Of a stretch of 43,710 nt of DNA, positions 1-43,710 are shown in pieces. Position numbers and translations under genes: made by a program. The stretch lies in contig MTKO01000084.1 in NCBI GenBank assembly GCA_004028505.1, forward strand, positions 1 to 43,710, given 5' to 3'. A model generated the notes under the pieces. It was not told the DNA's origin. It saw only the letters and a list, made by a program, of their open reading frames with translations, and searched no databases. This DNA is from Candidatus Electrothrix aarhusensis. GTDB lineage: Bacteria > Desulfobacterota > Desulfobulbia > Desulfobulbales > Desulfobulbaceae. Position 1 is the first letter of the stretch; each line of letters starts with the position of its first letter.

Positions 1-126
1 CCCTGGTTACAGGTCGGGGTTGAAGGTTCGAATCTCTAATACCCTCTTTTTTTCTCTCCTTCATGGCGCAGCTCCCCAAACCTCGCTACAAAATAGGATG
101 AACTTCACAATCTTGGGTAACTTTCC

Positions 127-1218
127 TTAGTCATGCACAGACCATTCAAACGTTCTTTTTATTCCATTAAAAAAGCTATATTTTCCTGTAAGATGTTGAT
201 ACCGACCGGCAACAATACCGGGAGAGATACCTAAACTCCGTGCGAAGTCAACGAGGTCAGCTTTTGAGCGTATTTTTTTAATACGCTCATTATATTTTGT
301 TGGAATCAAAAGCTCAGCTGCGTACTCATCAGCACGTAATTCTCGCTCATCCTCTTGTTTTTTCTTTCCATTATTAATGAGAAGATCTTTCTTTGAATCA
401 TGAAGAACGTGACCGGCTTCATGAAAAAAAGCAAACCAAAATAAGTCTTCCTTTTTGCCACGCAAGTTAAGAAGAATCAGAGCCTTTTTCGATGAAAGCC
501 ATTTTGTGGCACCCGACCAAGGCGCTTTTTTCATCTCAGGGACGAAAATCAAGGCCACACCTGCTTCCGCACAAAGAGAGATCATTTTCTTTGTGAATTC
601 TTGAGGTGTAAGAACTGTAAGCTTTTTGATCTCCAACACTGCCTTGCTAAACTTATCTTTAGAAAAATCAGCGCACTCAATGGCGTTAGCTTGGATTTCT
701 CCCTGCCTTATCCATGCAGAAGCTGTTCCGGGACAACTTTCAAAGCAAGCCGACCTTCTGGCCGCTACAGCAGGCTCATCCCATATCTGGTGCCAAGCTC
801 GTACACTGCTGACTCCAAAAAAAGAGAGAACAGCTCGTAACTGGTCTACGGGGTCTTTCAGGTGTGGTATTACCTGCCTATTGACTAGCTCCGCAACCGG
901 AATTGTCTTCAACCATTCAAGGTTTTCCTTCAGTCTTTTACGTTCATGAACTTTAGCAAGTTGCTCTCTATACTGAGCCTCTAAATTATTCCACATAGAA
1001 GCAGGAACGTTGAGAACCAATTCAAGAATGTTGGCTGTCTCGTAACTAATAGGTTGCTCTCCCTTTAAAATTTTATTCAATGACTGGACAGAAAGACCTG
1101 TGCGTGTTGAGAGTTCTTTTTGAGTCATACCAAGAAGTTCAATGGTTTCTTTCAAGGTTTCACCGGGAGGAATAGCGTAATCTGGTTCAAAAGTGTATTT
1201 TTTCTTTGCCTTAAGCAT
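127..1218 (-). CDS. XRE-family HTH regulator fused to ImmA/IrrE-type metallopeptidase
   Basis: The protein has 363 residues. The N-terminal part (about residues 14-75) is a HigA-like helix-turn-helix, with the segments MTQKELSTRTGLS and ILKGEQPIS typical of XRE repressors. The C-terminal part carries the zinc-peptidase motif HEAGH near residue 265 and a downstream acidic helix (ADEYAAELL) that supplies the usual third ligand of ImmA/IrrE proteins. Family members bind DNA and cleave or control a partner repressor, often in mobile elements or toxin-antitoxin-like loci. The ATG at 1218 is the natural start. A ribbon-helix-helix gene lies 92 bp upstream on the same strand and may be its partner; this is inference. 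No toxin gene is seen next to it. The domain call is secure, the biological target is unknown. Confidence 0.88.
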   Translation of the reverse strand: MLKAKKKYTFEPDYAIPPGETLKETIELLGMTQKELSTRTGLSVQSLNKILKGEQPISYETANILELVLNVPASMWNNLEAQYREQLAKVHERKRLKENLEWLKTIPVAELVNRQVIPHLKDPVDQLRAVLSFFGVSSVRAWHQIWDEPAVAARRSACFESCPGTASAWIRQGEIQANAIECADFSKDKFSKAVLEIKKLTVLTPQEFTKKMISLCAEAGVALIFVPEMKKAPWSGATKWLSSKKALILLNLRGKKEDLFWFAFFHEAGHVLHDSKKDLLINNGKKKQEDERELRADEYAAELLIPTKYNERIKKIRSKADLVDFARSLGISPGIVAGRYQHLTGKYSFFNGIKRTFEWSVHD

Positions 1219-1310
1219 GGTATCTCTATTTCATCCGTAGCCAACAGATGACCCCGGAAGGAGAGGCTTTTAATCATATCTCTACGAAATTCAGGGATAA
1301 CCTTGTTTTA

Positions 1311-1532
1311 CTAGTCGTCGTAGTGGGTTTGAAGTTTTCTTAACAAATCAAGTCCCCGCTTTTTACTCCCATTACCTGCCATAGCTTTAAAATGGTTTTC
1401 AGCGTCAAATGCGGTTAAAGCCATTATCGTGAATTCTTCATAGAGTTTATTTATACTTGTTTTTCTTGATGCTGCCAGCTCCTTGATTCTTTTGTGAGTA
1501 TCATCCGGCAATCGTACTGTAACTGTGCCCAT
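1311..1532 (-). CDS. ribbon-helix-helix (Arc/CopG-type) DNA-binding protein, antitoxin-like
   Basis: This small 73-residue protein begins MGTVTVRLPDDTHKRIKELA, the beta-strand plus helix of Arc/MetJ/CopG repressors, followed by a second helix around TSINKLYEEF. The C-terminal third is basic and resembles the toxin-binding tail of antitoxins. GAGG (GAGGCACT before the ATG on the minus strand) is a plausible ribosome site. No classical toxin ORF follows; the next gene on the strand is the HTH/metallopeptidase gene. It is either an orphan antitoxin or half of a two-gene regulatory pair. The fold is confident, the role is not. Confidence 0.75.
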   Translation of the reverse strand: MGTVTVRLPDDTHKRIKELAASRKTSINKLYEEFTIMALTAFDAENHFKAMAGNGSKKRGLDLLRKLQTHYDD

Positions 1533-1596
1533 AGTGCCTCCTCAATATTTTTTTCAAGGCTCGGTTTTTCGAGCCGCGTCAGCCAATAAGGCAAAC

Positions 1597-2943
1597 TCAC
1601 AACCCAGCCACCCCCTTTTCCATCTCACCAGCAGCCAGCACATGAAAATCCTCCTGGTCACCCCGCATCGACCCAGCATCCTCCACCGCATCCACCTGTT
1701 CCGTAACAACAATGATTTTCAACGGCACCCCGATTCCTCGCAGCTTCCTGACCATTTCCTGCCGCTCCTCATCCCAAGAAAGCAGGATACAGATACAGCC
1801 GCTGAGCCGGGAGGCATGATTGATCAGCAGAGAGGACAGTTCGGAAAAGGGTTGGTCATGGCAGGGCTGGACACAGGCCAGAATTTCCATCATGCTGTCT
1901 GTATGGGCCACGCCCCGGCCCGAGGAAAAACAAAAGGCCTTATTGCCGACAAACATCAAATCCAGCAGGGCTTCCTGGGTTTCCACTGTACTGACAAAGG
2001 ATGCTGCCAGTGAGACCGCCTCCTCAAAGGCCCTGCTATGCGGCTGCTCCTGAAAGGTATCCATCACCAAGCCGTGCCGGACAAAGAACTCGTCCTGATA
2101 ATTTTTAACGATCAGCTTGCCGGTTTTGGCCCAGCTCTTCCAATGGATTCGGCGCAGGGGGTCGCCGGATCGGTACTCCCGCAGAGAGACAAATTCATCC
2201 GAGTTACCCACGGACGAGGCCAGGGAAACCCCGCCGGGTTGATGGCGGCGCGAGCCGGGAAGATCCACTTGCGGTAAGCGATAGCGTTTGGGCAGCACCA
2301 AGATCCGCTGATAGCAGGGAAAAAAACGACAGGCCTTGAACAGGCCAAAGGGATCGGGACGGGACACCCTGATGCCGGTCAGTTCCAGATAGCCTCGATG
2401 TAAGGGCAGGATCTCAACCCGAACCTTCTCTTTGCCATGCGGGGCAAGAGTCGGTAGAAGCTGCTCCTTCCCTTTTGCCTGCCGGTTTTTGGCAACCAGC
2501 CACATCCAGCGGTAGACCATTGTCCTTTTATCCCAGGCATTCCGACTGTCTTCTTCCGGTTCTCGCGTCCAGATGAATTCTTCAAACGAGGGGCGGGGAT
2601 CGCCGAATTGTTCGTTGAGGAAGAGCCCTTTTTGCTGCTTTGCAGAATAGTTATGAACCCAGAGAGAATAGGTCAGGGGTTCGCCTGCTAGGGCAAATTT
2701 GGGGAGTCTTCGCTTGACGCTGATGCGAACTCGGAAAAAAAAGCTGAAGAGGAGAGCAACAGCAAGCAGGGGGACAGCAAGGGCAAAGACCTGATAGACA
2801 GTGCTTCTCCAGGGGTTCATCCCGAGCCCGGCAGAAATGGCAATAATTGCTAGTATAAGCAGGCCTGCCTGTGTAAAGCGTTGTTTTCGCCAAGTGCTTA
2901 GTCCGTCAAAGAACCTGTAGGATATATAGAAGAAATATCGCAT
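1597..2943 (-). CDS. DUF58 domain-containing membrane protein
   Basis: The protein has 448 residues with two hydrophobic N-terminal segments (about residues 25-70). The DUF58 signature GDPLRRIHWKSWAKTGKLIV lies near residue 259, and a von Willebrand A-like C-terminal portion follows. DUF58 proteins are encoded with MoxR AAA ATPases and are thought to act in chaperone-like maturation of envelope or metal-dependent complexes; the exact function is not settled. The MoxR gene ends 23 bp upstream, so the two are almost certainly cotranscribed. The transglutaminase-like gene that often completes this operon is absent: the next gene downstream is the small ribbon-helix-helix regulator. Confidence 0.88.
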   Translation of the reverse strand: MRYFFYISYRFFDGLSTWRKQRFTQAGLLILAIIAISAGLGMNPWRSTVYQVFALAVPLLAVALLFSFFFRVRISVKRRLPKFALAGEPLTYSLWVHNYSAKQQKGLFLNEQFGDPRPSFEEFIWTREPEEDSRNAWDKRTMVYRWMWLVAKNRQAKGKEQLLPTLAPHGKEKVRVEILPLHRGYLELTGIRVSRPDPFGLFKACRFFPCYQRILVLPKRYRLPQVDLPGSRRHQPGGVSLASSVGNSDEFVSLREYRSGDPLRRIHWKSWAKTGKLIVKNYQDEFFVRHGLVMDTFQEQPHSRAFEEAVSLAASFVSTVETQEALLDLMFVGNKAFCFSSGRGVAHTDSMMEILACVQPCHDQPFSELSSLLINHASRLSGCICILLSWDEERQEMVRKLRGIGVPLKIIVVTEQVDAVEDAGSMRGDQEDFHVLAAGEMEKGVAGL

Positions 2944-2966
2944 AATGTCGGAAAATAACTGCGTGC

Positions 2967-3917
2967 CTATGCAGGCACTGGGATCGTTTCCAGGATTTCT
3001 TCAACAATACCCTGCGCGGTCTGGCCGGAGAATCGAGCCTGGGGATCAAGCACTAACCGGTGGGCAATCACCGGCACTGCGATTTCCTGGATATGATCGG
3101 GGGTGACAAAATCCTGGCCATCAAAGAGAGCCAGAGCTCGGGCTGTCTGCATCAGGGCAAGAGAGGCCCTGGGACTTGCGCCTAAAACAAGGCCGGGAAA
3201 AGAACGGGTGGTATGGACAAGCTGGACAATGTACTGTTTGAGCTCCTCGCTGATATGGACAGCATGCACCTGTTTTTTGACCAGCAGGATCTCTTCTGCT
3301 GTGGTACATGCGGAGATATCTTCAATGGGATGTCGCTCTGTCTGATTGGAGAGTAGAGCCACTTCTTCCTCCATACTGACATAACCGAGGCTGAACTGAA
3401 GGGCAAAACGGTCCATCTGGGCTTCAGGCAGGGGATAGGTTCCCCGTGATTCCACCGGGTTTTGGGTGGCGATAACAAAGAAGAGATCATCAAGCGGGCA
3501 ATTGCCGCCGTCGATACTCACCTGTTTTTCCGCCATTGCCTCTAGCAGAGCTGATTGAGTGCGGGGCGAGGCCCTGTTGATCTCGTCTGCCAGCAGGATA
3601 TTGGTGAACACTGGCCCCTTATGGAGGCGAAATTCCTTGTCCTTAGGGTCAAAGATGGAGACGCCGAGGATATCTGAGGGGAGAAGATCCGGCGTGAATT
3701 GGATGCGGGTGAAGCGGGTCTCAATAGAAAGAGCCAGGATTTTGGCTAAGGTGGTCTTACCGGTACCGGGATAATCTTCCAGCAGAATATGGCCTCCTCC
3801 GGCAAAACCGGCCAGCAGAAGGCGGATGGAATCTGTCTGCCCTTTCATGACTTTCCCGATATTGTCGGCAACCTTGTGCAGGGTTGCTGTTGCGGTTGTG
3901 GTCTTGTCGTCCGTCAT
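2967..3917 (-). CDS. MoxR-family AAA+ ATPase
   Basis: The protein has 316 residues, the usual MoxR length. Walker A is PGTGKTT (about residues 50-56) and Walker B is ILLADEINRA (about 106-115). The stretch ALLEAMAEKQVSIDG and the sensor region FFVIATQNPVESRGTYPLPE are characteristic of the family, as is the helical lid ending in PDHIQEIAVPVIAHRL. MoxR ATPases remodel or activate partner proteins, normally the adjacent DUF58 protein. The gene is first in a two-gene operon. The upstream region (3918-4437) is shared with the divergent amino-acid transporter operon. Confidence 0.92.
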   Translation of the reverse strand: MTDDKTTTATATLHKVADNIGKVMKGQTDSIRLLLAGFAGGGHILLEDYPGTGKTTLAKILALSIETRFTRIQFTPDLLPSDILGVSIFDPKDKEFRLHKGPVFTNILLADEINRASPRTQSALLEAMAEKQVSIDGGNCPLDDLFFVIATQNPVESRGTYPLPEAQMDRFALQFSLGYVSMEEEVALLSNQTERHPIEDISACTTAEEILLVKKQVHAVHISEELKQYIVQLVHTTRSFPGLVLGASPRASLALMQTARALALFDGQDFVTPDHIQEIAVPVIAHRLVLDPQARFSGQTAQGIVEEILETIPVPA

Positions 3918-4437
3918 TATGCTCTGTCGTTTGTTTGTGGTGGATGTTTCAGCTTGTTGGAAGCGTAGGCGTTGCTTCTTGATGCAAGTCTATCTTTCCT
4001 TACCGGGTAACGAAAAAGATGCACTAATTTTCGATCCGCAGCAAAGAAAAAAGTGCGTGGGGTTCAAAATGTTGAATAATTCTTCCCTCAGGAAGCATGT
4101 CGTGTTACCCTCTCTGAGGTACATTATATCATACACTCATCTGTTGCGATTGTCAGTCTCTAGCGGCCGATAAAGACCGTATTGCTTGAAAGAGAGTGCT
4201 GGGCTTTCATTCTTTTAAGATATATATGCGGTATTGTCGTGTTATTAACGGCTTGCATGAGCAATAACAAGTATTGTGAACCTTTATAACTCGGGTACCA
4301 CGGAGTGTCTCTTTTCGTTAAAACAAAAAAATAGCAAAAGAATTCTGGACAAAAAATATCGGCATGATAAAAATAATATCTCTAACATGTTTTGATATTG
4401 TTGCTTATATGGCTTTCGAGAGTTCCCAGGAGAAAGA
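3918..4437. other. intergenic region between divergent moxR-like and aapJ genes
   Basis: About 520 bases without a convincing gene. ORFs that enter it are tails of shadow frames. It must hold promoters for both divergent operons, but I cannot pick reliable -35/-10 boxes. The part near 4190-4290 is AT-rich and contains a short inverted repeat TTGCatgaGCAA at about 4253-4264, flanked by GTTATT and AATAAC. This could be a regulator site for the transporter, but support is weak. Confidence 0.4.
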
Positions 4438-5457
4438 ATGAAGAAATGTGTGATCAGCAGCATGGTGGTTCTTCTGCTTATGATGTCTGTGACGCTGATA
4501 ATAGCAGGAACCTTGGATGAAGTAAAAAAACGTGATACCTTGCTGTGCGGAGTATCTACAGGCCTACCCGGTTTTTCCTCCACGGATGAAAAGGGTCACT
4601 GGAAAGGGTTAGATGTTGATGGCTGTCGGGCCATTGCAGCAGCTGTCCTCGGTGATGCGGGCAAGATTAAATATGTTCCCCTGAACGCCAAAGAACGTTT
4701 TACGGCGTTGCAGTCTGGTGAAATTGACGTTCTGGTGCGCGGGACCACCTGGACCAAGCACCGTGATACGGGACTTGGCTTGAACTTTGCCGGAATCAAT
4801 TATTATGACGGCCAAGGTTTTATGGTATCCAAAAAGCTCAACATTAAAACGCCTAAAGAGCTTGACGGGGCGATTTTCTGTGTTCATGCCGGGACAACTA
4901 GTGAGCTGAATTTGGCAGATTATTTTGCTAAAAATAGTATGAAATACGAAGCGGTTGTCTTTGATACCCATGACCAAGCAGCCAAAGGGTTTGAGGTCGG
5001 ACGCTGTGACTGCCTGACTGCTGATAAATCGCAATTGTATGCGCTGCGTACCCATCTGAGTAAACCGTATGATGCAGTTATCCTGAAGGAGACTATCTCC
5101 AAGGAACCGCTGGGGCCGGTTGTCCGCCAAGGAGATGATGCCTGGTTCAATGTGGTGCGCTGGTCTTTTTTCGCTATGCTGAACGCTGAGGAATTGCGGG
5201 TTACGTCTGCCAATGTCGATGCTATGAGACGGGGGTCTGTTAATCCTGCTGTTCGGCGTCTACTAGGTCTGGACGGTGACAAGGGGCAGAGCTTAGGGCT
5301 GCCGAGCGATTGGAGTTACCAGATCATCAAACAGGTCGGCAATTATAGCGAGATTTTTGAGCGCAACGTGGGCAGAGGTTCATCCTTGAAGATAGCACGG
5401 GAACTGAACGCCTTATGGAAGGACGGGGGCATTCAGTATGCTCCGCCTATGCGATAA
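4438..5457 (+). CDS. aapJ: general L-amino-acid ABC transporter, periplasmic binding protein (AapJ/BztA type)
   Basis: The protein has 339 residues with a signal peptide (MKK, a hydrophobic core to about residue 23, then TLDEVKKRD). The mature start GTLDEVKKRDTLLCGVSTG, the segment GLDVDGCRAIAAAVLGD and the segment LRVTSANVDAMRRGSVNPAVRRLLG are typical of the Aap/Bzt/YhdW family of extracytoplasmic solute-binding proteins. It binds amino acids in the periplasm and delivers them to AapQ/AapM. The ribosome site AGGAG lies just before the ATG. It is the first gene of a four-gene transport operon followed by two permease genes and an ATPase gene in canonical order. Confidence 0.93.
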   Translation: MKKCVISSMVVLLLMMSVTLIIAGTLDEVKKRDTLLCGVSTGLPGFSSTDEKGHWKGLDVDGCRAIAAAVLGDAGKIKYVPLNAKERFTALQSGEIDVLVRGTTWTKHRDTGLGLNFAGINYYDGQGFMVSKKLNIKTPKELDGAIFCVHAGTTSELNLADYFAKNSMKYEAVVFDTHDQAAKGFEVGRCDCLTADKSQLYALRTHLSKPYDAVILKETISKEPLGPVVRQGDDAWFNVVRWSFFAMLNAEELRVTSANVDAMRRGSVNPAVRRLLGLDGDKGQSLGLPSDWSYQIIKQVGNYSEIFERNVGRGSSLKIARELNALWKDGGIQYAPPMR

Positions 5458-5477
5458 GGCAATAAGGCGATAAGGTG

Positions 5478-6650
5478 ATGAGGAGATCGACAGCCATAAT
5501 GCGATGGTGGAATCAGGCCGGGAATAGGGCTTTGCTTTTTCAGGTTCTCCTGATACTGAGCGTGGTTTTGTTTTTTTTTCTGATCGGTACAACTGCCTTT
5601 AGCAACCTGGAGAAGCAAGGGATAACCAGCGGTTTTTCCTTTCTTTCCCAAAAGGCTGGGTTTGGGATCATCCAGACCCTGATTTCTTATAGTGAATCGA
5701 GCACCTATGGCCGAACCTTCTTGGTCGGCCTGCTCAATACCATCCTGATATCTGTTTTAGGGATTATCTGTGCAACCACCCTTGGTTTTCTGATTGGAGT
5801 TGCGAGGTTGTCCTCCAACTGGATGATTGCCAAATTAGCAGAGATCTATATTGAAATTTTTCGGAATCTCCCGCTCCTTTTGCAAATTTTTTTCTGGTAT
5901 TTTGCTGTCCTTCGTTCCTTGCCCCTTCCACGTAGTAGTCTGCAGCTAGGCGATTGGCTCTTTCTCAATATTCGAGGAATATATATTCCTCGCCCTCTTC
6001 CTCAACAGGAATTTGCTCTGTTGGGTATAATCTTCTTGCTGAGTATCGCTGGGGTTTGTGCGCTGAAAATATGGGCGCGAAAATATCAAGAGAAAACAGG
6101 AACAGAGTTGCCTACTCTGCCAGTCTCCTTGGCAATTATCATCATTCCATCGGCCATTACCTGGTTGGCGACTGGCGGCCCTCTGCATTGGGAACTTTCA
6201 TCGCTGCAAGGGCTTAATTTTAAAGGAGGGCTGATTGTTATTCCAGAGCTTGCCGCCCTCCTGCTTGCTCTGACCGTGTATACGGCCAGCCTTATTGCTG
6301 AGATTGTCCGTTCCGGTATCCTGTCTGTTAGCCATACCCAGACCGAAGCAGCCCGAGCCTTGGGTATACCTCAAGGGAAGATACTGCGGTTGGTGATTAT
6401 TCCTCAGGCCATGCGGGTGATGATTCCTCAAATGACCAGCCAGTATCTTAATCTGGTCAAAAACTCTTCCTTGGCCACCGCCATCGGCTATCCAGATCTG
6501 GTCTCGGTTTTTGCAGGGACGAGCTTGAATCAGACTGGGCAGGCCATTGAGATTATTGCCATGACTATGGGGGTCTACCTGACCATAAATCTTACTATCT
6601 CTTGGTTGATGAACCGGTATAATGCGCGGACTTTATTGCAGGAGCAGTAA
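5478..6650 (+). CDS. aapQ: general L-amino-acid ABC transporter permease (AapQ/BztB type)
   Basis: The protein has about 390 residues and several membrane spans. The inner-membrane permease signature EAARALGIPQGKILRLVIIPQAMRVMIP lies near residues 292-320. The N-terminal part contains the periplasmic insertion typical of Aap/YhdX proteins (NLEKQGITSGFSFLSQKAGF). The start is ambiguous: GTG at 5475, ATG at 5478 or ATG at 5499. AGGAG at 5481-5485 would serve only the 5499 start, with a long spacing. The gene begins about 20 bp after aapJ and is followed after 12 bp by the second permease gene. Confidence 0.9.
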   Translation: MRRSTAIMRWWNQAGNRALLFQVLLILSVVLFFFLIGTTAFSNLEKQGITSGFSFLSQKAGFGIIQTLISYSESSTYGRTFLVGLLNTILISVLGIICATTLGFLIGVARLSSNWMIAKLAEIYIEIFRNLPLLLQIFFWYFAVLRSLPLPRSSLQLGDWLFLNIRGIYIPRPLPQQEFALLGIIFLLSIAGVCALKIWARKYQEKTGTELPTLPVSLAIIIIPSAITWLATGGPLHWELSSLQGLNFKGGLIVIPELAALLLALTVYTASLIAEIVRSGILSVSHTQTEAARALGIPQGKILRLVIIPQAMRVMIPQMTSQYLNLVKNSSLATAIGYPDLVSVFAGTSLNQTGQAIEIIAMTMGVYLTINLTISWLMNRYNARTLLQEQ

Positions 6651-6662
6651 CTGGGGAATGTT

Positions 6663-7756
6663 ATGACGATTGCGCATACACCACATCCTGATTTACCGCC
6701 ACCGCTGACCAGTGTCGGTGTTGTGGGCTGGTTACGGCGGAACCTGTTTTCAACGCCATTGAATACGCTACTCACCCTAGGGGCTTTTTATCTGCTGTAC
6801 CGCGTATTGCCGCCGATGATCAACTGGACTTTGCTTGATGCTGATTGGGCGGGCACCGGTCGGGAGGCCTGCTCTGGTGAGGGGGCTTGCTGGGTCTTTG
6901 TTCGGCTACGTTTTCTTCATTTCATGGTTGGGTTTTACCCAGAAAGCGAATTGTGGCGTCCTGTTGCGACCTTTGGGCTAGCCGGGCTGCTTCTCCTCTA
7001 CCTCTTGATCAAGAATTTGCCACATAAGGCTGGGTTGCCGGATTTACCCTGCTTGTTTTTCCATTTATCGCCTTTTTCCTCTTTTACGGCGGGTTGTTCG
7101 GATTGCCTGTGGTGGAGACGCATCAATGGGGCGGGCTGATGCTCACCCTGATTCTTTCAACAGTGGGAATGCTTTTTGCCCTCCCTCTTGGTACACTGCT
7201 GGCATTAGGACGGCGCTCCTCTATGTCTGTGGCTCGGGCCCTGAGTGTGGTGTTTATCGAACTTTGGCGTGGTGTTCCCCTGATCACCGTCCTCTTCATG
7301 TCCTCAGTGCTCCTTCCTTTGTTCATGCCGGAGGGGATTCGACTAGATAAACTGTTACGCGCCTTGATAGGTATTTCTTTGTTCCAGTCCGCCTATATGG
7401 CAGAGGTTATACGTAGCGGGCTCCAGGCCGTTCCTAAAGGACAATATGAGGCCGCAGATGCCTTGGGTCTGTCGTATTGGAAGGCCATGCTCCTGATCAT
7501 TCTTCCTCAGGCCTTTAAGACCGTCATCCCTGGCATAGTAAATACCTTTATTGAGCTTTTTAAAGACACTACCCTCGTACTTATCATCGGCCTCTTTGAT
7601 CTCTTAGCCACGGTCCAGGGCTCTTTTACCGACAGCAAATGGCTGGGATTCTCAGCAGAAGGCTATATCTTTGCCGGGCTGATCTATTGGCTGTTCTGTT
7701 TTTCCATGTCCAGATACAGCCATTATCTGGAAAAGAAACTGCATACCGGATACTGA
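6663..7756 (+). CDS. aapM: general L-amino-acid ABC transporter permease (AapM/BztC type), frameshifted
   Basis: Two overlapping frames make one permease of about 365 residues. The first frame (6663 to about 7025) gives the N-terminus with the AapM-like [19 protein letters not shown] region. The second frame, readable back to 7028 ([20 protein letters not shown]), carries the transport signature [28 protein letters not shown] and the C-terminus. The switch lies at about 7020-7030 and fits loss of one base. Both halves are well conserved and the neighbours are intact, so a sequence error is likelier than inactivation. It pairs with AapQ in the membrane complex. Confidence 0.88.
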
Positions 7757-7798
7757 AAAACGACAAGGTAGAGGTGAGTATCCTCACAAAGAAAATTT

Positions 7799-8566
7799 AT
7801 GGTAAATACATCCGAACAACAAGAAAATCAAAAGAGTGCCGTTGCTATTAAACTCGAAGGAGTTCATAAATGGTACGGTGCCTTTCATGTCCTTAAAAAT
7901 ATCAACCTGACTGTTCAACGCAGTGAGCGGATTATTATTTGCGGTCCTTCTGGCTGTGGAAAATCAACCCTTATCCGTTGTATAAATAGGCTGGAAAAAC
8001 ATCAGCGGGGTATGATCCGCGTGGATGGGACAGAGCTTGATGATGATATCAAGCATATTGAACAAGTGCGCCGTAATATCGGTATGGTTTTTCAGCAGTT
8101 TAATCTCTTTCCGCATCTGACGGTACTGGAAAATTGCTGTTTGGCCCTGATTTGGGTTCTTAAAAAGCCCCGGAAAGAGGCTGAAGCCATTGCTCTGAAC
8201 TATTTGGAACGGGTCAAGGTGGTTGATCAGGCCTTTAAATACCCTGGACATTTGTCCGGCGGTCAGCAGCAACGGGTCGCTATTGCCCGTTCTCTGTGCA
8301 TGAATCCTAGTATTATGCTCTTTGACGAACCGACGTCGGCTCTTGATCCGGAGATGATTAAAGAAGTTCTTGATGTTATGGTGGATTTGGCACAAGACGG
8401 CATGACCATGATTTGTGTCACCCATGAGATGGGGTTTGCTCGAACCGTTGCTGATCGGGTTCTCTTCATGGATTCCGGTGAGATTATCGAGGAAAATGAT
8501 CCTGAGAATTTCTTCTCCAATCCGCAGTCCGAGCGAACCAAACTATTTTTGGGGCAGATTTTATAG
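7799..8566 (+). CDS. aapP: amino-acid ABC transporter ATP-binding protein (AapP/GlnQ type)
   Basis: The ATPase has 255 residues. Walker A is GPSGCGKST (49-57), the Q-loop is [15 protein letters not shown], the signature [14 protein letters not shown] is near 151, Walker B plus D-loop is [13 protein letters not shown] near 173, and the switch histidine is in CVTHEMGFA near 207. All catalytic elements are present. It energises uptake through AapQ/AapM. It lies 42 bp after aapM. No good ribosome site precedes the ATG at 7799; a GAGGTGAG lies about 20 bases upstream. An early start would add only a few residues. Confidence 0.95.
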
Positions 8567-8596
8567 GGGATACTGGGGCATTGTCCAGGAGAGGTT

Positions 8597-10276
8597 ATGA
8601 AAGAATTTATGTTGATGGAGCCGACAAACCTCACCTTTCAAGAGTTGTTCAGTAACGGGATGCGGTATGCTGTTCCTCGATTTCAACGTGATTATGCCTG
8701 GGGTTTGGAGCAATGGGAGGATTTATGGTCCGATCTCAGTACGTTGCATGAGGAGCATTACCATTATATGGGGTATATTGTTCTTCAGAGGAAAGAGCAG
8801 TATCATTTCGAGGTCATTGATGGACAGCAGCGACTGGTAACGGCAACCCTGATTATCCTGGCAGCAATGAAACAGATCCAGGATTTGATTGATGCTGAAC
8901 AGGATCCCAAAAATAATAAAGAACGACTTGATGAGTTGCGCAGCAGGTTTATCGGTTCCAAAGATATTGTTTCTTTGAAAGTGAGCAGCAAGCTCTCGTT
9001 AAATCGTAATAATAAACGTTTCTATCGCTCAGTTTGTTCTCAACTGGCAGCCCCCAATGTTCGCGGCCTTACCGTCACTAATAAGCTGGTGAAAAAATGT
9101 TTTGACTTCTTCTATAAACAAAAAATAGGAGTGGCAGGGCATGAAATCGCCGCCTTTGTTGAACAGGTCACCTCCGGCCTGATGTTCACCCGAATCGTTG
9201 TACAAGATAACCTGAATGCCTATAAGGTTTTTGAAACATTGAATGCTCGGGGGGTCCAGTTGTCCACCCCTGACCTGTTAAAGAATTATCTTTTTTCCGT
9301 CATCACTGGCAAGGATGACGTGCCGGATGAGCAGTTAGATGAACTGGATGAGGACTGGTCCGCTATTGTGGATCAGCTGGGAGAAAACACGTTTACCGAC
9401 TTCACCCGCTATCATCATAATTTTCAAAAAAGGCTTGTCACGAAAAAAGGGTTGTTTAAATCCATCAGAGAATTGGCCGACACGCCGGAGAGTTCGTATT
9501 CCTACGTACGATCATTAGCCGAATTCGCCCCTGTATACGCTTCGTTACTGAGTCCCTATGATGAGTGGTGGGCATTGCAGGATGGGGAGTATCGACCAGC
9601 ACGCCATTACCTGGAAGGACTGAAATTATTTAACATTAAACAGCCCTTCACCATTCTGATGGCGGCCTTCAAGGCCTTTTCCCCTGATGAATTCATTAAG
9701 CTGCTCCGCTATATCTATGTCCTTTCCATTCGCTATAATGTGATTTGTCGCCATTCGCCCAATGAGCAGGAACGGAGCTATAATCGAATTGCGATGCGGG
9801 TGTTTCATAAGGAATTCACGCGGGCAAGTCATGTGAAAAATTCTGAGGAATTCAGAGCCTTGTATCCAGAGGATAGCAGCTTTATCAATGCGTTTGAGTT
9901 TTATAAGATGCCCAGCAGAAGATCTTCAAAAAAGATCAGATTTTTGCTGGCGGAGATTGAGCGATTTCTGGGGCATGAAGTTGATTACACCAAGACAACC
10001 CTTGAGCATGTTTGTCCGTATAATCCTGACCAAGGTTGGTATGATCATTTTGGCCAAGGGGCCAATGAGATAGCTGATCGGCTGGGTAATATGGTTCTTT
10101 TGACAAAAGATGATCTGAAAAGGAGCACATTTGCCCAAAAGAAAGAAGCATACCTTCTCACTCCATTTCGCTTGGCGCATAAGGTGGCGGAATATGAGGA
10201 GTGGAGCCTGAAGAATGTTAATTTGTTCCAGGAATGGCTTGCTTGCCAGGCGGCTCTGGCTTGGCGGGTGGATTAG
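8597..10276 (+). CDS. DUF262/DUF1524 protein, GmrSD-type putative nuclease
   Basis: The protein has 559 residues. The N-terminal DUF262 (ParB/sulfiredoxin-like) domain shows FQRDYAW (29-35) and the nucleotide-binding/hydrolysis motif DGQQRL (75-80). The C-terminal DUF1524 HNH-like domain shows EHVCPYN near residue 470 followed by ADRLGNMVLL, the usual end of this family. Related proteins include the type IV restriction enzyme GmrSD, which cuts glucosylated hydroxymethylcytosine DNA, and SspE-like effectors. A defence role is therefore probable, but the substrate is unknown. It starts 30 bp after aapP with its own site (GAGGTT before ATG), so it may share the transporter transcript. Confidence 0.85.
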   Translation: MKEFMLMEPTNLTFQELFSNGMRYAVPRFQRDYAWGLEQWEDLWSDLSTLHEEHYHYMGYIVLQRKEQYHFEVIDGQQRLVTATLIILAAMKQIQDLIDAEQDPKNNKERLDELRSRFIGSKDIVSLKVSSKLSLNRNNKRFYRSVCSQLAAPNVRGLTVTNKLVKKCFDFFYKQKIGVAGHEIAAFVEQVTSGLMFTRIVVQDNLNAYKVFETLNARGVQLSTPDLLKNYLFSVITGKDDVPDEQLDELDEDWSAIVDQLGENTFTDFTRYHHNFQKRLVTKKGLFKSIRELADTPESSYSYVRSLAEFAPVYASLLSPYDEWWALQDGEYRPARHYLEGLKLFNIKQPFTILMAAFKAFSPDEFIKLLRYIYVLSIRYNVICRHSPNEQERSYNRIAMRVFHKEFTRASHVKNSEEFRALYPEDSSFINAFEFYKMPSRRSSKKIRFLLAEIERFLGHEVDYTKTTLEHVCPYNPDQGWYDHFGQGANEIADRLGNMVLLTKDDLKRSTFAQKKEAYLLTPFRLAHKVAEYEEWSLKNVNLFQEWLACQAALAWRVD

Positions 10277-10316
10277 GGTTGGATGGTTTGGGGTAAAATT
10301 ATTTTTTGGAAGTTCC

Positions 10317-11117
10317 TTATGATAAATCGTTCAGTAGTTCTTCTCTAATTTCATTGAGCAGGTAAGTTTTATTGCATCCTTCTGTTTCACATTCTTCCAT
10401 TACTCCTGTAAATAGCCAAGGTAGCCATTCATTGTTCAGTAAATCCATTACTTCATCCTGTAACACATAGTCTGTCAGTTCATATGAATTATGATGTTTG
10501 CCTATTGGCTGCATATGGTCAAGCCTTAGAATCGATGTTTTTGTTTCAGAAGGAATAGGCAGGATGTCCCATATGTATTGAGGATACTCACATTTTTTTA
10601 TTCGTTCAACAAAAGGCTCATACCATTTATTTCCCCCTTGTTTCTCTGCTCCGTAGTAAGGAGCGACAGTTATTGTAGGGCTTACATGCCAACTTGGCTT
10701 CATGCTTGACCGTAACTTTTTGGGTACTTCAGGTCCACCATCTCCAAGCACTAACGCAGGTCTTTTTTTAGCCCTGTGGACAGTGTAACATTCTCCACGA
10801 TAATATGGCAGAATAGCTGCCGGAAGATTTTTCATCGGGTTATAAGGGCTTCCTATGCGAAGATCAGCTATTTCAAAATTAATTTTACTGTGATTCCCAG
10901 CTTCATCTTCAAGTCTTCCGGCAGGGATCATTGATTTAGGCATGATGTCAACGTGTGGGATGAAAGCCCATATTAAGCGTCCGGGGATCAATTTCTTATC
11001 CGGTCTTTTATCCCACCAGCTATTATCATTGAAAAATTTTTGTAGTGTACCATCAGGGTAGGTCACAATCTTTCCTCCAGTTTCCACTCCAAGCACTTTG
11101 AGAAACTTGTAACACAC
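10317..11117 (-). CDS. PemK/MazF-like domain protein (possible toxin half of a Panacea-linked pair)
   Basis: This 266-residue ORF begins at a GTG and overlaps the upstream ORF by 65 bases. The middle part resembles the PemK/MazF fold: RGECYTVHRAKKRPALVLG (compare the family pattern G-[DE]-[IV]...RPALVL) and, later, a conserved-looking SILRLDHMQPI strand-turn that would match the S-x-x-x-x-D-Q motif region. The remaining parts are not recognised. The start is weak, with no clear ribosome site, and the frame just upstream is open only back to a TAG about 15 bases away. Removing one A from the A5 tract (11119-11123, minus strand) would fuse this ORF smoothly to the upstream one. It is therefore either an overlapping gene or the second half of one protein of about 500 residues. 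The family assignment is tentative. Confidence 0.5.
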   Translation of the reverse strand: MCYKFLKVLGVETGGKIVTYPDGTLQKFFNDNSWWDKRPDKKLIPGRLIWAFIPHVDIMPKSMIPAGRLEDEAGNHSKINFEIADLRIGSPYNPMKNLPAAILPYYRGECYTVHRAKKRPALVLGDGGPEVPKKLRSSMKPSWHVSPTITVAPYYGAEKQGGNKWYEPFVERIKKCEYPQYIWDILPIPSETKTSILRLDHMQPIGKHHNSYELTDYVLQDEVMDLLNNEWLPWLFTGVMEECETEGCNKTYLLNEIREELLNDLS

Positions 11118-11826
11118 CTTTTTGATCTTCTATCTCTTCTAACGAAAGGTCATTATTCAGTTCCATAACACCATTAAAAAATACTTCATCATATCTTGGC
11201 GGAGTAGGGACAATAGTTTTTTTCTTTTTTTTCCTTTGAGCGATTTTTTCTCTTATCTTGAGGAGTCTTTCTTTTTTCTTCTTTTTTTCTCGAACTGTCA
11301 GTTTGTTGAGGTTTGTTTCAACAGTATCTTCTTTGGAGGAGGGGACGATACTTCTAAACTGCAATTTTTCTCCAGGGCGTGCGTTCGTCATAGGAGGCGT
11401 ACTATACACATGGTGTAACAGATCGTATGTATCTGCGTTGAACTTCCTTATATCTCTACTCAAAGCAGGATATATTTTTATTGGAAGATGAGTTGTTACT
11501 TGATCAGGAGATACGTTCTTTATTGACCAGCGCACACCGTCATTTGTGTATTTGCTTGGAAATGTTCTTTTTATTGCGCCGATATTCTTGGTTGCCTTCG
11601 GTATTGCTTCTCTGTATAATTCAAGGTTCCATGGACCAAAATGATAAAAAATCCAGTTTATTCCTGTATATGTATCGCCGTCAGATTGTTGCGCATAATA
11701 CATATCAGCAAGATACAGGTATTTAATTATATGTATTGGGCCGAGCTCACACCTTTTCCAGTCTTCATCCTGGCCAGCAACGGCTAACATATATTTAATT
11801 AAATTTTCTATTCGCTGAATGTTCAT
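11053..11826 (-). CDS. Panacea/SocA (DUF4065)-like N-terminal protein with lysine-rich linker
   Basis: The ORF has 257 residues. The N-terminal 70 residues fit the Panacea/DUF4065 pattern: HIIKYLYLADMYYAQ followed by WIFYHFGPWNLELY, i.e. the K-[LY]-L-Y-x-A-[DQ] helix and the GP-x-x-x-x-[LV]-Y turn. Panacea domains are known as antitoxin domains that neutralise unrelated toxins. The middle part is a charged linker with two runs of five lysines (around residues 181-202). The last 22 residues (after EDQK) are tryptophan-rich and unlike the rest, which suggests a reading-frame change at the A5 tract. The next ORF, PemK-like, would be the toxin partner or the continuation. Confidence 0.5.
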   Translation of the reverse strand: MNIQRIENLIKYMLAVAGQDEDWKRCELGPIHIIKYLYLADMYYAQQSDGDTYTGINWIFYHFGPWNLELYREAIPKATKNIGAIKRTFPSKYTNDGVRWSIKNVSPDQVTTHLPIKIYPALSRDIRKFNADTYDLLHHVYSTPPMTNARPGEKLQFRSIVPSSKEDTVETNLNKLTVREKKKKKERLLKIREKIAQRKKKKKTIVPTPPRYDEVFFNGVMELNNDLSLEEIEDQKGVLQVSQSAWSGNWRKDCDLP

Positions 11827-11985
11827 TTGTATTGGAATCGTTGAACGTTATCTGATAATGATTCTTCTTTTATAATATATGAACAAATCGTATCAAGACA
11901 AGTAATATATATATTCCATTTCATTCTGGCAAGATTGATTAGCTTACCATCTGGATTAACAGAAGAAATTAAAGGTCCTGCCCCC

Positions 11986-12720
11986 TCACTCCTTCAGCTT
12001 AACATACAACTCCCCGTCCCGAACCTGAATACTCTCCACACCCTCTCCCAAGCTCTGCCAGAACCCCGGCTCACCGCCGAACTCCTGCATAAGATCAATA
12101 TTCTTTAAGCCGCCCAACCATGCATTGGGAATCGGCACGCCCATCACAGACACCCCTTTGAGAACCACCACCGGTTTGTTATCGCGGTAGGCCAGTTCTG
12201 CACCGGCCCGAACCCGGAGGGTTTTGCCGCCCATAATTGGAAAATCAGGATCAACCGGGATCAGCAGGCGTAGGCTCACTAAATCGGTGTCTAAATCCAC
12301 AGCCATTTTTTGGGCCAGATCCGTATTATTCGCCAAAAGCCCGTTAAGCTCGCGCTCTGTGAAGGTGATTTCCCGGTTTGCTCCCTCTTCGGAATAGGCT
12401 TCCGGCTTTAAGGCACCTTGAGTATCATAATCATCCGGCTGAGGAGTGTAGGAGCGTGCTCGTGACCGTGTATTTGCTGGGCCAGCTCCGTTTTTGTTGT
12501 GGGAAGGGCGTGAGTCTGCAACGGTATCGAACTGGCTGATCTTTTGTTCTAGTTGTTGTTCTTCTTGCTGGCTGAGCTCCACCGGGGTGAACGGAGAAGG
12601 AAAAAGCCAGGTTTTGATCGCAAAGACGGTGAGCAGGACCGTCAGGACCATTGCTCCTGCAACGATCAGCAAGACCTGTTTTAAGGAAACCCCTTTTTTT
12701 GTTACTACCTGTTCCGTCAT
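11986..12720 (-). CDS. single-pass membrane-anchored protein of unknown function
   Basis: The protein has 244 residues. A short cytoplasmic N-terminus is followed by one membrane span (about residues 15-40), a polar low-complexity linker (about 50-110), and a folded C-terminal domain beginning ITFTERELNGLL. This arrangement loosely recalls YpmS/DUF2140-type proteins, but I cannot confirm a family. The C-terminal domain probably lies outside the membrane. It is last in a minus-strand run behind the FKBP-type isomerase gene (55 bp gap) and the SPFH gene, which hints at an envelope role; this is inference. Confidence 0.7.
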   Translation of the reverse strand: MTEQVVTKKGVSLKQVLLIVAGAMVLTVLLTVFAIKTWLFPSPFTPVELSQQEEQQLEQKISQFDTVADSRPSHNKNGAGPANTRSRARSYTPQPDDYDTQGALKPEAYSEEGANREITFTERELNGLLANNTDLAQKMAVDLDTDLVSLRLLIPVDPDFPIMGGKTLRVRAGAELAYRDNKPVVVLKGVSVMGVPIPNAWLGGLKNIDLMQEFGGEPGFWQSLGEGVESIQVRDGELYVKLKE

Positions 12721-12775
12721 GATGTTCTTCCTCTTGCTGGGCTGTTTTCTTGTGGCTTAGTGATTACCAGTTGGC

Positions 12776-13198
12776 TTACTGAACATCAATAATATGCACG
12801 GCGCAATAGATTTCCTGTCCTGCTAAGGGATGATTGAAGTCTATAAGAACCGTGTTCTCCTTCACCTCTAGCACCTTGCCGTTAATGGTTTGTCCCTTGG
12901 GGCCGCTGGCGTGTAAGATTGTTTCCGGAACAAGTGAATCGGGCGGCAGATCAGTTTTTGGTATCTCAAGCAGGGCCTCTGGGTCGTGCGCGCCAAAGGC
13001 TTGGTCGACCGGCAGAATGATATCCTTTTTCGTGCCTTTTTCCAAACCTGCTACTGCCTGCTCCAGACCGTCGATAATCTCTCCGGTGCCCTGGACATAG
13101 GTGACAGGCTCATCGTCCTTTGTGGTCTCGATGACATCGCCGTTTTTCAGGCTCAGGGTGTAGTCAATGATAACGGTTATACCTTCTGCTATTTTCAT
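12776..13198 (-). CDS. FKBP-type peptidyl-prolyl cis-trans isomerase, SlyD-like
   Basis: The protein has 140 residues. It has the FKBP start (ITVIIDYTLSLKNGDVIETT), the segment GTGEIIDGLEQAVAGLEKG and the IF-domain insertion AFGAHDPEALLEIPKTDLP of SlyD proteins, then DFNHPLAGQ, the FKBP closing motif. It lacks the histidine/cysteine-rich metal-binding tail of E. coli SlyD. It would catalyse proline isomerisation and act as a chaperone in the cytoplasm; no signal peptide is seen. It starts 17 bp after the SPFH gene and is probably cotranscribed with it. Confidence 0.92.
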   Translation of the reverse strand: MKIAEGITVIIDYTLSLKNGDVIETTKDDEPVTYVQGTGEIIDGLEQAVAGLEKGTKKDIILPVDQAFGAHDPEALLEIPKTDLPPDSLVPETILHASGPKGQTINGKVLEVKENTVLIDFNHPLAGQEIYCAVHIIDVQ

Positions 13199-13215
13199 GG
13201 TTTTTCTCTTTGTAA

Positions 13216-14082
13216 TTATTGTTTTTTATTGACCGTGTTAATCAACGGAATTCCGTTGGTTCCAGACGGAATATAGACCGTGGTGTGGTTGGGTGATGAG
13301 GCCATTTTTAATTGGGCCTGAATCGCCTCGTGTTGTAGGTAATTTTGGGTCAGCGTCTCATTGATGATTTTCTGAGCCTCGGCAATACCCTTGGCCTCTT
13401 CAATGCGGATTTCAGCATCTTTTTTGGCGATTTCCCGTTGAGTCTCTTTTTCATCAAGCAGCTGTTGAGCAGCCAGTTTCTTTTCAACGGCCAGGGTGAC
13501 CACAGGGGGGTAATCAATATTGCCGACCACGCTGGAAACCAGGAGAAAGGGTGTTCCCTTGAGGTGTTCCTGAAGATCAACTGCTACTGACTCAGCTATT
13601 TCTTTCCGTTTTTCTTTGATTTCTCGGCTTTTCAGGTATTGAACATGCTTGCGCACCATGGCCCTGAGCGGCTCTTTGATATAGCGCTCATAAAATGCTT
13701 GGCCTGCGTAATCCTCAATAACTGTCCTGATTGTTCCCGGTTTCACCTTGATGATCGACTGAAAGCGAAAGGATATGTTCAACTCATCCTTGGCAAGTAT
13801 CTTAAAATCTTCCGGATAGGTCTTGGGGCGAAAATCAACATTAATGACCTCGTTCCTCCACAGTGATATACCGTAATTGGAAGGGCCTTTGAGCTCACCG
13901 CGAAAACCGCCTTTACCAAATATTCTGGGTTTCTCATAAACATAGCCTTCATGTCCTGCCGGAGTGTTCGGGTTTGTTCCGAATATCCCCAGCAAAGCAA
14001 AGAACCCGACCAGAAAAAAAGCAAAGAGAAAAAAGATTGATATACTCGCTTTTATTCCGTTATGCCGCATCGTCTGATTCAT
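13216..14082 (-). CDS. SPFH/Band 7 (prohibitin-like) membrane protein
   Basis: I place the start at ATG 14082, which has a good site (AAGGA, nine bases upstream) and gives 288 residues. The frame stays open to 14301 but that extension overlaps the upstream kinase gene. One membrane span (about residues 14-36) is followed by a Band 7 domain (GHEGYVYEKPRIFGKGGF ... VNVDFRP-like strands) and a charged coiled coil (about 200-260) with AKKDAEIRIEEAKGIAEAQK, typical of prohibitins and stomatins. Such proteins form large membrane rings that organise lipid domains or regulate proteases. It lies between the kinase gene and the FKBP gene. Confidence 0.9.
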   Translation of the reverse strand: MNQTMRHNGIKASISIFFLFAFFLVGFFALLGIFGTNPNTPAGHEGYVYEKPRIFGKGGFRGELKGPSNYGISLWRNEVINVDFRPKTYPEDFKILAKDELNISFRFQSIIKVKPGTIRTVIEDYAGQAFYERYIKEPLRAMVRKHVQYLKSREIKEKRKEIAESVAVDLQEHLKGTPFLLVSSVVGNIDYPPVVTLAVEKKLAAQQLLDEKETQREIAKKDAEIRIEEAKGIAEAQKIINETLTQNYLQHEAIQAQLKMASSPNHTTVYIPSGTNGIPLINTVNKKQ

Positions 14083-14152
14083 GCTGTTTTTTCCTTGAGT
14101 AAATTGTTCAGCGTAACGGTTGTTGGCCTTGCTTTTTTTCCGCGTCATTGGA

Positions 14153-15235
14153 TCATGCACAAAGCCTATCGTATTGCTGTTCAATGGAGTGGGCCAGGGC
14201 GAATTGAATCCGAGCCCGGAAAAGATTCTGTTCTCGATAATTGACCTTAAAATAACAGTTATTGACCAGATAATCGCTATAAAAGCGAAGGCCGAGCTCA
14301 AAGCTGATCAGCCAAACGCTGTTGACAAGAAGATGTTTATCTTCAGGAGTGAGTAGGTTAGCAGCCGTTACTAGGTACCCATTCATCGCAGCCGCAAAAA
14401 AGTCTGCCTGAAAGAGAATATCCTCGGGATTGTCCACTTCTTCACCCAGAGGGTTACAGCAGGAGCGCAGGCAGTCGCCGATATCGTGGAGCAAAAGGCC
14501 GGGCCTGACCGTATCCAAATCAATGAGACTGATAACGCTCTTTGTATCTTCGGAAAAAAGGAAATTGGCAACTTTGGGATCGGCATGGATAACTTGCTGA
14601 CGTACGATGCCCTGTTTGCGGGCCTTTTCCAGGAGAAAGGCATCTTGTCGGTGACGTTCAATGAATTTTCGACAATCCTCGGCTTCAGGATTATGGGGAG
14701 CAGAGAGAACGCGCTCATACTGTGCAAGATAGCGGGGCGTATTGTGAAATCCGGGCAAAGGGTCTGTAAGGGATTCCGGGGGCAGGGTGGCAAGCAGCTG
14801 ATGAAAGAGGCCGAGGGTTGCTCCGATCTCCTCAGCCTGACCGAGCGTGGTAATTGAATGCAGAGATTGGGCGTGGTCAATATGCGTGAGCAGTCGCCAA
14901 AAAGCGCCCTTGCTGTCTTGGTAGCTTATTACTCCTACCTGATTGCTGACAGGGCGAAAAAGGGTAAAGTCGTGGTTACGCGGGTGGGGCAAGGTCGGAA
15001 TTCGGGCATGGAGCTGGGCATGGATATGCTCGGTTACCTTGCGCAGGTTATCCTGAACTGCGATGGGGTCAGGAAAGACAGACGGATTAAGGCGCTGAAG
15101 GATATATTTTTTTCCAGACTGGAGAGTGATGCGCCAAGTGTCGTTGACAATTCCCCCGCCCAAAGACTCCAGAGTTGCAATTTTTTCGTGAGGGAGAAAA
15201 AAGGAGGCTGCCTGTCCGCATGCTTCTTCGGTCAA
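14153..15235 (-). CDS. aminoglycoside-phosphotransferase-fold kinase, NahK-like
   Basis: The protein has 360 residues. The N-terminal lobe contains LESLGGGIVNDTWRI and the lysine-containing strand GKKYILQRLN. The catalytic loop is HADPKVANF (near residue 216) and the metal-binding IDLDTVRPGLLLHDIGD follows (near 237). The whole arrangement resembles N-acetylhexosamine 1-kinase and related sugar kinases more than antibiotic kinases. The substrate is not determined. The start is TTG at 15235, overlapping the stop of the MazG-like gene (TTGA) and preceded by GGAG, so translation is probably coupled. Confidence 0.85.
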   Translation of the reverse strand: MTEEACGQAASFFLPHEKIATLESLGGGIVNDTWRITLQSGKKYILQRLNPSVFPDPIAVQDNLRKVTEHIHAQLHARIPTLPHPRNHDFTLFRPVSNQVGVISYQDSKGAFWRLLTHIDHAQSLHSITTLGQAEEIGATLGLFHQLLATLPPESLTDPLPGFHNTPRYLAQYERVLSAPHNPEAEDCRKFIERHRQDAFLLEKARKQGIVRQQVIHADPKVANFLFSEDTKSVISLIDLDTVRPGLLLHDIGDCLRSCCNPLGEEVDNPEDILFQADFFAAAMNGYLVTAANLLTPEDKHLLVNSVWLISFELGLRFYSDYLVNNCYFKVNYREQNLFRARIQFALAHSIEQQYDRLCA

Positions 15236-15636
15236 GAATTTTGCTCCGTTTGCTCGGTTTGGTAACGGGTGTACTTCTCCGACCTTCCTTTGGCCTGTTC
15301 AACCGGATATTTTTTGTTGTTGATCTCTAGCTTTTTCTGCGCAGCTTTCAGAAGGTCAATATCCAGTCGTTCCGCCATGCGGACCAGATAGATGAGCACA
15401 TCAGCCATCTCCATGGATACTGCCTCGTGCTGCTCATCATTGAGTTTGTTGCTTTCCTGTCGACTCAGCCACTGGAAATGTTCCACCAACTCAGCCGCCT
15501 CCACAATAAGGGCCATAGAAAGATTTTTTGGGTTGTGGAATTGGTCCCAATCACGCTGTTCGGCAAATGTGCAGACAGCAGCGGTCAGCTCAGCCAGTGA
15601 ATCAACTGAGGGATCAAGAGATGGATTTAAAGGCAT
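15232..15636 (-). CDS. MazG-like nucleotide pyrophosphohydrolase
   Basis: The protein has 134 residues when started at ATG 15636; the frame extends to a TTG at 15711 but that adds a hydrophobic, hairpin-encoded stretch that looks non-coding. The motifs EAAELVEHFQW and EMADVLIYLVRMAERLDIDL give the E-x-x-E...E-x-x-D metal site of all-alpha NTP pyrophosphatases of the dCTPase/RS21-C6 group. It would hydrolyse a non-canonical or surplus nucleotide triphosphate to the monophosphate and pyrophosphate. It ends in an overlap with the kinase gene. Confidence 0.9.
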   Translation of the reverse strand: MPLNPSLDPSVDSLAELTAAVCTFAEQRDWDQFHNPKNLSMALIVEAAELVEHFQWLSRQESNKLNDEQHEAVSMEMADVLIYLVRMAERLDIDLLKAAQKKLEINNKKYPVEQAKGRSEKYTRYQTEQTEQNS

Positions 15637-15668
15637 GAGAAAAGGAAAAGGAAAAAGAAGAATATGGA

Positions 15669-15696
15669 AGCTCCCAAACCTGAAAGTTTGGGAGCT
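15669..15696. terminator. perfect 11-bp hairpin between degQ-like and mazG-like genes
   Basis: The arms AGCTCCCAAAC (15669-15679) and GTTTGGGAGCT (15686-15696) are perfect complements with a six-base loop. On the minus strand the hairpin lies 30 bp after the protease stop codon and is followed by a pyrimidine-rich tract (many T, some C). It could terminate the protease transcript or be a copy of a dispersed palindrome. Confidence 0.6.
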
Positions 15697-15725
15697 TAGG
15701 AGCTGATTCAAGAGTCCTTGCCGTG

Positions 15726-17195
15726 CTATTTTTCAATTCGCAGCACAACATATTTACTGTACTCCCCGGCCCGAATTCGCAGGAGGAGCTGGTTTGGATT
15801 CTTCCCTTTTTTGACCGCTTTTTTCAGGTCAGCCACGCTATGAACCCGTACCCTGTTCACCTCTTCGATGAGCTGTCCTGCCTGAATACCTACGCTGTCA
15901 GCAGGGCTGTTTGGAGTAATTTGGGTGATGAGAATGCCTTGTCCCTTATCGTAACCGAATTGTTTGGCAAGCTCAGAAGTCAGCTCCTGAAGGGCCAGTC
16001 CCATATTGTCGAGGAGAGAGCTATTATTTTTTTTTTCTTGAGCGCATTCTGGTGGCTTGGCTGAAATCAGCCGGTTGCTCTGCAATGACGACGCGTACAT
16101 CTTTTTTCCGGCCTTCCCGGATAATTTGTAGGGAAACTTCGCTGCCCGGAGGGGTCATGGCGATACGATTACGCAGACCTGTCACATCAACTATCTTTTT
16201 GCCATTAAGAGACAGGATGATATCACCCTGTTGGATGCCAGCTTTTTTAGCTGGTGAACCCTTGGTTATCTCGGCAACCAGAATACCTTCAGCCTTGTTT
16301 ACTCCGAAGGATTGGGCAAGGTCTTCGTTCATATCCTGAATGGCTAGTCCTAGCCAGCCTCGTGTCACTTTACCGTTGCTGCGCAGTTGTTCTTCAACAG
16401 ACTTGGCCATATTGACAGGGATAGCAAAGCCGATTCCCATGTAGCCGCCGCTACGGGAAAATATTGCCGTATTTATTCCGACAACTTTACCGTGAATGTT
16501 AAGCAGCGGGCCGCCGGAGTTGCCCGGATTGATGGCGGCATCGGTCTGGATAAAATTTTCATAATCGCTGATGCCCATTTTGGAGCGTCCCTTGGCTGAA
16601 ACCACGCCGACGGTAACCGTTTGGCTTAATTCAAAAGGCTACCAATGGCTATCACCCATTCGCCGATTTCCAATGTATCGGAATCTCCCAAGGGCAGGAC
16701 CGGTAAATTTTTTCCATCGATTTTAATCAGGGCGACATCGGATTGAGGGTCTGTTCCTACGACTGACGCTGTGAATTCTCGCTTATCAGCCAACCTGACT
16801 CTTATGGTGTCGGCGTTATCAACGACATGATTATTGGTTAAAATGAGACCGCTGGGGGAGATGATAAAGCCGGAACCGGCTCCGTGCTGCTTAAAGGGAC
16901 TTGGTTCCTGGCGAAAACGATCAAATTTTTTCCCGAAAAAATGTTCAAAAAAGGGGTCGTTGAACATGTCCATCTGTCCACGTTCGTCGAAGCTCTTGTT
17001 TGTTTTTTCCACACTGATATAGACCACTGCTGGTCCGGCTTTTCGAACAACAGAGCTGAATGCCTTAGCGGAACGATCCAGCATCGCAATATCATTGTCC
17101 TGATTCGCTGCTCCTGCCTGCACGGCTAGCAGAAAAAAACAGAGTGCGAAAACCGCCATCATACTCAATCGTGGAATAACATGCTTTTGTTTCAT
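15726..17195 (-). CDS. degQ: periplasmic serine protease DegP/DegQ (HtrA), doubly frameshifted
   Basis: Three frames together give about 490 residues, normal for HtrA proteases. Part 1 (17195 to about 16637) has a signal peptide (MKQKH...VQAGAANQ), the catalytic His in TNNHVVDN and Asp in SDVALIKID. Part 2 (about 16637 to 16030) has the catalytic Ser in NPGNSGGPL and PDZ1. Part 3 (about 16030 to 15726) is PDZ2 ([21 protein letters not shown]). The first break, after AIGS, is restored by adding one base to give [12 protein letters not shown]. The second lies in an A10 run (16027-16036). All triad residues are intact, so a working periplasmic quality-control protease is likely in the organism. 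An upstream ATG at 17213 is possible. Confidence 0.9.
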
Positions 17196-17379
17196 TGTTC
17201 TTAACAACTCCATGCTGTTTGATATTATGGAAGATTTCAGGAAGGGCTTTTTAGTTCTGCACGATCCTTTTTGTGACTGCTTCTACTGTTATCCCTTACG
17301 GTAAAAGCGTCAAGGGAGAATTGCGGAAATGAGAAGACAATTTTATGGACACTATTTTTTCAGATTACGTTTTTGTAAT

Positions 17380-17400
17380 TTTTTTTGCAATGCAAAAAAA
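17380..17400. promoter_or_regulatory. palindromic operator-like site, TTTTTTTGCA-a-TGCAAAAAAA
   Basis: Two perfect 10-base arms flank a single central A. The site lies upstream of the candidate sigma-54 element and between divergent genes, where an activator or repressor dimer could bind. The binding protein is unknown; it does not match the NtrC consensus closely. Confidence 0.4.
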
Positions 17401-17444
17401 CAATAACTTGTTTATTGTATGCGCATGAAGTTTGTGCTGTGGGG

Positions 17445-17460
17445 TGGAATGCATTTTGCT
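17445..17460 (+). promoter_or_regulatory. candidate sigma-54 (-24/-12) promoter for amtB cluster
   Basis: TGGAATGCATTTTGCT has GG and GC exactly ten bases apart and ends TTTGCT, matching the TGGCAC-N5-TTGCW consensus at most key positions. It lies 254 bp before the amtB start, which implies a long leader. A second candidate, TGGCGATGCAACAGCT (17590-17605), is closer but lacks the TT. A sigma-54 link is expected for nitrogen genes; this is inferred from pattern only. Confidence 0.4.
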
Positions 17461-17713
17461 TGTATCACACGAGTATGATAATTTTTGAAAAAAGAAATCT
17501 ACATCACTCCCACATCACTCTACATTATTTATGATGACATGTATTTCTTATTAAAAAGCTTTTTCTTGGATCAAGGGCCAAGAGACAACTGGCGATGCAA
17601 CAGCTTATCTCGGTTTTAAAGTACAGTTCTTGAAAAAATATTTCCTCTTTGTTACAGTTACTTTCTTTTTTATTACGTAATTGTAACTTTATTTTCAATA
17701 AAGAGAGGGAAGG

Positions 17714-18937
17714 ATGATTGATGGAGCGGATACCGCCTTTGTTTTGGCGGCAGCAGGATTGGTTTTATTGATGACCCCTGGCTTGGCCCTGTTTTACGGG
17801 GGAATGGTGCGCAGCAAGAATGTGCTGGGGACCATTATGCAGAGCCTGATTATGATCTCGCTTATTTCGTTTGAGTGGGTATATATTGGCTACTCCATGT
17901 CCTTTGGGCCAGATGTGGGCGGGGTTATCGGAGATCTTTCTTGGTTCGCCTTGAACGGGGTGACCAATGCTCCCAGCGCGGATTATGCAACAACGATCCC
18001 GCAAACAGTGTTTATGATCTACCAGTGCATGTTTGCGGTGATCACTCCGGCTTTGATCACCGGGGCCTTTGCTGAGCGGGTTAAATTTGTGCCTTTTGCG
18101 ATTTTCAGCCTGCTTTGGGCAGTGTTAGTGTACAACCCGGTCTGCCACTGGATTTGGGGTGGCGGCTGGATGTCGACCCTTGCCACCCCGGTTTTGGATT
18201 TTGCCGGAGGGTTAGTCGTGCATGTCACCTGTGGTGCAGCCGCATTAGCCGCAATTATGGTGATTGGTCCTCGACAGGGATTTGGTCGGGAAAATTTTCT
18301 CCCGCATAACCTGCCCATGACCATGCTGGGGACCGGCCTGCTGTGGTTCGGGTGGTTTGGTTTTAACGGGGGGAGCGCCTTGGCAGCGGACGGAGTTGCC
18401 GCGACCGCTTTTGTTGCGACCCATCTTGCCGGAATGGCTGGAATGGCAACATGGACCCTGATGGAGTGGTTTGAACTCGGTAAGCCGACGACTCTCGGGG
18501 CAGCGTCCGGGGCTATTGCCGGTCTTGCCACAATTACGCCGGTAGCCGGATTTGTCGGGCCTAATTCAGCCATTGTTATTGGTCTAATTGCCGGGGTGGT
18601 ATGCTTCTTTGCCGTCAGTATGAAATCCAAGTTCGGCTATGATGATTCACTGGACGTGATCGGTATTCATGGCGTGGGCGGGCTGGTCGGCAGTTTATTG
18701 CTGGGTGTCTTTGCTTCTAAGTCGGTGAATCCGGGCGGGGCTGACGGCTTACTCACCGGAAATATTTCCCAGCTGCTTTCTCAAGTGATGGGCGTGGTCG
18801 TTGTCGGCATGTATGCTTTTGCGGTCTCTTGGATCCTTATTAAAGTCCTTCATACGACTATGGATATGCGCTTGACCGAAGAGAATGAGGTGCAAGGAAT
18901 GGATTATAGCGAGCACTCTGAGACAGCCTATAATTAA
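17714..18937 (+). CDS. amtB: ammonium transporter AmtB
   Basis: The protein has 407 residues and about eleven membrane spans. The start region (AGLVLLMTPGLALFYGGMVRSKN) is highly characteristic. The twin pore histidines are in HVTCGAAALAAI (residue 170) and HGVGGLVGSLLLG (residue 319). The phrase GTGLLWFGWFGFNGGSALAADG is also typical. It conducts ammonium across the inner membrane and is closed by PII when nitrogen is ample. A purine-rich site (GAGAGGGAAGG) precedes the ATG. The downstream PII gene is the standard partner. Confidence 0.97.
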   Translation: MIDGADTAFVLAAAGLVLLMTPGLALFYGGMVRSKNVLGTIMQSLIMISLISFEWVYIGYSMSFGPDVGGVIGDLSWFALNGVTNAPSADYATTIPQTVFMIYQCMFAVITPALITGAFAERVKFVPFAIFSLLWAVLVYNPVCHWIWGGGWMSTLATPVLDFAGGLVVHVTCGAAALAAIMVIGPRQGFGRENFLPHNLPMTMLGTGLLWFGWFGFNGGSALAADGVAATAFVATHLAGMAGMATWTLMEWFELGKPTTLGAASGAIAGLATITPVAGFVGPNSAIVIGLIAGVVCFFAVSMKSKFGYDDSLDVIGIHGVGGLVGSLLLGVFASKSVNPGGADGLLTGNISQLLSQVMGVVVVGMYAFAVSWILIKVLHTTMDMRLTEENEVQGMDYSEHSETAYN

Positions 18938-18992
18938 CAGGTTATAATCGGTTCATTTAACTGTTTCAACTTTCGAATTCTCGTTGTATGTT

Positions 18993-19057
18993 GGCTTCCA
19001 TAGAGCTGCTTGTCGTTGCCTGTCGCATCCGGCTGAAATGTCTGTAGCATGGAAGCC
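18993..19057 (+). repeat. inverted repeat in the amtB-glnK spacer
   Basis: GGCTTCCAT (18993-19001) and ATGGAAGCC (19049-19057) are perfect inverted arms, 47 bases apart. They could form an mRNA structure between amtB and glnK. The left arm overlaps TGGCTTCCATAGAGCT, which also has the GG-N10-GC spacing of a weak sigma-54 site. Function unknown. Confidence 0.4.
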
Positions 19058-19086
19058 GGAACGGGATAATAATTAATAAGAAATAA

Positions 19087-19439
<353 letters not shown>

Positions 19440-19440
<1 letters not shown>

Positions 19441-22019
19441 TGTCCTTGGAACTGCATGCACAACGGCAAGCCCTGGAAGAACTCTGGGAGCAGGGGCTGA
19501 GCGGTCATCAGCTGCTTCAGCAGCATACGGAACTGGTCGATACTTTTATTATTGACCACTTTAATGCCTCTCCAGCAGTCAGTCAGGCTCGCGGAAAAAT
19601 TGCCCTTGTTGCCTTGGGCGGATATGGTCGCCAAGAGCTTTATCCTTATTCTGATGTGGATCTGCTGCTGCTCCATGATCGCAAGTCTAAAAAGGATATG
19701 CAGGCGGTGGCGGAATCCATCCTCTATCCCCTCTGGGATGGTGGATTTGATGTTGGGCATAGTGTTCGCACCGTGAAGGACGCTGTCCGTTTTGCCAAGG
19801 AAGATTTTATTTTTGAGGTCTCCCTGCTGGATGCCAGACTGCTTGCCGGCTCGGAGTCACTGTACCGAGAGCTGCTGGACCGCTATCAGAAAAAGATTCT
19901 CTACGGGCAACGCCAGAAGTTCGTCCGCACAATGGATGAACTGTGCGTGGAGCGTCGCCAGAAATACGGTACCCATGCCTACCGTCTGGAGCCCCATATC
20001 AAAGAGGGGCGAGGTGGTATGCGGGATATCCAGGCTATGCTCTGGACAGCGAAAGCGGTCTTTGGTCTTTCCGGTCTTGATGCTATGGAAGGTGCCGGAA
20101 TGCTGACCTCGGCAGATCGCCACAGCTTTCAGGAATCCTGGAACATGTTGGCCCGGATACGTAATCGACTCCATTATATTAGTCGCCGCCATAACGATCA
20201 GATGCATTTTGAATTGCAGGAAGAAATGGCTGCCGCTTTCGGCTATGAGGATGGGATGGGCATGTTGGCGGTTGAACACCTGATGCGGGAGGTATACGGG
20301 CATCTGCAAAACATCTCCGTGGTCACGGACCTCTTTTTCGAGCAGGTCAATGAGGTGCTGGGGTTGGCTGAAAAAGATAAGGGTGAGCAGGAGGTTGAAC
20401 GGGATATCTCTGTCCGGGCCAAAACCCTGCGTCTGACCGCCACGGATGCTCAACTTACTGATCGGCCCGCATTGCTTATGCGCCTTTTTTTGCAGGCGGT
20501 GCGTAAGGATCTGTCTGTTCATCACAGCAGCCGTCGAGCTGTCACCCGAAACCTGCATTTGGTGGATGACCATTTTCGTTCTTCCAAGCGAGTTGCCAAT
20601 GCCTTTCTAGCCCTGCTGACGGAAAAAAATAATCCTGCGCCTGCCTTGGAAACCATGCTGGAAATTGGGCTACTGCCAGCCTATATTCCTGAATTCGGTG
20701 TTGTGGAATCCTTGGCCCAGCATGATTTGTATCATATATATACTGTGGATCGTCATCAGATACAGACGGTGGCGGAGCTGCACACGTTGCGCCAGACAGA
20801 AGAGGAGCTCTTTGCCTCCCTTTCTGCCTCGAACCTGCTACATGTGCTGTACTTGGCCGCCCTGCTCCATGATATTGGCAAAGGACAGCGCAAGGATCAT
20901 TCTGTTTTAGGAGCTGATCTCATTGACGACGTCGGGCAGAGGATGGGACTGGAAGGGAAAGAGCGTGATACCTTGTCCTTTCTTGTTCGCTACCACCTTT
21001 TTCTCCCGGAAAATGCCCTTCGGCGTGATCTTGAGGATCAGGATTTCATCCGCGATACAGCTGATCTGATCAAAGAGGCAGACGTGTTGACCATGCTCTA
21101 CCTTTTGTCTGTGGCCGACTCTAAGGCTACAGGCCCTTCGGCATGGTCGACTTGGAAGGCAACGTTGATGAGTGACTTGTTTCTCAAAGTTCGTTCCTGT
21201 CTGGAGGCGGAGTGTACCAGAGATAGCGATGTTGAGCAGGGCGAGGAGCAGGGAGTAGATTGGTTGCGGGAACAGATTCATGAGTTGCTTCATCCTGACG
21301 AGGCTCCCTTGAGGATAGCTGTGAAAGATTTGCCGTCAGATTATCTGGTCAGTTTCACACCAGAAGTGGTTTTGCACCATCTGCGACTCCATCGGGGTCA
21401 GGCGACGGTCCTTCAGCAAAAAGTACTGCTTTTTCCGGAAAAGAAACAAGGGTCTTGGTCGCTTCTTATGCTTTGTCGAGATAGACAGGGTTTATTGGCC
21501 AAGCTTTGTGGAGTGCTGGCCTTGCATAATCTCTCTGTGCTGGCCGCCCGGATTTTTACTTGGCCCGACGGAACAGTGGTGGATATGCTGGATCTAGCCC
21601 CGGAGGCAGCAATAGCATTTGACGAGCAGAATTGGAGTGCTCTGGAGCACGATTTGAATCAGGCAGTCAACTATCGTCTTGATGTTGGGCGGAAGCTGTA
21701 CAGTAAGCTGGAGTCTTCGGTCCTCGGGCGGCGGCGTCAGGTGCAGCAGCTGGCCAACAAGGTAATTATCGATAATGATGCTTCAGCTCGTCACACAGTT
21801 ATAGAGGTCTATGGCGATGATCAGCCAGGGACCCTTTATCAGCTGACACAGACCCTGTCTGACTTCCATCTGGATATTCATCGGGCAAGAATAGCGACTG
21901 AAGTGGAACAACTCATAGATGTTTTTTATGTGACCACTCAAGATCAAGAAAAAATAAGTAATAACGAGCTGCTTGATAGAGTTAAAGATGCCCTGTTCAA
22001 TATCATCAGTGATGAGTGA
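19440..22019 (+). CDS. glnD: [protein-PII] uridylyltransferase/uridylyl-removing enzyme GlnD
   Basis: The protein has 859 residues, full length. The nucleotidyltransferase motif GGYGRQELYPYSDVDLLLLHD is near residue 60, the HD hydrolase motif ALLHDIGKGQRKDHS near 475, and two ACT domains follow (about 672-745 and 785-855, the latter with GDDQPGTLYQLTQTL). It adds UMP to PII Tyr51 when glutamine is low and removes it when glutamine is high. The ATG overlaps the glnK stop, so the modifier is translationally coupled to its substrate. Confidence 0.96.
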
Positions 22020-22111
22020 TGAGAAAGAGGGGGCTGTAAAACGTTTAATTATCCGGTCTTCCGGAGTATTTTAATAACACCTCAACACCTAAATGTAATA
22101 AGGAGATCAAA

Positions 22112-23460
22112 ATGGGCTGCAACTGCAATAACATAACTCGTGAAGAGATCATGAAAATTATCGAGGAGCAGAATGTGCATTTCTTCCGGCTCCAGTTTGT
22201 CGATATTCTCGGAAATATGAAGAATATCGCCATTCCGCTGAGCCAGATTGAGAAAGCCCTGGACGGTAACATGATGTTTGACGGTTCTTCCATTGACGGT
22301 TTTGTCCGTATTGAAGAGTCGGATATGTACCTGAAGCCGGACTTCAACACCTTTACTGTTCTGCCCTGGAGAAACCAGAGCGGCACCAATGCAGCCCGGA
22401 TCATCTGTGATGTGGCCAAGGCTGACGGTACTCCCTTTTCAGGCTGTCCCCGAAACAACCTGAAGCGTGTTCTTGCTGAGGCCAAAGACATGGGCTATAC
22501 CATGAATGTAGGCACTGAGGCCGAATTCTTCCTGTTTGAGCAGGACGAAGGTGGCAGCGGCAGCACGGTGACACACGATGTCGCAGGATACTTTGACGTT
22601 GATCCCGGCGATAAGGGTATCAACTGCCGCCGCGATATCATTGAGACCCTGGAGGCTATGGGCTTTGAGATTGAGGCCTCTCACCATGAGGTTGCTGAAG
22701 GACAGCATGAGGTTAACTTCAAGTATGCTGATGCCCTGACAGCCGCAGACAACACCGTGACCTTTAAGTGGGTTGTTCGCTCTATCGCTGCTGAGTACGG
22801 TCTCCATGCTACCTTCATGCCCAAACCGGTTTTCGGTATCAACGGTTCCGGTATGCATTGTAACCAATCTCTGTTTAACGCAGACGGCACCAATGCCTTC
22901 TTCGATGAGAATGGTCCGCTGAAGCTTTCCGAGACCGCGTATAAGTACATTGCAGGTATGGCTAAGAATGCTAAGGGTTTTGCTGCGGTTACCAACCGCT
23001 GGTTAACTCCTACAAGCGACTGGTTCCGGGCTACGAAGCTCCGGTTTATGTTGCTTGGTCCGCTTCCAACCGTTCTGCTTTGATCCGTATTCCGGCTTCA
23101 CGCGGAGTGGGAACCCGTACTGAGGTGCGCTGTCCGGATCCTGCCTGTAATCCGTACTTGGCCTTTGCCATGATGCTGAACTCCGGTCTGGACGGCATCA
23201 AGAATAATCTGGAAGCTCCGAGCTCAGTTGATCAGGATATCTTCTCCATGACCGCTGCGGAGAAAGAGGCTGCCGGTATTGAGAGCCTGCCTGCAAACCT
23301 GAAAGAAGCACTTGAAGCGCTCAAGGTTAATCCTATTGCTGAAGAAACCCTTGGTTCGCATATCTTTGAGAACTATATTGATAACAAAGAGAAAGAGTGG
23401 GATAGCTACCGCACAGCGGTTACTGACTGGGAATTGGAGAATTATCTGAATACGTACTAG
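22112..23460 (+). CDS. glnA: glutamine synthetase type I (alpha subtype), frameshifted
   Basis: Two frames make a protein of about 449 residues. Frame 1 covers [22 protein letters not shown], the AEFFLFE region and [10 protein letters not shown]; frame 2, readable from about 22998 ([22 protein letters not shown]), covers [26 protein letters not shown] and the C-terminus. Adding one C in AACCG (22994-22998) restores the classic [10 protein letters not shown] sequence. Length and C-terminus (ending [11 protein letters not shown]) are of the GSI-alpha type; the adenylylation loop of GSI-beta is not seen. It makes glutamine from glutamate, ammonia and ATP. AAGGAG precedes the ATG. The N-terminus carries an unusual CNC. 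Confidence 0.93.
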
Positions 23461-23509
23461 TCGTCGTAGTTATCTAGGCTCGCTATAACGGCGGGCCGCT
23501 GACGTATTA

Positions 23510-23558
23510 GGGTAACTTTCTGGGGGTAACTTACACCTGTTGAAAGTTACCCTTTTTT
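23510..23558 (+). terminator. rho-independent terminator after glnA
   Basis: GGGTAACTTTC (23510-23520) pairs perfectly with GAAAGTTACCC (23542-23552), followed by six T. The loop holds a second copy of GGTAACTT. It lies 50 bp after the glnA stop and ends the nitrogen cluster. Confidence 0.9.
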
Positions 23559-23608
23559 ATTACTAAATTCTGGCTACACGAATAAGATTTTGCTGATAAT
23601 ATTTCATT

Positions 23609-24637
23609 CTAGCCCTTGCAAAAGGCCACAAGCTGATCAAGTTTTTCCAGCGCCGCCCCCGAGGCAATAATCTCCCTTGCCTGTTCCACCCCGGCCTGAA
23701 GATCAGCGGCCTTGCCCGTAGCCAGCAAAGCTGCTCCAGCATTGAGCAGCACCATGTCTAGCCGGGCACCGGGCGTATTGCTGAGCACCTCTCGAACCAA
23801 GGCTGCTGACTCCTCGGCAGTCGCTCCACCCCGGATATCATCAATGGTTGCCCGGCTCAGCCCCACGTCTTCCGGTTCGACCGTATAGCTCTCCACCTTG
23901 CCGTCATGAGCATCGGCCACATACGAGGTGCCGGTGACCGTCATTTCATCCATATTACCTTCACCCCAGACTACCAAGGTACGTTTCATACCTAATCGAC
24001 TCAGCACTTCGGCGATGGGCACGGTCAATTCCTTGGCAAAAACACCGGTGAGCTGGACATTGGCTCCAGCTGGGTTGGTCATCGGCCCGAGAATGTTGAA
24101 GATGGTGCGGATACCCATTTCACGTCTAGGGCCGATAGCGTATTTCATGGCCCCGTGCAGCATGGGGGCGAACAAGAAGCCGATCCCAACGGTGCGTACG
24201 CATTTCGCCACTCGATCTGCCGATAAAGAAAGATCAACGCCCAAAGCCTCTAGCACATCAGCGCTGCCGCAGGAGGAAGATATGGCCCGATTACCGTGCT
24301 TGGCCACCGGAATTCCGGCACCTGCTACAACAAAAGCTGTGGTGGTGGAGACATTAAAGGTACCGGAACCGTCGCCACCTGTGCCCACGATATCCATGAG
24401 CAGTTCCCCGGAGTCGGTGTCCACTCCGGTATCGACAAAGGTGGCCTTTTCCCGCATAACCTGAACCGCACCGGCGATTTCGTCGATGGTCTCGCCCTTC
24501 ATGCGCAGGGCGGTGATAAAGGAACCGATCTGGGCATCGGTAGCCTTGCCGCTCATTATTTCCTGCATGGTTGCGGTCATCTGTTCTTCATTAAGATCTT
24601 GGCCGGTTACCACCTGGGCGATTGCTTCTTGTATCAT
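23609..24637 (-). CDS. trpD: anthranilate phosphoribosyltransferase TrpD
   Basis: The protein has 342 residues, full length. The PRPP-binding loop GTGGDGSGTFNVST is near residue 81; KHGNRAISSSCGSADVLEALGV and GIGFLFAPMLHGAMKYAIGPRREMGIRTIFNILGP are family hallmarks. It transfers phosphoribose to anthranilate in tryptophan synthesis. GAGG precedes the ATG. No other trp gene is in the window, so the gene stands apart from a trp operon. It is convergent with glnA. Confidence 0.96.
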   Translation of the reverse strand: MIQEAIAQVVTGQDLNEEQMTATMQEIMSGKATDAQIGSFITALRMKGETIDEIAGAVQVMREKATFVDTGVDTDSGELLMDIVGTGGDGSGTFNVSTTTAFVVAGAGIPVAKHGNRAISSSCGSADVLEALGVDLSLSADRVAKCVRTVGIGFLFAPMLHGAMKYAIGPRREMGIRTIFNILGPMTNPAGANVQLTGVFAKELTVPIAEVLSRLGMKRTLVVWGEGNMDEMTVTGTSYVADAHDGKVESYTVEPEDVGLSRATIDDIRGGATAEESAALVREVLSNTPGARLDMVLLNAGAALLATGKAADLQAGVEQAREIIASGAALEKLDQLVAFCKG

Positions 24638-24669
24638 GGCTGAATGTCCTCAAAATAATCGTTGGTTCG

Positions 24670-24873
24670 TTATGTGAAATTTTGCGTGTAGGTACCACAA
24701 CCCTCTTCCGAAAGGGCAAATAGCAGGGTGCAGTTATTGCCACTTGGGTCATGTTGATCGTAATGAGCACATTTCAGATTTTCGCAGATTCTGAATTCAT
24801 TCTGGTCGCCTGTTTTAGAATATTTCTCCACAGGAGAAATGGGCTTTTGGGTAGAATTTTTATGGCAATGCAT
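24670..24873 (-). CDS. small Cys-rich protein, possibly metal-binding
   Basis: This 67-residue ORF lies just upstream of trpD on the same strand. Its middle holds CENLKCAHYDQHDPSGNNC followed by a fifth cysteine in EEGCGTY. The C-x4-C-x12-C-x12-C spacing with a Tyr/Asp-rich loop is what one expects of a small zinc- or iron-sulfur-binding domain. No Shine-Dalgarno is visible before the ATG at 24873, which lowers confidence. I do not recognise a named family. Confidence 0.5.
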   Translation of the reverse strand: MHCHKNSTQKPISPVEKYSKTGDQNEFRICENLKCAHYDQHDPSGNNCTLLFALSEEGCGTYTQNFT

Positions 24874-25198
24874 GATTTTTTATATATTAAAGGATGATGC
24901 TCTTCAACGTATTGTTAAACCTTTTAACTTATCTCGTTGTTGTCCGCTAGGCAACGAAAAAACACTATATTTTTAATCACACCTTCTTTCAGGGCTCGCT
25001 CCTTGCAATCCCTTTTTCTCTCGGTCATAATGAAGAGATCATGATAGAGGTTCGGGAGAACGATGCTTTGTTGATTTTTTACAAGTTCGGCGTGAAATTC
25101 TTAGGTGTTGTCGGCTCGAATAAAATCATTCACAACCCTCTCGGTGATAAAGAAAACAAGTAACTTGTCAGTGTAATACCGTAAAATGGAGCTTCATT
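24874..25198. other. intergenic region
   Basis: About 325 bases without a gene I can support. It contains the weak inverted repeat CGTTGttgtccgctaggCAACG (about 24943-24955, approximate) and must include the promoter of the dockerin-like gene. Nothing else stands out. Confidence 0.4.
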
Positions 25199-25624
25199 AT
25201 GAAGAAAAGGAAAAAAGGTATGTTGTTGATTCTGAGTTTATTGGCAGTGTTTATGTCGATGTCCCCTGCCGGGGCTGAGTGTAAAAAAGGAGATGCGAAT
25301 ATGGATGGCGATGTGGATCATGCAGATTTATATGAAATAAAAGAGCTTCTTCGCTTGGGAGATACCTGTAGACCGGTTCCCGAATGTGCAGATTATGACG
25401 GGGACGGTTCAATTACTGTTTTTGACGTGCGCAGCGTCCTTGTTGCCATCAGTAAGGAATGTGTACCCGGAGATGCTAATACTAGCGGACATTTGACCGT
25501 GGCTGATATCTGTAAGGTGGAAAAAATGATCGCCCACAAAGAGTATTCAAAATGTGCAGACTGTAATGAGGACGGGCTGTTAAACGAGGAAGATGTCAGC
25601 TGTCTGCACAGCAAGGTCTATTGA
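25199..25624 (+). CDS. secreted dockerin-like protein with four EF-hand-type calcium loops
   Basis: The protein has 141 residues. A clear signal peptide (MKKRKKGMLLILSLLAVF ... PAGA) is followed by four loops of the dockerin/EF-hand type: GDANMDGDVDHADL, ADYDGDGSITVFDV, GDANTSGHLTVADI and ADCNEDGLLNEEDV. They form two dockerin-like pairs. Loops 1, 2 and 4 keep the aspartates that bind calcium; loop 3 has lost several. Eight cysteines, several close to the loops, suggest disulfides. No catalytic domain or cohesin is present. It may be a periplasmic or surface adaptor or calcium-binding structural protein; this is inference. Confidence 0.8.
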   Translation: MKKRKKGMLLILSLLAVFMSMSPAGAECKKGDANMDGDVDHADLYEIKELLRLGDTCRPVPECADYDGDGSITVFDVRSVLVAISKECVPGDANTSGHLTVADICKVEKMIAHKEYSKCADCNEDGLLNEEDVSCLHSKVY

Positions 25625-25877
25625 TTACTGTAGATTACGGTAAATTACTATAGCCAGCTGTTTTTGAGGATGAGCCTCTTTTTCTCACTCTTCGCTTTCC
25701 CTTGCTTTTTTGTTGATGACTGAATATTGTTCTCGTCGTTATTGGAAAAAATAACGCCTCTTTTTTTCGTACGGGAAAGGGGCTTTCTAAGAGGACGCTG
25801 AACATCGGTTGTATTCTGCCGCATCCGCAGATTCTTCTCCTTTTGTCATTAAAATACATTTCGGCAGAGCGGAAACC

Positions 25878-28800
25878 ATGCTGTCAATCTGCAATCAGCT
25901 GTCCAGTAAGGAAGGGCAGCAAGAGAAAAGAAGAGATATCTGTGGGTTGCACGGCGGTAGCGCGGCCTTGTTCATGGCCCGTCTTCAAGTGATACAGCAG
26001 CAGACCATTTGCTGCCTTGTTCCATCGGATGATCTGCTGGAAACCCTGGCCGGGGATATCCGTCTCTTTACCGATATTCCAGTTCTTACCTATCCCGCCT
26101 TTGAGATAGCCCCCTACACCCAGCTTGCCCCGGATCCGACCACCGTAGCGACCCGACTCTCCACGCTCTATTTTCTCCAGGAACGCAGTAGCCCCTGCAT
26201 TGTGCTGACTTCGGTTGAGGCCGTTATGCGGCGGATTCTGCCTCAGCAAATCCTGAGTAGGAGTTGTGAGCTGGTCATGGCCGGTGAAGACACGGACAGG
26301 GATGCCCTGGTTGCCTCGCTCATCGATGCCGGGTATCAGTCCTGTGAACTGGTGCGTCAGCCTGGTGATTTGGCTGTGCGGGGCGGTATTATTGATCTCT
26401 TTCCGCCTGCTTCTGGGCTTTCTGGCGGACCTGCCGGTCAAGGTCCTCTGCGTCTTGATTTTTTTGGCGATACAGTGGAATCCATCCGGGTCTTTGATCC
26501 ACAGAGTCAACGCTCCGAGGAAGAATTGGAGGAGGCTGTCCTCCTGCCTGCCTCGGATATTCTCTTTCCCGCTCCTTCGGCTGTGGAAAAATGGCGGCAG
26601 GACCTGTATGTCGCTATTGAAGAACTGAGCCCCGATCATACCCCTGATCATGCTGACTCTGACCAATTCCGCCAGGTAATGCAGCAGTTACGGGACCGGA
26701 TTCGTTTTCCAGGGATTGAATTTCTGCTTCCGCTTATGTACCAAGATCCCGGCCCGCAGACTCTGTTTGATTATCTCCCTGCTGCCTGTCCCTGTATTCT
26801 CTATGATCCGGTGACCATCAAGCGCAAGACAGCCTTGGTTCGAGACAGAATTGCGGCCAATTATGAGGAAGCTGCAAGCGAAGGAGGTCAAGGGCTGGCC
26901 TTGCCTCCGAAGACCCTTTTTGTGGAGCAGGAGGAATTGGAACGATGCCTCGGCAAGAGACTCAGGTCGATCTCTGTCTGTATCCTGATCCAGATGCTCT
27001 GCAAACGCCGATTATCCAGCAAGTCGGTGATCATTCCCTGCTCCGGCAGGAGATAGAGCTGCAACGGAAGAAACGAGGAGTGCTGGCCCCGCTTGCTGAT
27101 CGTCTCCTGAAATGGCAGAAGGCAAAGGATACGGTTGTTTTTTCCTGTCGCTCCGGCAGGCAGGTAGAACATCTGGAAGAGATGTTGGCAGGATACGGCA
27201 TCCAATGTGGTCGGGGAACGACCCCACTTGATCTGCAACAGCAGTATCCCGGACAGGTCCTCCTTGTTGAGCATCCCCTATCCCAGGGGTTTGATTTGGC
27301 GGAAGAGCAGCTACATATCCTCTCGGCTGCTGAATTATTCGGGGAAAAACGGCTACAGCCGGGCCGCAGAAAGAAGGGGAGCAGGCCCCAAGGTGAGCCT
27401 GTTGCCTTGGAGGAGATCTCTGTCGGGGATGTTGTTGTCCACCGGGATCACGGCCTGGCCAGCTTCCAAGGTTTGGTCAACATGGATTTTGCTGGCCAGC
27501 GTGGTGATTTCATGCTGCTTGAGTTTTTGGGCAATGATAAGCTCTATATTCCAGTGCATCAGTTGCACTGGGTCAGTCGTTATCAGGGTCTGACTGATCA
27601 GCAGCCTAAGCTCGATCGGCTGGGCTCCCAACGCTGGCAGACTGCCAAGAAAAAGGTCACCGAGGCGGTCTGGCAGGTTGCTCAAGAATTGTTGGCTATT
27701 TATGCCCGCCGTGAGATCCGCAAGGGCCATTGTTTTCAGCCACCGGGCATTCTTTTCAAGGAGTTGGCTGAATCCTTTCCCTATGACGAGACGGAAGGTC
27801 AGGCCAAGGCCATTGACGAGGTGCTCAAGGATCTCTGTTCGGATAAACCCATGGACCGGCTGGTCTGCGGTGATGTTGGCTACGGTAAAACCGAGGTCGC
27901 GGTTCGGGCTGCGTATAAGGCCATCGAAGACGGCTTTCAGGTGGCGGTTTTGGTGCCTACCACGGTTTTGGCGGAACAGCATGCAGCGACCTTTCGGGAG
28001 CGTTTTTCCGGTTTTGACGTGGAAGTTGCCAGCACCAACCGCTTTCGCAGCACCAAGGAACAGAAGGATATTGTTCGGGAGCTGAAAGAGGGGCATATCA
28101 ACTTGGTGGTAGGAACCCATCGCCTGCTTTCTAAAAGCATTGTTTTTCAGAAGCTGGGCCTGCTGATCGTGGATGAGGAACACCGTTTCGGCGTTTCCCA
28201 TAAGGAGAAGATCAAAAAGCTGCGGGCGGATGTGGATGTGCTCACCCTGACCGCCACCCCGATCCCCCGCACCTTGCAAATGTCCCTTTTGGGGATTCGC
28301 GATTTGTCCGTGATCTCCAGCCCGCCCCGGCAGCGGCGTGCGGTCAAGACCTTTCTGGCTCGCTATGACGATCTGGTTATTCGGGAGGCGGTGCAGCAGG
28401 AGCTGGAGCGCGGAGGTCAGGTTTTCTTTGTCCATAATCGAGTCAAGTCCATCCATCGGATCGCGGAGCAGATTGAGCAACTGGTACCTCATGCCCGCAT
28501 TGCTGTGGCCCACGGCCAGATGGCGGGCAAGCATTTGGAAGATATCATGGTCAGCTTTATCAACCATGAGGTGGATATCTTGGTCAGTACCACGATCATC
28601 GAATCTGGCTTGGATATCCCCAATGCCAATACCATTATTATTAACCGGGCCGACCGCATCGGGCTTGCAGACATGTACCAGCTGCGGGGCAGGGTAGGGC
28701 GTTCTTCACGCCAATCCTATGCCTATTTGTTGGTGCCGTCCACTGAGCAAATGACGGCAGACGCCGGACAGCGGTTGCGGGCCCTGATGGATTGCTCCGA

Positions 28801-29545
28801 ACTGGGCGGCGGCTTCAAGCTGGCCATGAATGATCTCCAAATCCGAGGTGGCGGCAATCTCCTCGGTGTTTCCCAATCCGGTCATATTGCTGCGGTGGGG
28901 TATGATCTCTATCTGGAACTGCTCCAGTCCACGGTGGCAGATCTGAAAAAACAGGCAGAGCAAGGGAAAGGGGGAGACGTGGTTGAGCCTGAGCTGGAGC
29001 CGGATGTCAAGCTCCGGGTGGCCGCCTTTCTGCCTGATGATTATGTCCGGGATACTGTCTTGCGCTATCGCCTGTATCGTCGCCTCTCTGTGGCCGGGAA
29101 TGAAGATCCTGAGCTGTTGGCCGATTTGCGAGATGAGGTCATTGACCGCTTCGGTGCCTTGCCCCGTGAGGCAGAGACCCTGTTTGCCCTGATTGGTCTT
29201 AAATATTCGCTCTGTAAACTAGGTATCACCAAGCTTGAACAAGGACCTGCCAATTTGGTCTTCAGTTTCAGCGATCATTCTCCAGTTGCCCCGGAGACCC
29301 TGCTTGCCTTTATTGAGCACTCCCGTCCAAAAAAATCAAAAGCTCCCAAAAAAAAGAAGGAGGTCCGTCCTTTGAACCGAGGGCTGCGTGTACCGGCAAA
29401 AGCTCCAGCCCCACCAGCACCGGAACCGGTGCGTCTGACTCCGGATCAACGACTCATTGTTGCCCTTGATGAAAATGCTGAGCAGACGGACCTGTTTCAG
29501 CGAATAGAGACGGTTCTTCGTTTTTTCAGCAGGCAAGAAGGCTGA
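25878..29545 (+). CDS. mfd: transcription-repair coupling factor Mfd, frameshifted
   Basis: Two frames together give about 1220 residues. Frame 1 holds the UvrB-like N-terminal module ([29 protein letters not shown]). Frame 2 (from about 26945) holds the RNA-polymerase-interacting domain ([18 protein letters not shown]), Walker [15 protein letters not shown], the helicase motif [17 protein letters not shown], and GRVGRS, plus the TRCF C-terminal domain. The break lies at about 26950-26970 and fits one missing base. Mfd removes stalled RNA polymerase and recruits UvrA. An alternative TTG start lies at 25809. A lysine-rich insertion ([12 protein letters not shown]) near the C-terminus is unusual. 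Confidence 0.94.
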
Positions 29546-29664
29546 CAGAAACAATAAATGCGGTTTGACAGCATATCTCTTTTGTATTAGATCATATATT
29601 ATATGTGGAAAGATCCTGAAGCAAATGGTCTTGCCGGTCGGATGAAATAAGATGGACAGAGAGT

Positions 29665-30378
29665 ATGCAGGATATAAAAGAATACGCTGAGAGCGCGGAA
29701 CAGGTATGCGGTTATAAAATTCGACCCGATTTTTCCTGGGACGATATTGAGACGGTCATGCTGGACATGGATGGGACCCTGCTGGATAAACATTTTGATG
29801 ATTATTTCTGGGAGGTCTACCTGCCGGAGCATTACAGCCTGCTCCATAAGATTTCTGTGGAAGAGGCGGGGCGGGAGCTTCGGGCTCGTTATCAGGAGGT
29901 GGAGAACTCCTTACAATGGGCTGATCTTGAATACTGGTCACATACTCTGGACCTTGATCTGCCGGAGTTGAAGCTGCGGATTAACCATCTCATCGGTGTT
30001 CATCCTTATGTGATAGAATTTCTTGAGTTTTGTCTAAAAAAGCGAAAAAAACTCTATCTTGTTACCAATGCCCACTCCAAGGCCTTGTCCATTAAGTTGG
30101 AAAAGACCTCTATCGGGGCTTGGTTTGATCGAGTTGTGTGTGCGGAAGAAGTCGGTTTTGCCAAGGAAGAGCCCGAGTTCTGGCCTCGTTTGCAGGAATT
30201 GTTGGGCTTTGTTCCTGAAAAGACCCTGCTTGCCGATGATACGGAAAAGGTATTGCGGGTTGCAGATGGGTTCGGCCTGGGATATCTGATTCATATCGCT
30301 TGTTCAAGCAGCCGTCGCCCTGCCTGTTATTCGACAAAATATCCGTCTATTGATTATTTTAAAGAGCTCATGAGATAG
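29665..30378 (+). CDS. HAD-family hydrolase, GMP/IMP nucleotidase (YrfG-like)
   Basis: The protein has 237 residues. HAD motif 1 is MLDMDGTLLD (about 32-41), motif 2 is the Thr in YLVTNAHSKAL, motif 3 is the Lys region near VGFAKEEPEFW, and motif 4 is LLADDTEKVL. The N-terminal cap begins DDYFWEVYLPEHY as in YrfG. It dephosphorylates small nucleotides or other phosphometabolites. No membrane or export signal is seen. It stands alone between mfd and the PilZ gene. Confidence 0.88.
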   Translation: MQDIKEYAESAEQVCGYKIRPDFSWDDIETVMLDMDGTLLDKHFDDYFWEVYLPEHYSLLHKISVEEAGRELRARYQEVENSLQWADLEYWSHTLDLDLPELKLRINHLIGVHPYVIEFLEFCLKKRKKLYLVTNAHSKALSIKLEKTSIGAWFDRVVCAEEVGFAKEEPEFWPRLQELLGFVPEKTLLADDTEKVLRVADGFGLGYLIHIACSSSRRPACYSTKYPSIDYFKELMR

Positions 30379-30518
30379 GTTGATATTATTTATCCTGGGT
30401 GCGGGATGCTGGTCATTTTGTTTGTTTCCATCCCATGTTAGCTGTGAGGTCGGGAGGCAGAGGAAATGCAGAGAGAAGAACGGACGATAGGTTATAAGAC
30501 AGGCAACAGTGATAGGTT

Positions 30519-30905
30519 ATGTTGGAAGATATTAATTTCCGCAAGCAGGATAGGGTGAAACTCAGAGGGTATATAGCTGATATCTCCGACGGAACCTTTG
30601 AATACGATGCCATTATAGAAGATATTTCTCTTGAAGGGTTATGTTTGACTGATTTGTCGAATAAGTTTGCTGTGGAGAAAAAGATTTATACTGCCGTGGT
30701 TTCCGGTGGTCCTGATGCGGATTCGTATAAGCTTCAGGTGCAGCCTCGTTGGGTGCGAAGACACGGTGATTTTATAGAGGTGGGCTTTACAGTCATTCGT
30801 TCGCCGACAAAATGGAAAAGATTTATTCGTGATCTTATTCCGAAGAAAGGGACCGTGAATATGGAAGAGGAATGGGAACGATGTTCCAATCTAAGTCTAT
30901 GGTAG
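30519..30905 (+). CDS. PilZ-domain protein (c-di-GMP binding)
   Basis: The protein has 128 residues. The PilZ motifs are present: R-x-x-x-R (R8-KQD-R12) and D-x-S-x-x-G (D35-ISLE-G40), followed by beta strands to about residue 100. It would bind cyclic di-GMP and convey this to motility, exopolysaccharide or another partner. The last 34 bases overlap the start region of the 6-phosphogluconolactonase gene, so the two may be translated together. The partner protein is not identifiable here. Confidence 0.82.
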   Translation: MLEDINFRKQDRVKLRGYIADISDGTFEYDAIIEDISLEGLCLTDLSNKFAVEKKIYTAVVSGGPDADSYKLQVQPRWVRRHGDFIEVGFTVIRSPTKWKRFIRDLIPKKGTVNMEEEWERCSNLSLW

Positions 30906-31591
30906 AATTTATCTTTCAAGACCAGGAAGTACTTGTTGTCGAGCTAGCGAATCGAATCGGTCAATCTTTGCTGAAAAGCATTGCCGCTCATGGACGGGCG
31001 AGTTTGGCTGTTTCTGGAGGATCTACCCCCAAGCCCTTATTCAAGCAGCTCTCCGCCTTAGCTCTCCCCTGGAAGGATGTGGTTATCACTTTGGTTGATG
31101 AACGCTGGGTTGATCCCTCGGATTCTGCCTCCAATGAGCAGTTGGTCCGCCAATATCTTTTACAGAATCGGGCTGCTGCTGCCACCTTTATCGGCCTCAA
31201 AAATTCTTCTCCCACAGCAGCGCAAGGAGAGGCCCAGTGTGACCAGGAGCTATGTAAGATTCTCCCGCCCTTTACTGTGCTGGTTCTCGGTATGGGTAAT
31301 GACGGTCATACTGCCTCTCTTTTTCCTGGTTCAGCGCAGCTTGCCGCAGCCACGGACATGAATTCCGGCAAAACTTGCATGGCTGTCACTCCCGCCGATG
31401 CTCCCCATGAGCGCATGACGCTTACGCTCCCCGCCATCCTTAATGCAGAGGGAATTATTCTCCATCTCACTGGTTCAGAAAAAAAAGAAGTGCTGGCAAA
31501 GGCTCAGGAGGCAGGCCCAGCAGAGGAAATGCCGGTTCGATTTGTTCTCCGTCAGGAGGAAACACCGGTTGTTGTGTATTGGGCTTCTTGA
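30881..31591 (+). CDS. pgl: 6-phosphogluconolactonase (Pgl/DevB)
   Basis: The protein has about 236 residues. The segments SLAVSGGSTPKPLFKQL, WKDVVITLVDERWVDPSDSASN and VLVLGMGNDGHTASLFPGS are the hallmarks of the family. It hydrolyses 6-phosphogluconolactone to 6-phosphogluconate. The start is uncertain (ATG at 30872, 30881 or 30899). AGAGGA (30866-30871) spaces best to 30881. It overlaps the PilZ gene. It supplies the substrate of Edd, which lies 8 kb away in the same window. Confidence 0.92.
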   Translation: MFQSKSMVEFIFQDQEVLVVELANRIGQSLLKSIAAHGRASLAVSGGSTPKPLFKQLSALALPWKDVVITLVDERWVDPSDSASNEQLVRQYLLQNRAAAATFIGLKNSSPTAAQGEAQCDQELCKILPPFTVLVLGMGNDGHTASLFPGSAQLAAATDMNSGKTCMAVTPADAPHERMTLTLPAILNAEGIILHLTGSEKKEVLAKAQEAGPAEEMPVRFVLRQEETPVVVYWAS

Positions 31592-31631
31592 GAAATTTTG
31601 TTGTTTCTATCTCAAAGTACTCGCCGGCTGC

Positions 31632-32942
31632 TCACCCAATTATTTGCCCGTGTAGATACCGTAGATCCTGCAAGAGCATGGTTTCCAGAGTGGTATCGAG
31701 AAAGGGTTTTCGACAATCCACCTGTCCCATATGACCGTCGCGTTGATAGGCCATATAACGACAGCCTCCGAAACAGAGAGGCAAGTATTTGCATTTTTGG
31801 CATTGTTTTTCCCGTTGCCAGTGGAAGAGATGGTGGGACTCCTGGAAATCCTCGGTAACACCCTGCCAGATATCGCCGATTTTATACTGTTCGTGCCCCA
31901 CCCAGCAAACGCATTTATAAAGGCTACCGTCATAATGAATGGTAAAGGCGTCATCCATCTCAACGGCACACGGTTCTGGCCCGAGTTCTGCGATGGGATA
32001 GCCCTTTTGTAAAACCTCTTTACGAACATGGAGAGCAGCATCGCGCAACCAAGGTTCGTTTATGGTGGCGCAACCTCCCACGAATTCATTGCTGGTAATT
32101 TTATCCCGAACCTGCATGACGATATTGAAGCTTACCCGTTCAATCTTGTCCGGGGTAATACCTTCCTCAGAAAGCAGGTCAAGGACAGTTGCAAAATTCT
32201 GGTATGTTTCACTGGTGTAATTACCACCCAGGCGAATTTTGGTCTTACTGCATACCTTTTTGAGGTTACCTGCAATAACATCAAAACTCTTGGCACCAGA
32301 TTTGAACGGTCTGAACTGATTATGGTTCTCTGGAGGCCCGTCGAGGGTCACCTTTACACCGTCCAAACCCCATTTATTCAGCTCATCCACTACTTTTTCA
32401 GTAAGCAGGGAACCATTGGAGATCAGATCAAAGGCAAATTCCGCTCCCCTTTCCTCAATAAACGGTTTCAGACGTTCAGCTAGGTAGATAATCCTTTTTG
32501 TATACAGGAGTGGCTCGCCACCGTAGATCTGTAACAGCAACTTTTTTTTGCTGGGCCTGAAATGCTCTTTGATAAAGGAGATGAGCTGATCTGCTGTCTC
32601 ATCATCCATGACCTTTTTGCCCTTCTGTTTTCCTTCAAAACAGTAGCTGCAACCGAAGTTACATTCCATTCCCAGGATAAGTGCCAGGGTCAGATTGGGG
32701 CTATGGCGGTTAATGTCCTCCATATATTGTGCAACTTCCCGGTGTTCCGCCTCCACGTCTTCCACAAGAAAACCCATGTCAGTGAGGGGGGCAATATACT
32801 CATTTTCACTCTCCCCATTTTTTAGGGTCGTAAAATCCTCTTCCGGCAACAGGACAAGCGCTCCTGTTTTGGTGGAAAAAAGAAGGACTTGATCCGGGAT
32901 GGAGTGATGTCGGTGGACGGTGAGGTAGGGGGTGAAATACAT
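31632..32942 (-). CDS. radical SAM/SPASM peptide maturase
   Basis: The protein has 436 residues. An N-terminal RiPP-recognition-like region (about 1-80) precedes the radical SAM triad CNFGCSYC (C94, C98, C101) with IYGGEPLLY and ISNGSLL downstream. The C-terminal SPASM domain has eight cysteines, including SLYKCVCW and the closing block CQKCKYLPLCFGGCRY. This is the build of enzymes that modify ribosomal peptides (sactipeptide, thioether or similar). It lies directly after the 32-residue Cys-Cys peptide gene and a hairpin. It resembles the geopeptide-type maturases known from Desulfobacterota-related bacteria, though I judge this from memory. It is convergent with pgl. Confidence 0.9.
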   Translation of the reverse strand: MYFTPYLTVHRHHSIPDQVLLFSTKTGALVLLPEEDFTTLKNGESENEYIAPLTDMGFLVEDVEAEHREVAQYMEDINRHSPNLTLALILGMECNFGCSYCFEGKQKGKKVMDDETADQLISFIKEHFRPSKKKLLLQIYGGEPLLYTKRIIYLAERLKPFIEERGAEFAFDLISNGSLLTEKVVDELNKWGLDGVKVTLDGPPENHNQFRPFKSGAKSFDVIAGNLKKVCSKTKIRLGGNYTSETYQNFATVLDLLSEEGITPDKIERVSFNIVMQVRDKITSNEFVGGCATINEPWLRDAALHVRKEVLQKGYPIAELGPEPCAVEMDDAFTIHYDGSLYKCVCWVGHEQYKIGDIWQGVTEDFQESHHLFHWQREKQCQKCKYLPLCFGGCRYMAYQRDGHMGQVDCRKPFLDTTLETMLLQDLRYLHGQIIG

Positions 32943-32961
32943 CTATCTTACCCAAAGAAAT

Positions 32962-32988
32962 AAAAAAAGGAGAGCAAGATGCTCTCCT
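32962..32988 (-). terminator. hairpin and U-tract between precursor peptide and maturase genes (attenuator-like)
   Basis: On the minus strand AGGAGAGC (32988-32981) pairs with GCTCTCCT (32975-32968) across a five-base loop, then seven T follow (32968-32962). It has the form of a strong rho-independent terminator. Partial read-through would give much precursor and little enzyme, a usual RiPP arrangement. Confidence 0.85.
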
Positions 32989-33013
32989 AAGTAAAAGATA
33001 ACAGGTTAATCTG

Positions 33014-33112
33014 TCATTTGGCAGCTGAGGGTGCGCCTTTGCAACAGGAACCATCAGCAGCTACTGATTTGACATTTTTTCCTTTCTTGAGAACGATCAT
33101 TTTTTTCTTCAT
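33014..33112 (-). CDS. putative 32-residue RiPP precursor peptide
   Basis: Read on the minus strand, ATG at 33112 opens a frame of 32 codons ending TGA at 33014-33016. The peptide starts MKKKMIVLKKGKN, has a middle VKSVAADGS and ends CCKGAPSAAK. A good ribosome site (GGAG, seven bases before the ATG) supports translation. A basic leader plus a short core with two adjacent cysteines, placed just before a radical SAM/SPASM gene, is the usual form of a modified-peptide precursor. The TonB-dependent receptor gene ends 83 bp upstream. The exact modification and cleavage site are unknown. Confidence 0.75.
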   Translation of the reverse strand: MKKKMIVLKKGKNVKSVAADGSCCKGAPSAAK

Positions 33113-33195
33113 CCTGAGTCTCCAAGTTGTTAAAGTTTGCTTGACCAATTAACACAACATCTTAACCCTAACAGATGAGTGGCGAGGACGTCAAA

Positions 33196-35112
33196 TTAAA
33201 ATTTGAGAGCAAGTCCCACCTCCAGCCATCGTTTTGGGTTAGGATATTCAAAATCAATGTATTGATCCCCGTTAAAGATATTATGCCCCTTGAGATAGAC
33301 TTCGCCACTGAGTAGAGAAAAATCAACATCTTTAGCAAGAAGAATATCCCAGAGAAAAGTACCATATTTGGGTTCTTCATTGGTTACATGATCACTCATC
33401 CAGTAATAGTGGCTAGCCACTTCTGTCCGTAGGCCATATGCAGTGTTACGGTAAGAAAGAATGAAGTTACTGGTGTAGGTCTCATCGTCAACCCAGGCGC
33501 TGGTACTGGTCTCCTTACTTTTCTCTTTGATGTAAGTGAAATTTCCGCTCAGGCTCAGACCATGGTAAACAGCAGTTTTTGCCTCAACCTCAAAACCATT
33601 GAGGCGAATGCTTCCTGTATTGACCCAGGGAATCATATTATAATCCCATGCATCTTCAATGTTGTGATAAAAAATTGTGCCTTTAAAATGAAGATAGGGA
33701 ATGCGTCCTGTTTCAATCCCGGCCTGATAGGCCCAGATGTTTTCTGGCTCAAGGTTTGGGGAGTGAGAAGAGGCAGCCAGATAAGGGGCAGAAAAACCCT
33801 TAGCAATGGAACCTCTGAGTAGGATATCGGGGCCAAACAGATAGGTAATGCCCAGAGAGGGATTTACAGATTCCTCTGAATTTGAATGGTCGTCATAGCG
33901 TAAGCCAGGGGTGATTGAAAAATTGCCTTTGACGTATGTGACATTAGCATATGTGCCGTGCCGGCTTTCTGTTACCGGGTCATCTTCTGTTAATGACGGT
34001 CCATCAAAAAAGATACCAGATCGGCTTGCATATTTCATTTCACTCCGGCTTGATTCAAAACCGAGATTGGCAGTAAATGCTTCTCTTGCCCAGGTCAGTC
34101 GACCGATAAAGGAGTTAACCTCCTCTTTCCATTTCTCCCCAAAGATCAGGTCACCCTGATGTCCACCCAGCCCACTCCCTAATGAATTATAGCTGGTTGA
34201 AAATGTATTATCAAAATGTTGACCAGAGAGATGAAAGGTAAGATCTTGTGTTATTTCAGTATCAAAATAAAGTGTACCCCAAATACTTTGATGATCAATA
34301 TCTTCATAGATATTAAGATCTGTAATTTCCCAGGCATCACCCCAGTTAAGATTTTTGTAAAAGGGATCACTGTAGCCAGCGGTGAAACTCAGACGAGAAC
34401 TACGGGGTAATTCAAGCTGCATTTTGCCGTATAAAGAATTTCTTTCGGAGTAGCGATCAAGGGACAGGCCGTCCGAATCAATATTGCCGACATGGAGATA
34501 ATAGCCCAAGGCTTTCAGCTTACCAGCCACATCGGCTGAAACATCACGACTGTTCCCCTCGCCATAACTTACATTGACATTGCCGGTGGGGCGGCTGGAA
34601 TTAGCGACATCCTTGGTAATAATATTGATCACACCACCAAGGGCAGAGCCCCAGGTGGATGATGCGGCTCCCTTAATAATTTCAATACGTTTTATAATAC
34701 TTATGGGGATGAAATTGGTTAAAGCCGCGCCGCTTGAATTAATGTTCAAGCGTACCCCATCAAGGAGCAATAACACATGATGCCGCTGGGATCCTAAAAG
34801 ACGAAGGATTGAATCTCCAAGGAAATCCTGCCCAAAAAAATCAACAAACACTCCCGACTGCCGGTTAAGAACTTCCGCCAAGGTGTGGGCATGCATGGCC
34901 TCAATTTTTTCTGCGGTGACAATGGTTACATTTTCCGCCACCTGAGTGATGGGCTTGGGAGAGCGGGTAGCCGTTTCAACCAGCTCTTCTTCATCAAAAT
35001 ACATCTTCAAGAGTTTATTTTCTTGATAGGTATTATTATAAGCCAGAGCAGGTGGGACTGAAAGAAAGGCTGTGAGGAGTAACAAAACAGCGAGCGGGTT
35101 ATCACTTTTCAT
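33196..35112 (-). CDS. TonB-dependent outer-membrane receptor
   Basis: The protein has 638 residues. A signal peptide (LAVLLLLTAFLSVPPALA) is followed by a TonB-box-like ELVETATRS, a plug domain (about 50-170, with LAEVLNRQSGVFV, LLLLDGVRLN and GSALGGVINIITKD) and a 22-strand-type barrel that ends in an aromatic residue (EVGLALKF). It would import a ligand across the outer membrane, driven by TonB/ExbBD. It is upstream of, and in line with, the precursor-peptide and maturase genes and divergent from a periplasmic binding protein gene. The ligand is unknown; metal chelate or peptide are options. Confidence 0.93.
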   Translation of the reverse strand: MKSDNPLAVLLLLTAFLSVPPALAYNNTYQENKLLKMYFDEEELVETATRSPKPITQVAENVTIVTAEKIEAMHAHTLAEVLNRQSGVFVDFFGQDFLGDSILRLLGSQRHHVLLLLDGVRLNINSSGAALTNFIPISIIKRIEIIKGAASSTWGSALGGVINIITKDVANSSRPTGNVNVSYGEGNSRDVSADVAGKLKALGYYLHVGNIDSDGLSLDRYSERNSLYGKMQLELPRSSRLSFTAGYSDPFYKNLNWGDAWEITDLNIYEDIDHQSIWGTLYFDTEITQDLTFHLSGQHFDNTFSTSYNSLGSGLGGHQGDLIFGEKWKEEVNSFIGRLTWAREAFTANLGFESSRSEMKYASRSGIFFDGPSLTEDDPVTESRHGTYANVTYVKGNFSITPGLRYDDHSNSEESVNPSLGITYLFGPDILLRGSIAKGFSAPYLAASSHSPNLEPENIWAYQAGIETGRIPYLHFKGTIFYHNIEDAWDYNMIPWVNTGSIRLNGFEVEAKTAVYHGLSLSGNFTYIKEKSKETSTSAWVDDETYTSNFILSYRNTAYGLRTEVASHYYWMSDHVTNEEPKYGTFLWDILLAKDVDFSLLSGEVYLKGHNIFNGDQYIDFEYPNPKRWLEVGLALKF

Positions 35113-35253
35113 CAGTAGATCGGAATTTTTACAACGCCATTATTTTTGAACGTGGTGAATTTGAAAAAAATATTACTCGAATCTACCCAATATATCTTTT
35201 AATATTTTTATTAAGGAATATTTTTCTAAACCTTGACGAATATTTAGCGCAAA

Positions 35254-35279
35254 ATTTACTTGTAAATATTTGTTTACAA
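35254..35279. promoter_or_regulatory. nested palindrome between divergent TonB-receptor and binding-protein genes
   Basis: TTGTAAA-tatttg-TTTACAA (35260-35279) is a perfect inverted repeat, overlapped by ATTTAC-tt-GTAAAT (35254-35267). It lies 80-100 bp before the plus-strand gene and about 145 bp before the minus-strand gene, well placed for one regulator to control both. Confidence 0.5.
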
Positions 35280-35355
35280 AACTATTACTATCTTTGTTGA
35301 GTTCGAACAGTAAAAAGCCTCTTTTCACGAGAGAATACACCAGTTTTTTTACTTT

Positions 35356-36276
35356 ATGAAGAGATATATCCTTCTTATCATTATTTCATTTTTCAGCTTG
35401 GCGGATAGAGCCTTTGGCTCTGAGATAGTGGTACTGAAGAGCAGTGCGAGCAAAATTAACCAGCAAATTCAAGATGTCTTTATTGATGAACTTGGTAAGC
35501 GTGTTCCTCATCGTGGTCTAAAATGCATACAACCAAATCAGATGACGGAAGTCGTCATTACCCGCAGAAATGAGGGGGGTATCGCAAGTAGAATACAAAG
35601 CATTGCCCCTGATTTGATCCTTGCCCTTGGTGCCCAAGCACTGGAAGTGGCACTCTTGGTCCCTAATATTCCCGTTGTTCATCTGTTGGTCATTCATCCG
35701 GTAACAATTACTGACAAAAAAAGGCCAGTAACCGGAGTGAGCCTGTCCGTGCCACCGAAAGTGCAATTGGATGAGATGAAGAGCTATTTCCCAAAAGTGA
35801 AACGGATTGGACTTGTTTATGACCCAAAGCGAAGCCGCAAAATTATAGAGCAGTTGAACTCGGTCAGACCTGATTTAGAATTTATCGCTCTGCCTACTGA
35901 AAATATAGCTGAAGTTCCTGCGTTAATACATTCTTTACGTGGAAAGGTGGATCTTCTCTGGATGCTGCCTGATCTTACGGCTACCAACCAGGTGACCATT
36001 CAGAGTTATGCTCTTTTCTCGATAAGGAATAAAATTCCGCTGCTTACTTTTTCTAAAAAACTCCTTAAGCATGGAGCTACAATCGCCGTAACATTTGATA
36101 CAGATAAGATGGCTAAGCAGGCAGCAGTTTTGGCTATAGATATGCTGTTTCATCCTGTTGGGGCCGAGGCCGAGCGGACAGCTCTTGTTGACCCTCCGGT
36201 TGAAACCATTATCAATTACAAAATGGCTGCAAAGTTAGGAATATTCATCGCGGACAGGAGGAAGGCAGATGAATAA
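35356..36276 (+). CDS. periplasmic ABC-type substrate-binding protein (ABC_sub_bind family), no permease nearby
   Basis: The protein has 306 residues with a signal peptide (YILLIIISFFSLADRAFG). The fold segments APDLILALGAQALEVALLV, KRIGLVYDPKRSRKII and VDLLWMLPDLTATNQ, then IPLLTFSKKLLKHGATIAVTFD, match the TrpX/YtlA-like ABC_sub_bind family. No permease or ATPase follows. Instead the ATG of the histidine kinase gene overlaps its stop (ATGAATAA). It therefore probably acts as a periplasmic ligand sensor for the kinase; this is inference from context. Confidence 0.85.
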   Translation: MKRYILLIIISFFSLADRAFGSEIVVLKSSASKINQQIQDVFIDELGKRVPHRGLKCIQPNQMTEVVITRRNEGGIASRIQSIAPDLILALGAQALEVALLVPNIPVVHLLVIHPVTITDKKRPVTGVSLSVPPKVQLDEMKSYFPKVKRIGLVYDPKRSRKIIEQLNSVRPDLEFIALPTENIAEVPALIHSLRGKVDLLWMLPDLTATNQVTIQSYALFSIRNKIPLLTFSKKLLKHGATIAVTFDTDKMAKQAAVLAIDMLFHPVGAEAERTALVDPPVETIINYKMAAKLGIFIADRRKADE

Positions 36277-38004
36277 GACTTTTCTTGTTTTGCCGAAGAG
36301 CTTTAGCGCCAAGATATTTCTTTTCCTGATTGTCACCATGGTGTGTATGGGATCGTTATTTAATATTGTTTTGATCAGTATACAGAAAAGGGCATATAAG
36401 GCTTCCTATGATGCACATGGGGCTACCCTTATACGGCTGCTTGCCCATTCGATCAGGCTTGCTGTTTTTATTGGAAATGAAGATGAAATGCATGCTCCAG
36501 TGTCGGGACTGCTACAACAGGATGATGTGTTTGAGGTCGTTATTTGGAATAAAGAAGGCGAGGTGCTTCTGCAAAAAACGAAAGATCCGACCGGAAGATT
36601 ACGCAGTACTGGAAAATCCAGGGAAATGTCAATGGCTCTCAGCAACATGACAAGAGTGGCCATCAGAGCATAGAAACTGAGGATAGTTTTATATTATGGG
36701 GACAGATTTTTTTCACTGTACCTTCAAGCTTGGATGAAAATTGGTATTTTGATGAAGAAAAAAATAGCTCAGAAAAAGAGGTTGTGGGCTATGCGGCAGT
36801 TGTTCTTTCCAAAGAGTTCTTTGAAGAAGGTGTGCGTAATATCCTTATTCAAACAGGTGTCTCTGTACTGATTTTTCTCGTTGTCAGTATGTTGACAATA
36901 TTTCTTATTATACAGAAGATTACGGAACCATTACGAAAATTGATTCTGGCAATAAGAAAACGGGAAGGAAAAACTGAACATCCTAGCGACCTTAAGGTGC
37001 TGACCGAAACCTATAGCAGTATGGTAGATGATCTTGAAAGGTCATTTCAGACCATTACTGAATTAAATGAAGGGCTTGAAGAAAAGGTGAAATGCCGAAC
37101 ACTTCAGCTCACCAAGGCAAATAATAAGCTTTATCAGAGACAAGAAAAGCTTAAAAGGAGCAATACGCATCTTCTTGAGGCTCTCAGGCGATTAAAAGAA
37201 ACCCAGGAACAACTTATCCAGAAAGAAAAGCTTGCAGCCATGGGGCAGCTTGTAGCTGGAGTGGCACATGAACTCAACAATACCGTCAATTTTATCTCCG
37301 GGGCTCTGCCTTCTTTGCATCGCTCTTTAGATGAGATGAAAGAGATTTTTGCCCGATATGCAAAATTTGAGAAAGCAAGGCCGATAAAAGAAAAACTTTT
37401 TTATGGGGATCTTTTTTTCACCATCGATCAACTGGTTGGAAATATAGAAGAAGGAGCCACGCGTACAACTCGTATCGTTCGTGACCTTAAAATTTTTTCC
37501 CGGCAGGATGTAGAAAAGATAATCCCGGTTGACGTGCATACAGTCATTGATTCCACGGTTAATTATGTTGATAAACAATTATTGAAAAATGTAACCATTC
37601 GCCGTGACTATGGCTCTCTTCCGCTCGTTCATTGTCTGCCGGGACGAATGGGCCAAGTATTTTTAAATATCATAAATAATGGTATCGAGGCTATGGATGG
37701 GACAGGACAATTGACGATCAAAACAGAGCATCGGAATGAATATGTTCATATTATTTTTTCAGACACTGGCTGCGGTATCCATGCGCATGACATGCCAAAT
37801 ATTTTTGACCCCTTTTTTACCAACAAGGAAGTTGGTCAGGGAACCGGTCTAGGGCTTGGTATATCATACTCAATTATCAGGCAGCACGGTGGAGATATCA
37901 AAGTGGAGAGTAATGTTGGTAATGGTTCGGTATTTAAAATTATTTTTCCGGTGAGCCCCATAGAAGTATCTGAAGATAAGATGTTATCAGGAGAAGCGTT
38001 TTGA
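36269..38004 (+). CDS. membrane sensor histidine kinase, frameshifted
   Basis: Two frames make one kinase of about 578 residues. Frame 1 has the first membrane span (about residues 15-38) and the start of a periplasmic sensor domain. Frame 2 (readable from within 36600-36665, e.g. DSFILWGQIFFTVPSS) has the rest of the sensor, the second span (TGVSVLIFLVVSMLTIFLII), a linker (HAMP-like) with coiled coil, the phosphoacceptor HELNN, the N-box NIINNGIEAM, DTGCGI and GTGLGLGIS. All catalytic boxes are intact. It starts within the stop of the binding-protein gene and ends in an overlap (TTGA) with the next regulator gene. One base appears to be missing. Confidence 0.9.
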
Positions 38005-39161
38005 CAAAATTAAAGCTGCTGTATGTTGATGATGAAAGGGTTAACTTAACTAATTTTACAATTGCTTTTAGAGCAAAATATCAGATATACACAGCAAGGT
38101 TAGGACAGGAAGCTCTTGAAGTATTTAATGATAATAACGATATTGCGATTGTTATCACTGACCATCGTATGCCCGGCATGACAGGCATTGAGTTGCTTCA
38201 GCATATTAAAAAACATAATAAGGATGTAATTCGGATTATCTTAACAGCCTATACGGAAGTTGCTGACATAATTGATGCAATCAACAAGGGCCATATTTAT
38301 CAGTATATCGTCAAACCTTGGGTTGAAAATGACTTGCTACAAGTTCTCGATAAGGCAAGCGAAAACTTTCTTCTTATCCGTGAAAATAAGCGACTGGTTA
38401 AAGAGCTTGAAGAAGATATTAGTAAACGTAGGAGGATGGAAGATGAGTTGAGAACATTATACAAAGAGTTGCAGCGTCTCTCTGCCAGACTTATTGATGC
38501 TCAGGAAAATGAACGAAAACGTATTGCTATGGAGCTTCATGATGGTATTGGTCAAAATTTGATAGCATTGAAATTACAGTTTAACAATTTTTGTTTTCAG
38601 CTTGAGTCCAGTGATAAGGAGAAGACGCAGGAAGTAGCCACTATTATTAGTAGTACTTTGCAAAAAACGCTGGAGAGCACCAGGAGTATCTGTCAAAATC
38701 TCTGGCCGGTTGTAATCGAAAAGTTTGGCTTTGATTTGGCACTGAAGGAATTCTTGGGTAACTTCAGTCGAGATTACGGTATAGAAATAGTTTTAGGTAG
38801 CATTCATATTCAGAAATACTTTTCAAAACACGATCAGCATCAAATTTATCGAATATTACAGGAAATTTTAAACAATATAGGAAAACATTCCGGTACGAAA
38901 AAGGTCAATCTTAACACTATTAATAGGGCGGATTCCCTGTGTATTGAAATTACCGACTTTGGTCGCGGCTTTGACATGTCAAGCGACATGCCAAACTTGG
39001 CTGGCAGTCAGCAAGAAAAAGGCTGTCTGGGATTAAATACCATACGAGAAAGAGTAATTATTCTCGGTGGCACCATCGATATTCAGAGTTTTGTAGAAAA
39101 AGGAACACGCTTCACCTTGTTACTGCCTTATTCTAGTGAGAAACAGGGGGACACGAAATAA
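38001..39161 (+). CDS. receiver domain-histidine kinase hybrid (NarX-type HisKA_3)
   Basis: The protein has 386 residues. The receiver domain comes first, with the phosphoacceptor D54 in VITDHRMPGM and K in YIVKPW. A coiled coil (about 120-165) joins it to a HisKA_3 dimerisation domain with H180 in RKRIAMELHDGIGQ, then an ATPase domain (ILQEILNNIGKHS, DFGRGFD, GLNTIRERV). It begins at TTG overlapping the stop of the upstream kinase. It could take phosphate from that kinase on D54 and control its own HisKA_3 output. No DNA-binding response regulator is in the window. Confidence 0.9.
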   Translation: MTKLKLLYVDDERVNLTNFTIAFRAKYQIYTARLGQEALEVFNDNNDIAIVITDHRMPGMTGIELLQHIKKHNKDVIRIILTAYTEVADIIDAINKGHIYQYIVKPWVENDLLQVLDKASENFLLIRENKRLVKELEEDISKRRRMEDELRTLYKELQRLSARLIDAQENERKRIAMELHDGIGQNLIALKLQFNNFCFQLESSDKEKTQEVATIISSTLQKTLESTRSICQNLWPVVIEKFGFDLALKEFLGNFSRDYGIEIVLGSIHIQKYFSKHDQHQIYRILQEILNNIGKHSGTKKVNLNTINRADSLCIEITDFGRGFDMSSDMPNLAGSQQEKGCLGLNTIRERVIILGGTIDIQSFVEKGTRFTLLLPYSSEKQGDTK

Positions 39162-39291
39162 CGTTCAATTTGTTCAGCAATCAGGAAAAGTGGAAAAAAG
39201 GTGATGAGGGCAACATACTGAAAATACTTTCGCCAGAAAGAGAGCTGTGTTAATCTGACGGTATCCTTTTAAAAATTTTTCATAAAATACT

Positions 39292-41114
39292 ATGCATAAA
39301 ACCGTTGAGCAGGTCACCCGACGAATCATTGAACGCAGCAAAGAGAGCCGCACGGCCTATTTAGAGCAGATAAAAGAGGCCGCCGGAAAAAGCCCGAAAG
39401 GCCCCTTCCGCAAACAGCTGCCCAGCAGCAACCTTGCTCACGATCTGGCAGGCTGCCCGTCCTGTCGTACAGCTCTGCTTGATGACAAGGCACCGAATAT
39501 CGGAATTATCTCTTCGTATAACGATGTGGTTTCAGCCCACCAGCCCTTGGGAGGCTATCCCGACCTGATCAAGGCGGCTGTGGCCGAAGCAGGCGGAAAC
39601 GCTCAGGTTGCGGGCGGTGTACCTGCATGTGTGACGGTGTCACCCAGGGAGAACCGGGCATGGACCTGAGCCTGATGAGTCGGGATGTGATAGCTCTGTC
39701 CACAGTGATAGCCCTGTCGCATAACGTTTTTGACGGAGCCCTGCTCCTGGGCGTCTGCGATAAGATCATGCCCGGCCTGCTCATGGGTAGGCTGCAATAC
39801 GGCCATTTGCCCATGATCTTAGTGCCGGGCGGTCCTATGCAATCCGGTATCGGCAATCAGGAAAAGAATCAGGTGCGGGAGCGCTTTGCCAAAGGGGAGG
39901 TCGGGCAGGAAGAATTGCTGATCTCGGAATGTCGGGCCTATCATAGTCCGGGGACATGTACTTTTTATGGTACAGCCAATTCAAACCAGTTGATCGCAGA
40001 GATGCTCGGGCTTCATCTGCCCGGAGCCTCCTTTGTCAATGCCGAGACTGAGCTGCGTGCGGCCCTGACAAAGGCAGCAGCGGCGCGGATTACCGGCATG
40101 ACGCATCTGGATACTGACGATGGCGGATATACCCCGCTGGGTCGAGTTATCAGCGAGAAATCTGTGGTCAACGCTATGGTCGGTTTGTTGGCAACAGGCG
40201 GTTCCACCAACGAGACCATGCATTTGGTGGCTATCGCCAAGGCAGCCGGAATTCAAATCAACTGGGATGATTTTGCCGAGCTTTCAGAAGTTGTGCCCCT
40301 GCTTGTTCGGATATATCCCAACGGCTCAGGAGATATCAACTCCTTTCAGCAGGCAGGCGGCATGTCTCTGCTAATTCGGGAGCTGCTTGAGGGTGGGTTA
40401 GTCCATGAAGACGTGCAGACTGTGGTCGGCCCCGGTTTGAGCAGATACTTGGAGCAGCCAATATTGGAACAGGGTAGGGTAGTTTGGCAGACTGGACCGG
40501 AACAGAGCCGTGATCCAGCAATTATTGCCCCGTTGAGCAAGCCCTTTGCCCGGATAAGCGGGATCAAGCTGCTGACGGGCAATTTGGGCCGGGCGATTAT
40601 GAAGATCTCTGCCTTAGCTGATGGGGAGGATACTTTGGTTGAGGCCCCGGCTCTGGTTTTTCACAGTCAGCAGGAGGTGGAACAGGCCTTTCAGGCGGGT
40701 CAGCTTAATCGAGATCTGGTGGCGGTGCTTCGTTTTCAGGGGCCGAGGGCCAACGGCATGCCTGAGCTGCATAAGTTGATTACCTGGCTGGTCATAAGTA
40801 TGGAGCAAGGCTATAAAGTCGGACTGGTCACCGATGGGCGACTTTCCGGGGCCTCGGGCAAGGTGCCCTTTGCCATTCACTGTACTCCAGAGGCTGCGGC
40901 AGGCGGTTTGTTGGCCAAAGTGGAGGACGGTGATATTATCTGCATGGATGCCCGAAATAATCTGCTGGAACTCAAGGTTTCTGAGAAAGAACTGGCCGGT
41001 CGTGAGACCGTGGAGTTGCAGACCCGTTATGCGGCTCAGGGACATCAGATTTTTAATGTTCTGCGTGGAGCTTTGTCCGGTGCCGAGGAAGGGGCCAGTG
41101 CTATCATATCGTAG
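39292..41114 (+). CDS. edd: phosphogluconate dehydratase Edd, frameshifted
   Basis: Two frames give about 607 residues, the normal length. Frame 1 carries GIISSYNDVVSAHQP and AQVAGGVPA; frame 2 (from about 39627) carries MCDGVTQGEPGMDLSLMSRDVIA, LVPGGPMQSGIGN, GTCTFYGTANSNQ, ATGGSTNETMHL and VTDGRLSGASGKVPFAIH. One base added after CCTGC restores the classic GGVPAMCDGVTQG. It dehydrates 6-phosphogluconate to KDPG using a [4Fe-4S] cluster. Its stop TAG is formed by the first bases of the palindromic element that follows. Eda is next. Confidence 0.94.
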
Positions 41115-41186
41115 GGGCGAACCCCTGTGTTCGCCCTTGTATAGCGGACAGGCTATAGCGGGCAGGCACAGGGACCTGCCCCCTAC
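41111..41186. repeat. small palindromic element (MITE/REP-like) between edd and eda
   Basis: The element has terminal inverted repeats GTAGGGG (41111-41117) and CCCCTAC (41180-41186). Inside are two hairpins: GGGCGAACccctgtGTTCGCCC and GGGCAGGcacaggGACCTGCCC-like. It has no ORF. Its first bases supply the stop codon of edd. Confidence 0.65.
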
Positions 41187-41211
41187 AACATATACCGAAA
41201 AGGGGAAGTAC

Positions 41212-41862
41212 ATGACCGAGAAAAAAGGCCTCTCCGCCTTGGAAGTTCTCAAAAACGGGCCGGTTATCCCGGTGATTGTGATCCGAAATCCTGATCATGC
41301 AGTTCCGCTGGCTCAGGCCCTGTTGGCAGGGGGAATCAGGGTTCTGGAAATAACCTTGCGCAGCGATGCGGCTCTTGAGTCTATCAGCCGGATAAGATCG
41401 GAGGTTCCGGATGCCTTAGTCGGAGCCGGAACAGTGCTTTCAGGCCAGGATCTGCAAGCAGTGGCAAAGGCAGGGGGGTATTTCGCCATCAGTCCCGGCC
41501 TGACCCCCAATCTTCTCGCCACTGCCCGCCAAGAATCCATCCCTCTGATTCCAGGGGTGGCAAGTGCCTCTGAGCTGATGCTGGCCCTGGAAGCAGGATT
41601 GACCGAGTTGAAGTTTTTTCCTGCCCAGGCAGCGGGCGGAGTGGAGATGCTGAAATCTTTCAACAGCCCCTTTCCCCAGGTGACCTTCTGTCCTACCGGT
41701 GGCATTACGCTACAAAACTATAAAGAATATCTCTCCCTCAAAAATGTAGCCTGTGTCGGCGGCTCTTGGCTGGTCCCGGCGGATAAGATTGAGCAGAGGG
41801 AGTGGTCAGCCATAACCCGGCTGGCTCAAGAGGCAGTGGCCGGGGCCGCAGGTACTTTTTGA
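41212..41862 (+). CDS. eda: KHG/KDPG aldolase Eda
   Basis: The protein has 216 residues when started at ATG 41212; the frame is open further upstream but that runs through edd in another frame. The catalytic Glu is E46 in LEITLRS and the Schiff-base lysine is K134 in ELKFFPAQ. VGAGTVLSG, FAISPGLTP and CPTGGI are also typical. It splits KDPG to pyruvate and glyceraldehyde-3-phosphate. AAGGGG precedes the start. It follows edd in the usual order. Confidence 0.95.
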   Translation: MTEKKGLSALEVLKNGPVIPVIVIRNPDHAVPLAQALLAGGIRVLEITLRSDAALESISRIRSEVPDALVGAGTVLSGQDLQAVAKAGGYFAISPGLTPNLLATARQESIPLIPGVASASELMLALEAGLTELKFFPAQAAGGVEMLKSFNSPFPQVTFCPTGGITLQNYKEYLSLKNVACVGGSWLVPADKIEQREWSAITRLAQEAVAGAAGTF

Positions 41863-41870
41863 CAGATATC

Positions 41871-42557
41871 CTATCTGCGGAAGATACCAGAGGGGCTGCC
41901 CTTTTCTCCATCAACTGAGATAAACTTTTTTTCTGGCAGGAGTAGTGCTGTGAGCTTTCCTCCGTAGACTGCGCCGGTATCGATGCCGATTTTATTTTCC
42001 TGAACAAGCGGTTCCCGAAAAACCGTGTGGCCGAAGATAACCGGCTTGCTGAATTTATACGGGCTACGAATGAATTCGTCTCTGATCCAGAGGCAGTAGC
42101 TGCTTACCTGACGGGTGAGATGTACTCCCGGCTCAATACCGGCATGGGCATAAATTCCGTGTTCATTTTCCCAGAGAAGCGGCAGTTCCCGAAAGAAGTT
42201 CATATGCTCTTGCGGAAACAGCTTTGCTGCCTTTTCTGGCTTTGTTTTGGGCTTGATCCCGTAGCTGATTAAGGTCTCTTTGCCGCCAGCTCGCATGAAG
42301 GTGCCGTCATCATAGCCTCTCAAATAGTTGATCAGCATAATCTCGTGATTTCCTAAGAGGGTGATGACTTCTCGGTGTTTCTTTTTGAATTTCAATATAT
42401 ATTCAATAACTTCTTTTGATTCTGATCCTCGGTCAATATAGTCACCAAGAAAGACAAAAGTGCCTGCTTCCTTTTCGACCAACTTTAAAAGTTTTTGCAA
42501 CGATTTCAGACATCCGTGGATATCACCAATAATGCAGGTTTTTGATAGATCTGTCAT
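41871..42557 (-). CDS. metallophosphoesterase, PPP-type serine/threonine phosphatase family
   Basis: The protein has 228 residues. The metal-binding motifs are IIGDIHGCLKSL (near residue 10), GDYIDRGS (near 38), LLGNHEIM (near 66), and IYAHAGIEPG and FGHTVFREP further on. This is the order of PPP phosphatases and bacterial diadenosine tetraphosphatase/PrpE-like enzymes. It could dephosphorylate proteins or hydrolyse dinucleotides; sequence alone does not decide. It is convergent with eda, whose stop lies 8 bp away. Confidence 0.9.
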   Translation of the reverse strand: MTDLSKTCIIGDIHGCLKSLQKLLKLVEKEAGTFVFLGDYIDRGSESKEVIEYILKFKKKHREVITLLGNHEIMLINYLRGYDDGTFMRAGGKETLISYGIKPKTKPEKAAKLFPQEHMNFFRELPLLWENEHGIYAHAGIEPGVHLTRQVSSYCLWIRDEFIRSPYKFSKPVIFGHTVFREPLVQENKIGIDTGAVYGGKLTALLLPEKKFISVDGEKGSPSGIFRR

Positions 42558-42972
42558 ATTGCGTGCGTAAAAAAAGATTGTATGATGAGTTCTCGTTATC
42601 GGTTGTTAATATGCATTCTAGGCTGTGTTAACAAAAGATTTCTGTTGGTAGCAGCCTGGATCTCTTGTTGCAGCTAAAGCATATTTTCTTATTTTTGGGG
42701 AGAGATCTTGCGTGTAACTTGCTTATTTAAAAGTAAATATTTTTTTATTGTTGCATCTCGCGTTGATAATTAAAGATGATATATTAACAATAGGATACGA
42801 TATCTGCACCATTCTTTTCAAATGAAAAGATAAGATTGAATTAAGTAGCCAATGCCGAACCTGTCTTGGTATAGTGGAAAGCCCGGCTGTATTGGCGTGC
42901 GGAAGCAGGAGAAAAGGTTGAAGGAGTTGTTGAAGGTTGTTGGCGGGTTGGTAACTTTACATGGAGGAGAAT
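42558..42972. other. intergenic region with operator-like palindrome
   Basis: About 415 bases without a supported gene; shadow frames only. It is AT-rich and divergent between the phosphatase and the Rpn-like gene. At 42813-42830 TCTTTTCA-aa-TGAAAAGA forms an 8-base inverted repeat with a two-base spacer, a possible regulator site. Confidence 0.4.
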
Positions 42973-43710
42973 ATGAGTAAAAAGAGAACGCTGGTCAGTT
43001 TCGACTGGGCGATTAAAAATATTCTGCGTGATAAAGCGAATCATGACGTGCTGGAAGGTTTCCTCAGTACCCTGCTGGACACGGACATAACGATTCTTTC
43101 TGTTCTGGAAAGCGAGGGTAATCAGCAGGAAGAGTCGGATAAGTTCAACCGGGTGGATTTGGCCGTGGAGGATGAGAACGGTGAAATTTTCATCATCGAA
43201 GTGCAAAACAGCCGGGAGCGGCATTATTTACAACGGTTGCTCTACGGCACCTCTAAGCTAGTGGTGGATCATGTCAGCCTCGGTGATTCGTTCAAAAAGG
43301 TCAAAAAAGTCATTTCGATCAGCATTCTCTATTTTCTGTTCGGCGAGGGAGAGAATGACTATCTGTACAGGGGCACGACAGAATTCCACGGGATGAATAC
43401 GCAGGAGACTCTGCGGCTGAAACCGGAAAAACGACGGGCCGTTCTGGGGCAGGAGATTACTGCCGGAAGCATCTTTCCAGAATATTATCTGATTGAGGTT
43501 GAACGCTTTCATGACATCATAACTAAGGGCATTGATGAATGGATCTACCTGTTCAAGAATTCAAAGGTCCGGCCTGAGTTCACCTCAAAGAATATTCAGG
43601 CTGCCGCAGAAAAGTTGGATCTGCTCAAAATGCCTGAGAATGAGCGCAGAGCTTATGAACGCTATATGATCGACAGAGCCAGTGAAAAGGACATGATTAA
43701 GACGGCGAGA
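42973..43710 (+). CDS. Rpn-type recombination-promoting nuclease / PD-(D/E)XK transposase family, partial
   Basis: The gene runs off the end of the window; 246 codons are visible. The start ATG 42973 has a strong GGAGGA site. The segment SFDWAIKNILRDKANHDVLEGFLSTLLD is typical of the Rpn/PDDEXK_2 family; the nuclease core is D-L-A-V-E-D...FIIEVQNS (about residues 58-77). LYFLFGEGENDYLYRGTTEFHG is a second family signature. Such proteins promote recA-independent recombination in E. coli and are often multicopy. No inverted repeats or transposon ends can be judged here. Confidence 0.85.
   Translation, partial: MSKKRTLVSFDWAIKNILRDKANHDVLEGFLSTLLDTDITILSVLESEGNQQEESDKFNRVDLAVEDENGEIFIIEVQNSRERHYLQRLLYGTSKLVVDHVSLGDSFKKVKKVISISILYFLFGEGENDYLYRGTTEFHGMNTQETLRLKPEKRRAVLGQEITAGSIFPEYYLIEVERFHDIITKGIDEWIYLFKNSKVRPEFTSKNIQAAAEKLDLLKMPENERRAYERYMIDRASEKDMIKTAR

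Follow-up and report, generated by a model that had tools for sequence, protein, structure and literature searches.

Methanobactin is a RiPP that its maker recaptures through a dedicated TonB receptor, and the system is defined by its maturases, MbnB/MbnC. According to PMC7558416, a TonB receptor takes the peptide back up and a periplasmic protein binds it. By analogy, this would be the nearest functional parallel to a locus found in the window, i.e. the whole stretch of 43,710 nucleotides from Candidatus Electrothrix aarhusensis that was analysed here. The maturase at this locus belongs to a family already named in NCBIfam (TIGR04280), which the preliminary description of this DNA had missed, so that peptide and enzyme are of an already known kind. 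Among the matches listed from the open-licence PMC literature, no paper describing the TIGR04280 geopeptide family was found, and neither the linkage of receptor and sensor nor the exchange of blocks was found in print there. The linked receptor, binding protein and kinase as well as the block exchange are results of the present analysis, and the text of the NCBIfam TIGR04280 entry may mention neighbours.

On the minus strand, genes for a TonB receptor, a 32-residue peptide and a radical SAM/SPASM enzyme follow each other in the order of transcription, and on the plus strand, divergent from the receptor, lie those for a PF04392 binding protein, a histidine kinase and a receiver-kinase (table 1). 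The tiny ORF between the TonB and radical SAM/SPASM genes has the ribosome site that the preliminary description had ascribed to it, with GGAG seven bases 5' of the ATG and all three genes on one strand. The interval delimited at that time (33014-35112) leaves out the maturase gene, and the divergent binding protein and histidine kinase had not been recognized as parts of the cassette, i.e. as its sensor half. The border between leader and core given in table 1 is an assumption that places it at the Cys pair, Cys23 and Cys24.

Table 1. Features of the cassette and their positions in the window.
Feature	Position	Strand	Remarks
Precursor peptide gene, 32 aa	33014-33112	minus	ORF MKKKMIVLKKGKNVKSVAADGSCCKGAPSAAK; leader MKKKMIVLKKGKNVKSVAADGS, core CCKGAPSAAK
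Terminator-like hairpin with T tail, gap between peptide and maturase genes	32968-32988	minus	probable attenuator
Radical SAM/SPASM maturase, 436 aa, TIGR04280	31632-32942	minus	CxxxCxxC and eight further conserved Cys
TonB-dependent outer-membrane receptor, 638 aa, plug and barrel	33196-35112	minus	
Periplasmic substrate-binding protein, PF04392, 306 aa	35356-36276	plus	
Histidine kinase, N-terminal part	36269-36673	plus	split here; single ORF in L115-L118
Histidine kinase, C-terminal part (HisKA, HATPase_c)	36730-38004	plus	
Response regulator receiver with HisKA_3/HATPase_c	38001-39161	plus	rarer across loci than the kinase

In four relatives of the same genus a single ORF of 584-591 residues encodes the kinase, against two frames in the window. 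The genes for transcription-repair coupling factor (25809-29545), the histidine kinase (36269-38004) and phosphogluconate dehydratase (39292-41114) are each broken up into two frames that overlap or adjoin, which suggests indel errors of the assembly rather than decay of the cassette. Elsewhere in the window, a GmrSD-type restriction endonuclease gene (GmrSD_N and GmrSD_C) is located at 8597-10276.

Of 257 genomes from the window's order, 61 have a maturase above the family cut-off, as do 31 of 395 genomes sampled from its phylum, and among plasmid records all relatives (119 of 119) stay below 60% identity. The sample compared here comprises 93 maturases in 91 loci, i.e. the window, ten loci (L035-L044) and 80 regions (L115-L194), of which 51 cover 52 of the 67 places of the order survey and 29 come from the phylum survey. 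One of the ten, L043, is from a cultured carrier, Geotalea toluenoxydans JCM 15764; in this draft genome the receptor gene appears as two ORFs and the maturase ORF stops short. Geopeptide systems can also occur twice in one genome, with a separate receptor for each, either in tandem (L157, L169) or at separate places (L161/L162, L182/L183, L187/L188 and L167/L192, each pair from one genome).

With 480.7 bits over residues 1-429 against a cut-off of 400, the window maturase is a member of the 'geopeptide radical SAM maturase' family TIGR04280. Pfam Radical_SAM is above cut-off and Pfam SPASM below it (17.2 versus 21.5), with the NCBIfam SPASM model TIGR04085 again above (57.2 versus 27). In an alignment of 90 of the 93 family maturases—those longer than 400 residues—C94, C98 and C101 of the CxxxCxxC motif are kept without exception, as are the SPASM cysteines C325, C344, C381, C384 and C390, with C394 and C410 kept in 89 and C291 in 87 of the 90. 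The solved folds nearest to the predicted maturase structure (mean pLDDT 85.8) are 5why/5wgg ('Structural Insights into Thioether Bond Formation in the Biosynthesis of Sactipeptides'), which we take to be CteB and which are matched by sequence profile as well (1.1e-34). A viperin-type defence enzyme was rejected, the match being weak and confined to the radical SAM domain.

An important question is whether the 32-residue ORF is a real precursor. With a precursor HMM built from 81 peptides—leaving out the window's genus and L119 and including the three more distant members L120-L122 of the same family—the window peptide scores 48.3 bits (E 1.8e-14). The runner-up among the 597 ORFs of the window reaches 6.8 bits, and the maximum over 15,043 ORFs from 70 control loci is 13.5 bits; a leader-only HMM also puts it first (26.9 versus 3.8 bits). 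The peptide thus belongs to the same family as those beside other TIGR04280 members, and no NCBIfam or Pfam model matches it. Absence of such an ORF beside orthologous maturases had been named beforehand as an argument against the locus; a peptide is present with 90 of the 93 maturases, 89 times with Cys-Cys and once, in L153, with a single Cys. This tally combines a scan requiring CC (83 of 93), hand inspection (six more) and a profile search (L153), so that the constancy of the Cys-Cys pair is partly built in. The three maturases without a peptide are those of L044 and L190 (both loci truncated upstream) and of L193 (maturase below the family cut-off); in L194 the maturase is also below the cut-off, and the peptide counted there scores 6.2 bits.

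Among six related copies (the window and L115-L119), pairwise nucleotide differences number 111, 82 and 221 at codon positions 1, 2 and 3, i.e. they show the third-position bias by which the preliminary description had proposed to judge the ORF, and dN is below dS in all ten computable pairs, the five pairs with L119 not being computable. Both patterns indicate purifying selection on the peptide. The leaders follow the pattern hydrophobic-VL-x-x-G ... VA. Of the tail motif predicted earlier, the Cys-Cys pair is indeed widespread, whereas the 'GAP' that was to follow it is not kept even within the genus, where the peptides end in CCKSVPSADK, CCSGGPSSSK, CCIGAPSSSK and CCKGSPSSDK. The single-Cys precursor of L153 (GLGCPSKMPTNA, 10361-10495), whose locus also contains genes for the maturase, receptor, binding protein and kinase, offers a natural test of which Cys matters. 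Geopeptide-like Cys-Cys peptides were also seen upstream of more distant radical SAM enzymes in L045 (Auribacterota, 5056-5157, 12.7 bits) and L064 (Anaerococcus, 9126-9269, 13.5 bits), and the Anaerococcus case suggests that this leader type may reach beyond Gram-negatives.

Terminator-like hairpins occur in 56 of 80 gaps between peptide and maturase genes (base-shuffle mean 2.6), and a like hairpin lies 3' of the peptide gene in L115-L119. Such a terminator between the genes would keep the level of the precursor above that of the enzyme.

The wider neighbourhood is conserved as well. Beside the 56 maturases whose flanks both extend for 4.5 kb or more, a TonB receptor is found 55 times, i.e. 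nearly universally, as had been anticipated for loci of this kind, a CC peptide 54 times, and the binding protein and the kinase 53 times each. Six gene arrangements were distinguished among 53 cases: in 36 the receptor is forward and the binding protein reversed, both upstream; in ten both are upstream and reversed; and four rarer arrangements make up the other seven. When 70 other radical SAM loci (L045-L114) were searched with the same query proteins, the receptor was matched once, the binding protein never and the kinase four times, in a control that is lenient, since many of its loci come from Firmicutes and no filter for flank length was applied. Most Firmicutes have no outer membrane. 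The sole receptor match is in L045, which with its similar peptide just upstream of the enzyme may be a distant member of the group.

Besides the maturase, the receptor and a merged group of binding proteins and kinases, no gene family occurs in more than nine of the 91 loci within 8.5 kb, by a gene calling crude enough to place the maturase itself in its own family in only 83 of them. Within the same range, no linked exporter, protease or immunity-like family recurs widely, and no ABC permease or ATPase family does so beside the binding protein. A family of MFS pumps is found in seven of the 91 loci; the four that were scanned match MFS_1 and MFS_3 (Pfam), and for one of them scanned with NCBIfam, EntS was the second-best model (92.6 bits, below the cut-off of 324). 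The window genome has a weak relative of this pump (26% identity over about half), and no export route is visible there for the window peptide.

Could receptor, binding protein and kinase simply be an independent nutrient sensor with the RiPP genes adjacent by chance? Elsewhere in the window genome, another TonB receptor does stand beside a PF04392 gene without a family maturase, but the linkage described here is kept through all six gene arrangements. In the window's family, moreover, the maturase is present in nine genomes, and a close receptor homologue (E <= 1e-60) occurs in eight of 73, all eight being among those nine, a coincidence with a chance of 7e-10 if the genomes were independent, which they are not. 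The ninth genome has a receptor fragment at the end of a contig (L120). With the receptor also moving together with peptide and maturase and not with the binding protein in two genera, as detailed below, a chance neighbourhood appears very unlikely.

Searched against NCBIfam and PDB, the window receptor is matched best by B12 receptors, yet its assignment as a vitamin B12 receptor was rejected, given 127.6 bits against a cut-off of 599.7; Rfam revealed no family in window positions 30500-36500 (E up to 0.5) nor, at the gathering score, in seven relatives. The predicted fold of the binding protein (pLDDT 82) matches CD0873, the Trp-bound structure 3lft and, lower, LuxP, whose structures 1zhh and 1jx6 stand at ranks 12 and 20. 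The window genome (89.8% complete) encodes four Plug-domain and three PF04392 proteins. In L195 (2420-10859), which is from the same genome, another TonB receptor lies with a PF04392 gene and a phosphonate-type binding protein; condensation-domain, O-methyltransferase and citrate-synthase-like genes are close by, and this region is possibly a separate uptake or siderophore-like cluster.

PQQ, which is cut from PqqA, illustrates how a peptide can serve as the source of a small molecule. The cassette might similarly use the Cys-Cys pair alone and discard the rest, with receptor and binding protein handling an amino-acid-sized product. The resemblance of the receptor to BtuB and of the binding protein to Trp-bound 3lft would fit, as would the wide variation of the residues around Cys-Cys between loci. 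This variation has its limits, however, since the core after the pair is partly conserved (among the 83 picked peptides, with the first Cys as position 0, P at position 5 in 41 and G at position 3 in 34), and the constancy of the pair itself owes something to these 83 having been picked by requiring CC. As L153 keeps a single Cys and no protease family recurs widely, we regard this origin of a small molecule as distinctly unlikely.

A binding protein encoded beside a kinase, with no widely recurring permease, points to sensing. The regulator differs between loci, being of the LuxR type in L181 and a receiver-kinase in the window. In L197 (728-2452) and L198 (787-2514), the PF04392 domain is fused to a second periplasmic binding domain, PBP_like_2. 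A fusion of binding protein and kinase, sought as support for signalling, was therefore discarded: both long PF04392 ORFs examined carry this second binding domain and no kinase.

In some cases close relatives differ in parts of the cassette. Genus g284 has two types, one in L135 and L139 and the other in L137 and L138. Maturases and receptors are 86-89% and 81-86% identical within types and 49-52% and 42-45% between them, with binding proteins 77-86% identical between types. L137 and L135 share 89% nucleotide identity up to 1,920 bases before the start of the maturase ORF, which is 238 bases inside the receptor ORF. Within the block there are only two short receptor matches (92 and 157 bases) and 66% identity over 895 maturase bases, and from 1,451 bases onward, past the maturase, identity is back at 91-92%. 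Since the L137/L138 type is nearer to that of the window, which belongs to another family (maturase 63-64%, receptor 52% identical), than to that of L135, replacement is likelier than fast divergence. Similarly, in genus g9, L131 and L133 match at 91% up to 1,727 bases before the maturase (358 bases inside the receptor ORF), at 69% over the maturase and at 94.5% from 1,597 bases after; their maturases are 59%, their receptors 39% and their binding proteins 89% identical, with a core similarity of 0. L164 and L165 of the same genus share the conserved sensor side with L131 and have no downstream match, so that the downstream border in g9 is given by L133 alone. Thus, in both genera, the receptor moves with peptide and maturase, and binding protein and kinase stay. 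L165 (split receptor gene), genus g7 and L169 (tandem systems) were set aside as unclean exchanges.

That close relatives have swapped peptide and receptor types, and that the short cores are diverse, might also be expected of a bacteriocin-like weapon, i.e. a peptide that poisons relatives carrying the matching TonB receptor. Yet in 55 of 56 well-covered cases the producer itself has this receptor encoded next to the peptide, and no immunity-like gene family recurs widely, which makes such a weapon hardly credible.

Across the sample, receptor and maturase identity co-vary after removal of binding-protein identity (r=0.67, p=0.001). In partial Mantel tests over 70 complete loci, leader and maturase co-vary after removal of the receptor (r=0.35, p=0.001), and core similarity, after correction for maturase identity, shows no relation to receptor identity (r=0.03, p=0.3), global identity being a crude measure of receptor-core specificity. 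There is no co-variation of leader and sensor (r=-0.13). Maturase and binding protein do co-vary after removal of the receptor (r=0.37, 70 complete loci), so that over the whole set the sensor is not independent of the block. In the clean exchanges, however, the binding protein stays put and there probably does not read the peptide type; rather, the sensor probably detects a feature common to both types, for example cargo or a shared moiety.

This bears on a further possibility, namely that the product is a peptide pheromone: an autoinducer that crosses the outer membrane via a private TonB receptor, binds the LuxP-like protein and switches the kinase, with the blocks representing specificity groups. 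Binding protein and kinase without a widely recurring permease, the LuxP matches among the folds, the exchange between two types in one genus and the co-variation of maturase and binding protein over all loci all speak for it. A private signal, however, would need binding protein and kinase to be exchanged with the peptide, which they are not in the clean cases, and the regulator varies between loci. We consider a pheromone unlikely, if still worth serious attention; the retention of the sensor in the clean exchanges favours, though not strongly, a metallophore-like carrier.

Overall, the earlier reading of the locus as RiPP precursor, maturase and receptor is supported. We would go further and, at what we judge an even chance, see here a geopeptide-class RiPP cassette whose thioether-modified peptide would be exported, taken back through its own receptor and sensed in the periplasm, more likely as a metallophore-like carrier of a cargo than as a private signal. 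The leader would bring the 32-residue precursor to the maturase, and the Cys-Cys core would be modified by radical SAM chemistry with the help of auxiliary iron-sulphur clusters, as the enzyme class and the co-variation of leader and maturase suggest; the modification would most likely consist of Cys thioether bonds, as in the nearest solved relative, CteB. The product would be trimmed and exported by unlinked machinery, an EntS-like MFS pump being linked in few loci. Linkage, phyletic pattern and block exchange argue for recapture of the released product by the cognate TonB receptor, in line with the import of a modified peptide or its metal complex conjectured in the preliminary description. 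In the periplasm, the PF04392 protein would then bind the returned product or its cargo and signal this to the histidine kinase in LuxP/LuxQ fashion. Against this reading we have counted that receptor and binding protein resemble small-ligand families (B12, Trp), none above a curated cut-off, that core and receptor do not co-vary once maturase identity is removed, that no exporter or protease recurs widely near the genes, that the MFS pump has just a weak relative in the window genome, that the binding protein stays behind in the clean exchanges, that the kinase is split in the window assembly, and that the sensor co-varies with the maturase over all loci.

A more general idea, to which we give somewhat less than even chances, is that of modular peptide recapture in anaerobic Gram-negatives, where exchangeable blocks of peptide, maturase and receptor would act as private channels at a fixed chromosomal site and lead to one constant periplasmic sensor, thus forming a new class of self-recaptured RiPPs. 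If true, such a modular system would serve as a metallophore or else as a pheromone that is gated at the outer membrane and owes its specificity to the TonB receptor. Through the block exchange, genomes that otherwise resemble each other offer different peptide and receptor types as natural pairs, which makes receptor-ligand specificity directly testable, and the adjacent sensor is a ready reporter.

How, then, does the cassette compare with known systems? With the TIGR04280 system it shares the maturase family, by score, and a short peptide partner of the kind that the family name implies. It resembles CteB and PapB, i.e. the maturases of ranthipeptides and sactipeptides, in the nearest solved fold and in a match to the PapB model (NF047865), which at 136 bits lies below the cut-off of 340 and so does not make the enzyme a PapB type; the window core differs in having two adjacent Cys, and a thioether is probable rather than given. 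CefB, TIGR04463 and the Clo7bot radical SAM/SPASM RiPP families are the next-best NCBIfam models for the maturase, all far below their cut-offs. The likeness to LuxP/LuxQ lies in a periplasmic binding-protein fold whose gene adjoins that of a histidine kinase, while no permease recurs widely, with the difference that the window protein is of the PF04392 family and its contact with the kinase is a proposal. With the methanobactin system (MbnA, MbnT, MbnE, MbnM), as described in PMC7558416, the cassette would share TonB recapture and periplasmic binding of the peptide. MbnE, however, is related to OppA/AppA according to the same paper, whereas the window binding protein is a PF04392 member, and in place of MbnB/MbnC there is a radical SAM/SPASM maturase, with no further enzyme family or pump that recurs widely. 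If our reading is true, the cassette would thus add to methanobactin a radical-SAM version of a recaptured RiPP that is widespread in its group.
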